From: Bacteroidota bacterium
Lineage (GTDB): Bacteria; Bacteroidota; Ignavibacteria; UBA10030
NCBI GenBank assembly: GCA_021813905.1
Contig: JAKAJH010000020.1
Coordinates: 1-50,119 of the forward strand
Length of the DNA: 50,119 nucleotides
Direction of reading: 5' to 3'
Shown here: piece by piece, positions 1 through 50,119 of the stretch
How positions within the stretch are numbered: position 1 is the first letter of the stretch
Layout: the number at the start of each line of letters is the position of its first letter
Program-made: the position numbers and the translations under genes
Notes under the pieces: model-generated
Database searches by the model: none
What the model saw: only the letters and a program-made list of their open reading frames with translations
What the model was told of the DNA's origin: nothing

Positions 1-74
1 TCTCGCAACGGGCGGGCGCCCTGACAGTGAAGAGTCTCCAGGAGTATCATCTCCAGAACGGCAAGTCACGATGA
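1..74 (+). CDS. 3' end of an unidentified upstream gene (cut by window edge)
   Basis: The frame beginning at base 3 is open to a TGA at 72-74 and would end a protein with LTVKSLQEYHLQNGKSR. The TGA overlaps the ATG of the next gene as ATGA, the same coupling seen elsewhere in this window, which is the main reason to believe it is coding. Only 23 codons are visible, so no family can be named. Confidence 0.5.
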   Translation, partial: SQRAGALTVKSLQEYHLQNGKSR

Positions 75-856
75 AACGGAAGTCGGTCATGATCATGGCA
101 AATGGTGTTCGTCCATTCCTCGCGTGTGTCGCCGTCACAGCGACCGCGCTCCTGATGCTGGCCGGGTGCGCTGCTCCCGAGCGTCTGCAGATCTCCCCGC
201 GAAACGGCAACGAATTTGTCATCGTCTACCAGCCGTCGCACCAGACCGATACCGGGCGCGATTTCAATGAGGCGCTGACGTGCAATGCGATCACGGAGTA
301 CGCGATGGCCGCCGCCTCCGGCGTCACGGTCCACAAAGTGTGGAGCTACGATGCGACCGATGTGCACCATGCGCGGCAGGGCAGCAACACGATGATCGCA
401 CACACATCCGCTGTGGACAGTCTCGGCCGCATCTCCGGTTACGCGTACGAGATCCGCGCTTCCAATGCGTTTCGTCCTGATGTCTTCATCGCGATTCACA
501 ACAACGGCGCGACGAACCGGAACGGTTGCTGGGGGTACGTGCACGAGGGAGATTCCCTCGAACCGGCGAACCGGCGTATTGCCGCCGCACTGGTCAAGGC
601 CGTGAGCGAAGCAGGTGGACTGACCGATCTCGGCGTACACGGAGACAGCGAACCGAATCGCAACGACTACCGCTGTTCGAGCACCGGCAAGCTGGCCTTC
701 TACAGTCTCGACGAACATGTGAATTCGGCGCCCTACCGGGTTCTGTTGGAGATCGGCGACAACGAGCTCAGCCGTTCGATTCTTCTGGATTCGACGGCAC
801 AGCGCAGGATCGGCGCTGCAATTGAGAAAACGATCGAGCATCTTCTCCCCCGGTGA
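71..856 (+). CDS. Lipoprotein with N-acetylmuramoyl-L-alanine amidase-like (Amidase_3-type) domain
   Basis: 261 aa. A hydrophobic N-terminus ends in a lipobox (LAGC, Cys33), so it should be a membrane-anchored lipoprotein. After it comes a fold that resembles zinc amidases of peptidoglycan: H57 in QPSHQTDTG, E67 in DFNEA, H143 in FIAIHNNG and E227 in RVLLEIGDNE fall in the order of the His-Glu-His zinc ligands and the catalytic Glu of Amidase_3 enzymes. The usual HxGH-like first motif is degenerate (PSHQTDTG), so activity on peptidoglycan is an inference; it could act on another N-acyl substrate or be inactive. The start ATG overlaps the stop of the preceding frame (ATGA), suggesting translational coupling. 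It is separated from the TPR gene by a promoter at 902-930. Confidence 0.72.
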   Translation: MKRKSVMIMANGVRPFLACVAVTATALLMLAGCAAPERLQISPRNGNEFVIVYQPSHQTDTGRDFNEALTCNAITEYAMAAASGVTVHKVWSYDATDVHHARQGSNTMIAHTSAVDSLGRISGYAYEIRASNAFRPDVFIAIHNNGATNRNGCWGYVHEGDSLEPANRRIAAALVKAVSEAGGLTDLGVHGDSEPNRNDYRCSSTGKLAFYSLDEHVNSAPYRVLLEIGDNELSRSILLDSTAQRRIGAAIEKTIEHLLPR

Positions 857-901
857 TGTGCTTCGGAGCCCTGCGGAAGCGCACACATCCAGCCAGTCCC
901 C

Positions 902-930
902 TTGACTTCAGCGGCCGTTTCACCTAAATT
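902..930 (+). promoter_or_regulatory. Sigma70-like promoter of the TPR/OMP/SPOR/TonB cluster
   Basis: TTGACT at 902-907 and TAAATT at 925-930 are separated by exactly 17 nt. The -10 lies about 53 nt before the TTG start at 984. The same architecture occurs in front of five other transcription units in this window. Confidence 0.72.
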
Positions 931-983
931 AGGCGTGTTAGAGTTTTCTGCTCACGGAATACTTTAGGCCGCTGATACTAAGT

Positions 984-3900
984 TTGCCAAATCTTATCCC
1001 CTCTTCGACCGAGCGACGCATCCGTCCGCTCTTTTTGATCGCTCTCTTCTCATTCGTCATCCCTGCCGCGGTTGCCCAACAGGATGCCGCGAGCCGCGCG
1101 TCGACCGTTGCTGAAGAACAAGACTATGTCTTCGCGACCGGATTGTATCGGGACAGCCTGTATCAGATGGCGGCCGAGCAGTTCGATGCGTTCATCGCGA
1201 AATATCCCGCCAGCGCACGACAGCCGGAAGCGCACTATCTGACGGCGGAATGCCGATTCCGGATGGGACGATTGCCGGAAGCGATCCAGTCGTACACAGA
1301 ATATCTCCGTCTGTATCCCGGCGACAAACTTGCGGCCGATGCGCATTTCCGCAAAGGGCAGATCTATCTTCAGTTGAAAAGGAATACGGATGCGATTGCG
1401 GAGTTCCGCGCCGTGCTCGACAAGTACGGCGACAATGTGCTGGCAGGTGAATCGGCATATTGGATCGGCGAAGGATTCCTGAAAGATGGCGACTACGAGA
1501 ATGCCATCAAGTATTACACGCTCGCCTATGAAGGATACCCCGGCAGCGCCGTTCGCGATTACGCGCTCTATTCGCTCGGATGGACGTATCAGAAGAAGAA
1601 CGAGCTGAAGCGTGCCATCGGATGGTACGAGAAGCTGCTGACAGATTATCCGTCGGGACGATTGAACGGGAGCGCTCATCTGCGGCTTGCCGAGTGCGCA
1701 TCCGCTTCGGGCGATACGCAGCGCGCACGGACGGAAGCCCTTGCTGCCACCACCGCCGGATTGTCCGATTCGGGTGACGCAGGGTCGGCGATGTACCTCG
1801 CCGCAGATGCCGCATATCGCCTCGGCGAGTTCTCTCAGGCGCGTGCGGGATACGAGCAGTTTCTCGCCGGCTATCCCGCCCACCGGCTGACGCGTGACGC
1901 CTCGTACGGCCTCGCGTGGACAATGCTCAAGCTCGGACAGGAGTCCGACGCTGAAGCACGGTTCAAAGTACTGGCGCAAGGCCCGGATGCCGTCGCAGAA
2001 GCGTCGCTCTACCGGCTGGGAATACTTCTTTCTGAACGCGGCGCGAAGGATTCCGCCATCGCGGTTCTCCTGACGCTCCCGAAGCGCTTTCCGGAAGGAG
2101 AGCATGCGGCGCGGGCTTTCTACGATGCCGCCGGCATCGACTACGAGCGGTCGCGGTGGGCGGATGCCCGGAACGGCTACGAATCGCTCCTGAAATCCTA
2201 TCCCGCAAGTCCCCTTGCCCCCGACGCATCCCGGATGGTTGGCGAATGCTACAGTCGGGCAGGGGAAGATTCCGCCGCAGTTCCCTGGTTCGTCCGGGCG
2301 ACGGCGATGGCGAACGTCGATACAAGTACGAAGGCCAGCGCGCTGTTCCAGCAGGCTTGGAGCGAATTCCGGCTGAAGCATCTCGAGACTGCTGCGGGTC
2401 TTTTCCGGACGTATGCCTCGAATGTGCAAAACCCGCAGGTTCATGAAGCGTGGTTCTGGAGAGGCGAGGCGCTCTATGCGCTTCGGGACTATGCCGGAGC
2501 GCTCGACGCGTATCGCTCGGCGAGTGCGACATCCGACGGCCGCTACCGCGAGAATGCCCTGTATGGGATCGGCTGGTGCCAGCTGAAATCAGGCCACTTT
2601 TCGGACGCGGTCCTGGCATTTGAGAGGGTGATTGCGGAATACCCGAAGGGACGGTTCTCGCTGGACGCCCGCTTGCGGATCGGCGACGCCTACCTGGCGG
2701 AAAAAGCGTATGCGCAGGCGACCACGGCGTACCGTCTTGCCATCCGGCTGTTCCCGGACTCGACCGCGACGATCGACTACGCGTATTACCAGCTCGGACA
2801 GAGTCTTCAGAAGTCGGGCGACAATGCCGGCGCGTACAAGGCGTTCGAACTGCTTGCGACAGTCCTTCCCAAATCGCCGCTCGCCGACGACGCCCTGTAC
2901 GCCATGGGGTGGATCGACTTTCAAAAGCAGGAGTTCACGGACGCGATCCGGGAGTTCCAGAAGGTGCTCAAGCAGTATCCCGATGGTGACCAGGCTCCGC
3001 GTGCGCTTTACAGCATCGGCGATGCCTATTACAACCAGCAGATGTACGTCCCCGCCGAGAAATCGTACCGGGAAGTGCTTCGCCAGTATCCCACCAGCCC
3101 GTATGCGCCGGAAGCCGCCACCGGGATCCAATACTCGCTGATCGCCCTGGGTCGTGAGAAGGAAGCCTCCGCCTTCATCGACGACTACATCAGGCAGAAT
3201 CCCGATGCACCGAACGTCCAGGACCTGACCCTGAAGAAGGGAGATCTGCTGTTCAACCGGAAACGATATGCAGAGGCGGCCGGGGTCTATCGGGGATTCA
3301 TCAGCACGCACAGCACATCGCGGCTCGTCGCGCAGGCGAAGTACTCCCTCGCGGAGTGCTACCTCCGGCAGGGAAACGAAGAACAGGCGGCGCAGACGTT
3401 CGAGGAGGCGGGTGCCGTGCCCGACCCGAAGCCTCCGATCGCCGCTCGGGCGCTGATCGAGGCGGGAACGCTCTACGAAAAGATGAAGCTCGCCGATCGT
3501 GCCGTGAGTGCGTTCAGCCGCGCCGCTGCCGTGTCGGCGCAGCCGGATGTGAAAGCCGAAGCCGGATACCGGCTTGGAGTGCTGTACGAAGATCGCGGGA
3601 ATGCAGCCGAAGCGAGTTCACGCTACGAAGCGGTCATCCGCGCCTATCCGCGCGAATACTATGCCGACGCCGCCCGCGTTCGGCTGGCAACGCTCATGGC
3701 ATCTGCGGGACGCATTCCAAAGGGGCTCGATCTTGCCGGGACGGTCGCGTCCGGCCGAACGGATGACCTTGGCGCGCAGGCGCAATATGTCGTTGGCGTC
3801 CTCCTCTCGGAACAGAAGGAATGGACGAAGGCGGTTGAAGCATTTCTCCGCATCCGGTACGTTTTCCCCTCCGTTGAAGAGTGGATCGCCCGCGGATACG

Positions 3901-4040
3901 TCGGGCTCGGCGAAGCGTATGAGCATCTGAATCAGCTGAAGAACGCGCGGACCGCGTACGGCAATGCCGTGCGGATGAAGAATGTCCCGGATGCCGTTCG
4001 GGATGCGACATCGCGCCTCAAAGCGATCGAAGGGAAGTAA
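984..4040 (+). CDS. Exported protein made of tandem TPR repeats (1018 aa)
   Basis: A signal peptide (hydrophobic stretch about 14-30, cleavage near AVA|QQ at 31) is followed by an almost uninterrupted array of tetratricopeptide repeats to the C-terminus. They have the YbgF/BamD-type look (A..FR.vl..YP.s..a..A.y.lG..y) with YP, FP or H at the end of most units. TPR arrays are protein-binding scaffolds; this one should sit in the periplasm. The start is TTG at 984: it is the only initiation codon that includes the signal peptide, and the first in-frame ATG lies about 60 codons later, inside the repeats. It is followed after 4 nt by an outer-membrane barrel gene, then SPOR and TonB-like genes, so a role in assembling or energising an envelope complex is inferred. 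No enzymatic domain is seen. Confidence 0.85.
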   Translation: MPNLIPSSTERRIRPLFLIALFSFVIPAAVAQQDAASRASTVAEEQDYVFATGLYRDSLYQMAAEQFDAFIAKYPASARQPEAHYLTAECRFRMGRLPEAIQSYTEYLRLYPGDKLAADAHFRKGQIYLQLKRNTDAIAEFRAVLDKYGDNVLAGESAYWIGEGFLKDGDYENAIKYYTLAYEGYPGSAVRDYALYSLGWTYQKKNELKRAIGWYEKLLTDYPSGRLNGSAHLRLAECASASGDTQRARTEALAATTAGLSDSGDAGSAMYLAADAAYRLGEFSQARAGYEQFLAGYPAHRLTRDASYGLAWTMLKLGQESDAEARFKVLAQGPDAVAEASLYRLGILLSERGAKDSAIAVLLTLPKRFPEGEHAARAFYDAAGIDYERSRWADARNGYESLLKSYPASPLAPDASRMVGECYSRAGEDSAAVPWFVRATAMANVDTSTKASALFQQAWSEFRLKHLETAAGLFRTYASNVQNPQVHEAWFWRGEALYALRDYAGALDAYRSASATSDGRYRENALYGIGWCQLKSGHFSDAVLAFERVIAEYPKGRFSLDARLRIGDAYLAEKAYAQATTAYRLAIRLFPDSTATIDYAYYQLGQSLQKSGDNAGAYKAFELLATVLPKSPLADDALYAMGWIDFQKQEFTDAIREFQKVLKQYPDGDQAPRALYSIGDAYYNQQMYVPAEKSYREVLRQYPTSPYAPEAATGIQYSLIALGREKEASAFIDDYIRQNPDAPNVQDLTLKKGDLLFNRKRYAEAAGVYRGFISTHSTSRLVAQAKYSLAECYLRQGNEEQAAQTFEEAGAVPDPKPPIAARALIEAGTLYEKMKLADRAVSAFSRAAAVSAQPDVKAEAGYRLGVLYEDRGNAAEASSRYEAVIRAYPREYYADAARVRLATLMASAGRIPKGLDLAGTVASGRTDDLGAQAQYVVGVLLSEQKEWTKAVEAFLRIRYVFPSVEEWIARGYVGLGEAYEHLNQLKNARTAYGNAVRMKNVPDAVRDATSRLKAIEGK

Positions 4041-4044
4041 GCGG

Positions 4045-5760
4045 ATGTCCCCAGCGATTCCCGCCCGTTTGCTGACACCGTTGTTGCTTCTCGTCTGCAC
4101 TCTGCCTGCCGCTGCACAGGATACGACTGGTACTTCCGGCAAGCTGAATCCATCCTTCACCGCTCCGGTGAGCATTCCGGTCTCCCCGGCGATGGACGAT
4201 TCGACGAAGTCGGGCACGCGCCCGTTGCCGAAATTCGATCTTCCGGAGTTCGTTATCACCGGCACATCAGTGATCGATCTGCCGGATGGGGAGAAACAGT
4301 CGCCTCTCCTGCGCGCATTGGACGCTCCGCCGCTGAGTGCGCCGACGAACGCGCGCGATCGCGCGCCGGATGTTCAGCCGGATCAACTTCTCCAGTCACC
4401 GCCCGCGCTGCGCCCGACCGGAGGTCTGTCCGGCGGTGTTGAAGCCTCCGTCGGAACGTACTTTTCGCCGGAACTCCGGGGCTGGATCGGGAATGCGGAT
4501 CCGTCGATGTCGGTCCATGCCGGTGCCGGGTACCGTCGCACGGCCGGTTGGATGCCGTATTCGGATCGCTCCGGAGCAGATGTTCGGGCGGGCGCGGAAG
4601 TCCCAGTGCAGAGCAGCATCCCCTTGCTGGATCAGGGTGTTGTGCGTGCGGGGGGCGCATACACGTTCGACCAGTATCAGTTCTATGGTTCGCTGCACCC
4701 CGATGTTCATCGGGAAGTGAGCGACCTGAACCTCGCGTTCGGCTTCCGCAACTTCACGGTGGCGGAGCTTCCGTTCGACATCGCGCTCGTCCTCGGAAAT
4801 ACCGTGGTTCAGGACAGTTCGACGGGCGTTCATCAGCAGGCGTTCGGTTTGAACATCCGTTCGGTCTTTGACGCGGAGGGTTTGCCGGTCGATCTTGAAT
4901 TCGGCGTCAGCTCCGCGTCGCTCTCGGATCAGCTCACGGCTCACCTCTCCAGTTTTCATATCGGAGCGACCACGCGCTGGTTGGCGGCGCCGTCGCTGGT
5001 GCTCACCGGCGGAGCAGCTGTCTGGTCTTTGCAGGGAATGGGGGGACAGAACACACTCCGGGTGCTTCCCAGGATCCGCGCGGAGTATTCCGGCACCCCC
5101 GTCGGGATGGTGTATGCGGCATTCGAACCCGATGCCCGGTTCGTAACATTACGCACCTTGATCGATCAGAATCCATACGTACTCTCCCGCAGCGATATCA
5201 AACATGCGAATGATACTCAGAAATGGCTTATTGGCGCTGAAACGCGATGGTTCGGAGCGCTTCGAACGGTCGTTGAGGTGTCATACACGACGACCGGGGA
5301 CCGAAGCATCCCGATCGACTCCGCCTCAGCCGGTGTTTGGACAATACGTTACGAAGACGTGAGAACGTTGAAGGGAGTTGCGACAGCGGTTGCAAAGTTC
5401 ACCGCAAATGATTATTTTGCTTGCGGTTTGACAATGCGCAGTGTTCGCGGTTCCGTCTCGGGTACTCACGTACCCTACGAACCTTCACTCGAGGCGGACG
5501 TGTGGCACGAGCATCACTGGACCGGACGGCTGGCGACCTCGGCCGGGCTTAAGTTCTGTTCGCGACGTGACGCAGTGCCGACGGGAAATGTCCAGCTCCC
5601 GTCTTGTGTCCTTCTGAACGCGCGAGCGTCATACGAGTGGCTTAAGAATTTCCGTGTTTTCGTGGAAGGCCGAAACCTCGCCGACCAAAAGATCGTTTGG
5701 TGGCGCAACTATCCGGACCGGCCGTTTTCGTTGTTCATCGGACTCACGGTGAATTGGTAG
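4045..5760 (+). CDS. Outer-membrane beta-barrel protein (TonB-dependent-receptor-like)
   Basis: 571 aa from ATG 4045, chosen because it gives a clean signal peptide (LLTPLLLLVCTLPAAA|QD) right after the stop of the TPR gene; the frame is open 21 codons further upstream but those overlap the TPR gene. After a Pro-rich linker (about 60-125) there are many alternating hydrophobic/polar stretches with aromatic girdles. The C-terminus (FRVFVEGRNLADQKIVWW...LTVNW) is the pattern of the last strands of TonB-dependent receptors, ending in Trp. A complete plug domain is not obvious, so it may be a plugless barrel or a divergent receptor. The 4-nt spacing to the TPR gene indicates co-translation and suggests that the TPR protein is its periplasmic partner (inference). 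Confidence 0.75.
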   Translation: MSPAIPARLLTPLLLLVCTLPAAAQDTTGTSGKLNPSFTAPVSIPVSPAMDDSTKSGTRPLPKFDLPEFVITGTSVIDLPDGEKQSPLLRALDAPPLSAPTNARDRAPDVQPDQLLQSPPALRPTGGLSGGVEASVGTYFSPELRGWIGNADPSMSVHAGAGYRRTAGWMPYSDRSGADVRAGAEVPVQSSIPLLDQGVVRAGGAYTFDQYQFYGSLHPDVHREVSDLNLAFGFRNFTVAELPFDIALVLGNTVVQDSSTGVHQQAFGLNIRSVFDAEGLPVDLEFGVSSASLSDQLTAHLSSFHIGATTRWLAAPSLVLTGGAAVWSLQGMGGQNTLRVLPRIRAEYSGTPVGMVYAAFEPDARFVTLRTLIDQNPYVLSRSDIKHANDTQKWLIGAETRWFGALRTVVEVSYTTTGDRSIPIDSASAGVWTIRYEDVRTLKGVATAVAKFTANDYFACGLTMRSVRGSVSGTHVPYEPSLEADVWHEHHWTGRLATSAGLKFCSRRDAVPTGNVQLPSCVLLNARASYEWLKNFRVFVEGRNLADQKIVWWRNYPDRPFSLFIGLTVNW

Positions 5761-5762
5761 CG

Positions 5763-5778
5763 CGCGGGGAGGCCCGCG
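5763..5778 (+). other. GC-rich hairpin after the outer-membrane barrel gene
   Basis: CGCGGG-GAGG-CCCGCG is a perfect 6-bp stem with a 4-nt loop immediately after the stop codon of the barrel gene. No T-run follows, so it is not a canonical intrinsic terminator; it may stabilise or partly terminate the upstream mRNA. Confidence 0.4.
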
Positions 5779-5831
5779 GCGACGGTTTCGAAGCGACGAA
5801 CGAACTCCCACATCCTTAGGAGGAAACGTCA

Positions 5832-6515
5832 ATGCCAGATCTGAACCTTATTGATGAAGGCGGACTGGAAGAATCCTCGGCACCAGCGGCTCCGGCCTCA
5901 TCTTCAGGAGGCGGCGGAGGGGCAAGTCGGACGATTCTGATCGTCATTTTGATTGTCCTTATCGGTGCGGTGACGGTGTTCTTTCTGAACAAGAAGGGCG
6001 TGATCAAGCTCTGGGGAAAGAAGCCCGCGCCCGCGATGACCGAAGTCCAAGAGTCCGACTTCCCGCCGGAGCAGATGGACCAGGGCATGGGCGGTGAGAT
6101 GCAGGCTCAGCAGCCTGCGGCCGACTCATCGCAGGTCGCGCTCGTCGAGACGCCTCCGGTCGACGAATACAAGCAGGTCCCGCAGTCCGGCGGAGATGTG
6201 AGCTCGGCTGAGGCGCAGCCCAAAACGGAGAAGGCCGCCGCAGGTGCCGAATCCGCGAAGCTGGCGGAAATGAAGGGCGAGTATACGATCCAGGTCATCG
6301 CGCTGAAGGAGAAGACGAGGGCGAACGAGCTTCAGCAGCGGCTGGTCGATGCCGGATATCCTTCGTTCGTTGAGACGATTCCAATGAAGGGGGGCGACTG
6401 GTACACGGTACGGATCGGCCGATATCCGACGCGGACCGATGCGAAGAAAGCCGTCGCAACCTTCGCGGAGCAACTCCGGTCGAATTATGTGATCGACAAA
6501 GTCCGCACGAAGTGA
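5832..6515 (+). CDS. Membrane-anchored SPOR-domain protein
   Basis: 227 aa. Order: acidic/Ala-Ser-Gly-rich cytoplasmic segment (1-32), one transmembrane helix (about 33-53), a long low-complexity Pro/Gln/Ala periplasmic linker (about 65-145), and a C-terminal SPOR domain (about 150-225, GEYTIQVIALKEK...WYTVRIGRYPTRTDAKKA). SPOR domains bind glycan strands stripped of stem peptides, mainly at division sites; the amidase-like lipoprotein at 71-856 is of the type that produces such strands. The start is fixed by a perfect AGGAGG at 5818-5823, 8 nt before the ATG. Type II single-pass topology is inferred from the single helix. Confidence 0.85.
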   Translation: MPDLNLIDEGGLEESSAPAAPASSSGGGGGASRTILIVILIVLIGAVTVFFLNKKGVIKLWGKKPAPAMTEVQESDFPPEQMDQGMGGEMQAQQPAADSSQVALVETPPVDEYKQVPQSGGDVSSAEAQPKTEKAAAGAESAKLAEMKGEYTIQVIALKEKTRANELQQRLVDAGYPSFVETIPMKGGDWYTVRIGRYPTRTDAKKAVATFAEQLRSNYVIDKVRTK

Positions 6516-6576
6516 GGAGTACGCGGGTTCAGCGCGATGCTTCGGAGAGGCGTGCGTCGGGTGTGGGGCTCTTTGG

Positions 6577-7557
6577 ATGAACGAAGGAAGTATGGTTACC
6601 GGCCCATCCCAGTCGATTCGCCTGGTCCGCTACGGAGCGGTTGAACTCAAGCGGGTCTACGCAAAGAATCTGATGATCGGATTGAGCATCTCTGTGGTGC
6701 TCAACGTGATCCTGCTGTCGTCGCTTTGGCTTATCGTCGGTCATACCCCGGATGCGGGGACGCAACGCGTGATCCGCATCCGGCCCTACAAGGAAATCGC
6801 CCTCCCCGCCCCGCTGCGGACAACGCAGTTCGGACTCTCCGCCTATCCGGTCCTTCCGTCGACACCCTTCGAGGGGCAGAAGCCTGCCAAAGTTGCGGTC
6901 CACAAGGTGACGCGCAAACCCGTTCGGCCCGGCTTGAGCCACGGCGTTCGAACGCGTCCGCTCCTGCGGGATCTCGGCGGTCTGCCGACGGCGGACGCCG
7001 ACCGCCTGCGCTCCGAAACCGGCGGTACCGAAATCCATGCTGACGACGGGCGCGCGCCTCTCGCGAGCCGTGATGATATCGCCGGCGGTGGTGGACCCTC
7101 GCAGACCTGGCGTGCCGGAGGAACACCCGTCCCCGGGCGAACCGGGGACAGTCCGTCCGGCTACGATGCATCCGGTATCGGCAGTTCGGCCAAACCGTCG
7201 CCCGGCACTGTGCCGCGTGGAGATGGAATCGGGATCGGAGGTGGTGGCAATGGAAACGGTGGGGATGGACTGGACGGGTACTCGGTGCGTTGGCTGCAGG
7301 GGAGTGTCCGCAAGAAGATCAGCGGTGATGTACCGCCATATCCGCCGGGAACAAACGTCGAAGCCCAGGTGCAGATCCTGACGACCGTATCACCCGACGG
7401 AACCGTGCGGCAAGTTCAGCCTGCGCGGAAGAGCAACTTCGTGCTGGAAGCCGCTGCGATGAAAGCAGTCCGTCTCTGGCGGTTCGAGCCGCTGACTCCG
7501 GAATCGCCTCAGGTGGACCAGACCTGCCTCATCTCATTTCTGTTCCGGCTTCGGTAG
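6577..7557 (+). CDS. TonB-family protein (single TM, C-terminal TonB domain)
   Basis: 326 aa: one N-terminal membrane helix (about 32-54), a long Pro/Arg/Gly-rich periplasmic spacer including a Gly-rich run about 210-230, and a C-terminal TonB-like domain (about 255-326) with the family signature VSPDGTVRQV...EAAAMKAVRLWRFEP. Such proteins pass proton-motive-force energy from ExbB/ExbD to outer-membrane receptors; the barrel gene 0.8 kb upstream is a natural client, but no exbB/exbD is in the window. An in-frame ATG at 6592 is an alternative start: GAAGGAAG precedes it but with very short spacing. The 3' end overlaps the convergent membrane-protein gene by 24 bp. Confidence 0.8.
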   Translation: MNEGSMVTGPSQSIRLVRYGAVELKRVYAKNLMIGLSISVVLNVILLSSLWLIVGHTPDAGTQRVIRIRPYKEIALPAPLRTTQFGLSAYPVLPSTPFEGQKPAKVAVHKVTRKPVRPGLSHGVRTRPLLRDLGGLPTADADRLRSETGGTEIHADDGRAPLASRDDIAGGGGPSQTWRAGGTPVPGRTGDSPSGYDASGIGSSAKPSPGTVPRGDGIGIGGGGNGNGGDGLDGYSVRWLQGSVRKKISGDVPPYPPGTNVEAQVQILTTVSPDGTVRQVQPARKSNFVLEAAAMKAVRLWRFEPLTPESPQVDQTCLISFLFRLR

Positions 7558-7911
7558 CTTCGCGTCCGGCGGCCCCGCAGACTCCCGTTTCGATCCCCCC
7601 ATCTCCAGAAACACGGAATAGAACGCCGCTTCGCCGATTGTCAGGATGAGCAGCGAAATGGTGTCCCGGTTCAGCTCTTTGCGCACAAGGTACCAGAAGT
7701 GCGACTGCACGGGCTGATAGTACCATTTCACGAACCACTCCGGCGTGAACAGCAGGTTGGTCAGCATGGTGGCAACCGTCCAGCCGACGGCGAAGATGAT
7801 GAGCATAAAGCCGACCGCCAGGAATCCTTCCCCGAGACTCTCCTTGCGATACTTCAGGAACGCGTAGACTGCTGCAGCGAGATGGAGAAGAAAGATGGTG
7901 GCGGCAACCAT
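7534..7911 (-). CDS. Small membrane protein of unknown function
   Basis: 125 aa with about three hydrophobic helices (about 2-19, 29-54, 84-104) and a polar, Pro-rich C-terminal tail. I do not recognise a family. It is the last gene of the clpS-alaS operon, starting 20 nt after the sugar transferase stop, and its last 24 bp overlap the end of the TonB-like gene on the other strand. Coding is supported by the strong membrane-protein composition and position; function is unknown, and a link to polysaccharide assembly is only a guess from its neighbour. Confidence 0.7.
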   Translation of the reverse strand: MVAATIFLLHLAAAVYAFLKYRKESLGEGFLAVGFMLIIFAVGWTVATMLTNLLFTPEWFVKWYYQPVQSHFWYLVRKELNRDTISLLILTIGEAAFYSVFLEMGGSKRESAGPPDAKLPKPEQK

Positions 7912-7931
7912 GGAAACGAAAGCTCCGGAGG

Positions 7932-9347
7932 TCAGTACGCGTCCGAGCCAAACAGCACGGCGCGGACCGTCTTGAGAATGATCTTGAGGTCGAACACGAG
8001 CGACCAGTTCTCGACGTAGTAAATGTCATATTGCGTGCGTTCCGTGATCGGCGCATTTCCGCGAAGCCCGTTCACCTGTGCCCAGCCGGTCATTCCCGTC
8101 TTCACGCGATGCCGTTCCCGGTAGCGTGGCACTTCGTCCGTGAATTGCCGCACGAAGTGCGGGCGCTCCGGTCGCGGACCGACGATGCTCATATCGCCCT
8201 TCAGCACGTTCAGCAGCTGGGGCAGCTCGTCCAGGCTGAACCGGCGAAGGAATCGCCCGATCCGCGTGGCGCGCGGGTCGTCCTTCTGTGTCCAGACCGG
8301 TCCGGTCGCACGCTCGGCATCGGTTCGCATCGAACGGAACTTCAGAAGCGCAAACGATTCGCCGTCCAATCCGATCCGCTCCTGACGGTACAGCACCGGT
8401 CCCGGCGAGCTCAGCTTGACCGCCAGCGCGATCACGGCGAGCACCGGACTCACGACGAGAAGAATGATGCCCGCGCTGATCAGATCGAATGCCCGCTTTA
8501 CGACCTGATTCCAGGTGCTCAACGCCAGTCCCTTGATCCCGAGGAACGGGATGCCTTCGAGATACTGGATGTGGACATGGCTGGTCATCAGATCGAGGAT
8601 GTTGGGGACCATCATCAGTTCGGTGTGGAGGCCTTCGCAGCGTCGGATGAGTTCCGTGAGTCCCTTGTAGTCTCCATCCCCGAGCGCGATCAGTACCACA
8701 TCGATGCCATGCGCGGCGACATGCTCCGGCGTGTCCTGCACGCTCCCCAGCCGCTGCGCCGGTAGCCCTTCCATCGCGCGTCCCTGCTCATCCGCAAAAT
8801 AGCCTCGGACCGCATAGCCCATCGACGGATTGGCAAGCAGCTTTTCGCTGATCCGCCGCGCCGTGTCGGTTGCCCCGACGATCACGACCGATTTCACGTC
8901 GTGTCCGCTTCGATACCACCACCGCTCGAACTTGAGCAGCAGGTATCGTCCGATGCCGACGGTCACCACGGCCAGCAGACCGACCAGGATGACCACCAGA
9001 CGGGAATACGAGAATGTCCGGTAGAAAAAGGCGATGGCCATGATGACGACCAGCCCGATGCCGACAAGCCGTGCGATCGCGAAGAACTCATCCGAGAAGT
9101 GCGCGTTGCGCCGCGGACGGTACATGCCGCGCGCTTTGAAGATCCACAGCCAGATCGGGATCACGACCGCGGACCCTTGAAGGTACGCGGACAGCGGAGG
9201 GTAGCCCAGCGTGACCGGAACGACGGAGGTCAGCGGAGAGGCGAAACGAAGTTCATACGCCGCCAGGAACGCCGCTTCGATCGCAACGGCGTCCATCAGG
9301 ACGGTGAGAAAAGGAATGATAAGATCTGTCCGGCGCTGGGTCGCCAT
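7932..9347 (-). CDS. Undecaprenyl-phosphate hexose-1-phosphate transferase (WbaP/WcaJ type)
   Basis: 471 aa, the usual length of the long polyprenyl glycosylphosphotransferase class. Order: four to five N-terminal membrane helices (about 8-135), a CoA-binding-like Rossmann domain (about 150-260, VVIVGATDTARRI), a re-entrant membrane helix (about 285-312) and the bacterial sugar transferase domain with RQERIG (321-326), the catalytic Asp-Glu pair in SLDELP (373-374) and GPRPE (390-394). It transfers a sugar-1-phosphate from a nucleotide sugar to undecaprenyl phosphate at the inner membrane, starting an exopolysaccharide or O-antigen repeat. It is 14 nt downstream of gmhA and 22 kb from the polysaccharide operon. 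It is a paralogue of the C-terminal half of the 45211-47697 fusion. The sugar cannot be read from the sequence. Confidence 0.9.
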   Translation of the reverse strand: MATQRRTDLIIPFLTVLMDAVAIEAAFLAAYELRFASPLTSVVPVTLGYPPLSAYLQGSAVVIPIWLWIFKARGMYRPRRNAHFSDEFFAIARLVGIGLVVIMAIAFFYRTFSYSRLVVILVGLLAVVTVGIGRYLLLKFERWWYRSGHDVKSVVIVGATDTARRISEKLLANPSMGYAVRGYFADEQGRAMEGLPAQRLGSVQDTPEHVAAHGIDVVLIALGDGDYKGLTELIRRCEGLHTELMMVPNILDLMTSHVHIQYLEGIPFLGIKGLALSTWNQVVKRAFDLISAGIILLVVSPVLAVIALAVKLSSPGPVLYRQERIGLDGESFALLKFRSMRTDAERATGPVWTQKDDPRATRIGRFLRRFSLDELPQLLNVLKGDMSIVGPRPERPHFVRQFTDEVPRYRERHRVKTGMTGWAQVNGLRGNAPITERTQYDIYYVENWSLVFDLKIILKTVRAVLFGSDAY

Positions 9348-9361
9348 GGCGGAGCCGGAGT

Positions 9362-9967
9362 TCAGCCGAACATCTCCTGTTCGACCTGCTGGAAAATGAC
9401 ATGGCCGATCGTGATGTGGCCTTCCTGAATGCGCTGTGTATCGTCGGAGGGTACGATGATGGCGAGGTCCACGAGATCCTTCGCCGGGCCGCCATCCTTC
9501 CCGAGAAATCCGATCGTCACCATCCCTTTTCCCCGCGCCGTACGGAATGCCCGGTTAACGCTTTCCGATTTCCCGCTGGTGGAGATGCCGATCAGCACGT
9601 CCCCCGCAGCGCCGAGTGCTTCGACGGCGCGTGCGAACACATTGTCATAGCCGATATCATTCGCTCCGGCGGTCAGTGCCGACGTGTCCGTCGTCAGCGC
9701 AATGGCCGGAATGCCCGGCCGCGTGATCTTCGGATTCAGGCGGATGACGAATTCGGTCGCCAGATGCTGGGCGTCCGCCGCGCTCCCGCCGTTTCCGCAA
9801 AGAAGAATCTTCTTCTTGTCGTTCAGCGCCCGGATGAGCAGGTCGATCGCCTTCGAAATCTGCGATGCGCACTGCTCGGCGATGCGCTGCTTCGTCGCGG
9901 AGCTTTCCCGCAGGGAATCGGTGATGAATTTCTCTCGATACAGAAGCGTCAGAGGAAGATGCGCCAT
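9362..9967 (-). CDS. gmhA: Phosphoheptose isomerase (SIS domain)
   Basis: 201 aa from ATG 9967; the frame is open 20 codons further upstream but those overlap the preceding gene, and GGAG lies about 8 nt before ATG 9967. Single SIS domain with LLCGNGGSAADAQH, STSGKSESV and the C-terminal RIQEGHITIGHVIFQQVE, which carries the Gln/Glu-His part of the GmhA active site. GmhA converts sedoheptulose 7-phosphate to D-glycero-manno-heptose 7-phosphate, the first step of heptose synthesis for LPS core or glycoproteins. The other heptose genes (hldE, gmhB) are not in the window. It lies between GGGP synthase and a sugar transferase, all envelope lipid/glycan enzymes. Confidence 0.88.
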   Translation of the reverse strand: MAHLPLTLLYREKFITDSLRESSATKQRIAEQCASQISKAIDLLIRALNDKKKILLCGNGGSAADAQHLATEFVIRLNPKITRPGIPAIALTTDTSALTAGANDIGYDNVFARAVEALGAAGDVLIGISTSGKSESVNRAFRTARGKGMVTIGFLGKDGGPAKDLVDLAIIVPSDDTQRIQEGHITIGHVIFQQVEQEMFG

Positions 9968-9983
9968 GAAAGGCTCCGGGTGA

Positions 9984-10754
9984 TCAGCGGCGACCGGCCG
10001 CCGAGTGAATTGCGTCCGCGAACGCACGCATCAGATCCGTGGTCGCGTTCTCTTCCGTGACCGTGCCGGTGACGATGAACGATGCGCCGGCTTCGACCTT
10101 CTGCCGGGCCTCCTCCGGCGTGCGGATGCCGCCCCCGACGATCAACGGAAGCGAGCAATGACGGGACACCTTCCGGATCATTTCGACCGGTACGGACTGG
10201 GTCGCGCCGCTCCCTGCCTCCAGGTAAATGACCTTCATGCCGATCATTTCCGCGGCGAGGGCATGGGCCACGGCAATGTCCGGTTTTGCCCGGGGAATGG
10301 GGCGCGTGTTGCTCATGAACTCCGCGGAGGTCACGGTGCCGCCTTCGATCAGCATGTACGCCGTCGAGATCGTCTCCAGTCCCATGCGCTTGATGATGGG
10401 GGAGGCGATGACGTGATTGCCGATCAGATTGTCGGGATTGCGGCCGCTGATGAGGACGAGATAGAGGATTGCATCGGCCACCGGCGAGATCTGGAACAGG
10501 CTTCCCGGGAAGATGATGACCGGAAGCGACGTGCTGGCCTTCATCGTCTTCAGGACCGCGTCGAATTCGTCCGACAGCATGAGGCTGCCGCCGATGAGGA
10601 AGGCGTCCGCGCCGGCGGCCGTGGCATTCCGGACCACCGCGGGAAGACCGGCTCCCGTTGCTTTGTCCGGATCGATCAGGACAAGGTAGCCCGCCCCGCG
10701 TTCCTTGCGGATGCGAAGCAGCTGTTCATAGGTGCTCATCGGTTGGTCTTTCAT
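9984..10754 (-). CDS. Geranylgeranylglyceryl phosphate synthase (PcrB/GGGPS family)
   Basis: 256 aa (beta/alpha)8-barrel prenyltransferase. Seen: LVLIDPDKATGAGLP near the N-terminus, a glycerol-1-phosphate/phosphate-binding region (YLEAGSGAT, then LIVGGGIRTPEEAR) and the C-terminal FIVTGTVTEEN. The family joins a polyprenyl diphosphate to sn-glycerol-1-phosphate by an ether bond, the archaeal lipid reaction; homologues are known in Bacteroidota. Chain length cannot be deduced by eye. The start ATG at 10754 overlaps the alaS stop as ATGA; a second in-frame ATG at 10739 has no Shine-Dalgarno sequence, so 10754 is preferred. No G1P dehydrogenase gene is nearby. Confidence 0.9.
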   Translation of the reverse strand: MKDQPMSTYEQLLRIRKERGAGYLVLIDPDKATGAGLPAVVRNATAAGADAFLIGGSLMLSDEFDAVLKTMKASTSLPVIIFPGSLFQISPVADAILYLVLISGRNPDNLIGNHVIASPIIKRMGLETISTAYMLIEGGTVTSAEFMSNTRPIPRAKPDIAVAHALAAEMIGMKVIYLEAGSGATQSVPVEMIRKVSRHCSLPLIVGGGIRTPEEARQKVEAGASFIVTGTVTEENATTDLMRAFADAIHSAAGRR

Positions 10755-13564
10755 TTGAGAAGGCGCTGCACGATCGAGGGCGCCTGAGCCAGTGCGTCCG
10801 CGAGTTTTGACGCATCCTTCCCGCCGGCGGTGGCCATATGCGGCCGACCCCCGCCTCCGCCGCCGACGATGCGCGCCGCTTCGCCGACGACTTTTCCCGC
10901 CTCAATCCGTTTGGCTGCCACGAGATCGTCCGTGACGACGCAGACCAGCTGGACCTTGCCGTCGAGAACGCTGCCCAAGAGTCCGACGCCGCTGCCGAGG
11001 CGGGCCCGGAGGGCATCGCCCAGGGATTTCAGTTCATCCGCTGTTCCGACGGTCACCTCGCGGGAGACCACGCGGACGCCGCGCACGTCCTGGGCCCCGT
11101 TGACCATCTCGTCCACCGACCCGCTCAGCGAGCTCAAACGCTTCCGCGCGATCTCCTTCTCCGCGCTCTTGCGCTGGTCGGCGACCCGCTGAAGCAGCTC
11201 ATCGAGCGCCCGGCTCTTTTCCGCCAGACGCGAGAAGTGATTTGCCAGCTCGGGCGAGACCTGTTCCGGGATCCCGTCGCGATATCGCAGATTCTCGAGA
11301 CTCTGTGCGATGGCCGAGAGGTCAGCCGAAGGTGACTCGCCGGCGTCCGCTCGCAGGCGAACGATCTCGCCGACCTGGGCAGCGGCCTGCTGAAGGCGCT
11401 CCTGATACGCATGCACGTCAAGCCGCAACAATTCCAGCGCGTACTGATGTGTGACAGCTTCGATCCGGCGCACGCCGCTGGCCACGCTGCCTTCGCTCCG
11501 GATCTTGAAATAGCCGATGTCGGCGGTGTGTCGGACGTGCGTGCCGCCGCAGAATTCCATGCTGAAGTCACCGAACTGCACGACGTTGACGCGGTCGCCG
11601 TATTTGTCGCCGAAGAACATCAGCGCGCCCAGTGTCTTCGCCTGGTCGAACGGAATATTCCGATGATGCATCAACACGAGATCCTCACGGATCTTCGCGT
11701 TCACCAGCTCTTCCACTGTGGAGAGTTCCTGGTCGGAGAGCCGCGCGAAGTGCGCATAATCAAACCGGAAATAGTCGGGGGCGACCAGAGAACCGGCCTG
11801 GTGCACATGTGTGCCCAGCGTGCGCCGCAGTGCGTTGTGCAGCAGGTGTGTTGCGGAGTGATTCCGCATCGTAGAGGCGCGGCGCTCGGCGTCGACGCGT
11901 GCCTGGACGGACGTTCCTGTCGGCATGTGTGCGGCATCCTCCAGCACGTGCACGACCGCCGTGTCCAGCCTGACGGTGTTGAGGACGCGGTACGTCCGGT
12001 TCACGGCAATCAGCTCGCCGGTGTCGCCGATTTGTCCGCCTGATTCCGCGTAGAAGGGAGTCCGGTCCAGCAGGGCGAATCCCGGTCCGGAAAGCGTGAC
12101 CGTCGCCGCGCTTTCAACCCGGTCGTAGCCGAGGAATTCGGCGGGATGTGCGGCGGCGTACTCCTTCACCCGACTGATCACCTCCGGATCGGTGAGCGTC
12201 GTACGATCACCGGTCGTCGAAGCGTCCACCGCTGCAGAAGTGCCGGCGCGCGATCGTTCCTTCTGTTCCTCCATCAGCTGCGTGAACGCGGCGACATCCA
12301 CCGTCAGGCCGCGCTCGGTGGCCATCAGCTCCGTGAGGTCGAGCGGAAAGCCGTACGTGTCGTACAGGCGGAATGCGTCGTCCCCGGGAAAGGTTTTCGA
12401 ATGGCCGATCTGTCGTACGACGGATTCGAACTTCTCGAGTCCGCGGTCCAGCGTCGCGTTGAAGCCCTCTTCTTCTCCCTTGATCACGCGCTGAATGTGC
12501 TCCTGGTTCGTGCGGATTTCCGGAAAGACGTGACTCATGGTCTCGACGAGCGTGGGGACGAGCCGGTAGATGAAGGGATCGTGTATGCCGAGATTCCGGC
12601 CGAACCGGGATGCGCGGCGGAGGATCCGGCGGAGCACGTAGCCTCGTCCCTCGTTGGAGGGAAGCGCACCGTCCCCGATGGCGAACGTCAGCGTGCGCAC
12701 GTGGTCGGCGATGACCCGCATGGCCACATCCGCCTCCGCCTGTGCCGGCAACGGTGATCCGTCCATGCGGCCGTCGTACCGGCGGCCGGTCACATCAGCG
12801 ATGCTGCCGATGAGAGGGGAAAACACGTCCGTATCGTAGTTGGAATTCTTGCCCTGAAGCACCGCGCAGATACGTTCGAATCCCATGCCGGTGTCCACAT
12901 GCTTCGACGGCAGGGGAGTGAGCACGCCCGCCTCATCGCGATTGTACTGGATGAAGACGAGATTCCAGATCTCCATCACGGCGGCGAGTCCGGCGTTCAC
13001 CATCTCCGCGGTGGCATTGCCCTGCGGCGTCCGGTCGATGTGGATCTCCGAACAGGGGCCGCAGGGTCCGGTCTCTCCCATCTCCCAAAAATTATCCTTT
13101 TCGCCGAACCGGAGCACGTGATCCGGCGCGATGTCGGTCACTGATTTCCACAACCGCTCGGCTTCATCATCATCCTTGTAGACCGTGGCCCACAGACGCT
13201 CCTTGGGGAGGCCCCAGACCCGCGTCAGCAGGTCCCAGGCCCATCCGATCGCTTCTTTCTTATAGTAGTCGCCGAACGACCAGTTGCCGAGCATCTCGAA
13301 GAACGTGTGGTGGTACGTATCCCGTCCCACTTCTTCGAGGTCGTTGTGCTTTCCGCTGACGCGGATGCATTTCTGGGTGTCGGCGGCGCGCGTGTAGGAT
13401 CGGCTCCCGGCCCCGAGAAACACATCCTTGAACTGGTTCATGCCGGCATTGGCGAACAGGAGCGTGGGATCGTCGTACGGGACGACGGGAGAACTGGGAA
13501 CGATCGTATGGGATCGCTCGGCGAAATAGTTGAGGAATGCGCTGCGGATTTCGGCGGATGTCAT
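10751..13564 (-). CDS. alaS: Alanyl-tRNA synthetase
   Basis: 937 aa, slightly longer than the usual 870-900. Class II aminoacylation core at the N-terminus (LFANAGMNQFKDVFLG, KHNDLEEVG, FFEMLGNWSFGDYYK), tRNA-recognition middle region, the editing domain with HSATHLLHNALRR and CGGTHV zinc-binding residues, and a C-terminal DHHA1/C-Ala domain (VGGGGGGRPHMATAGG). All expected motifs are intact, so both charging and clearance of Ser/Gly-tRNA(Ala) should work. It begins 6 nt after the clpS stop and its own stop overlaps the GGGP synthase start, so these genes are one operon driven by the promoter at 13892-13920. Confidence 0.97.
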   Translation of the reverse strand: MTSAEIRSAFLNYFAERSHTIVPSSPVVPYDDPTLLFANAGMNQFKDVFLGAGSRSYTRAADTQKCIRVSGKHNDLEEVGRDTYHHTFFEMLGNWSFGDYYKKEAIGWAWDLLTRVWGLPKERLWATVYKDDDEAERLWKSVTDIAPDHVLRFGEKDNFWEMGETGPCGPCSEIHIDRTPQGNATAEMVNAGLAAVMEIWNLVFIQYNRDEAGVLTPLPSKHVDTGMGFERICAVLQGKNSNYDTDVFSPLIGSIADVTGRRYDGRMDGSPLPAQAEADVAMRVIADHVRTLTFAIGDGALPSNEGRGYVLRRILRRASRFGRNLGIHDPFIYRLVPTLVETMSHVFPEIRTNQEHIQRVIKGEEEGFNATLDRGLEKFESVVRQIGHSKTFPGDDAFRLYDTYGFPLDLTELMATERGLTVDVAAFTQLMEEQKERSRAGTSAAVDASTTGDRTTLTDPEVISRVKEYAAAHPAEFLGYDRVESAATVTLSGPGFALLDRTPFYAESGGQIGDTGELIAVNRTYRVLNTVRLDTAVVHVLEDAAHMPTGTSVQARVDAERRASTMRNHSATHLLHNALRRTLGTHVHQAGSLVAPDYFRFDYAHFARLSDQELSTVEELVNAKIREDLVLMHHRNIPFDQAKTLGALMFFGDKYGDRVNVVQFGDFSMEFCGGTHVRHTADIGYFKIRSEGSVASGVRRIEAVTHQYALELLRLDVHAYQERLQQAAAQVGEIVRLRADAGESPSADLSAIAQSLENLRYRDGIPEQVSPELANHFSRLAEKSRALDELLQRVADQRKSAEKEIARKRLSSLSGSVDEMVNGAQDVRGVRVVSREVTVGTADELKSLGDALRARLGSGVGLLGSVLDGKVQLVCVVTDDLVAAKRIEAGKVVGEAARIVGGGGGGRPHMATAGGKDASKLADALAQAPSIVQRLLK

Positions 13565-13570
13565 GAAACG

Positions 13571-13849
13571 CTACACCTGGATTTGGGTTTGGAGCGCGAT
13601 CTCCTCGAGCGTGCGTGACACGCCGAGACACTCATCCATCGGCCCCTCAAAGACGGCGGCTTTTCCGTTGGTATGGACCTCCCACGTCAGCGCCTCCGCC
13701 TTCGCGGATTCGCACCCGGTCGCCTTGATGATCTGTCCGATCACCTCGTCGAACGTGTGGACTTCGTCGTTGAACAGCACGACGATGGCCGGAGGGCTCA
13801 CCAGAACCTCGGCTTCTTTTTCCTGCTGCCCGGTCGGTTGAAGTGTCAT
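13571..13849 (-). CDS. clpS: ATP-dependent Clp protease adaptor ClpS
   Basis: 92 aa from ATG 13849 (the frame is open 41 codons further upstream, but that part runs through the promoter and has no family similarity). The core [19 protein letters not shown] matches the ClpS loop that holds the N-degron (Asn-Asp after the first strand), and [12 protein letters not shown] is the second half of the pocket. Family members bind proteins with bulky N-terminal residues and hand them to ClpA/ClpC-ClpP. No clpA is in the window. It is the first gene of the alaS operon, 42 nt downstream of the -10 box. Confidence 0.88.
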
Positions 13850-13891
13850 TCCCACAGGAAACGCATCCAAAAAATGGTCTGTTTGCCCAGT

Positions 13892-13920
13892 ATGGTACTG
13901 AAAATTGACACCTGTTTCAA
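13892..13920 (-). promoter_or_regulatory. Sigma70-like promoter of the clpS-alaS operon
   Basis: On the minus strand TTGAAA (13920-13915) and TACCAT (13897-13892) are 17 nt apart. The -10 hexamer is 42 nt before the clpS ATG. It has the same TACCAT -10 as the promoter at 27930-27958. Confidence 0.72.
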
Positions 13921-13956
13921 GAAAGGGGACACGGTGCTCGCTGGCTCCGCCGCAAC

Positions 13957-13994
13957 AAAAAAAGGCCGCCAAGTCTGTTCAACCGGGCGGCCTT
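13957..13994 (-). terminator. Intrinsic terminator of icd
   Basis: On the minus strand, AAGGCCGCC and GGCGGCCTT form a 9-bp stem with a 15-nt loop, running straight into seven T. It lies 20 nt after the icd stop and upstream of the clpS promoter, so it separates the HIT-icd unit from the alaS operon. Confidence 0.88.
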
Positions 13995-14013
13995 GGAACG
14001 CTGTGGCGGTTGA

Positions 14014-15261
14014 TTACATATGCTTCACGATGGCGTCGCCAAAGGCGGAGCAGCTCACTTCCGTCGCTCCTTCCATCAGGCGAGCCAGGTCGTAGGTCAC
14101 CGTCTTCGCGCCGATGGCGGACTCGAGACCTTTGAGAATGAGATCCGCCGCTTCGGTCCATCCCATGTAGCGGAACATCATCTCGCCCGACAGAATCACC
14201 GAGCCGGGATTGACCTTGTTCTGGTTCGCGTATTTCGGCGCGGTACCGTGCGTCGCTTCGAACACCGCATAGCCGTTCTGGTAGTTGATGTTTCCGCCCG
14301 GTGCGATGCCGATGCCGCCGACCTGTGCCGCGAGTGCGTCCGAGATGTAGTCGCCGTTGAGATTCAGCGTGGCGATCACGTCGTACTCTGCCGGCCGGGT
14401 CAGGATCTGCTGCAGGAACGCGTCGGCGATCACGTCCTTGATGATGAGGCCGTTCGGCAGCTTCTGCCACGGACCGCCGTCGATCGGTTGGGCGCCGTAC
14501 TCCTTCTGCACCAGCTCGTAGCTCCAGTCGCGGAAGCCGCCTTCCGTGAACTTCATGATGTTCCCCTTGTGGACGATCGTGACCGATTTTCTCTTGTTCC
14601 GAATGGCATACTCCACGGCGGCGCGGACAAGGCGTTTGGTACCTTCTTCGGAGACGGGCTTGATGCCGATGCTGGATGATGCGGGGAAGCGGATCTTCTT
14701 CACCGCCATTTCCTGCTGCAGCCAGGCGACGATCTTGGCCGCTTCGGGCGTGCCGGCTTTCCATTCGATGCCGGCATAGATGTCTTCCGTGTTCTCACGG
14801 AAGATGACCATGTTCACGAGCTCGGGATGCTTGACCGGCGACGGAACGCCGGTGAAGTACTGAACCGGACGAAGGCACACATACAGGTCGAGCATCTGTC
14901 GCAGGGTCACGTTGATCGAGCGGATTCCGCCGCCCACCGGCGTGGTCAGCGGGCCTTTGATGGCGACGATGTGCTCCTTGATGGCCTCGAGCGTGTCGTC
15001 GTGCAGCCAGGTGTTCGGTCCGTACACCTCGTTCGCCTTTTCTCCCGCGTAGACTTCGAACCACACGATCTCTCGTTTTCCGTTGTACGCTTTGCGGACC
15101 GCTGCATCGAACACGCGTTGCGATGCGCGCCAGATATCGGGGCCTGTTCCATCGCCTTCGATGAACGGAATGATCGGTTGGTCGGGCACGAGGAGACGGC
15201 CCTGTTGGACGGTAATCTTGGAACCCCGGGTTGGCGGGGTGAGTTTGGCATACGAAGCCAT
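14014..15261 (-). CDS. icd: NADP-dependent isocitrate dehydrogenase
   Basis: 415 aa, the E. coli Icd length and type (homodimeric type I). Substrate loop [18 protein letters not shown] (Ser115 corresponds to the phosphorylatable Ser113 of E. coli), [11 protein letters not shown] with the catalytic Tyr (162), [12 protein letters not shown] with the catalytic Lys, and the metal Asp in [31 protein letters not shown] has the Lys-Tyr...Val pattern that marks NADP rather than NAD preference. Decarboxylates isocitrate to 2-oxoglutarate in the TCA cycle. A Shine-Dalgarno AAAGGAG precedes the ATG by about 10 nt, and the gene begins 14 nt after the HIT-family gene. Confidence 0.96.
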
Positions 15262-15275
15262 GGATGGGAACTCCT

Positions 15276-15716
15276 TTAGCGGTGAAGAAGGTGATGTACG
15301 CGTTGACGCAACCGAAGGCCGGCCTCTCCGAGATCGTTGCCCGCGTATCGCTTCAGGTTCAGCACGAAGCGGATGTTGTCGTCTGCGTGGCGCGGTGTGA
15401 TGTGCAGATGAAAATGGAACACGGTCTGTCCCGCGACCTCTCCGTTGTTCGAGAAGATGTTGTATCCTTCGAGCTGATACTCTTCCACAAGCGCCCGGGC
15501 AACGATGCGGGCGGCGTGCATCATCGGCGGAAACAGCTGCTCCGGCAGGTCAAGGAAATCGCGGCTGTGATGCTTTGGGATGACGAGCGCGTGCCCGTAG
15601 TGGATCGGATGTACATCGAGAACCGAAATCACGTCCTCGTTCTCGAAGATGATCTCTGCGGGAGCCTTCTTGTTGATGATGTCGCAGAAGATGCAGGTGT
15701 CGCGTGACGGACCCAT
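15276..15716 (-). CDS. HIT-family hydrolase (Hint/PKCI-like)
   Basis: 146 aa from ATG 15716. N-terminal [20 protein letters not shown] and C-terminal HFHLHITPR give the histidine-triad signature (HxHxHxx) of nucleoside-phosphoramidate hydrolases; the central His is the nucleophile. The paired Cys (CIFC) and two further His ([15 protein letters not shown]) resemble zinc-binding HIT members. There is no Shine-Dalgarno sequence; the -10 of its promoter is only 11 nt from the ATG, so the mRNA is probably nearly leaderless. An in-frame TTG at 15725 is the alternative start but would lie inside the promoter/transcript-start region. Confidence 0.9.
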
Positions 15717-15727
15717 ACGTGGCAAAA

Positions 15728-15756
15728 AATCTATCCAATTTTCGCCCGAAAGTCAA
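15728..15756 (-). promoter_or_regulatory. Sigma70-like promoter of the HIT-icd unit
   Basis: Minus strand TTGACT (15756-15751), 17-nt spacer, TAGATT (15733-15728). The -10 ends 11 nt before the ATG at 15716, which predicts a transcript with about 4-5 nt of leader. It is divergent from the rplM promoter at 15823-15851. Confidence 0.72.
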
Positions 15757-15822
15757 AAATCGGAAACGGGGTGAAGGAAGATGGATATCCCGACGGCGGG
15801 AATACGTCGACACAATTCTCGA

Positions 15823-15851
15823 TTGACTTTTGTGCGGGATTCCGGTATATT
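15823..15851 (+). promoter_or_regulatory. Sigma70-like promoter of rplM-rpsI
   Basis: TTGACT at 15823-15828 and TATATT at 15846-15851 with a 17-nt spacer, 47 nt before the rplM TTG start. This is one of the closest matches to the consensus in the window, fitting a ribosomal-protein operon. Confidence 0.8.
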
Positions 15852-15898
15852 TCAATGCTTTAGTGATTATCACGAACGCGTTTGGCAGGAGAACAGTT

Positions 15899-16339
15899 TT
15901 GGACACTTCACCGAAGACCATCTTCGTGAAACCCGAAGATGTCGAAAAGAAATGGTATCTGGTCGACGCCGAAGGAAAGACCCTCGGTCGCCTGGCCTCT
16001 CAGATTGCCCGGGTTCTCCGCGGCAAGCACAAGCCGGTGTTCACGCCGAACGCCGACCTCGGCGATTTTGTCGTGGTCATCAACGCCGAGAAGATCAAGC
16101 TCACGGGGAAACGCCCGGAGCTCAAAGAACTCTATCACAACACGGGCTATCCCGGCGGTGCGCGGTTCGAATCGTTCCGGGAACTGATCAAGACGAAGCC
16201 CGAGACCGTGATGGAGCATGCGGTTCGCGGTATGCTGCCGCATAACCGCCTCGGACGCCGCATCATCCGGAAGCTGAAAGTGTACCGGGGGGCGACACAC
16301 CCGCACGCGGCGCAGAGTCCGCAACCCATGTCGTTCTAA
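15899..16339 (+). CDS. rplM: 50S ribosomal protein L13
   Basis: 146 aa, close to E. coli L13 in length and similar throughout: [67 protein letters not shown] and the C-terminal HPHAAQ.PQ. The start is TTG at 15899: AGGAG at 15887-15891 is 7 nt away and the protein then aligns from the normal N-terminus. The open frame upstream (from 15830) would add 23 residues that overlap the promoter. First gene of rplM-rpsI. Confidence 0.96.
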
Positions 16340-16357
16340 CGGAAGGATCGGAAACGC

Positions 16358-16744
16358 ATGCAGACGAGTATGACCGTGGGCCGTCGGAAGAACGCCGTCG
16401 CCCGCGTCAAGTTGGCCCCCGGATCGGGGAAGATCCTGATCAACAAACGCGAGTTCGAGCACTACTTTCCTCTCGAAATCACGCGCACGGAAGTCCTCAA
16501 ACCGTTCCAGGTCACGGAAACCCTGGGCCGGTACGATGCGCACGTCACCGTTGTTGGCGGAGGCGTGACCGGACAGGCCGGCGCCGTGAAGATGGGAATT
16601 GCCCGTTCGCTCGTGGCGATCGATGAGGATCTGCGCACGGTACTCCGCAACGCCGGACTGCTGACGCGCGATCCCCGCATGGTCGAACGCAAGAAGTACG
16701 GACAGAAGAAAGCGCGCAAGCGGTTCCAGTTCTCCAAGCGCTGA
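16358..16744 (+). CDS. rpsI: 30S ribosomal protein S9
   Basis: 128 aa with the S9 signature [12 protein letters not shown] near the N-terminus, [19 protein letters not shown] in the middle, and the conserved basic tail [18 protein letters not shown] that reaches the P-site tRNA. It follows rplM by 18 nt with GGAAGGA ahead of the ATG; rplM-rpsI is a near-universal gene pair. Confidence 0.97.
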
Positions 16745-16764
16745 TCGGTTGTGGTCTCACGGAT

Positions 16765-16789
16765 GTCCGGCTGCCCCGGGTGGCCGGAC
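16765..16789 (+). other. Hairpin between rpsI and rpsB (terminator or S2 leader)
   Basis: GTCCGGC and GCCGGAC form a 7-bp stem with an 11-nt C/G-rich loop, 20 nt after the rpsI stop. No T-run follows, so it is at best a weak terminator. Because about 105 nt still separate it from rpsB, it could also be part of a regulatory leader for the S2/EF-Ts unit; no promoter was recognised between it and rpsB. Confidence 0.45.
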
Positions 16790-16895
16790 ACCACTATCAA
16801 TCATATTCTCCGATTCAACCGGGAGTGCCTGTCGCGATGGCGCAGGTTCCGGACGAAGACGACGAGAATAGTCGAAAAACTGAAAGGACGTATCG

Positions 16896-17654
16896 ATGCC
16901 CCGCGTTGAGTTGCAGACGCTCCTCGAAGCAGGTGCGCATTTCGGCCACCTGACCCGCCGATGGAATCCCAAGATGAAGCCGTACATCTTCATGGAACGG
17001 AACGGGATTCACATCATCGATCTCAAAAAGACCCAGGAACTCCTCGATGCCGCATTCAATGCGGTGTCCAATAGCGTCGCTGAAGGAAGACGGCCGCTGT
17101 TCGTCGGCACCAAGAGCCAGGCGAGCGATGTCGTTGGACAGGAAGCCAAGCGCTGCAACGCGTACTACGTGACGGAGCGGTGGTTGGGCGGCATGCTCAC
17201 CAACTTCACAACTATCCGCAAGAGCGTGAAACGGCTGACGAACATCGAGAAGATGGAGACGGACGGCACCTTCGACAACATCACGAAGAAGGAGCGTCTG
17301 TTCCTGAGCCGTGAACGCGATAAGCTTCAGGAAGTGCTGTCGGGCGTCGTCGACATGTCCCGGCTCCCGGGCCTGGTCTACGTCGTGGACATCAAGAAGG
17401 AAGCGATCGCGGTCAACGAGGCGCGTCGGCTTGGCATTCCGGTCGTGGCGATCGTCGACACCAACACTGATCCGGATCTGATCGATTTCCCGATCCCGGC
17501 GAACGATGATGCGCTCAAGACGATCCAGGTGATCACGAAGGTCATCGCCGATGCCGTCCTCGAAGGCGCGGAGCGGTCGTCGGCCCGTCAGGCGGAAGAG
17601 GCGCAGGCCAAGGCCGCCGACGCGGCGTCGAAAGCATCCGAGAAACCTGAGTAG
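16896..17654 (+). CDS. rpsB: 30S ribosomal protein S2
   Basis: 252 aa. Typical S2 motifs: LLEAGAHFGHLTRRWNPKMKPYIF, GIHIIDLKKT, FVGTKSQA, YVTERWLGGMLTNF, PGLVYVVDIKKEAIAVNEA and IVDTNTDPDLIDFPIPANDDA. The last 25 residues are an Ala/Glu/Lys-rich tail beyond the conserved domain. AAAGGA precedes the ATG. It is followed after 23 nt by tsf, the usual partner. Confidence 0.97.
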   Translation: MPRVELQTLLEAGAHFGHLTRRWNPKMKPYIFMERNGIHIIDLKKTQELLDAAFNAVSNSVAEGRRPLFVGTKSQASDVVGQEAKRCNAYYVTERWLGGMLTNFTTIRKSVKRLTNIEKMETDGTFDNITKKERLFLSRERDKLQEVLSGVVDMSRLPGLVYVVDIKKEAIAVNEARRLGIPVVAIVDTNTDPDLIDFPIPANDDALKTIQVITKVIADAVLEGAERSSARQAEEAQAKAADAASKASEKPE

Positions 17655-17677
17655 CGAACGAAAGGAAGCAACGAGCA

Positions 17678-18283
17678 ATGGCTGTCATTTCCAGCGAATT
17701 GGTGAAGCAACTCCGCGACCGGACCGGCGCCGGCATGATGGACTGCAAGCGCGCGCTCGAGGAGACAGGCGGCGATATGGAGCAGGCGGTCGAGCACCTT
17801 CGGAAGAAGGGCGCGGCCACCGCGGCCAAGCGGGCCGACAAGGAAACGAATCAGGGCGTCGTCGAGGCGTATATCCACGCCGGCGGACGCATCGGTGCGA
17901 TGGTGGAATTGAATTGCGAGACGGATTTCGTCGCAAAGACACCGGGTTTCCGCCAACTGGCGCACGACATCGCGATGCAGGTCGCGGCCATGACGCCGGC
18001 CTATGTGTCGCGTGAGCAGGTGGACAAGGCCGTTCTGGACAAGGAACTCGAGATCTACAAGTCGCAGGCGGCGAACGAAGGCAAGCCGGCCACGGTCGCC
18101 GAGAAGATCGCACAGGGACGGCTGGAAAAGTTCTACCAGGAAACCGTGCTGTTGGAGCAGAGCTTCATCAAAGATTCCGGCAAGACGATCAAGGATCTGA
18201 TCGACGAAGAGACCGCGAAGGTCGGCGAAAAGATCGCGATCCGGCGGTTCATCCGGTACCATCTGGGCGAACAGGTCGGCTGA
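17678..18283 (+). CDS. tsf: Elongation factor Ts (short form)
   Basis: 201 aa, the short single-core form as in Thermus, rather than the about 280 aa of E. coli. N-terminal UBA-like region (VKQLRDRTGAGMMDCKRALEE), then the core with AYIHAGGRIGAMVELNCETDFVA, where the TDFV motif drives GDP release from EF-Tu. The second core subdomain is reduced to the C-terminal coiled segment. rpsB-tsf end in an intrinsic terminator at 18297-18325. Confidence 0.96.
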   Translation: MAVISSELVKQLRDRTGAGMMDCKRALEETGGDMEQAVEHLRKKGAATAAKRADKETNQGVVEAYIHAGGRIGAMVELNCETDFVAKTPGFRQLAHDIAMQVAAMTPAYVSREQVDKAVLDKELEIYKSQAANEGKPATVAEKIAQGRLEKFYQETVLLEQSFIKDSGKTIKDLIDEETAKVGEKIAIRRFIRYHLGEQVG

Positions 18284-18296
18284 CGAACTGCACCGA

Positions 18297-18325
18297 GATC
18301 CCGGAGTGATTCGGGATCCTTTTTT
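18297..18325 (+). terminator. Intrinsic terminator after tsf
   Basis: GATCCCG and CGGGATC (7-bp stem, 8-nt loop) followed by C and six T, 13 nt after the tsf stop. pyrH starts only 15 nt later, so either readthrough or an unseen internal promoter must feed pyrH. Confidence 0.85.
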
Positions 18326-18340
18326 CTGCGGGGGCCCTTC

Positions 18341-19072
18341 ATGCATACGCTCAAGTACAAACGGATCCTCCTGAAGCTCAGCGGCGAATCGCTGATGGGG
18401 GATCGGGAGTACGGCATCGATTCCAAGATGCTTGCGCAATATGCCGCGGAGATCGGCGCCGCCCAGGCGCTGGGGACGGAAATCGGCATCGTGATCGGCG
18501 GGGGAAATATCTATCGCGGCATCGAGAATTCCTCCGACGGCATCGACAAGGTTACCGGTGATCACATGGGCATGCTGGCCACGGTGATCAACGCGCTGGC
18601 CCTGCAGAGCGCCCTCGAACACCACGGGTTGCGGACGCGCTGCCTGACGGCGATCAACATGGAGAAGATCGCCGAGCCCTTCATCCGGCGACGCGCGGTA
18701 CGCCACCTGGAAAAAGGGCGCATCGTGATCTTTGCGGCGGGGACGGGGAATCCGTACTTTACGACCGACACGGCGGCCGTCCTGCGCGCCATCGAGATCG
18801 AAGCCGATGTGATTCTGAAAGGCACCCGGGTCGACGGGATCTACGACAGCGACCCCGAAAAGAACGCCGGCGCCGTCCGCTTCCCCCAGATCTCGTACGC
18901 CGATGTGCTGACGCGGAATCTGCGCATAATGGACCTGACAGCCATCACGCTGTCAAAGGAAAATCGCCTGCCGTTGATCGTCTTCAATATGAATGTTTCC
19001 GGCAATCTCTCCCGCGTCGTGACGGGAGAGCCTGTCGGCTCGCTGGTGTCCGAAGCATCGTTGAGCCTGTGA
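18341..19072 (+). CDS. pyrH: UMP kinase
   Basis: 243 aa of the bacterial amino-acid-kinase-type UMP kinase. Seen: [13 protein letters not shown] at the N-terminus (phosphate-binding Lys), [45 protein letters not shown] and the DGIYDSDP loop. Phosphorylates UMP to UDP for RNA and nucleotide-sugar synthesis. The ATG at 18341 is preceded by GGGGG about 8 nt upstream. It is separated from tsf by a terminator and is followed after 39 nt by frr, the common pyrH-frr order. Confidence 0.96.
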
Positions 19073-19111
19073 GTTCCCCACGGTTCCTACCACCCAACCG
19101 GGAGCACACCG

Positions 19112-19675
19112 ATGACAAGTTCCAAAGAGATACTGAAGCATGCCGATGAAAAGATGAAGAAGGCCGTCGAGGTCGTTCGCGAAGAGCTCGCGAAGATCCG
19201 GACCGGCAAAGCGACGACGGCGCTGCTGGACGGCGTCAAGGTCGACTACTACGGCACGATGACGCCGCTGAACAAGGTGGCGAACGTGAGCACGCCTGAT
19301 GTGCACACGATCGCGATCCAACCCTGGGAAAAATCTCTCATCGGTCCGATCGAAAAATCGATCCTGGCCGCGAACCTGGGACTCAATCCTGTGGGAGACG
19401 GCGCGCTGGTGCGCGTGCCGATTCCGCCGCTGAACGAAGAGCGCCGGAAGGAACTGGTCAAGCTGACGAAGAAATTCGGTGAGGACGGAAAGATCGCCAT
19501 CCGCAACGTCCGCCGCGATGCGGTGGAGCATCTCAAGAAGGCGGAGAAGGACGAGCACATGTCGGAAGACGAGCGCAAGCGTAGCGAACAGGAAGTGCAA
19601 AAGCTCACCGACAAATTCATCAAGGACATCGACGCGCTTCTGGCCACCAAAGAGAAGGAAATCATGGAAGTCTGA
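19112..19675 (+). CDS. frr: Ribosome recycling factor
   Basis: 187 aa, family length. N-terminal helix KMKKAVEVVREELAKIRTGK, the hinge VDYYGTMTPLNKVANVSTPD, the PWEKSLI..IEKSI.AANLGLNP region and the C-terminal long helices (RNVRRDA.EHLKK) are all present. Works with EF-G to split post-termination ribosomes. Followed by a strong terminator at 19700-19725. Confidence 0.96.
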   Translation: MTSSKEILKHADEKMKKAVEVVREELAKIRTGKATTALLDGVKVDYYGTMTPLNKVANVSTPDVHTIAIQPWEKSLIGPIEKSILAANLGLNPVGDGALVRVPIPPLNEERRKELVKLTKKFGEDGKIAIRNVRRDAVEHLKKAEKDEHMSEDERKRSEQEVQKLTDKFIKDIDALLATKEKEIMEV

Positions 19676-19699
19676 CGGCTGCCTGTGCGCCGTCACCGG

Positions 19700-19725
19700 A
19701 AACCCCGTGCGATGCGCGGGGTTTT
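19700..19725 (+). terminator. Intrinsic terminator after frr
   Basis: AAACCCCG and CGGGGTTT form an 8-bp stem (9-nt loop with GCG/CGC continuing inside) ending in four T, 25 nt after the frr stop. Confidence 0.82.
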
Positions 19726-19805
19726 CGCGTCTTTGGGGGCTCCCTGCGCAACTCGGATCCGTGCAGGACGTATGGTATGAAGGACCCCAGACCCGGGAGG
19801 TGACT

Positions 19806-20492
19806 ATGACAGATTATGTGCGTCGTCTGTATCGAAGCAGATCGAACCGTGTGCTCGGCGGTGTGTGCGGCGGCATGGCGGAATACCTGAACGTCGACCC
19901 CATCCTCGTCCGGGTCGTCTGGCTTCTCCTGACGATCATGGGCGGCATGGGCGTTCTCCTCTATCTGGTGGCGCTCTTCGTCATGCCGGTGGATCCGTCC
20001 GGACCGAAAGAGGGCGTCACGGCGATGCCGACCACAGCAGCGCTGGTCGTCGGCATCGGTCTGATCATCATCGGGGCACTCATCCTTCTGGATAATCTCG
20101 ACGTCCTGTCGTTCCACCGGTTCTGTCATCTCGGAGAGGATGTGCTCTTCCCGGCAGTGCTCGTGATCGCCGGTCTCTATCTGATCACACGAAAACGTCG
20201 GCCGGAGGCCGCACCTCCTGCATCCGCCGCTCCGTCTTCCCCGGAGTCGGCTCCTTCGCCCACGACGTCGGCGCCTCCATCGCCCGAATCCCGGCGGCGC
20301 CTGACGAGATCGCTGACCGAGCGAAAGCTCCTCGGCGTGTGCGGTGGAATTGCCGAATACGCCGGCATGGACCCGTCCATCGTGCGCCTCATCTATATCG
20401 CGTTCACGATGCTGTCCGGGGGAGCCGGGGCTCTGCTGTATCTGATCCTCGCTCTTGTGCTGCCGGATGATCAACCACGCTCTGCTTCGTGA
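19806..20492 (+). CDS. Membrane protein with two PspC domains
   Basis: 228 aa from ATG 19806, fixed by GGGAGGTG about 5 nt upstream. Two copies of the PspC signature lie at the two ends: LYRSRSNRVLGGVCGGMAEY (8-27) and LTERKLLGVCGGIAEYAGMD near 168-187. Each is followed by a D.I.VR..w/yi..t...G.g.llYl..alvmP helix. In the middle are two more hydrophobic helices (about 77-95 and 112-128) and a Pro/Ser/Ala linker (about 133-165). PspC proteins take part in membrane-stress sensing; a duplicated PspC in one chain is uncommon. No pspA or pspB is nearby. The next gene is a LiaF-like membrane protein, again a membrane-stress family. Confidence 0.85.
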   Translation: MTDYVRRLYRSRSNRVLGGVCGGMAEYLNVDPILVRVVWLLLTIMGGMGVLLYLVALFVMPVDPSGPKEGVTAMPTTAALVVGIGLIIIGALILLDNLDVLSFHRFCHLGEDVLFPAVLVIAGLYLITRKRRPEAAPPASAAPSSPESAPSPTTSAPPSPESRRRLTRSLTERKLLGVCGGIAEYAGMDPSIVRLIYIAFTMLSGGAGALLYLILALVLPDDQPRSAS

Positions 20493-20500
20493 GGAATGCC

Positions 20501-21037
20501 ATGGACGAGCACGCACCTTCGGAACCATCACGCCATTTTTCTCCTCTCGGACTGTTTCTTGTCCTGCTCGGTGCCGGTCTTCTGTTTGTTCGGGTGGGTG
20601 TGATGCACCTGCGGGCGGCCGACATCTGGTGGGCAACCATCGGGATCCTCGGACTCACTCTTCTCGGAACGGCGGTGTTCACCGGAAAACGGGGCGGAGC
20701 GTTCTGGGGATCAGTGCTGCTGTTCCTGAGCACTGCGGTGTTCCTGCGGAAGAGCGATTTGCTCGATCCGATGCCGTGGGACTGGCCGGCGACCATTGCG
20801 CTGGTGCTGGGTCTTTCTTTCCTGGTGCTCTACTTCTTTGATCCTCGCCGGGTCGGCCTTCTGGTCCCCGCGGTGATCTTCGGCGGGCTGGGGACGCTGT
20901 ACTATTTGTGGTGGTGGGATGTGATGGACTGGTACCAGGTGCGGTACTATGTGCAGACGTATTGGCCGGTCCTGCTGATTCTGTGGGGGCTGGGTGTGCT
21001 CATCGGTCCCGCCCGCCGCGTGCGCACGCGCAACTGA
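20501..21037 (+). CDS. LiaI/LiaF-type transmembrane-domain protein
   Basis: 178 aa with about six hydrophobic helices arranged like the LiaF N-terminal membrane domain (FSPLGLFLVLLGAGLLFVRVG at the start, YWPVLLILWGLGVLIGPARR at the end). No soluble C-terminal LiaF domain follows. Two starts are possible: GTG 20489, overlapping the previous stop as GTGA, or ATG 20501 with GAGGA 5 nt upstream; I prefer the latter. Pairing with the double-PspC gene suggests a joint role in membrane-stress response (inference). Confidence 0.75.
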   Translation: MDEHAPSEPSRHFSPLGLFLVLLGAGLLFVRVGVMHLRAADIWWATIGILGLTLLGTAVFTGKRGGAFWGSVLLFLSTAVFLRKSDLLDPMPWDWPATIALVLGLSFLVLYFFDPRRVGLLVPAVIFGGLGTLYYLWWWDVMDWYQVRYYVQTYWPVLLILWGLGVLIGPARRVRTRN

Positions 21038-21064
21038 CGAGGCGCTCCCGGAGTGTCCGGCGGA

Positions 21065-21319
21065 TCAGCGTCGGGCCCGGACCGGCTTCTCAAGAGAATC
21101 GATCGCTTCGGAGATGTCGTCGATGCGTTTCCGGAGGATCGCCTGCGCATCCTGGAGTCCCTTGTTGTAGAACTGAGATCCAATCTCGTCGGCGAAGAAA
21201 TTCAGCAGAAATCCGGCCTCGAACTGTCCGATCTCCTGCTCCAATTCCTCGGAAAAGTTTTTTTGAATCCGTTGGACGATCGCTGCACGCTCGGCCGGCG
21301 TGAAGGTGATCAGCGGCAT
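21065..21319 (-). CDS. DUF2164 family protein
   Basis: 84 aa. FTPAERAAIVQRIQKNFSEELEQEIGQFEAGFLLNFFADEIGSQFYNKGLQDAQAIL has the length and pattern (acidic helix, then FF..eiG..fYN.gl.DA) of the DUF2164 family, whose role is unknown. Two in-frame ATGs exist: 21325 and 21319. AGGAGG at 21333-21328 is 8 nt from 21319 but only 2 nt from 21325, so 21319 is preferred. It lies 33 nt downstream of polA and is probably co-transcribed with it. Confidence 0.82.
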   Translation of the reverse strand: MPLITFTPAERAAIVQRIQKNFSEELEQEIGQFEAGFLLNFFADEIGSQFYNKGLQDAQAILRKRIDDISEAIDSLEKPVRARR

Positions 21320-21352
21320 ACGCATTTCCTCCTCAGTGCGGCGACGGACCCG

Positions 21353-24139
21353 CTAATGGGCCTCGAGCCAGTTGGCGCCGACGCCGACGTCGACCTCCAC
21401 CGGCACGCACAGTGTCAGCGCCTCCGACATGCATCCCTGCACCAGCGTCCGCATCTCGCTCTCTTCCCGTTCCGGCACTTCACAGACGAGCTCGTCATGC
21501 ACCTGCAGGATGAGCCGGCTTTGCAGTCCGTGCTCTCGGATCCGACGGTCCAACCGGACCATGGCAACCTTGATCATGTCTGCGGCTGTGCCCTGAATGG
21601 GCATGTTGATCGCCTGCCGCTCGGCGTTCTGGCGGACGGTCTGGTTCGCGTTCCGGATCTCGGCAATATACCGCCGGCGTCCGAGAAGGGTGGACACGTA
21701 TCCGACGCGCCGCGCCGATTCGATCGTGTCGTGGATATACTGCTGTACGCCGGGGAAGCGCTCGAAGTAGCGGGCGATGATGTCGCGTGCCTCGGTCTGG
21801 CTGATCTCCAGGCGTGAGGCCAGGCCGAAGGCCCCGATGCCGTACATGATGCCGAAGTTCACTTCCTTCGCCTTGCGCCGCATGTCGCGGCTGACCTCCG
21901 CGATGGGCACGCCGAAGACCTTGGCCGCCGTCGTGGCGTGAATGTCCTCGCGGTTCCGGAATGCCTCCGCCAATCCCTCGTCACCCGACACGTGCGCCAT
22001 CACCCGCAGCTCGATCTGAGAATAATCCGCCGAAAGGATGCGGGCTCCGGGCCGGCCGGGAATGAATGCCCGGCGGATGGACCGGCCGATCTCGGTGCGG
22101 ATGGGGATATTCTGCAGATTCGGGTCGCTGCTCGAGAGCCGTCCGGTGGCGGCAACCGTCTGGTTGAAGGAGGTATGCACCCGGCCCGTCTTCGGATCCA
22201 CCAGGGCGGGCAGCGCGTCGACGTACGTTGATTTCAGCTTCGTGAGCTGACGATATTCGAGCAGCGTGCCGATGATCGGATGTTCCGAACGAAGCGACTC
22301 GAGGACGGCCACATCCGTGGAAAAGCCCGTCTTGGTCTTCCGCACCGGCGTGAGGTGCAGCCGGTTGAACAGTACTTCCGACAACTGCTGCGTCGAATTG
22401 ATATTGAACGGTTCGCCGGCCTGTTCATAAATCGATCTGGTGAGCGCGTCCAGCTGCGTGCTGAGCTCAGCGGACATGGTGCGGAGAAACCCGACATCGA
22501 TGGCGACACCGGTGCGTTCCATCGATGCGAGCACTCCCACCAGCGGATATTCCACGTCCTGCGCGAGCCGGCTCATTTCCTGCGCCGTGAGAAGACCGGC
22601 GAAACGATCCGCCAGGCGCATCGTCCAGTCCGCGTCCTCACAGGAGTATTCGGCGACCGCGGCAACCGGCACATCGCGGAGCGCCTTCTGCTCCTTGCCC
22701 GTTCCCGTCAGGTCCTCGTACGAGATCATCCGGTAATCCAGATATTCGGCGGCAACCGCATCGAGACCGTGCTTGCCATCGGCGCGAAGCAGATAGCTGG
22801 CCAGCATCGTGTCGACGAGGGGGCCGCGAACCTCGATCCCGTACCGCGAGAGCACGAGCATGTCGTATTTCAGATTATGTCCGATCTTGACGATTGACTC
22901 GTCCAAGAACAGCGCGCCGGCGATATCCGCGAATCGGACGGGCGTCATGCCGTCCGCGTCGGGTTGCGGAGCGGCATCGTCACCGAACAGACCCGTGCCG
23001 CCGTCGCGGGGAGGGGGGAGGATGGGAATGTAGTGAGCCTCGCGGGCTTCGATGCAAATGCTCACGCCCAACAGGTCGGCGTGTAACGCGTCCGTGGACG
23101 TCGTCTCCGTGTCGAACACGAACCGCCCGGCCGACTTCATCCTCTTGCAGAGTGACCGGAACTCTTTCTCGGTGGTGATGATGTGGTACGAGTGCTGATC
23201 CTGACGGATGTCGGAGAGCGGCCCGAATTCGACGGGCGCAGCCGCCGCCGGCTCTGGTGGTGCGGGCTTCGGCGCCGATGCGCCGGGATTGCGCAGGCGC
23301 GTCAGGAGCGAACGGAACTCGAGCTCCTCGAACAGCGCGGCGAGCGCCTCCGTGTCCGGCTCCTTTGCGCGCAGATCGTGATAGCTGATCTCGATCGGCA
23401 CGTCCGTCCGGATCGTCACGAGGTCTTTGGACAGGAACGCGAGTTCGCGGTTCGCCTCCAATTTTGTCCGGAGGCCTTTCTGCGGGATGTCGTCGAGATG
23501 ACGGTAGATCTCGTCCACCGACCCGAATTTCTGCACCAGGGGGATGGCGGTCTTCTCGCCGACGCCCGGAACGCCGGGCACATTGTCCGAGGTGTCGCCG
23601 GTGAGCGCGAGGACTTCCACCACTTTGTCGGGACTCACGCCGAACTTCTCCCGCACCTGTTCGATACCGACCAGATCCACATCCGTCCCCTGGCGTCCCG
23701 GCCGGTACATCGTGATGCGGTCGGACACCAGCTGCATCAAATCCTTGTCGGAGGTGACCAGGAACGTACGTGTTCCCTCCCGTTCCGCCTGGCGTGCGAG
23801 CGTGCCGATGATGTCGTCGGCCTCAAATCCTTCCCGTTCGACGGTCGGGATATTGTACGCGCGGATCGCCTGCTTGATGATCGGGATCTGCGAGGAGAGA
23901 TCGTCCGGCATCTTCTGGCGCGTAGCCTTGTATTCGGTGTATGCGTCGTGGCGGAACGTGGGGGCGCTCGTGTCAAAGACCACGGCAATGTGGTCCGGCT
24001 TCTCATCCTGCAGGATCTTGTTCAGAAAGGTGACGACGCCAAACACGGCGCTGGTGTTCTGCCCTTTGGCGTTGATGAGCGGCCGCTGGATGAACGCGTA
24101 GTACGCCCGGTAGGCAAGTGCCATCCCGTCCAGCAACAT
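21353..24139 (-). CDS. polA: DNA polymerase I, N-terminus rebuilt by an inserted island
   Basis: 928 aa. 5'-nuclease domain (1-about 285; LLDGMALAYRAYYAF, GFEADDIIGTLA, GDTSDNVPGVPGVGEKTA), 3'-5' exonuclease (about 325-500) with intact DTET, GHNLKYD and YSCEDAD motifs, so proofreading should be active, and the polymerase with motif A SADYSQIELR (about 703-712), motif B RRKAKEVNFGIMYG (about 754-767) and motif C QVHDE (about 879-883). The gene is interrupted upstream: its original first 21 codons lie at 25582-25644, separated by a 1446-bp island. The present start is ATG 24139 (GAAGGA 9 nt upstream) or ATG 24163, which overlaps the stop of the island ORF as ATGA; the latter adds eight residues with no family similarity. 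Everything needed for the nuclease active site remains. Confidence 0.93.
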   Translation of the reverse strand: MLLDGMALAYRAYYAFIQRPLINAKGQNTSAVFGVVTFLNKILQDEKPDHIAVVFDTSAPTFRHDAYTEYKATRQKMPDDLSSQIPIIKQAIRAYNIPTVEREGFEADDIIGTLARQAEREGTRTFLVTSDKDLMQLVSDRITMYRPGRQGTDVDLVGIEQVREKFGVSPDKVVEVLALTGDTSDNVPGVPGVGEKTAIPLVQKFGSVDEIYRHLDDIPQKGLRTKLEANRELAFLSKDLVTIRTDVPIEISYHDLRAKEPDTEALAALFEELEFRSLLTRLRNPGASAPKPAPPEPAAAAPVEFGPLSDIRQDQHSYHIITTEKEFRSLCKRMKSAGRFVFDTETTSTDALHADLLGVSICIEAREAHYIPILPPPRDGGTGLFGDDAAPQPDADGMTPVRFADIAGALFLDESIVKIGHNLKYDMLVLSRYGIEVRGPLVDTMLASYLLRADGKHGLDAVAAEYLDYRMISYEDLTGTGKEQKALRDVPVAAVAEYSCEDADWTMRLADRFAGLLTAQEMSRLAQDVEYPLVGVLASMERTGVAIDVGFLRTMSAELSTQLDALTRSIYEQAGEPFNINSTQQLSEVLFNRLHLTPVRKTKTGFSTDVAVLESLRSEHPIIGTLLEYRQLTKLKSTYVDALPALVDPKTGRVHTSFNQTVAATGRLSSSDPNLQNIPIRTEIGRSIRRAFIPGRPGARILSADYSQIELRVMAHVSGDEGLAEAFRNREDIHATTAAKVFGVPIAEVSRDMRRKAKEVNFGIMYGIGAFGLASRLEISQTEARDIIARYFERFPGVQQYIHDTIESARRVGYVSTLLGRRRYIAEIRNANQTVRQNAERQAINMPIQGTAADMIKVAMVRLDRRIREHGLQSRLILQVHDELVCEVPEREESEMRTLVQGCMSEALTLCVPVEVDVGVGANWLEAH
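24119..24135. repeat. 17-bp direct repeat, polA-proximal copy
   Basis: TGCCATCCCGTCCAGCA on the plus strand, identical to 25582-25598. On the minus (coding) strand it spells codons for LLDGMA of polA. The two copies bound the island exactly, in the manner of an att core, a long target duplication, or a microhomology used for recombination. Confidence 0.9.
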
Positions 24140-24159
24140 CAACAAAGGTCCTTCCCTCC

Positions 24160-24618
24160 TCATCTTTCGCCAATTCTGCCGTTCTTGCGGATCGCAAACC
24201 GGATAGCGGAGGGGGTGACGTTGAAGATTCGGGCGAGTCCAGCCGTTCGCCTGCTCCGAATCTCTTCGGCTTTACCGAAGCTGGTGCGATTGGTGTCAGG
24301 CATGGCGACGCTAATATTGAACCGCAGGAGGGACACAAGAAGCTCGAACCACTCGGCCTTGTCGCAGTGGTAGCGGTCTACCGGTCTGAAGCAGTAGCCG
24401 CTGGCATACTGGCTCGAGGCAATGGAGGTCTTGATGCTGGCCCATTTCGGCCGGTTGCAGGTGCTGGATGAGGCATCAAGGTCGAAAACATCCGTTCGGG
24501 TGTAGGCGCAGCCGAGCCGGTTGGCAATCCGTGGGTGCAGGATCCGCTGCACGCCGATGGGCACTTTTTCCCACTGCTTCTCCGAGGACATGTGATTGAT
24601 GATGAAAGCGGGGGTCAT
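24160..24618 (-). CDS. Island ORF of unknown function with C-terminal HTH-like segment
   Basis: 152 aa; no family recognised. The middle holds four Cys/His-Cys positions (LGCAYTRTD, SSTCNRPKW, SGYCFRPVDRYHCDKAEW) that could bind metal. The C-terminus, GLARIFNVTPSAIRFAIRKNG, looks like the helix-turn-helix that ends many small homing endonucleases and phage HNH proteins, but no HNH, GIY-YIG or LAGLIDADG motif can be pointed to. The start overlaps the upstream stop (ATGA) and the stop overlaps polA ATG 24163 (ATGA), so it is placed to couple translation into polA. Composition is less G/C-rich than polA. Confidence 0.6.
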   Translation of the reverse strand: MTPAFIINHMSSEKQWEKVPIGVQRILHPRIANRLGCAYTRTDVFDLDASSSTCNRPKWASIKTSIASSQYASGYCFRPVDRYHCDKAEWFELLVSLLRFNISVAMPDTNRTSFGKAEEIRSRRTAGLARIFNVTPSAIRFAIRKNGRIGER

Positions 24619-25235
24619 GGTGGACCGATTGTCTCAAAGATGAAGTGCCTCCGACCCGCTACGACATTTGTACCGCGGTCGAAGATCACACAGTAAATCG
24701 TTGTCCAATACTCCGGTCCATCTTCGTAATATGTCAGATCTGGCTGTTTTGGCTCACGGACCAAGAGGCTGTCGACTCCCTCTACGATGGTGTGCAACAG
24801 ATCAGCATCGAGTCTCCCTTTGAACCTCTCTCTAGTGGCGCGTTTGATGCCGGTATATTGTTCGGGCGTATATACAGCATGTTTCCACACGAGGACGGTG
24901 TCGAGCTTCTTGTACGCCCGAAACGTGGAGCGGTCCGTCTCATATCCATTGACATAGTAATGGGGGCGCTTCAATGACGCGAGATAGTAGACCCAAGTAC
25001 TGTTATTCAGCTGGCCATTCTGTCCCGGCATATTCTTGACGATTGCGAAGTCCTCCACATCAGGAAACCCATTGTTAACAGCTTGCGGCTTGCCCAAAGC
25101 ACGTCGAACTTCGTCGGTTGTCGCGCCGATTGGAGCTAGTCGATTCAGGTCATTTATGGATCTATTGCGGAGCTCCTTGTTCTGCGCTGGGGAGGTCGAA
25201 ACAAGGAAAAGGACCGCGAGCAATGCTTTCGTCAT
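24615..25235 (-). CDS. Island ORF: exported protein of unknown function, SmpA/OmlA-like start
   Basis: 206 aa. A short signal peptide (ALLAVLFLVSTSPAQ, cleavage near 18) is followed by LNRLAPIGATTDEVRRALGKPQAV, which resembles the 'I..G.T..EV...LG.P' repeat of SmpA/OmlA/BLIP-like folds. The rest (charged, Tyr-rich, YYEDGPEYWTTIYCVIFDRG) is unrecognised. No lipobox is seen. It starts 3 nt after the 73-aa ORF stop and ends with an ATGA overlap to the 152-aa ORF. Lower G/C than neighbours supports foreign origin. Confidence 0.65.
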   Translation of the reverse strand: MTKALLAVLFLVSTSPAQNKELRNRSINDLNRLAPIGATTDEVRRALGKPQAVNNGFPDVEDFAIVKNMPGQNGQLNNSTWVYYLASLKRPHYYVNGYETDRSTFRAYKKLDTVLVWKHAVYTPEQYTGIKRATRERFKGRLDADLLHTIVEGVDSLLVREPKQPDLTYYEDGPEYWTTIYCVIFDRGTNVVAGRRHFIFETIGPP

Positions 25236-25238
25236 TGG

Positions 25239-25460
25239 TCACCCCGCCATCTGTTTGTATTCAGTCTGATTATCCTCGAATTGAAGCCGTGCGCTCTCCA
25301 GCCACGGCGACACATCCGAGCGGTCAATCAAACCGCACAGCGTATCACCCCACTCGACCGAGGGAATGCGGCACAGGGCGGCGAAGATGGTTGCCTGTCG
25401 CTCATGTACATGCAAGGGGCGGCCCTGTGCGGACCGCCCCAAGCGGTGCAACCAGGTCAA
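25239..25460 (-). CDS. Island small ORF, unknown
   Basis: 73 aa from TTG 25460, which overlaps the stop of the barrel-like fragment as TTGA, the same junction as between the LytR_C and rsfS genes here. Its TGA lies 3 nt before the ATG of the 206-aa gene. No family recognised; composition is mixed, with no membrane segment (about residues 20-45 include ATIFAALCRIPSVEWGDTLC). A 10-bp hairpin (25416-25440) lies within its first codons. Coding is supported mainly by the tight stop/start chain; the start could also be upstream. Confidence 0.45.
   Translation of the reverse strand: MTWLHRLGRSAQGRPLHVHERQATIFAALCRIPSVEWGDTLCGLIDRSDVSPWLESARLQFEDNQTEYKQMAG
25416..25440 (-). other. Strong hairpin within the island
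   Basis: GGGGCGG and CCGCCCC form a 7-bp stem, extended on the minus strand by TCC/GGG (one G-U pair) to 10 bp with a 5-nt loop. There is no T-run on either side, so it is not an intrinsic terminator. It stands out in otherwise lower-G/C island DNA. Confidence 0.5.
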
Positions 25461-25564
25461 AGAGTGAGAATCACGCCGACGGAAGTATGCAGACTGCCAA
25501 AATCAACGAAGGTGGGCTCAATATAGTACTTTCGCAATTCAAGCGCAAACCCGTTCCGTAGCAT
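25457..25564 (-). pseudogene. Fragment resembling the C-terminus of an outer-membrane barrel protein
   Basis: In the frame opened by ATG 25564 the sequence reads 35 codons ending in ...SLHTSVGVILTL and a stop. Its two amphipathic strands (GFALELRKYYIEP; LHTSVGVILTL) look like the last hairpin of an outer-membrane barrel. The frame stays open back to the 17-bp repeat, so the fragment seems 5'-truncated at the polA junction. It may be the tail of the gene that preceded the 73-aa ORF in the island's source genome. Short, so uncertain. Confidence 0.4.
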
Positions 25565-25644
25565 ACCCGCACCGCGGATGATGCCATCCCGTCCAGCAGG
25601 AACAGCCGCTCTTCACTCTCTGTGCGCTTCCTGGCAGCAGCCAT
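25471..25644 (-). pseudogene. polA: Severed 5' end of polA (21 codons), running into the island
   Basis: ATG 25644 begins a frame whose first 21 codons read MAAARKRTESEER followed by LFLLDGMA, the usual start of family A polymerases; the intact polA resumes at LAYRAYYAF 1.46 kb downstream. From 25581 the frame enters the island and stops at 25471-25473 (57 codons). GGGAG lies about 10 nt before the ATG, so this stub may still be translated and could feed the downstream coupled ORFs. It follows the MFS gene by 33 nt, so polA was originally downstream of MFS. Confidence 0.82.
25582..25598. repeat. 17-bp direct repeat, distal copy
   Basis: TGCCATCCCGTCCAGCA, the partner of 24119-24135, 1463 bp away. 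It is the last part of the severed polA 5' end (codons for LLDGMA on the minus strand). The flanking bases differ (GGAACAG here, ACATCAA at the other copy), so identity stops at 17 bp. Confidence 0.9.
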
Positions 25645-25677
25645 ATCTCTCTTACTCCCGTTCGATCTTCGAAGGCT

Positions 25678-26928
25678 TCAGGACGTACCATCCAGCGGCG
25701 GCGTCGGCACGACGGCGATGCCGTCGGCGTTGACACGCGCCGAGGGCAGAAACTGGGTCAGGATGGCCGCGGAGAGCAGGATCGCCGCGGAAACGAAGAA
25801 GACATGCGCGAGTCCCATCCGGGCTGCCAGCAGGCCTCCGATCGTCGGCCCGGCCATATTGGCGAGGATGTTGAACGCGGAAGCGATGCCCATCACCGTC
25901 CCGCCGCGTGACTCCGGCGTATGCTTGCTGATGAACGAATACAGCGCCGGAAGAATTCCGCCCATGCAGAAGCCTTCGAGGGCGCGAAAGAAGATCAGCT
26001 GATACGCGTCCGTCGTGAAGCCCTGGGCGGCATAGGCGACAGCACCTCCCACGATGGCGTAGGTCAGATGTTTCTTCGCCCCGTGCCGGTCGTTGCGTTG
26101 CCCCCACCAGGGGGCAGAGAGGACCATGAAGAGTCCGGCAACCGAGAAGATCCCTCCCGCGACGGTCGCAAGGAATTCCTTGTTGGTGACCACCGATTCG
26201 ACAAACAGAGTGAAGATTGGCTGCACCATGAGGATGGCTGCCTGCGATACCACGATGATGATGAGCGCCATCCGAACGACGGGCGACCTCCATGTGAACC
26301 GAAGCCCCGCAAAGGGCGAAATGCTGACCGGCGTCTGCGGCTGCACGGATTCGGTCTCACGGACAAATCGGACGACGAGAAAACCCGCCAGCGTACACAA
26401 TCCCGCGACGATGAAGAAGATGGGGCGGTAGCCGAACGCATCGGCCAGCGATCCGCCGATCATCGGTCCGACTACCGCTCCGCTGGAAGAGGCGCTCGAG
26501 AGTACACCGATGGCGTATCCGCTCTTCTCGCGCGGCGTCGTGACTGAAACGAGCGCAAGTGCGGCGGAGACGAAACCGCTGATGGCGCCCTGGACGATGC
26601 GGAAGACGAAGACCATCTCCACCGTGGTGGCCAGTCCGATCAGCGCCTGCGAGATCGCCAGGCCGAAGATGGCGCGGACGGTCATCAGCTTCCGGCCATA
26701 GCGGTCGGCCATTGCTCCCCAGAACGGGACGAACAAAAAGGAAACGAAGAACGGTCCCGCGTAGACAATGCCGCTCCAGCGGACGACGGAATCTTCGCTC
26801 GCTACGCCCAGCTGTCGGATATAAAAGGGGAGGAAGGGGACGATGAGGTTCATCCCCATGATGGCGATGAACTGGGCAACCCAAAGGGAGTAGAGATTCC
26901 GTTTCCAGGGTTCGGAGACTTTGAACAT
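25678..26928 (-). CDS. MFS transporter (MdtG-like drug:H+ antiporter family)
   Basis: 416 aa with twelve hydrophobic helices. Seen: MNLIVPFLPFYIRQLGV in helix 1, loop motif A GAMADRYGRKLM between helices 2 and 3, GYAIGVLSSASSSGAVVGPMIGG in helix 5 (the antiporter motif C region), and a second motif-A-like loop GQRNDRHGAKKHL. This pattern fits DHA1 multidrug antiporters; the substrate is unknown. No Shine-Dalgarno site is seen; TATATT on the minus strand lies 11 nt before the ATG, suggesting a nearly leaderless mRNA. It is the upstream neighbour of the polA 5' stub. Confidence 0.9.
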   Translation of the reverse strand: MFKVSEPWKRNLYSLWVAQFIAIMGMNLIVPFLPFYIRQLGVASEDSVVRWSGIVYAGPFFVSFLFVPFWGAMADRYGRKLMTVRAIFGLAISQALIGLATTVEMVFVFRIVQGAISGFVSAALALVSVTTPREKSGYAIGVLSSASSSGAVVGPMIGGSLADAFGYRPIFFIVAGLCTLAGFLVVRFVRETESVQPQTPVSISPFAGLRFTWRSPVVRMALIIIVVSQAAILMVQPIFTLFVESVVTNKEFLATVAGGIFSVAGLFMVLSAPWWGQRNDRHGAKKHLTYAIVGGAVAYAAQGFTTDAYQLIFFRALEGFCMGGILPALYSFISKHTPESRGGTVMGIASAFNILANMAGPTIGGLLAARMGLAHVFFVSAAILLSAAILTQFLPSARVNADGIAVVPTPPLDGTS

Positions 26929-26939
26929 GACGGTGGATC

Positions 26940-26945
26940 AATATA
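26940..26945 (-). promoter_or_regulatory. Possible -10 box of the MFS gene
   Basis: TATATT on the minus strand, 11 nt before ATG 26928, as in the HIT gene. The -35 at 17 nt is TTCCTT, a poor match, so this is weaker than the other promoters listed. Confidence 0.4.
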
Positions 26946-26980
26946 CGCAAAGCTCGCAGGAAAAGGAAAACGCGGGGCGT

Positions 26981-27008
26981 TTGTTCCCGCGCGGAGTTTC
27001 CCTATATT
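26981..27008 (+). promoter_or_regulatory. Possible promoter of the EamA transporter gene
   Basis: TTGTTC at 26981-26986 and TATATT at 27003-27008, 16-nt spacer. Only 9 nt separate the -10 from ATG 27018 and no Shine-Dalgarno site exists, so a nearly leaderless mRNA is predicted. It is divergent from the MFS gene. Confidence 0.5.
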
Positions 27009-27017
27009 TCGCCCGTC

Positions 27018-27878
27018 ATGAACGTCTATCTTGTGCTCTCGATCCAGATCCTCGTGGCGAGTGCGACACATATCGTTGCCAAGTCCGTGGTCGGCGATGT
27101 CGATGCGGTAACGCTGACATTCCTTCGCGGCGTCGTCTCGGTGGTCGGTCTGTGTGGCATCGTCGCGGTCCGCGGACGATGGGTGCACATTGCGCGTGGC
27201 GACCGTTGGCCGCTGGTGTTCCTCGGCTTCCTCGGGACGATCAATCAGCTGTTGTACCTGTACGGACTTCGGTTTACCACGGCGGCGAATGCCGCGCTGC
27301 TCTATGCGTCCACTCCCGTTTTCGTCCTCATCCTTTCTGCGCTGATGCTCGGTGAGCGGATGACACTGGTGCGGACGATCGGTATTCTGGTGGCGTTCTT
27401 CGGCGTGCTGATCGTGATCTTCGAGCGAGGCGTGAGCCTGACGTCGGAATACACCATCGGCAATCTGATCATCCTTGTCGCGGTGCTGGCGTGGGCGCTG
27501 TTCACAATCCTCGGCAAGCGGCAGGTGATGACGTACGGTGCGCTGCAGGCCACCGTTGCCGCAAGCGTGGCGGGGACCGCGCTTCTGGCGCCGTTCGGTC
27601 TTTTCTCCACGATGGCGTCGTCGGTCGGATCGTACACCGTCACGGATTGGTCCGGCATCCTGTATCTCGGGATCGGCACGTCGGTGGTGGGGTACTTGCT
27701 GTGGTACTACGCCCTGCGGCGGATCGATGCGAGCCGGCTCGCCGTGTTCGCCAACGGACAGCCGATCGTGGCGACGATCCTTTCGGTCATCTTTCTTGGT
27801 GCGACCATCTCGCCACAATTTCTTGTGGGGGCGACAATTACGCTGGCGGGAGTCGTCGTGACGCAACGAAAGCGCTGA
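27018..27878 (+). CDS. EamA/DMT-family transporter
   Basis: 286 aa, ten predicted helices in two EamA repeats (about 1-140 and 150-286). Typical landmarks: LRGVVSVVGLCGI, GLRFTTAANAALLYASTPVFVLILSALMLGERM at the end of repeat 1 and YALRRIDASRLAVFANGQPIVATILSVIFLG in repeat 2. Family members export metabolites or amino acids, or take up nucleotide sugars; the substrate is not deducible. ATG 27018 fits the first helix directly. Confidence 0.9.
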   Translation: MNVYLVLSIQILVASATHIVAKSVVGDVDAVTLTFLRGVVSVVGLCGIVAVRGRWVHIARGDRWPLVFLGFLGTINQLLYLYGLRFTTAANAALLYASTPVFVLILSALMLGERMTLVRTIGILVAFFGVLIVIFERGVSLTSEYTIGNLIILVAVLAWALFTILGKRQVMTYGALQATVAASVAGTALLAPFGLFSTMASSVGSYTVTDWSGILYLGIGTSVVGYLLWYYALRRIDASRLAVFANGQPIVATILSVIFLGATISPQFLVGATITLAGVVVTQRKR

Positions 27879-27929
27879 CGACGCGGAACTTTTTCACTCT
27901 TCGATCGGTCCAACACCATGGCCGTTTTG

Positions 27930-27958
27930 TTGACAATCGGACGACTTTTGAGTACCAT
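27930..27958 (+). promoter_or_regulatory. Sigma70-like promoter of the small exported-protein gene
   Basis: TTGACA at 27930-27935 (perfect -35) and TACCAT at 27953-27958, 17-nt spacer, 30 nt before ATG 27989. Confidence 0.78.
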
Positions 27959-27988
27959 TTCTTCAGCGTTGATGGAAAGGGCTGGATC

Positions 27989-28486
27989 ATGAACCGTGTG
28001 TGGACGGCGGTCCTTGTGGTGATGATGGCGTGGGGCAGTGCCCAAAGCCAGTTCAAGGCCGGTACGTCGTCAAGTCCGCACGTTGGTGATTCGATGGTGC
28101 GGGGCGACGATTCCGGGTTGCTTTTCGGCTGGTTTGATCCAAACCGGCTTATCATGCACCAGAGCTATTCCCTCAGCTACACCACGATGGGCGGTCAGGG
28201 AATGTCGCTTGGCATGTACACGAACAGCCTGATGTACCAGTTCTCCGATCCGTTGTCGGTGCGATTTGATGTGAGCCTCGTGCATTCACCGTTCGGGAAC
28301 TTTGGCGGCAAGTTCGGGCAGGACATTTCGGGCATCTATCTGACCCGTGCCGAGCTGAACTATCGTCCGTCGCCGACTACCCTGTTCCAGGTGCAGTTCC
28401 GGCAACTGCCGGCGATGTACTGGATGCCCGGCGCGAATTCCTGGGACTTTCTGAGCCCGCTGTCGCGGGAGGAGGAACCCAACTGA
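27989..28486 (+). CDS. Small exported, probably outer-membrane-associated protein
   Basis: 165 aa from ATG 27989; the frame is open far upstream but there it overlaps the EamA gene, and the promoter lies at 27930-27958. Signal peptide (VWTAVLVVMMAWGSAQS|QF) then amphipathic strands: RLIMHQSYSLSYTTMGG, SLGMYTNSLMYQFSDPL, LSVRFDVSLVHSPFG, IYLTRAELNYRPSPT, LFQVQFRQLPAMYW. This looks like a short barrel or beta-sheet protein; I do not know a named family. It is monocistronic, with its own promoter and a large terminator, which suggests strong expression. Confidence 0.75.
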   Translation: MNRVWTAVLVVMMAWGSAQSQFKAGTSSSPHVGDSMVRGDDSGLLFGWFDPNRLIMHQSYSLSYTTMGGQGMSLGMYTNSLMYQFSDPLSVRFDVSLVHSPFGNFGGKFGQDISGIYLTRAELNYRPSPTTLFQVQFRQLPAMYWMPGANSWDFLSPLSREEEPN

Positions 28487-28518
28487 ACGCCTCATCGGCC
28501 GGTATGCCGAACGCGGAG

Positions 28519-28564
28519 AACCGGGCATCGGTGTCCAACAACGTTGGATCGGTGCCCGGTTTTT
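28519..28564 (+). terminator. Large intrinsic terminator after the exported-protein gene
   Basis: AACCGGGCA and TGCCCGGTT form a 9-bp outer stem around an inner TCCAAC/GTTGGA stem, followed by a T-run (28560-28564, TTTTT with the stem end). About 32 nt after the stop at 28486. Confidence 0.85.
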
Positions 28565-28583
28565 CATTCTTCTGGACGGAGTG

Positions 28584-29099
28584 ATGTCGTCAGACGCGGA
28601 CAACAAGGGCCGGAATTTCGCGCCCGAAGGATGGCGGACATCGGTCAGCGCGTCGCTGCGGAAGGCGCTGCCGTGGATCGGCTCCGCCGTCGTGGTGGCG
28701 GCCGCGGTGACCATCTATATGCTGGCCCACGCCCGGCCCGATCCGCAGGCGGCAGCCGATCGTGAACGCGGCATCCCCGGCGCGAGCAGCGTCCAGGTGC
28801 AGGTGCTGAATGCATCAGGCAATGACGGTATGGCGCTGCGACTGACAGATTTTCTCCGCAGTCGCGGGTACGATGTGGTGGATATCGGCAATGCGGTTGC
28901 GACGGCTCACACGGCCATCGTGGATCGCAGCGGCAAGTCGGGAGCGGCGACGGGTGTGGCGGAGGCCATGGGCCTGAAGAATCCGCCGATCCGGCGTCAG
29001 ATCGACCCGAAGCTCTTTCTGGACGTCACCGTCGTGCTCGGACGCGACGCGGGGACGCTGTCGTGTGTACGGACCCAATCGTGGAGGAATGACCGTTGA
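28584..29099 (+). CDS. Membrane-anchored LytR C-terminal-domain protein
   Basis: 171 aa from ATG 28584 (a GTG at 28581 directly before it is equally possible). Cytoplasmic N-terminus, one membrane helix (about 30-48) and a periplasmic LytR_C domain (about 68-158: VQVQVLNASGNDGMALRLTDFLRSRGYDVV, with the family's 'vlNasg..g.A..l...L...Gy.v' pattern). The catalytic LCP domain that usually precedes LytR_C is absent, so it is a stand-alone version. The stop overlaps the rsfS start as TTGA. Confidence 0.8.
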   Translation: MSSDADNKGRNFAPEGWRTSVSASLRKALPWIGSAVVVAAAVTIYMLAHARPDPQAAADRERGIPGASSVQVQVLNASGNDGMALRLTDFLRSRGYDVVDIGNAVATAHTAIVDRSGKSGAATGVAEAMGLKNPPIRRQIDPKLFLDVTVVLGRDAGTLSCVRTQSWRNDR

Positions 29100-29545
29100 C
29101 TTCTCGGATGCTGGCGCGCAAGATCGGTGAGCTGATGCTCTCCCGCAAGGCGCATGATGTGACCATTCTCGACCTGCGGAAGCTCTCCAGCGCGGCGGAC
29201 TTCTTCGTGCTCTGCTCCGCTGATTCCGACACCCAGGTGAAGGCCATTGCGGATGCGGTACGGGACGGGATGGAAGAACGCGGCGAGGCACCGTGGCATT
29301 CCGAGGGATTTCAGGCACTGAGCTGGGTAGTCGTGGATTTTGTCGATGTGGTTGCGCATGTCTTTCATCGTGAATCGCGCTCATTCTACAATCTCGAGCG
29401 TTTGTGGCACGATGCCCCCCGGATCGAGCTTCGTGATGAAGAGCCATCGCCGGCACAGCGGCCCGCGGCGAAAGCGCGCGTGAAGAAGACCGCCACTGCC
29501 CGGCCACGCACAGGACGAAAACGGAGCGCTTCTTCGCAGGAATAA
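29096..29545 (+). CDS. rsfS: Ribosomal silencing factor RsfS (Iojap/DUF143)
   Basis: 149 aa. The RsfS core (about 8-108) shows DVTILDLRKLSSAADFFVLCSADSDTQVKAIAD and the WVVVDFVDVVAHVFHRESRSFYNLERLW block. RsfS binds L14 and blocks subunit joining when nutrients are low. A basic Lys/Arg/Pro/Ala tail of about 38 residues follows the core, longer than in E. coli. The start is TTG at 29096, because GGAGGA at 29083-29088 sits 7 nt upstream and the previous stop overlaps it; the next ATG (29108) lacks such spacing. Confidence 0.92.
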   Translation: MTSRMLARKIGELMLSRKAHDVTILDLRKLSSAADFFVLCSADSDTQVKAIADAVRDGMEERGEAPWHSEGFQALSWVVVDFVDVVAHVFHRESRSFYNLERLWHDAPRIELRDEEPSPAQRPAAKARVKKTATARPRTGRKRSASSQE

Positions 29546-29552
29546 GGTCGGC

Positions 29553-31205
29553 ATGAAACGGTACCTCGCTGAACATCTTTCGTCCATTCTCAAAGAAGTC
29601 GGAGCGGGTGACGACACCGCACTGACGTTCGAGAAGCCAAAGCTCGAAGCGCACGGGAATCTGACGACGAATGTCGCCATGACGCTGGCCAAATCGCTCC
29701 GGCGCAATCCGCGACAGGTCGCGCAGGATATTGTCTCCCGGCTGACGCTGGATCCGACCGCGGTCTCGCGTGTGGAGATCGCCGGGCCGGGGTTCATCAA
29801 CTTCTGGTTTACAGACGCCTTCACGACGCGGCGCGTGACGGAAATTCTCGCGGCAGGTCCGGAGTTCGGCCGTACAGCGGCGGGGCACGGCCGGAAGACC
29901 CAGGTGGAATATGTCAGCGCCAATCCGACGGGACCGTTGAGCGTCGGTCATGGCCGGCAGGCGGCGATCGGGGATACGATCGCGAATCTGCTGAGCTGGA
30001 CGGGGCATGATGTCACGCGGGAATACTACTACAACAATGCCGGACGTCAGATGCGCAAGCTGGCGGAATCGACCTATGCCCGCTACCGGCAGCTGTACAA
30101 TTCCGGATTTCCGTTCCCGGAGGACGGATATCAGGGCGATTACATCAAGGAAATTGCCGAACAGCTGAAGGCGGAGCGGGGAGAAGAGGTCGCCCGATTG
30201 CCGCTCGAACAGGCGCTCGACGTCTGCAAGTCATTTGCGGAGCAACGGCTGTTCCAGGCGATCAAGAACGTCCTGGCCCGCATGGGGGTCGTCCACGACG
30301 TGTTCTTCAATGAGGACTCGCTCTACCACAACGGCGAGATCGAGAATGTTGTTGCCGAATTCCGGCGGATGGGGCTCGCGTACGATCAGGACGGCGCGGT
30401 CTGGCTCAAGACATCGTCCATGGGCCTCGAACAGGACCGGGTCATCATCAAGTCGACGGGGGAGCCGACGTATCGGCTGCCCGACATCGCGTACCACCGG
30501 GAGAAATTCCGTCGGGGATTCGATCTGGTCGTGGATGTCTTTGGCGCGGATCATATCGCCACGATCCCCGATGTGCTTGCCGGGATCAAGGCCCTCGGCT
30601 ACGATCCGGACAAGGTGAAGGTCGTCATTCATCAGTTCGTCACGCTCATGCAGGGCGGCGAGCAGGTGAAGATGTCGAAGCGGCTGGCGACCTTCGTGAC
30701 GCTGGACGAGCTCATCGACGAAGTCGGCGCCGATGCGGTCCGGTTCTTCTTCCTGATGCGGTCGATTTCGAGCCATCTCGAATTCGACATGGAGCTTGCG
30801 AAGGAGCAGTCCGAGAAGAACCCGGTGTACTATCTGCAGTATGCGCATGCACGGATCGCGAGCATCCTGCGGTTCGCGGAAGGAGAAGGCGTGTTTGCCG
30901 GCGCGCAGGCGCTGGCCGGTGCCGACACGACGCTCCTCACCGGAGCGGCGGAAGTAGCGCTCGCGAAGCTGCTGCTGGAGTTCCCGGATGAAGTGGAGGC
31001 GACCGCCGCCAGTCTCGAGCCTCATCGTCTCACCGCATATTTGCACGAGGCGGCCACGGCATTCCACAAGTTCTATCACGACCATCGTGTGGTGGTGCCC
31101 GAGAAAGATGTGGCGCAGGCGCGGCTGGCGCTCTGCCTGGCGACGAAGACGGTGCTCGCCAATGGCTTCAAAATCCTCGGCATTACGGCCCCCGAACGGA
31201 TGTGA
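29553..31205 (+). CDS. argS: Arginyl-tRNA synthetase
   Basis: 550 aa, family length. N-terminal Arg-synthetase additional domain (1-about 85), class I catalytic core with the HIGH-equivalent in PTGPLSVGHGR (125-135) and the signature KMSKR at about 373-377, then the all-helical DALR anticodon-binding domain to the C-terminus. It follows rsfS by 7 nt. The operon promoter is not obvious; the terminator at 28519-28564 shows the unit begins with the LytR_C gene. Confidence 0.97.
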   Translation: MKRYLAEHLSSILKEVGAGDDTALTFEKPKLEAHGNLTTNVAMTLAKSLRRNPRQVAQDIVSRLTLDPTAVSRVEIAGPGFINFWFTDAFTTRRVTEILAAGPEFGRTAAGHGRKTQVEYVSANPTGPLSVGHGRQAAIGDTIANLLSWTGHDVTREYYYNNAGRQMRKLAESTYARYRQLYNSGFPFPEDGYQGDYIKEIAEQLKAERGEEVARLPLEQALDVCKSFAEQRLFQAIKNVLARMGVVHDVFFNEDSLYHNGEIENVVAEFRRMGLAYDQDGAVWLKTSSMGLEQDRVIIKSTGEPTYRLPDIAYHREKFRRGFDLVVDVFGADHIATIPDVLAGIKALGYDPDKVKVVIHQFVTLMQGGEQVKMSKRLATFVTLDELIDEVGADAVRFFFLMRSISSHLEFDMELAKEQSEKNPVYYLQYAHARIASILRFAEGEGVFAGAQALAGADTTLLTGAAEVALAKLLLEFPDEVEATAASLEPHRLTAYLHEAATAFHKFYHDHRVVVPEKDVAQARLALCLATKTVLANGFKILGITAPERM

Positions 31206-31215
31206 CGCCGACGGA

Positions 31216-31244
31216 TTGACAATCCCTCCATTTTTGGGTATCAT
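31216..31244 (+). promoter_or_regulatory. Sigma70-like promoter of the polysaccharide operon
   Basis: TTGACA at 31216-31221 (perfect), 17-nt spacer, TATCAT at 31239-31244. It lies 10 nt after the argS stop and 219 nt before the first gene of the operon. Confidence 0.8.
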
Positions 31245-31250
31245 GCAATC

Positions 31251-31463
31251 GCTCGAACGACCGGAGAACACCATCCGCTTTATTTGATACCGTCCTGGTA
31301 CCACACTTCACGCTTTTCCTGTTGGAAAGTTCTGTACGCACATCGTCGATGGGCCGGATCATCGGAAGCACCGGCATGTGCCCAAGTACCGACGCTGGAA
31401 CGCGTTGACGCTTCCGTTTCGTGCGTTTGTTTCTTACTTTCATAAAACTGAAGGCTGAGGAGC
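31251..31463 (+). promoter_or_regulatory. Long, possibly structured 5' leader of the polysaccharide operon
   Basis: About 213 nt of non-coding leader is predicted between the transcript start and ATG 31464, far more than for other genes here. Short helices can be drawn: CGATG/CATCG (31347-31351 with 31360-31364), GGAAGC/GCTTCC (31364-31369 with 31410-31415) enclosing CCGGC/GCTGG (31371-31375 with 31394-31398). GAGGAG-like GCTGAGGAGC precedes the ATG. No known riboswitch class is recognised. Regulatory function is inferred only from length and pairing. Confidence 0.4.
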
Positions 31464-31958
31464 ATGTTCAGAGAAGGCAAGATCGACGGCGTCGTGGTCC
31501 GCTCACTTGTGCGGCATAGTGACAAGCGCGGGTGGCTGACGGAACTGTACCGCGAAGATGAAGTTGATTCCGCGTTTCATCCGGTCATGTCCTACATCTC
31601 TTCGACGGAACCCGGCATCGCGCGGGGACCGCACGAGCACCGCGATCAGGCGGATGTCTTTTGCTTCATCGGTCCCTCCACATTCCGCGTGTATCTGTGG
31701 GATAACCGGCCGAATTCAGTGACCTATCGACGGAAGATGGTCTTTGACGCCGGAGAACACCGGCCTGCCACGGTCATCATCCCTCCCGGCGTTGTCCACG
31801 CCTATCGCAATGTGGGCTCCGGCGCCGGATGGGTCATCAATCTTCCGAATCGTCTGTTCGCCGGCCACGGACGGAAGGAGCCGGTGGATGAGCTTCGGCA
31901 CGAAAACGATCCCGCCACCCCGTACGTCCTTTCGGGCGAGCCTCAGGAGACCCTCTGA
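31464..31958 (+). CDS. dTDP-4-dehydrorhamnose 3,5-epimerase-family (cupin) protein
   Basis: 164 aa, a little shorter than RmlC (about 180). Cupin fold landmarks: SDKRGWLTELYRED, ISSTEPGIARGPHEH (His in the position of the RmlC catalytic His after RG), FRVYLWDNRPNS, VIIPPGVVHAYRN and INLPNRLFAGHGRKEPVDELR, the last resembling RmlC C-termini. It may epimerise the 4-keto-6-deoxy sugar made by the next gene's enzyme, or act as a ketoisomerase; RG-P-H instead of RG-L-H is atypical. First gene of the operon; AGGAG precedes the ATG, and rfbB follows after 3 nt. Confidence 0.82.
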   Translation: MFREGKIDGVVVRSLVRHSDKRGWLTELYREDEVDSAFHPVMSYISSTEPGIARGPHEHRDQADVFCFIGPSTFRVYLWDNRPNSVTYRRKMVFDAGEHRPATVIIPPGVVHAYRNVGSGAGWVINLPNRLFAGHGRKEPVDELRHENDPATPYVLSGEPQETL

Positions 31959-31961
31959 CCC

Positions 31962-32972
31962 ATGAATATTCTCGTCACCGGCGGCGCAGGCTTTATCGGC
32001 AGCAACTTCGTGCGGCACATGCTGGCCGCGCATTCCGACTACCGCATCATCAATCTCGACAAGCTCACCTACGCGGGGAATCTGGAGAATCTCACCGAGA
32101 TCGAGAAAGATCCGCGCTATGCGTTCGAACACGGCGACATCTGCGATCGCAGTCGAGTGCAGATGTGTGTGGTGCGCTATGAGATCGACGCGATTGTGCA
32201 TTTCGCCGCCGAGTCGCATGTGGACCGGAGCATCATGGGCGCCGCGGAGTTCGTCCGCACCAATGCCGTCGGCACGCAGGTGCTGCTGGACGTGGCGCGG
32301 GAGATGAAGATCCGCCGGTTCGTGCAGGTGTCGACGGATGAGGTGTATGGATCGCTCGGCACCGAGGGTGCATTCACGGAAACGACGCCGCTTCATCCGA
32401 ACAGCCCGTATTCGGCGAGCAAGGCATCGGCTGACATGTTGGCGCTGGCGTATCATCACACCTTCGGATTCCCGGTGGTGATCACGCGGTGCTCGAACAA
32501 CTACGGTCCGTACCAGTTTCCCGAGAAGCTCATCCCGCTGATGATCGCGAACGCGCTGGCGGACAAGCCACTGCCGGTATATGGCGATGGCATGAACGTG
32601 CGGGACTGGCTCCATGTGAGCGATCACTGCCGGGCCATCGACCGGGTGCTGCACGACGGCACGATCGGCGAGGTCTACAACATCGGCGGTAATAACGAAA
32701 AGCCGAATCTGGAGATCATACGGCTCATCCTGCGGCATCTGAACAAACCGGAGTCGCTCATCACCTTCGTGAAAGACCGTCCCGGTCATGACCGGCGGTA
32801 CGCGATCGATGCGACGCATATTCGCAAGACGCTGGGCTGGACGCCCTCCTACACCTTCGAACGGGGGATCGCCGAGACGATCGACTGGTACGTGGAGCAC
32901 GCAGAGTGGTGGAAGCGGATCGTGAGCGGCGAATACATGAAGTACTACAGGGCACTGTACGAGAACCGGTAG
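31962..32972 (+). CDS. rfbB: dTDP-glucose 4,6-dehydratase
   Basis: 336 aa extended short-chain dehydrogenase. NAD-binding [10 protein letters not shown] near the N-terminus, [12 protein letters not shown] (typical of RmlB), AESHVDRSI, the catalytic STDEVYG (about 124) and YSASKAS (Tyr about 150, Lys about 154), and the sugar-binding [16 protein letters not shown]. Converts dTDP-glucose to the 4-keto-6-deoxy sugar. rfbA and rfbD are absent from the window, so either they lie elsewhere or the product goes to an amino sugar via the aminotransferase at 47697-48803. Confidence 0.95.
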
Positions 32973-33012
32973 GGTCGGACGGTTCAATCCGGAACTCTCA
33001 AAGGTCAACTCA

Positions 33013-34116
33013 GTGAAGAAGATCCTCAGTGTGGTCGGAGCGCGGCCGAATTTCATGAAGGTGGCGCCGCTCCATCGGGCATTCGAGCAGTACAAGGGAC
33101 CGGTGTCGCACCAGATGGTACACACCGGACAGCACTATGACCGCGCCATGTCGAAGGTCTTCTTTGAGGACCTCGAACTCCCTCAGCCTGATTTCTATCT
33201 CGGCGTCGGCTCCGGCACGCACGCGGAGCAGACCGCGAAAGTGATGGTCGAATTCGAGAAGGTGCTGGTGGAGCAGAAACCGGATCTCGTGATCGTGGTG
33301 GGGGACGTCAATTCGACGGTGGCCTGCAGCCTCGTCGCGGTGAAGCTCGGCGTTCCGGTGGCGCACGTGGAGGCCGGATTGCGCAGCTTTGACCGGACGA
33401 TGCCGGAAGAGATCAATCGGCTGGTCACCGATGCGATCGCCGATTTCCTGTTCGTCTCCGAGCCCAGCGGCGTCCGAAACCTGCGCAGCGAAGGCGTGCC
33501 GGAGGAGAAGATCTTCTTCGTCGGCAATGTGATGATCGACTCGCTCATTTCTTATCGCGAGAAGGCTCGCCGGTCTGTCATACGGAAGGATTTGGGTCTG
33601 GGCGGCGCCCCCTACATGCTCGTGACACTTCACCGGCCGAGCAATGTTGACGACAAGCAGAGCCTGTCGCGGATCCTCGCGGCATTCGAGCGCCTGGCGA
33701 ACCGGACGGCGATCGTGTTCCCAATCCATCCGCGGACGCGCAAGATGCTGGGTGAATTCGGCCTGATGGACCGGGCGAACGCGATCAGCAGCCTGAAACT
33801 GCTCGAGCCTCTCGGCTATCTCGACTTCCTCTCCCTGATGGAGCAGGCGCAGCTCGTCCTGACCGACTCCGGCGGCATTCAAGAAGAAACCACCTACCTC
33901 GGCGTGCCGTGCCTGACGCTTCGAAAGAACACGGAGCGACCCGTGACGGTCGAGGTCGGCACCAATCTGTTGTGCGGGGACGATCTGGGCGTCGGCGTTG
34001 AGCAAAGTCTGGCGATCCTCGGCGGGCGGAAGAAGGCGGGCATCGTCCCGGATCTGTGGGATGGCAAGGCGGCACAGCGGATCGCAGAGATCGTCATCTC
34101 AAAACTGTATTCGTGA
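33013..34116 (+). CDS. UDP-N-acetylglucosamine 2-epimerase (non-hydrolysing), copy 1
   Basis: 367 aa, WecB/MnaA family with GT-B fold. Seen: VVGARPNFMKVAPLHRA, GQHYDRAMSKVFF, VVGDVNSTVACSLVA, HVEAGLRSFDRTMPEEINR, TLHRPSNVD and LTDSGGIQEETTYLGVPCLTLR. Interconverts UDP-GlcNAc and UDP-ManNAc-type sugars. GTG start at 33013 with a weak AAAGG upstream. A second family member lies at 40641-41738 and is clearly diverged (GTRPEIIKLAP), so the two probably act on different UDP-sugars or at different steps. Confidence 0.92.
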   Translation: MKKILSVVGARPNFMKVAPLHRAFEQYKGPVSHQMVHTGQHYDRAMSKVFFEDLELPQPDFYLGVGSGTHAEQTAKVMVEFEKVLVEQKPDLVIVVGDVNSTVACSLVAVKLGVPVAHVEAGLRSFDRTMPEEINRLVTDAIADFLFVSEPSGVRNLRSEGVPEEKIFFVGNVMIDSLISYREKARRSVIRKDLGLGGAPYMLVTLHRPSNVDDKQSLSRILAAFERLANRTAIVFPIHPRTRKMLGEFGLMDRANAISSLKLLEPLGYLDFLSLMEQAQLVLTDSGGIQEETTYLGVPCLTLRKNTERPVTVEVGTNLLCGDDLGVGVEQSLAILGGRKKAGIVPDLWDGKAAQRIAEIVISKLYS

Positions 34117-34130
34117 ACGGTCGTGACCTT

Positions 34131-35777
34131 ATGAGACAACTGACCTTTTGGCTTTTGCTCGCGGTGTCCGCGATTGTCGCACCCGCGTCGGCGCAGACAA
34201 CTTCATCGCAGCAGCGGGACAATGCCGCCGGCACTCTGACGGTACCGCAGGCGACGAAGACGCCCGAGGTGCCGTCCACCGTCCCCGTCGACGGCACGGT
34301 GAATCCGGACGTGTACATCGTCGGACCGTCGGACGTCTTCGGTGTCAACATCTGGTCCGTCCCGCCGATCAGCCTGATGCTGCCGGTTACGCCGGAAGGC
34401 TCGCTCGTCATCCCGACCGTGGGGGAAGTGCCGGTGGCCGATCTCTCATTGCGCGAGGCGAAAGCACGGATCCTGCGCGCGATCGGGAAGAAATATCTGG
34501 CCGGAGAACCGACGGTGACCCTTGTCGCGCCGCGCCAGGTCATTGTGAATGTCGAAGGACACGTGCGGCATCCGGGAAAGTATACGGGCGTGTCGGTGCT
34601 GCGGATTGACGGAATTCTCGAAGAGGCGAATCGTGCCCGGACGGCGACGGTCGTTCCGGAGCGTGAGCTCACCCCGGCATTCGATCCGACGAAATCGTCG
34701 CGTCGTCACATTGTCATCCGTCATCGTGACGGAACCTCATCGGCAGTCGATCTTGACTACTATGTCGCGACGCACGACGATCGGGACAATCCGTACCTTT
34801 GCGGCGGCGATGTCATCATCGTCCCGACGATCGAGCTCGGGCAGCAGGAGATCGGTATTTATGGAGCCGTGTTGAATCCATCCCGATTTGAGTTCGTGGA
34901 TGGAGACAGTCTCTCGACGCTCGTCCGGCTCGGCCACGGATTCACCGACCGTGCCCGGATGGACAGTGTGCTCTTCTCGCGGTTCGATTCGACCGACGGG
35001 CGCATCATCGAGCGGATCGTGGATCTTCGGGCGCTGGCCACGACCGGGAATTTCCCGCTGCGATCCGGCGATCGCATCTTTGTGCCGGAACGCCGGGATG
35101 ACCGGGGTGACTTCCGGGTGACCGTGGAGGGGGAAGTGCGCCAGCCCGGTGTTTATCCGATCCGAAAAGCGGGGACGAGAATTTCGGAGGTTCTCCGCCT
35201 GTGCGGCGGACCGACCGAACTCGCGGCTTTGAACGGCGCGTCCCTGATCCGTAAAGGGCTTGATCGGACGAAGGCGGAGGCGGAGCGCCTGGTGCAGATG
35301 CGGGGCATGGTGGTTCTTGCCGATACGACGTACGTTCGGCAGGAAAATGAGTCGCGGTATGACGGAGAGCGGGTTGATGTGGACTTCGTGCGGCTGGTGA
35401 CGCAGCACGATTCGACGCAGGATGTTGCGGTGCTCCCCGGTGACCGGCTGGTGATCCCGCGGAAGGTGGGTTCCGTGTACGTGTTCGGACAGGTGGCCAA
35501 TCCGTCGCAGATCGCGCTGGCGGACGGACGATCGGCGTCGTACTATGTTCAGCGGGCCGGAGGTTTCACCGACCGGGCGCGGTCCGGCGACATGGTGGTG
35601 ATCAAACGCGGGAGCCGTCAGTGGCTGGACCCGGGCGAGACGGCTGTGGAGGATGGCGACGCGATCTGGGTGCCGAAGGAACGCGATCGGGATTTCAGCT
35701 ACTATCTGGGTGTCGCGGGACAGTTCGCGTCGATTATCACGACGGCGATCACGGTTGTGCTGCTGGTACGGAAGTAA
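34131..35777 (+). CDS. Polysaccharide export protein (Wza-like, multiple SLBB domains)
   Basis: 548 aa from ATG 34131; the frame is open 25 codons further upstream but overlaps the epimerase. Signal peptide ending APASA|QT (21), a Poly_export domain (about 58-140: VYIVGPSDVFGVNIW...GSLVIPTVGEVPVADLSL), then about four SLBB domains (INVEGHVRHPGKY-like starts at VIVNVEGHVRHPGKYTG, IGIYGAVLNPSRFEF, VTVEGEVRQPGVYPI and VYVFGQVANPSQIAL) and a C-terminal hydrophobic helix (about 526-546). There is no lipobox Cys, unlike E. coli Wza. It should form the outer-membrane/periplasmic exit channel. Confidence 0.92.
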   Translation: MRQLTFWLLLAVSAIVAPASAQTTSSQQRDNAAGTLTVPQATKTPEVPSTVPVDGTVNPDVYIVGPSDVFGVNIWSVPPISLMLPVTPEGSLVIPTVGEVPVADLSLREAKARILRAIGKKYLAGEPTVTLVAPRQVIVNVEGHVRHPGKYTGVSVLRIDGILEEANRARTATVVPERELTPAFDPTKSSRRHIVIRHRDGTSSAVDLDYYVATHDDRDNPYLCGGDVIIVPTIELGQQEIGIYGAVLNPSRFEFVDGDSLSTLVRLGHGFTDRARMDSVLFSRFDSTDGRIIERIVDLRALATTGNFPLRSGDRIFVPERRDDRGDFRVTVEGEVRQPGVYPIRKAGTRISEVLRLCGGPTELAALNGASLIRKGLDRTKAEAERLVQMRGMVVLADTTYVRQENESRYDGERVDVDFVRLVTQHDSTQDVAVLPGDRLVIPRKVGSVYVFGQVANPSQIALADGRSASYYVQRAGGFTDRARSGDMVVIKRGSRQWLDPGETAVEDGDAIWVPKERDRDFSYYLGVAGQFASIITTAITVVLLVRK

Positions 35778-35788
35778 GGGGATATCGG

Positions 35789-35869
35789 TGCCTCCGACTC
35801 GTTGCGTGGCATTGGGCGCTCAGCGAGCGGGAGGCAGGGCCGGAGGTGAAGGGAACGGCCCTTCCGGCC
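35789..35869 (+). other. Two consecutive hairpins between the Wza-like and Wzz-like genes
   Basis: Hairpin 1: TGCCTCC (35789-35795) with GGAGGCA (35830-35836), plus CTCG/CGAG inside. Hairpin 2: GGCCGG (35838-35843) with CCGGCC (35864-35869), plus AAGGG/CCCTT inside. No T-run follows either. They fill most of the 129-nt gap and may stabilise the upstream mRNA or tune polarity within the operon. Confidence 0.5.
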
Positions 35870-35906
35870 GACACGGATTTATCCATTAGCGAGACGGACT
35901 GACCAT

Positions 35907-37058
35907 ATGTCCTCAGAAAACGATCAGGGACGTTCGGACCAAACGCGAAGCGGAATGGTGCGCGTTGATCTGTACAAAGTGCTTCCCGTCCTGGTTCGCT
36001 GGCGGCGGTTGATCGTATGGAGCTTTTTGATCGTCACCGCAGTTTCGGTTGGACTCAGCTTTGTCCTGCCGAAATGGTACAAGGCGACGGCCTCCGTCAT
36101 GCCTCCCAAGGAGCAGGACATGCTCGGCTCCCTCGGGACGGCGTCTGCGCTTCTGCGCGGAATACCGGGCATGTCGCGATCCGTCGGTATGTCGCAGCAA
36201 CTTGGAGCGTACAATTACCTTGCGGTACTCAAGAGCCGCACGGCGATGGAGATGGTTGTGCGGAAGTTTGACCTCATCCGCGTGTACGATGTTGATGACC
36301 AGTCGATGGAGAAGGCGATCAGGGCGCTGCGGGACAATGTGGAGTTCACTCTTCAGGATGAAGACTACATCACGATCGACGTATTTGATCGCGATCCGCA
36401 ACGCGCAGCCCAAATGGCCGACTACTTCGTCGATGTCCTGAATCAGATCAGTCTGGGGCTGTCAACGCAGGAGGCGCACGATAACCGGGAATTCATCGAG
36501 AAGCGCGTTCGGCAAACGCAACAGGAACTCGCCGCCGCCGAAGATACGCTGAAGGTTTACCTCGAGAACAATGAAGTGATGCTCTCCCCTGATCAGGCGT
36601 CGGCAAGTCTGGGAGGTGTGGCGGATCTCTACGGACTCAAAGCCCGCAAAGAAGTCGAAGCGGGAGTATTGGAGAAAACCCTTTCTCCGGACAATCCGAT
36701 TCTGCAGTCGTTGCGACTCGAACTTCGGGAAATCGACCGCAAGCTCGCGTTGATCCCCGAATCCGGCATCGGCGCGTACCGTTTGTACCGGGAAGTGCTG
36801 ATCCGACAGAAGATGCTTGAGGTTCTGATCCCGATGCTTGAGCAGTCAAAAGTGGAGGAGCAGCGGACAGTTCCCGTGATCCTGGTGCTGGATCGCGCCC
36901 GAGTGCCGGAGCAATATGATCATCCGAAAAAACGGGTGGTTGTCGGTGTGGGGGCGGTGGCGGGGCTTCTCTTCTCGCTGCTCTATATCGTGAGCAGAGA
37001 ACGCCTTCTTCAGATCAGAGATCTGGTTGCCCGGGAATGGAAGCACCGGACTCACTGA
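35907..37058 (+). CDS. Chain-length determinant protein (Wzz family)
   Basis: 383 aa with the polysaccharide co-polymerase layout: short cytoplasmic N-terminus, helix 1 (about 35-54), a large periplasmic domain rich in long helices (HDNREFIEKRVRQTQQELAAAEDTL is coiled-coil-like), a Pro-rich segment ahead of helix 2 (about 343-362) and a short cytoplasmic tail. No C-terminal tyrosine kinase domain is fused, so it is the PCP-1 or kinase-less PCP-2 type. It sets polymer length in Wzy-dependent synthesis, working with the Wzy-like protein next door. Confidence 0.9.
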   Translation: MSSENDQGRSDQTRSGMVRVDLYKVLPVLVRWRRLIVWSFLIVTAVSVGLSFVLPKWYKATASVMPPKEQDMLGSLGTASALLRGIPGMSRSVGMSQQLGAYNYLAVLKSRTAMEMVVRKFDLIRVYDVDDQSMEKAIRALRDNVEFTLQDEDYITIDVFDRDPQRAAQMADYFVDVLNQISLGLSTQEAHDNREFIEKRVRQTQQELAAAEDTLKVYLENNEVMLSPDQASASLGGVADLYGLKARKEVEAGVLEKTLSPDNPILQSLRLELREIDRKLALIPESGIGAYRLYREVLIRQKMLEVLIPMLEQSKVEEQRTVPVILVLDRARVPEQYDHPKKRVVVGVGAVAGLLFSLLYIVSRERLLQIRDLVAREWKHRTH

Positions 37059-38494
37059 GCCGTCCGATGGTAACTGCAATCGACCGACGTCAACGGATCG
37101 ACCTGATCGAGACCTGGGGGGGAGGAGTGGAGATCGTCCGGATCCTCACCCTCGGTTTCTTCGGGGTGCTCATGTGGCTGTCGATCTCGCACGACGATAT
37201 CGCCCTGCCCGGTGCGCGCCTTGCCGATGAAGGAGCGTCGATCTATGTCGCGCGGCTGATGGGCCTGAAGGTTCTTGATCTACTGGCCCTCATCGCTGCC
37301 GGCGGGACGCTGCTGTACCTTGTACTCCGGAGGCGGATCGAAGTCTCCGACTATCACCGGTCGGTCGGACTGATGCTTGCCGTCTATGCTGTGGCGGGCC
37401 TGATCGGTTTCATTTACGCATACGTGTTCGACTATCCGCTGGAGCGATGGTATCAGGACGCGCAACAGACCCTCTACTTCGCGCTCTTCTTCCTGATGAC
37501 ATTTCATCTCACCGAATCGAGGAGATCCTGGCAGGTCCTTTTCATTCTCTTTCTGCTCTTCCTCGGGCTGAAGAATATCATCATCCTCGAACGTTTGTTC
37601 TCCGGCGTCGGAAAGGTCCTCGGCGTGTTCGGCGTGCGGACGACACAGAGTTCGGACGCCGCAGTGTTTCCGGCTCTGTTTGCGATCGGCATCCCGCTTC
37701 TCCTGCATCCGCGGGTTTCCGCATGGCTGAAGGCCTTTCTCGCAGCATCGCTCACTGTCTATCTGTTCAACGCGCTAATCAGTTTCGGCCGGACGGTGTG
37801 GGTGGTCTTGCTCCTTCTTACGGTGTACTATCTGATCGCCATGGATCGCACCACGCGGCGATCATTTGTCGCCGTGATCATCGCCACGTCACTTGTGGCG
37901 CTGGCGCTGGTGCTGACGCTGTTTCCGCGATTCTTTGCGCTTGCGTCGTGGAAATTTCAGACGATCTTCGACTGGAGTGTGCGGGGGGACCGGTCGAATG
38001 CGACACGCACGCTGGAGGTCCTGAACATCTTTTCGCGGCTGTTTGAACATGGGGCGCTGTTTCACGGCATGGGTCTGGGAGCGTGGTGGGACGACCGCTA
38101 CTATACGCTTCTGCCCGACGCCGGTTCCGGATTCACCGGCAAGAGCCGCTACTACATGGCGCATCTCTGGGTGGTCGAGCAGATGTTGAAAGTCGGACTG
38201 ATCGGCGTCGCCGTGTACTGGTATGCCGTTCTTCGGATCGTCCGGACGGCGTTTCGGCACTGGCGCGTCCTGCCGGTGAGCTCCATTGAGCGCACGCTGC
38301 TGTTCGGACTCTCCGCGGCGTTCCTCGCAATCATGCTCACCAATACCGATCTCGTAAAGGTCTACCTGCTCATGGGAATCGTACTCGGGCTCCTTGCACG
38401 ATTCGCCGTCTTTGTCGATGCCGGCACGCCGCCGGTTTCTATCCTCCTGCGTCACTCCGGTCCGAATGTCCAGCTCTCGCGTTCTGCGGAATAG
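37037..38494 (+). CDS. O-antigen ligase/polymerase-like membrane protein (Wzy/WaaL type)
   Basis: 485 aa, about twelve hydrophobic helices with a long periplasmic loop near 310-390 (FQTIFDWSVRGDRSNATRTLEVLN...HGMGLGAWWDD), the layout of O-antigen polymerases and ligases. The loop Arg and His residues common in these families are present, but the two activities cannot be told apart by eye. In context (between Wzz and Wzx, no second candidate) Wzy polymerase is more likely. ATG 37037 overlaps the wzz gene by 22 nt; ATG 37067 is an alternative start outside it. Neither has a clear Shine-Dalgarno site. Confidence 0.85.
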   Translation: MEAPDSLSRPMVTAIDRRQRIDLIETWGGGVEIVRILTLGFFGVLMWLSISHDDIALPGARLADEGASIYVARLMGLKVLDLLALIAAGGTLLYLVLRRRIEVSDYHRSVGLMLAVYAVAGLIGFIYAYVFDYPLERWYQDAQQTLYFALFFLMTFHLTESRRSWQVLFILFLLFLGLKNIIILERLFSGVGKVLGVFGVRTTQSSDAAVFPALFAIGIPLLLHPRVSAWLKAFLAASLTVYLFNALISFGRTVWVVLLLLTVYYLIAMDRTTRRSFVAVIIATSLVALALVLTLFPRFFALASWKFQTIFDWSVRGDRSNATRTLEVLNIFSRLFEHGALFHGMGLGAWWDDRYYTLLPDAGSGFTGKSRYYMAHLWVVEQMLKVGLIGVAVYWYAVLRIVRTAFRHWRVLPVSSIERTLLFGLSAAFLAIMLTNTDLVKVYLLMGIVLGLLARFAVFVDAGTPPVSILLRHSGPNVQLSRSAE

Positions 38495-39707
38495 CCTCAC
38501 GCTGATCACGACCCGTATTGTCACGAAGCTGGCGACAACGCTCGTGATCATCTTCGTGGCCCGTCGCCTCGGCAGCGCCGAGTTCGGTACATTGTCTTCG
38601 CTGCTGGCATTCCAGGCGCTCTTTGCACTCATCGAGGAATTCGGTCTCACGGTACCGCTCATCCGTGCAATCGCTCAGCATGCGGATGCGCCGGGAGCAC
38701 TCCTGGGCCGGATTGTTTTGCTGAAGACGGTACTCGGGATTGTCGCCGCGGTCCTCTTCGTCGTCGCGTCAGCGCTTTTCCATCTGCCGGAATCCGTGGC
38801 GATTGTGTTTGCGATCAGCATGTTCCTTGAAACGATGGCAACCTCGGTGACCCGCAGTTTCGAGGGATTCGAGCGGATGGAATATGTTGCCATCATCACG
38901 GTCATCGAACGCAGCGTGTTCTGTGCGGCTGGCATTGCCGTGCTTCTGAACGGCGGAGGGTTGACCGAACTCTCCTGGGTATTCGTGGCGTCGAATCTGA
39001 CCGCGCTGCTGATGGGGTTCTGGCTGTTTGTTCGCTTCGCCGGCCGCCCGCGCCTGATCATCACAAAGGCGGATGCGAAGCGCCTGCTGGTGGAGGCTAT
39101 TCCGTTCGCTCTTGCCGCGCTGCTGAGCGTGCTGTATAACAAGGTGGATATCTTCTTCCTGACGACCTATGCATCCGCGCAGGAAACAGGGTGGTACAAC
39201 GCTGCCATGCGCATCGTCGAGGCACAGATGTTCATCCCGATGGCGATCGTTGCATCCGTGTTTCCGGTCATGAGCCGGCATGCGCGGACAGAACTTGCCG
39301 CATTCCACCGGCTGTATCATCGGTCCCTGAGGATCATGGTGGGCCTCGGCATACTCACCATGGTTCCGACATATCTGGCCTCGTCCCTGATCATCCGGGT
39401 GCTGTTTGGCCCGGGCTATGAGCAGTCAACCGCGCTCCTTCAGACGCTGTCGATCATGCTCTTCTTCTTCTTCTCGAACTTCCTTCTCGGGAACGCGCTC
39501 ATTGCGCTGGGGAGGGAGCGGTTGAGCACCTTGACGATCGCGGTTGGAGCGGGCTTCAGCATCGTGCTGAATGCCGTCGTGGTCCCTCGCTACGGCGCCG
39601 GCGGCGCAGCCGTCGTCCGACTCGTTGTGGAAGCGATTTCCTTCGGAGTTCAGTTTGCGCTTCTCCAGGTCACGCTTCGGCGTCTGGGGAATGCCGTGCA
39701 CGTGTGA
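38466..39707 (+). CDS. Polysaccharide flippase (Wzx-like, MOP superfamily)
   Basis: 413 aa from ATG 38466 with 12-14 hydrophobic helices and no soluble domain. The N-terminus VTKLATTLVIIFVARRLGSAEFG and LYNKVDIFFLTTYASAQETGWYNAAMRI in the middle are typical of the oligosaccharide flippase group. It should flip the undecaprenyl-linked repeat unit to the periplasm. The frame is open 24 codons upstream, but those overlap the Wzy-like gene; even ATG 38466 overlaps it by 29 nt. The next gene starts with a GTGA overlap. Confidence 0.9.
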   Translation: MSSSRVLRNSLTLITTRIVTKLATTLVIIFVARRLGSAEFGTLSSLLAFQALFALIEEFGLTVPLIRAIAQHADAPGALLGRIVLLKTVLGIVAAVLFVVASALFHLPESVAIVFAISMFLETMATSVTRSFEGFERMEYVAIITVIERSVFCAAGIAVLLNGGGLTELSWVFVASNLTALLMGFWLFVRFAGRPRLIITKADAKRLLVEAIPFALAALLSVLYNKVDIFFLTTYASAQETGWYNAAMRIVEAQMFIPMAIVASVFPVMSRHARTELAAFHRLYHRSLRIMVGLGILTMVPTYLASSLIIRVLFGPGYEQSTALLQTLSIMLFFFFSNFLLGNALIALGRERLSTLTIAVGAGFSIVLNAVVVPRYGAGGAAVVRLVVEAISFGVQFALLQVTLRRLGNAVHV

Positions 39708-40639
39708 GCATGGAGGCCGACACCGCCAGGTTCGTTATGCTGACCGTCGTCATTGTCAACTGGAACACACGGGAGTTCCTTTCGCGCTGTCTTGCGTCAC
39801 TGTTCCGCGAGGCCGATGCCGTCCCGATGTCGGTCATTGTAGTGGACAATGCATCGACCGATGGCAGCGTGGATATGTTGCGGAACGATTATCCGCATGT
39901 GACGGTGGTGGCGAACACGGAGAATGTGGGATTCGTTCGGGCGAACAATCAGGCGCTGGCGCTGGCGACGGGGGAATGGGTCCTGTTCCTCAATCCTGAC
40001 ACGGAACTTCAGGCGGGGGCATTGTCGGGCATGCTTGCGTACGGCCGGTCCCATCCGGATGCGGGTGCGATCGGTCCTCAATTGCTGAACAGCGACGGGA
40101 CCCTTCAGAACTCCGCTTTTCGTTTTCCCGACCCGGGCCGGCTCTTCCTGGAATTCGTTGTTTCGTCGGCGCTTGCCTCACGGCTGGAGCGGCCGGGATC
40201 GGCGTCGGTGTACGCTGTCCGCGTCGACGTGATTCGCGGTGCGTGTCTGTTGATCCGGTTGCCGCTCGTGCGCGACATCGGCGGCATGAACGAGCGACTG
40301 TTCATGTACGCCGAGGAAACCGATCTGTGCTACAAAGTCGCTGCCCGAGGCTACGCACGGATGCTCCTTCCCGATTGTCGGGTGAAACACCATGAACGGC
40401 AGAGTGTGCGTCAGCAGCAGGAATGGTTCATGCGGTATCATTATATCCGAAGCACGATCGTATTTCTGGCGGAGAACTATCCTCGTGCCCGGGCCCGTCT
40501 CTGTATCGGTATGATCAAGACGGGACTGTACAGTCGATGGGCATTCGATGTTGTGCGCGGCGCGTCCGCCGGTCGCGGACAATGGAAGAAACTGCTTCGG
40601 GATTTGAAGGCCACCCCCGGGTGGCACCAGGAGGACTGA
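39704..40639 (+). CDS. Glycosyltransferase family 2 (rhamnosyltransferase-like)
   Basis: 311 aa GT-A enzyme. LTVVIVNWNTREFLSRCLASL, VVDNASTDGS, NTENVGFVRANNQAL, the DxD-like FLNPDTEL and the acceptor-side GACLLIRLPLVRDIGGMNERLFMYAEETDLCYK are the marks of the WbbL/rhamnosyltransferase-type subgroup. The start is GTG 39704 (GTGA overlap with wzx); ATG 39710 and 39737 are in frame. It should add a sugar to the lipid-linked repeat on the cytoplasmic face. The donor is unknown. Confidence 0.9.
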   Translation: MSMEADTARFVMLTVVIVNWNTREFLSRCLASLFREADAVPMSVIVVDNASTDGSVDMLRNDYPHVTVVANTENVGFVRANNQALALATGEWVLFLNPDTELQAGALSGMLAYGRSHPDAGAIGPQLLNSDGTLQNSAFRFPDPGRLFLEFVVSSALASRLERPGSASVYAVRVDVIRGACLLIRLPLVRDIGGMNERLFMYAEETDLCYKVAARGYARMLLPDCRVKHHERQSVRQQQEWFMRYHYIRSTIVFLAENYPRARARLCIGMIKTGLYSRWAFDVVRGASAGRGQWKKLLRDLKATPGWHQED

Positions 40640-40640
40640 C

Positions 40641-41738
40641 GTGAAGCGCATTCTCATCGTCGCCGGCACACGGCCTGAAATCATCAAACTCGCTCCCGTG
40701 CTTCTCGCGGCGAAGGCCCACTCCGGCACGATCCAGGCTACCTTGTGCCTGACGGGTCAGCATGTGCAGATGGCTCAGCAGGCGCTGCAGATCTTCGATC
40801 TGAAGCCGGACGTCTCACTCGATATCATGCGACCGAATCAGACGCTCAACGATATCGCGTCGGCGGTCTTTCAGAAACTACCCTCGGTGGTCGCGGAGAC
40901 AAAGCCCGATGTGCTCCTTGTACAGGGTGATACCACAACCGCGATGGTCGCGGCCCAGACGGCATTTCACCTCCGGATTCCCGTCGGACATGTCGAAGCA
41001 GGATTGCGCAGCCATGATCTTGCCGCGCCCTTTCCGGAGGAATATAACCGGCGCGTCATCTCGACGTTTGCGCAGTTCAATTTCTGTCCGACGGTCGGTG
41101 CAGCGGAGCAGTTGCGACGTGAAGGCATCGCATCGGACTCGATTCATGTCACAGGGAATACGGTTGTCGATGCGGTGCGCCTCATCGCGGAGGGCGGGAA
41201 TCTCGGCGCGCCATCTACCGTCGATCCGCGGATCCGCACGCCGTTCGTGCTCGTGACCGCACATCGCCGTGAAAGCTTCGGTGAAGGATTCCGCAATATC
41301 TGCGCGGCGATTCGGGAAAGCGCTGAGCGATTCCCCGATCTGCAGTTTGTATATCCCGTCCATCTGAATCCGAATGTGCAGGCCCCCGTGCGGTCATACC
41401 TTGAGGGAATCCCCAATATCCTCCTGATCGATCCGGTACCGTATCTGTCCCTTCTGACGTTGCTCCGGTCGTGCACATTCGTGCTGACAGATTCGGGCGG
41501 GATTCAGGAAGAAGCCCCGTCCTTCGGCAAGTACTGCATCGTGATGCGGGAGAAGACCGAGCGCATGGAAAGCGTGGACATGGGTATCTCAGAGCTGGTG
41601 GGATCCGGTCAGACCGCGATCGTCTCCGCTGTGGAGCGCCAGGTGATGCATCCGGCGGCCGTTGATCGGGCGAACAATCCGTACGGTGATGGCCACGCGT
41701 CCGAGCGGATCATCGCGCTTCTTGCACAGGGGCGCTGA
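40641..41738 (+). CDS. UDP-N-acetylglucosamine 2-epimerase (non-hydrolysing), copy 2
   Basis: 365 aa, classic WecB/MnaA pattern: VAGTRPEIIKLAPVLLAA, LTGQHVQMAQQAL, VQGDTTTAMVAAQTAF, HVEAGLRSHD, TAHRRESFGEGF, YPVHLNPNVQAPV and LTDSGGIQEEAPSFGKYCIVMREKTER. Makes UDP-ManNAc from UDP-GlcNAc. AGGAGG is 6 nt before the GTG start. It matches the classical enzyme more closely than copy 1 at 33013-34116. The stop overlaps the ATG of the next gene. Confidence 0.95.
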   Translation: MKRILIVAGTRPEIIKLAPVLLAAKAHSGTIQATLCLTGQHVQMAQQALQIFDLKPDVSLDIMRPNQTLNDIASAVFQKLPSVVAETKPDVLLVQGDTTTAMVAAQTAFHLRIPVGHVEAGLRSHDLAAPFPEEYNRRVISTFAQFNFCPTVGAAEQLRREGIASDSIHVTGNTVVDAVRLIAEGGNLGAPSTVDPRIRTPFVLVTAHRRESFGEGFRNICAAIRESAERFPDLQFVYPVHLNPNVQAPVRSYLEGIPNILLIDPVPYLSLLTLLRSCTFVLTDSGGIQEEAPSFGKYCIVMREKTERMESVDMGISELVGSGQTAIVSAVERQVMHPAAVDRANNPYGDGHASERIIALLAQGR

Positions 41739-42763
41739 TGTCAGCCGACGTGACAAGACACGGATCCCGTATCCTCCCCGGTGTGACACTGGTGTGCACC
41801 GTGTACCGGGAGGCAGCCGGGATCGGCGAGTTCCTCGATTCGATTGCCGCAATGCATGCCCAGCCGGAGGAGTTCATCATTCTGGACGGCGGTTCGGATG
41901 ATGGCACCGTCGAGACCATCCGCGAACGGTTCGCCACATGGGAAGCCGGCGTGCAGTGTCGCCTCATTATCGATCCAAGCTGCACGATCGCCTCAACACC
42001 GGCGCCGATCGCGAAAGGGCGGAACATCGCCATTCGTGAGGCCCGGCATGACCTGATCGCCGTTACGGATGCGGGATGCCTGGTCGACCCGGACTGGTTG
42101 GGGGCGATCGTCGGTCCGTTGCTCCGCGAACATTCCGTCACGATGGTCGGCGGCTGGTATGAGCCGCTCATCCGGAATTTCTTCGACGAATGTCAGGCGC
42201 TTGCATCGTTTCGTCCGCCGGCATCGGTCAATGCCGAGACGTTTCTGCCGTCGTCCCGCTCGGTTGCGTTTCGCAAGCGGATCTGGCAAGCGGTCGGCGG
42301 GTACCCGGAAATCGGACTGGCAGCGGAGGATACGCTCTTCGATCTGCGCGTACGTTCTTCCGGTGAGCGGATCGTGTACGAATCTTCGGCGATCGTGCAT
42401 TGGAAGCTTCGTCCGTCTGTCCGGCTCTTCGGTCGATTGATCTATCGGTACGGAGTCGGGGACGGATTTTGCCGCATCGAGCGCATGAATGCCGTCCGGA
42501 ATGCCGGAAAACTCGGGGTCGGACTTGTGCTCCTGGGCCTGGGCGTCGCCATGCATCCGGCCTTCATTGCCCTGGCGCTCGTGTATTGGTGGCTGTTGCC
42601 GTTCGTGTTCAAGCTGCGTGAGGCGTTCCGGATCCGTCGCATGGCGCAGTATCCGGTCGTTGCGTTCCTGAAGATCGTGTCGGACCTCGCATATGTATCC
42701 GGATTTCTCGTCGGATGGAACTCCCGCGCGTATCCGCGCTATCACCGCATTCCCGGCTCATGA
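41738..42763 (+). CDS. Membrane-associated glycosyltransferase family 2
   Basis: 341 aa. GT-A domain (about 14-245) with TLVCTVYREAAGIGEFLDSI, ILDGGSDDGTVETIRE, AKGRNIAIREARHDLIAVTDAG, then the acceptor region SRSVAFRKRIWQAVGGYPEIGLAAEDTLFDLRV, where the ED before T is the usual catalytic base pair. Two C-terminal hydrophobic helices (about 265-300) anchor it in the membrane. It overlaps the epimerase stop (TGATG). Confidence 0.9.
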   Translation: MSADVTRHGSRILPGVTLVCTVYREAAGIGEFLDSIAAMHAQPEEFIILDGGSDDGTVETIRERFATWEAGVQCRLIIDPSCTIASTPAPIAKGRNIAIREARHDLIAVTDAGCLVDPDWLGAIVGPLLREHSVTMVGGWYEPLIRNFFDECQALASFRPPASVNAETFLPSSRSVAFRKRIWQAVGGYPEIGLAAEDTLFDLRVRSSGERIVYESSAIVHWKLRPSVRLFGRLIYRYGVGDGFCRIERMNAVRNAGKLGVGLVLLGLGVAMHPAFIALALVYWWLLPFVFKLREAFRIRRMAQYPVVAFLKIVSDLAYVSGFLVGWNSRAYPRYHRIPGS

Positions 42764-42788
42764 AACATTCTCTCTACGCCCGCAACGG

Positions 42789-43985
42789 ATGCTGACAGAC
42801 CGCGATATCGTGTTCTTCGGAGACGACTGGGGCCGCTACCCCTCGACCGTGCAGTATATCGGTCGCCAGCTCGCCGCGCAGAACCGGATGATCTGGGTGG
42901 GTTCGCTGGGACTGCGTCGCCCGCAATTTCATCTCCGGGATATCAAACGTGTCGCCGAGAAGGTCGGTCACGTGCTTCGCCCGGCCAGCGGACGTCAGAG
43001 CGACCCGACTGTCACGGTGCTTTCTCCGCCGGTGATCCCGTACCACGATGTGGAAATGATTCGCCGCCGAAACATGCGCGTGGTGACGCGTGCCGTTCAG
43101 ATTGCGATGCGACGTCTTGAGTTCCGTCACCCCGTCATTCTCACGTCCTCTCCGATCGTGGCAGATGTCCTGTCGGCGTTTCCCGAAAGCGTGCGCGGAT
43201 ACCTTTGTCTGGATGATTTTACCAAGTTCGAGGGAGCGTTCCGGGCGCTCGCAGCGGAGGAGCAACGAATGCTGACGCAGACGGATGTCTGCTTCGCCGT
43301 GTCAGAATCGCTTGCAGCTACGCGCGTCCCACCGAGCGGTCGCGTGTATCGACTTCCCCAGGGCGTCGACGTGCACCATTTCGCTCCGTCCGCCGATCCG
43401 ATCCCTGCCGCGATCCGGACCGTGCGGAGACCGATCATCGGTTTCTTCGGGATCCTGGCGCCATGGATCGACTACGATCTGCTCACCCGCGTGGCGACGG
43501 CATATCCGGATGCAACGGTCGTTCTGCTCGGAAGAACGTCCACGGACATCAGTCGTCTCTCCGCAATCCGCAATATTGTTCATCTGGGAGAGATTCCGTA
43601 CGCACAATTGCCCGCATATGCGCGTGCATTTGACGTGGGGCTGATTCCGTTTGCCGTCAATGAACTGACCGTCGCGGCGAATCCGCTCAAGCTGTTGGAG
43701 TATCTCGCGCTCGGTCTGCCGGTCGTTTCCACCGCGTTGCCCGAGGTGGCGCGGTTCGGAAGCGCAGTCTCTGTCGCGCGGTCCCCGGAGGAATTCGTCG
43801 CTCAGGTCGGACGCGCGCTCACTGAACGTGATCCCGCGGCTGCGCAATTGCGCCGTCAGATCGCCGAGCGGCACTCGTGGCGCCGGATCACGGACGATCT
43901 GTCGGATCGGATTATCGAGATTGAGCGGGACCGGGGACGCACATCCGCGGGCGCCGGGGCGCCGAAGGGACGGTCGCTTGGCTGA
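42789..43985 (+). CDS. Glycosyltransferase (GT-B, GT4-like)
   Basis: 398 aa from ATG 42789, chosen because DIVFFGDDWGRYPSTVQYI is the normal first strand and the upstream part of the frame overlaps the previous gene. The C-terminal half shows PIIGFFGILAPWIDYDLL, HLGEIPYAQLPAYARAFDVGLIPF and NPLKLLEYLALGLPVVST, the nucleotide-sugar-binding region with the E-x7-E-like pattern of GT4. The type often occurs in exopolysaccharide loci. Donor and acceptor are unknown. The last 8 nt overlap the next start. Confidence 0.85.
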   Translation: MLTDRDIVFFGDDWGRYPSTVQYIGRQLAAQNRMIWVGSLGLRRPQFHLRDIKRVAEKVGHVLRPASGRQSDPTVTVLSPPVIPYHDVEMIRRRNMRVVTRAVQIAMRRLEFRHPVILTSSPIVADVLSAFPESVRGYLCLDDFTKFEGAFRALAAEEQRMLTQTDVCFAVSESLAATRVPPSGRVYRLPQGVDVHHFAPSADPIPAAIRTVRRPIIGFFGILAPWIDYDLLTRVATAYPDATVVLLGRTSTDISRLSAIRNIVHLGEIPYAQLPAYARAFDVGLIPFAVNELTVAANPLKLLEYLALGLPVVSTALPEVARFGSAVSVARSPEEFVAQVGRALTERDPAAAQLRRQIAERHSWRRITDDLSDRIIEIERDRGRTSAGAGAPKGRSLG

Positions 43986-45192
43986 CACCACAAAGCGTCG
44001 CCTCCTGGTGCTCTCCTCCCGGGTACCGTATCCCGTGGTGGGAGGAGACCGCCTGCGCGTCCATATGCTGACGAAGCTGCTCGCGGAGCGGTTTGATGTC
44101 CATCTGATCGCTCTCCATGAAGGACCGCTCACGGACGATGCGGAACCATTTCTGCGATCGATCGCTTCCGAGGTGACACTCCTCCCCCGGGGGCCGCTGG
44201 CGTACCGGTGGCGGGCCGTTCGTTCCGGGATCCTGCGAAACAGGCCGCTGCAGGTGGGCTACTACGATTTTCCGGACGTTCGCACGATCACAGCGCGGGC
44301 CGCACGGAATGCCGACGCCGTATTCTGTTTTCACGTTCGCATGGCGGAATACGCAACACAAATCCGCCTGCCGCGATTTGTCGACCTTGTCGATGCCATC
44401 TCGATGAACTACGAGCGGGCGTTGCGCAGCCGACTCGCGCCCGCATGGCGTTTGGTCTATCGGTACGAACTCGAGCGGCTTCGCGCCTACGAGTGCGCGA
44501 CTGTTCGCACTTTCGACCGGTCGTTCATCATCTCTGACATCGACCGCCAGTATCTGGTGAACGCCGGCGCGCCTGCCGAACGTCTGATCGTGCTTCCGAA
44601 CGGCACGGAGTACGGAGTCGGATCGGCGGCAGAGCCTGCCGTGCATGAAGATATCGACTTCTGCTTCGTTGGCAACATGGAGACGCAGTCGAACAGCGCG
44701 GCGGCGGTCTATTTCGCCCGTGAAGTCGTCGCCCCGCTCGTGCGCGAGGGTCGCGAGATTAATTACTATATTGTGGGCGTCCGGCCCCGCCCGGAAGTGC
44801 GTGCGCTTCATGACGGCCGGCGGATCGTTGTGACCGGTGAGGTTCCGCAGCCCGCGGAGTACATGCGGCGATCACGGGTGATCGTTGCGCCGATGCTGTT
44901 CGGAGCCGGTATCCAGAACAAGATCCTCGAAGCCATGGGACTGGGGAAAGCGGTGCTGACGACGACAGTCGGTGCTGCGGGGCTCGACGTGTCGCCCGAC
45001 GTGCATCTGGTGGTGGCGGACACGCCGGCAGAAATGCGCGCGCGTGCGGTTCAGCTGCTGGAGAACGCGGCCGTCCGCGAACGGATCGGGCGCGAAGCAC
45101 TGGGCCGCATCCAGGATCGGTACCGCTGGCCGCGCATCGGCGAACTTCTTCATCGTGAAATCGAACGGGTGCTTGAACCGCGGTCTGAATGA
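43978..45192 (+). CDS. Glycosyltransferase (GT4-like, similar to the EpsH/PEP-CTERM-locus sugar transferases)
   Basis: 404 aa from TTG 43978, with AAGGGA 7 nt upstream and an 8-nt overlap with the previous gene. The frame is open 50 codons further upstream, but that part is antisense-like filler inside the previous gene. N-terminal LVLSSRVPYPVVGGDRLRVHMLTKLLAERFDVHLI; C-terminal FVGNMETQSNSAAAVYF, VTGEVPQPAEYMRRSRVIVAPMLFGAGIQNKILEAM and GKAVLTTTVGAAGL form the donor site. This resembles the sugar transferases of exosortase-linked exopolysaccharide loci, but no exosortase is in the window. Confidence 0.87.
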   Translation: MADTTKRRLLVLSSRVPYPVVGGDRLRVHMLTKLLAERFDVHLIALHEGPLTDDAEPFLRSIASEVTLLPRGPLAYRWRAVRSGILRNRPLQVGYYDFPDVRTITARAARNADAVFCFHVRMAEYATQIRLPRFVDLVDAISMNYERALRSRLAPAWRLVYRYELERLRAYECATVRTFDRSFIISDIDRQYLVNAGAPAERLIVLPNGTEYGVGSAAEPAVHEDIDFCFVGNMETQSNSAAAVYFAREVVAPLVREGREINYYIVGVRPRPEVRALHDGRRIVVTGEVPQPAEYMRRSRVIVAPMLFGAGIQNKILEAMGLGKAVLTTTVGAAGLDVSPDVHLVVADTPAEMRARAVQLLENAAVRERIGREALGRIQDRYRWPRIGELLHREIERVLEPRSE

Positions 45193-45210
45193 CCGGGGAA
45201 CCATTTCTCT

Positions 45211-47697
45211 ATGATCGCTGCTCTGGTGTCGATGGTGGCAAGTCTGTTGACGTCTTTGGCGCTGACGCCCAAGGTCCGCGGGCTGGCGATTCGCCGCCGG
45301 ATCGGAGACGAACCCGGGGAGCGGAAGGTCCACACCCATTTCATCCCGCGGATGGGCGGCCTCGCAATCATCGCCGGGGTCATTGTCGGCAGCGGCACCG
45401 CCATGCTGTTCGGCGCTTTCGGCCCGGAGACCTGGCGTACCGTCGTGTCGCCGGCAACGGTGGCCGCGTTCGCTTCGGTCATTCTCCTGGGGATGTACGA
45501 TGACGTGTTCGGCATCGGATCGACCGGCAAGCTCGTGGTGCAAACGGGCGCGGCGGTACTTCTCTCGATCTCCGGTCAGGGGATCAGCACGATCTCGCTG
45601 CCGTTCCTGCCGTCGATCGCATTGGGCTACTGGGGAATTCCCATCACCATTCTCTGGCTCGTCGGACTGACGAATGCGATCAACCTGATCGACGGTCTCG
45701 ACGGACTGGCCGCCGGGGTTTCTGCGATCGTTGCGCTTGCGTTTGCGGCGGCGGGAGTCGTTCTTCACGACGCGGAGCTTAGCGTGTTCGCCGTGATTCT
45801 CGTGGGTGGGTGCATCGGATTCCTGCGATACAATTTTCACCCGGCCAGCATCTTCATGGGGGACACGGGGAGCCTGTTCCTGGGATTCGCGCTCTCGGTC
45901 CTGTCGCTGCATCTGGTGCGTTTGTCGGGGGTCCAGGGCGTGCCCGTGCTCTTCCTTGTGCCGGTCGTGGCGCTGGCGCTGCCCATCGTGGATACGTCCG
46001 TGGCATTCTTCCGCCGGGTGAAGAAGGGGATGCATCCGCTGAAGCCGGACAAGGAGCATTTTCATCATCGCCTGATGGATCTCGGGCTCACGCATCGTCA
46101 GACGGTATTCGTTGCGTACGCCACGACGGCATTCCTGAGCACCGTGGCGCTGGTCCTGATCGTCGTGGACGACATGTACGCATCGGTGCTGCTGGTGCTT
46201 GTGACGGCGTCGATCCTGTTCGCGATCTGGCGGCTGGGGTATCTGGAGGAGATCATGCGACTCCGCATGGACGCGACCCCGGTCATCCAGCCGTTGAACA
46301 TGGCGCGGATCATCGACAAGCTGGTCCTGGCTGCCGCGGACGCGCTCATGCTGATCATGGCAGGCATCATCACGTACTGGATCCGTTTTCAGTCGCACAT
46401 GCTTCCGGTGGAGGGATTTGTCCCGCCGGGCATCTATCTGACGAGCCCGGCGCTTCTCATCGTCGTGCTCGGATGGCTGACGCTGTTCTTTCTTGCCGGA
46501 CTCTACGATCTGCCGTGGGATCTCTCGCGCGTGGACTACGGCTGGGCGGTCCTGCGTACAGTCGGCGCGGGAACGCTCGTTCTCTTCTTTGTGACGTTCG
46601 ATCCGACCGAATTGACCTTCACCGGCCGCACCACGACGCTGCTCCACGGCATCGTTGTCGGCCTCTGCGTGCTGGCAGGCCGGATGGCGGTGATCGGCTT
46701 CGAGCGGCGGCACGAGATCCTCGGGTTCCGCCGTCGAAATGCGATTGTGGTCGGAGTCACGGATCTCGCAAAGGCGATCGTCTCTGAAGTTCAGGGCCGC
46801 CGGGAAATGAAATACCATATCCTCGGATACGTGTCCCGCGACGCAATGTCGGATTCCATTGACGGGTTGCCCGTGATGGGGCGGTACGAGGACATTCCTG
46901 CTGTCGTCAAACACCATCGGATCGAGGAAGTGCTGGTCGCGACCGATCCGGAAAGCCGGGAGGAGATCCTGGAGATCGTTTCCCGCTGCAACGGCATTGT
47001 ACCGGCCGTCAAGGTGGCGTCCCATCGCATTGATATCCTCAGCGGTTTTCGCACGGAGGAAATCGCGGGACATCCGCTGCTGCGCGTGCATCCCACAAAC
47101 ATGAAACGGTGGCAGTGGATGGTCAAGCGGATGATCGATCTTGGTGTGTCGGTGATCGTGCTGGTGCCGTTGCTCCCGGCGTGGATCCTGATCGGGTTGA
47201 TCATCAAGACCGATTCGCCGGGGCCGATGCTGTTCCGCCAGGAACGGGTGGGCAAACGGGGGCGGGTGTTCACGCTGTACAAGTTCCGATCGATGATCGC
47301 GGATGCGGAGCGCCACACCGGGCCGGTCTGGGCACGACCCGACGACGAGCGGATGACAAGGGTCGGTCGCGTGATTCGGAAGCTCCGGATTGACGAGGTA
47401 CCCCAGTTCCTGAATGTGCTCCGCGGGGAAATGAGCCTCGTCGGTCCGCGGCCGGAACGGGAATACTTCGTGTCGCGATTTGAGCGGGAGATCGGCTTCT
47501 ACAACCGGCGGTTGCTTGTCCGCCCGGGCATCACGGGCTGGGCGCAGGTGAAGCACCGGTATGATACTTCCATCGATGATGTGCGTGAGAAAGTGAAGTA
47601 CGATCTGTACTATCTTGAGAACATGTCCCTGCGTCTCGATCTGAAGATCATCCTTCGGACGATCTGGGTCTCGCTGAGCGGAAAAGGAACTCACTGA
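45211..47697 (+). CDS. Fusion of WecA/MraY-type GlcNAc-1-P transferase and WbaP/WcaJ-type hexose-1-P transferase
   Basis: 828 aa in one open frame. Residues 1-about 345: polytopic PNPT domain with all catalytic motifs, DD at 97-98 (GMYDDVFGIG), NAINLIDGLDGLAAG (155-169), FMGDTGSLFLG (215-225) and HPLKPDKEHFHHR (275-287), the HxHH loop. Residues about 365-828: a complete long polyprenyl hexose-1-P transferase with four membrane helices, a Rossmann region (NAIVVGVTDLAKAI, 510-523), RQERVG (676-681), the catalytic pair in RIDEVP (728-729) and GPRPE (745-749). Each half normally starts a glycan alone on undecaprenyl phosphate. Both look active. The C-terminal half is a paralogue of 7932-9347. GGGGAA lies about 10 nt before the ATG, and the stop overlaps the aminotransferase start. 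Confidence 0.92.
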   Translation: MIAALVSMVASLLTSLALTPKVRGLAIRRRIGDEPGERKVHTHFIPRMGGLAIIAGVIVGSGTAMLFGAFGPETWRTVVSPATVAAFASVILLGMYDDVFGIGSTGKLVVQTGAAVLLSISGQGISTISLPFLPSIALGYWGIPITILWLVGLTNAINLIDGLDGLAAGVSAIVALAFAAAGVVLHDAELSVFAVILVGGCIGFLRYNFHPASIFMGDTGSLFLGFALSVLSLHLVRLSGVQGVPVLFLVPVVALALPIVDTSVAFFRRVKKGMHPLKPDKEHFHHRLMDLGLTHRQTVFVAYATTAFLSTVALVLIVVDDMYASVLLVLVTASILFAIWRLGYLEEIMRLRMDATPVIQPLNMARIIDKLVLAAADALMLIMAGIITYWIRFQSHMLPVEGFVPPGIYLTSPALLIVVLGWLTLFFLAGLYDLPWDLSRVDYGWAVLRTVGAGTLVLFFVTFDPTELTFTGRTTTLLHGIVVGLCVLAGRMAVIGFERRHEILGFRRRNAIVVGVTDLAKAIVSEVQGRREMKYHILGYVSRDAMSDSIDGLPVMGRYEDIPAVVKHHRIEEVLVATDPESREEILEIVSRCNGIVPAVKVASHRIDILSGFRTEEIAGHPLLRVHPTNMKRWQWMVKRMIDLGVSVIVLVPLLPAWILIGLIIKTDSPGPMLFRQERVGKRGRVFTLYKFRSMIADAERHTGPVWARPDDERMTRVGRVIRKLRIDEVPQFLNVLRGEMSLVGPRPEREYFVSRFEREIGFYNRRLLVRPGITGWAQVKHRYDTSIDDVREKVKYDLYYLENMSLRLDLKIILRTIWVSLSGKGTH

Positions 47698-48803
47698 TGA
47701 ATACTCCCCCCATCCACATGGTCGACGTGGTCGGCCAATACAAGAAGATCAAGCCGGAGATCGATGCCGCCATCCAGCGCGTGATGGAATCCGGTCAATA
47801 CATCCTCGGCAAAGAGGTCACCGCGTTCGAACAGGAAATGGCCGCCTACCTGAGCGTCCGCCACGCCGTCGGCTGCGCGTCCGGCACGGATGCGCTGCAG
47901 ATCGCGCTCATGGCGCTCGGCGTGGGACCCGGCGATGAGGTCGTGACGACGCCGTTCACGTTCGCGGCGACGACGGAAGTCATCGTGCTGCTCGGCGCAC
48001 GGCCGGTCTATGTCGACATCGATCCGCGCACGTTCAACATTCGTCCGGATCAGATCGAGGCGGTGCTCACACCGCATACGAAAGCGATCATCCCTGTGCA
48101 TCTGTACGGCCAGGCGGCGGACATGGATCCGCTGATGGCGCTGGCCAAACGGAGGGGCATTCCGGTCGTCGAAGATATGTGCCAAGCCGTCGGGGCCGAC
48201 TACAAAGGGGTGAAGGTCGGCGGCATCGGCAGTATCGGCTGCATCAGTTTCTTTCCGTCGAAGAACCTCGGGGCGTTCGGAGATGCGGGGATGGTGGTGA
48301 CAAACGATCCGGCGCTTGCTGAGAAACTCCGCATGATCGCGGCCCACGGTTCGAGGGTGCGCTATACGCACGAGGTCCTCGGCGTTAACAGCCGTCTGGA
48401 CGCTCTTCAGGCGGCAATGCTGCGTGTGAAGCTGCGTTCTCTGGAGGAATGGATCGGTGCCCGCCGGCAGGCGGCTGCGACGTATGACCGGCTGTTCGCC
48501 GGTACCGGTGTGACCGTGCCGCTTGTCGCGTCCACCGGACGTCATGTGTTCCACCAGTACACGATCCGGGTGAAACATCGCGATAGCATTGCTGCCCGTC
48601 TCGCGGAGCGCAAGATCCCGCACGCCATCTATTATCCGATTCCGCTGCATCTGCAGCCGGCGTACCGGACGGCCGGTCCGCAGCCGGGCCCGTTGCCGGG
48701 AACGGACATTGCGGCCGCCGAAGTTCTTTCATTACCGATGCATACGGAACTCGACATCCAGCAGCAGACCGTCATCGCCAATGCCGTCCTGGAGGCTCTG
48801 TAA
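47697..48803 (+). CDS. DegT/DnrJ/EryC1/StrS-family sugar aminotransferase
   Basis: 368 aa PLP enzyme. HMVDVVGQYKKIKPEID and ILGKEVTAFEQEMAAYL at the N-terminus, CASGTDALQIALMALG (cofactor phosphate), VPVHLYG/PVVEDMCQAVGA (PLP Asp) and the PLP-binding Lys in FFPSKNLGAFGDAG (about 189). SLPMHTELD is the C-terminal family motif. Transfers an amino group from glutamate to a keto sugar nucleotide, e.g. the 3- or 4-keto product of dehydrogenase/dehydratase steps. The start overlaps the fusion gene stop (TGATGA). Which sugar is aminated is not known; rfbB supplies a 4-keto sugar in the same operon. Confidence 0.93.
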   Translation: MNTPPIHMVDVVGQYKKIKPEIDAAIQRVMESGQYILGKEVTAFEQEMAAYLSVRHAVGCASGTDALQIALMALGVGPGDEVVTTPFTFAATTEVIVLLGARPVYVDIDPRTFNIRPDQIEAVLTPHTKAIIPVHLYGQAADMDPLMALAKRRGIPVVEDMCQAVGADYKGVKVGGIGSIGCISFFPSKNLGAFGDAGMVVTNDPALAEKLRMIAAHGSRVRYTHEVLGVNSRLDALQAAMLRVKLRSLEEWIGARRQAAATYDRLFAGTGVTVPLVASTGRHVFHQYTIRVKHRDSIAARLAERKIPHAIYYPIPLHLQPAYRTAGPQPGPLPGTDIAAAEVLSLPMHTELDIQQQTVIANAVLEAL

Positions 48804-48809
48804 TCCCGC

Positions 48810-49526
48810 ATGAGTCTATCGCTCATCATCATCCCGACCTATAACGAGGCTGAGAATATCTCCCGCATCGTCCCGGAGATCCTGGCCCAGGATCCGTCCT
48901 TCCATGTGCTTGTGGTTGACGACAGTTCGCCCGACGGAACGAGCGCTGCGGTGCGCCGGCTGATGGAGAGCGATGACCGGGTGCATCTGCTGGAGCGTGC
49001 CGCAAAACAGGGATTGGGCACGGCGTACGTCGCGGGCTTCAAGTACGCGCTGGCGAACGGGTACGATTTCGTGTTCGAAATGGACGCCGACTTTTCCCAC
49101 GATCCGAAAGACCTGCGACGCCTGCACCAGATGGCACAGCAGTACGACCTGGTCATCGGCTCGCGGTACGTGTCCGGTGTGAACGTGGTCAACTGGCCGA
49201 TGCGGCGGCTGATCCTCAGTTACTCCGCCAATCTCTACACCCGTATCGTGACGGGCCTGCCGGTCAAGGATGCCACCGCCGGATTCAAATGTTACCGTCG
49301 CGCCGTTCTCCAGAGCATGAACCTGGACGCGATTCGCTCGAATGGCTACAGCTTCCAGATCGAGACCAACTTCATCGCGTGGAGAAACGGATTCCGGCTG
49401 CACGAGATTCCGATCATTTTCGTGGATCGTCGCGTGGGCGTCTCGAAGATGTCGAAGCACATCGTGTATGAAGCCGCGTTCATGGTGTGGAAACTGAAAG
49501 TGCGCAGTCTCTTCCGTGGCCGCTAA
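48810..49526 (+). CDS. Polyprenol monophosphomannose synthase-like glycosyltransferase (GT2)
   Basis: 238 aa, the short soluble DPM1-like form without C-terminal membrane helices. IIIPTYNEAENISRIVPEIL, VVDDSSPDGTSA, KQGLGTAYVAGFKYALANGYDFVFEMDADFSHDP (DAD metal site about 93-95), VIGSRYVSG, VKDATAGFKCYRR and the C-terminal RRVGVSKMS are the dolichyl/polyprenyl-phosphate mannosyltransferase pattern. It makes a lipid-linked sugar used by periplasmic GT-C enzymes or lipid modification. It begins 6 nt after the aminotransferase stop, and the next gene overlaps its end. Confidence 0.9.
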   Translation: MSLSLIIIPTYNEAENISRIVPEILAQDPSFHVLVVDDSSPDGTSAAVRRLMESDDRVHLLERAAKQGLGTAYVAGFKYALANGYDFVFEMDADFSHDPKDLRRLHQMAQQYDLVIGSRYVSGVNVVNWPMRRLILSYSANLYTRIVTGLPVKDATAGFKCYRRAVLQSMNLDAIRSNGYSFQIETNFIAWRNGFRLHEIPIIFVDRRVGVSKMSKHIVYEAAFMVWKLKVRSLFRGR

Positions 49527-50119
49527 ACGCCGATCGACCATCCCCGATCTGAGCGTTGTGATCGTCAACTACAACGTCCGGGAATTTCTGCGCCACGCAC
49601 TTGTGTCCCTCCGGAAGGCCTCGCGGGGCCTTCGCGTCGAGCTGATCGTCGTGGACAACGCGTCGGACGACGGAAGCGCGGAAATGGTGCGGCGTGAATT
49701 TCCCTCCGTCCGGCTGATCGCCAGCAGGACCAATCTCGGATTCGCCCGCGGGAACAACGCCGGTTTGAAACATGCTCGCGGTGAATTCGTCCTCCTGATC
49801 AATCCCGACACGATCGTGCAGGAGGATACGCTCCGCACGATGGTCGCATTCATGCGGACGCATCCCGACGCCGGACTCGCCGGATGCACGATCCTGAATC
49901 CGGACGGATCCCTCCAGCTGGCCTGCCGGCGCAGCTTTCCGACTCCGTGGGTGGCGTTTACGAAGATCGCAGGACTGAGCACGCTCTTCTCCCGGACACG
50001 GCTGTTCGGTCAATACAACCTGACCTATCGGGATCCGGACGACACGTATGTGGTGGATGCGGTCAGCGGCGCGTTCATGATGATTCGCCGGGAAGCACTG
50101 GAGAAGGTGGGCGGTGATT
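49516..50119 (+). CDS. Glycosyltransferase family 2 (5' part, cut by window edge)
   Basis: The frame from GTG 49516 is open to the window end (201 codons). It reads LSVVIVNYNVREFLRHALVSL, VVDNASDDGSAEMV, TNLGFARGNNAGLKHA, LLINPDTIVQEDTL and VDAVSGAFMMIRREALEKVGG, the same rhamnosyltransferase-like subgroup as 39704-40639. The start overlaps the previous stop by 11 nt; no other initiation codon lies between GTG 49516 and the conserved first strand. The acceptor half is missing. Confidence 0.88.
   Translation, partial: MAAKRRSTIPDLSVVIVNYNVREFLRHALVSLRKASRGLRVELIVVDNASDDGSAEMVRREFPSVRLIASRTNLGFARGNNAGLKHARGEFVLLINPDTIVQEDTLRTMVAFMRTHPDAGLAGCTILNPDGSLQLACRRSFPTPWVAFTKIAGLSTLFSRTRLFGQYNLTYRDPDDTYVVDAVSGAFMMIRREALEKVGGD

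Follow-up and report, generated by a model that had tools for sequence, protein, structure and literature searches.

The window analyzed here, i.e., the whole 50,119-nucleotide stretch of contig JAKAJH010000020.1 from a Bacteroidota bacterium of the class Ignavibacteria, carries on its minus strand a polA gene that is interrupted in its first codons by an insert of 1,446 bp (24136–25581). This insert lies between two exact 17-bp direct repeats with a period of 1,463 bp, and the repeat consists of polA's own codons TGCTGGACGGGATGGCA, which encode LLDGMA. The right copy of this core (24119–24135) lies within the restored polA gene (21353–24163, 936 aa), while the left copy (25582–25598) ends the cut-off native polA start (25582–25644, all on the minus strand). 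This stub begins at 25644 as a second polA-like start, MAAARKRTESEERLFLLDGMA, and hits a stop codon inside the insert. Joining the flanks over one core copy gives MAAARKRTESEERLFLLDGMALAYRAYYAFIQRPL, a native-type polA start, and the insert has exchanged MAAARKRTESEERLF for MRREGPLLM. The locus comprises, in this order, the native 5' end, the core, the insert, a replacement 5' end, the core, and the rest of the gene, which is the layout that integration of a circle at the 17-bp core gives. The insertion, the duplication, the open frame, and the gene overlaps described below can be read directly from the letters.

Seventeen nucleotides is also the length of the longest word common to both 200-nt junction stretches, whereas no more than 12 was reached among 298 pairs drawn at random from the window. 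Allowing up to two mismatches, the core is found at 4 places in the genome, and the only exact copies are the two at the edges of the insert. The preliminary description of this locus had not included the 17-bp direct repeat.

The island and its genes

The insert differs from its surroundings in composition. Its GC content of 55.0% (compared to 60.9% for the window) is lower, and its tetranucleotide distance higher, than that of every 1,446-bp slice of the window taken in steps of 200 bp. Judged by these values, it is a foreign-looking piece of DNA of 1.4 kb, and no second copy of it was found in its own genome.

The island carries two open reading frames and possibly a third, all running in the direction of polA. 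The doubtful one (25239–25415, minus strand) would encode 58 aa from a TTG start and has no match in NCBIfam or PADLOC. It is followed by orf206 (24615–25235, minus strand), which has a signal-peptide-like start as judged by eye, and by orf152 (24160–24618, minus strand), which is linked by ATGA overlaps to both orf206 and polA. Neither orf152 nor orf206 matched a family in Pfam (E ≤ 1), NCBIfam (E ≤ 5), or PADLOC, and orf206 matched a single PHROG of unknown function (E 0.024 in a search at E ≤ 1).

At E ≤ 0.001, the only match to orf152 among 61 genomes was orf152 itself, and no relative was confirmed in genome contigs, viral contigs, phages, or plasmids. A search at E ≤ 1 gave matches in 101 of 391 genomes of the class (itself included) that we regard as noise; the best other match had E 0.0019, and the matches were short or of low identity, several of them crossing stop codons. 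A single-sequence structure prediction of orf152 was discarded at a mean pLDDT of 37.8. For orf206, searches of 293 other genomes from the class and 394 others from the phylum turned up relatives in two genomes each, one of those in the phylum set weak (E 3.9e-4). No viral relative of orf206 was confirmed, and two plasmid matches at E 0.8 were disregarded. The relative in L038 has a strict attC-like pair, together with partial copies of that pair, in its vicinity and so probably sits in an integron cassette array, and another (in L220) lies downstream of a LexA/S24-type gene. From these settings, the cargo of the island looks accessory.

Scans for promoters and terminators gave nothing above chance in the island, with no sigma-70 promoter-like site (0.9 expected by chance) and no match to the Bacteroidota-type promoter pattern.

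Mobility genes and attachment sites

No integrase was recognized in orf152 or orf206 using Pfam (E ≤ 1), PHROGs (E ≤ 1), or NCBIfam (E ≤ 5). The genome as a whole contains four matches to the tyrosine recombinase family PF00589, none of them on the polA contig: an integron integrase on contig C6, one gene adjoining tRNA-Phe on contig C17, and two genes of Xer-like length. Among viral contigs, the core 17-mer occurs in four, none of which is polA-like past the core; in two of these (L223 and L225) it reads LLDGMA in one frame, and neither continues as polA. The left junction had no match in the viral contigs, and searching them for core and left junction revealed no attP. With no integrase, attP, or second copy found, we can only infer that the island is mobile.

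polA in related genomes

A match to the nuclease part of PolA was found in 94 of 100 genomes (the window's own among the 94), and the 5' end of polA could be read in 89 relatives; apart from the six genomes without a match, this count leaves aside three genomes with partial matches (G019, G056, and G096) and G099. All 89 relatives, a set that holds no other strain of the same species, have a native-type polA start with an uninterrupted target, and no other interrupted polA was found among them. The nuclease aspartate of LLDG, which the preliminary description had noted as retained, is D in 89 of 89. The accompanying statement that only non-conserved 5' codons had been lost is partly wrong. Directly before LLDG, the relatives carry R, T, K, or S at position −3 and L, V, I, or F at −2; at −1, F or Y stands in 88 of 89, the other one having C. 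The lost codons are thus not all unconserved. The native RLF lost here forms the beginning of beta strand 1 in the nuclease domain and belongs to this pattern, with the aromatic residue at −1 shared by the same 88 relatives.

Upstream of the native polA start lies a gene for an MFS-type transporter as judged by eye (25678–26928, minus strand). In 12 of the 29 relatives tested in polA orientation (4 of the 29 with less than 1,000 nt upstream), polA is preceded on its own strand by a relative of this gene, which in 7 of those 12 ends no more than 300 nt from LLDG; the same-genus L018 is among the relatives so arranged. Judging from this recurrence in relatives, the uninterrupted order of MFS gene and polA is the older one.

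The start of the restored polA gene

The polA frame is open from 24163 down to 21353 and encodes the nuclease, 3'-5' exonuclease, and polymerase domains. Since the restored gene is the sole family A polymerase match in the genome and a search with the PolA nuclease part gave only one match to the 5'-3' exonuclease domain, PolA function has probably been kept. The gene is probably vital to the host. Frame, repeat, junctions, and overlap lend good support to the central claim of the preliminary description, i.e., that polA receives a new 5' end from the island and remains readable. The letters also agree with its account of the right end: ATGAGGAGGGAAGGA (24163–24149, minus strand), 9 nt, ATG at 24139–24137, and then LLDGMALAY, with the TGA of the last island ORF sharing the ATGA at 24163–24160 with the first ATG.

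This replacement 5' end (24137–24163, minus strand) reads ATG AGG AGG GAA GGA CCT TTG TTG ATG, i.e., MRREGPLLM, followed by LLDG, and it offers three starts: ATG 24163, TTG 24142, and ATG 24139. The last of these, proposed in the preliminary description, is unlikely to be the main start. In 85 of 89 relatives, 5–28 codons separate the nearest upstream in-frame ATG from LLDG, most commonly 8 (51 of 89), and the other 4 have no in-frame ATG. ATG 24163, at 9 codons, is within this usual range, whereas ATG 24139, at 1 codon, is closer than in every relative with an ATG.

The Shine–Dalgarno (SD) sequence weighs differently. ATG 24163 has no SD, while the SD-like AGGAGGGAAGGA provides 6 matching bases for TTG 24142 and 5 for ATG 24139, as scored with the canonical SD complement (the end of the host 16S rRNA gene with the anti-SD is not on its contig). 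Among 145 of 150 genes that passed a filter on codon-position GC, an SD of at least 5 matching bases precedes 40 (18.0 expected) and one of at least 6 precedes 12 (1.1 expected); SDs are enriched in this genome, yet confined to a minority of genes. This filtered set supersedes an earlier test on unfiltered ORFs (10 of 53 vs. 7 of 53). The rebuilt ribosome site of the preliminary description is plausible given this enrichment, but it is not needed: in 68 of the 85 relatives with an ATG, no SD of at least 4 bases stands before polA.

We also modeled residues 1–288 of the restored protein with AlphaFold2 from 26 sequences (mean pLDDT 95.5, 81 for the first ten residues). In the model, beta strand 1 spans residues 7–12 (LLMLLD), of which L7, L8, and M9 come from island codons, and a start at ATG 24139 would drop L7 and L8 and shorten the strand. 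The best PDB match of the model was 6vde, a DNA polymerase I with TPTLMLLDG at the equivalent place; among polA of other bacteria, M occupies position −1 in 5 of 80. According to the model, the LLM of the island can rebuild beta strand 1 when translation begins at ATG 24163. This ATG is most likely the main start because it lies at the usual distance from LLDG and keeps beta strand 1. Its translation is probably coupled to that of orf152 through the ATGA, and more than one start may be used.

Origin of the island

The explanation that we favor, and consider probable, is integration at the 17-bp core of an island that supplies a replacement 5' end of polA, which would probably be translationally coupled. 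An element carrying 17 bp identical to the LLDGMA codons of polA would have integrated at this stretch of the chromosomal gene. Integration would have severed the native start, which persists as a stub, and fused the remainder of polA in frame to the end of the element that codes for MRREGPLLM. polA would then be read as the last gene of the compact run orf206–orf152–polA, probably coupled at the ATGA overlaps, with translation most likely from ATG 24163 restoring beta strand 1 of the nuclease domain and the SD-like sequence perhaps adding starts at 24142 or 24139. A recombinase that acted in trans or has since been lost would be responsible, rather than a circle that recombined, as a rare event, across the 17 bp. 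Overall, the choice of start, the coupling, and the production of an active PolA are inferences.

The chief rival is chance combined with survival, in which an ordinary insertion is seen here because its end happened to give a vital gene a usable start, with no evolved element behind it. We regard this as a serious possibility that falls short of probable; it is also compatible with core integration, and the two are not exclusive. In its favor, an in-frame start arises at 49% of 200,000 random junctions (an ATG at 25%), and no second copy, sister element, or recognized mobility gene was found. Readability alone is consequently no sign of design. Given the probably vital role of polA, an insertion comes to view only when it is viable, and with about half of random junctions giving a start, survival of a vital gene explains much without design. 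The preliminary description had taken the precision of the repair to suggest selection or an element evolved to insert harmlessly, and this goes beyond the evidence, given how often random junctions provide a start and that an insertion killing polA would probably remain unseen. Other features fit chance less well. At 17 bp, the duplication exceeds what most transposition events leave behind. Any start with an SD of at least 5 bases arises at 5.0% of the 200,000 random junctions and an ATG with such an SD at 2.1%, while an in-frame ATGA within 30 codons occurs at 8.6% of 100,000 random junctions and one that terminates an ORF of 100 codons or more at 0.5%. The ATGA overlap, the combination of SD and ATG, and the beta-strand-like PLLM are thus modest signs of more than chance, in tests made after the fact on features picked for looking striking.

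Further explanations differ in what they make of the replacement 5' end. A stronger version of the favored one, in which a family of mini-islands specific for polA and mobilized by a trans recombinase has evolved its own polA 5' end, seems unlikely to us; PolA would then be the coupled last gene of an operon whose element sets the amount of DNA polymerase I and switches its N-terminus by integrating and excising. Slightly more doubtful still is homologous capture, i.e., recombination via a short common stretch with foreign DNA that carried genes ahead of a polA 5' end, which would make the N-terminus a foreign PolA's own. The likeness of PLLMLLDG to the DNA polymerase I of 6vde would fit, as would the orf152–polA overlap, which resembles that of normal operon neighbors; the rarity of M at −1 makes the former likeness weak, however, and no polA preceded by orf152 was found in the sets of 61 and 391 genomes or the genome contigs. 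In addition, the left junction would have to end exactly at the same 17 bp, which requires a circle or two events. We consider an assembly artefact that wrongly joined the island into polA very improbable. The genome is a draft of 90 contigs and the composition of the island differs, but both junctions are clean at one 17-bp word, the polA frame is intact on both sides, and the words usually used in assembly are longer than 17 bp. Least credible of all is a return to the native MAAARKR form by RNA splicing or some other excision, which would render the island start irrelevant; the preliminary description had named splicing as what would refute its own reading. Removing 1,463 nt indeed gives a perfect native frame. 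Yet introns do not duplicate target sequence at their ends, as polA sequence is duplicated here, relatives have no intron at the site, and an Rfam scan of 23800–26000 at E ≤ 5 returned no intron family, its only hit being a human lncRNA family at E 1.8 that we attribute to chance. The sequence thus offers splicing no support.

Comparison with known elements

Core integration with a replacement 5' end has its closest published parallel in the islands and prophages found at dusA, where the native 5' end of the gene is replaced, beta strand 1 is provided anew by the island, and the authors infer that function is kept (PMC4482086). The polA island likewise hits the 5' end of a housekeeping gene, replaces the native end with its own sequence, and would resupply beta strand 1. 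The dusA islands carry an integrase gene, and the one island with a described removal was part of a 48.3-kb deletion (PMC4482086). Our island differs from this picture in its polA target, its size of 1.4 kb, the absence of a recognized integrase, and the overlap of polA with the last island ORF.

A similar principle is found in the SXT/R391 elements, which use a core of about 17 bp and bring prfC a new 5' end and promoter. They are integrative and conjugative elements with int and xis that integrate site-specifically in the 5' end of prfC (PMC4344509). The polA island has likewise entered a gene at its 5' end, but no promoter was recognized in it. The SpyCI islands of streptococci are reported to integrate in the 5' end of mutL, with a complex mutator phenotype of the host (PMC4129442). 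Here, too, a gene for DNA repair has been hit at its 5' end, but polA stays readable.

Integron cassettes come to mind because attC-like repeats occur close to an orf206 relative in another genome and the host has an integron integrase. Cassette insertion makes no 17-bp duplication, however, and the polA island has one. The search for a strict attC-like pair, which gave none in the island, is a weak test: the strict RYYYAAC/GTTRRRY scan that found none there and one in L038 missed the degenerate repeats of L063.

With dusA- and prfC-type islands, the polA island shares short identical cores at its edges within the early coding sequence of a conserved gene, an element-supplied in-frame start with N-terminal codons, and an uninterrupted target in relatives; no element-encoded integrase was recognized in its two larger ORFs, and for this reason we do not place it as a proven member. 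By analogy, it resembles these islands in how it would work and could be a stripped or trans-mobilized variant. Relative to the published dusA trick, the choice of polA as target is unusual, and so is an island of this small size with no recognized recombinase. Among the papers listed on integration sites, no title named polA, which is not to claim that none is in print.

At this single locus, mobile or captured DNA sits inside a conserved and probably vital gene without destroying it, and the gene would survive interruption at the codons of its catalytic residue through a resupplied start and beta strand. If the element travels, selection on the host would keep its integration site, a catalytic core of polA, unchanged, and the repair polymerase would depend on a passenger for its expression.

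Start codons of polA and sequence features of the island

No in-frame ATG precedes the LLDG codons of the nuclease active site in the polA frames of the four relatives L012, L187, L191 and L202, and for at least some of these genes the start codon would be TTG or GTG. A GC-rich sequence at positions 25418-25443 of the window (GGGGCGG...CCGCCCC), close to the left edge of the island that is inserted into the 5' codons of polA, resembles a hairpin by eye, and no T run was seen by eye to follow it.

Other elements in the host genome, and relatives of orf206 in other genomes

The genome of the window (G000) encodes an integron integrase on contig C6 (L063, 1964-3022; TIGR02249 match, 429 bits), which is adjoined by three-copy repeats of attC-like appearance, as judged by eye (L063, 102-1748). 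On contig C17 of the same genome, a tRNA-Phe is adjoined by a tyrosine recombinase (L064, 7992-9232), perhaps a second integrated element in this genome.

Among the distant relatives of the island gene orf206, the one in genome G393 (L220, 1511-2083) has a LexA/S24 peptidase-type gene upstream of it. The relative in genome G166 is found in a region (L038, 597-3540) together with attC-like repeats and small ORFs that by eye look like toxin-antitoxin genes, and this region is probably an integron cassette array.
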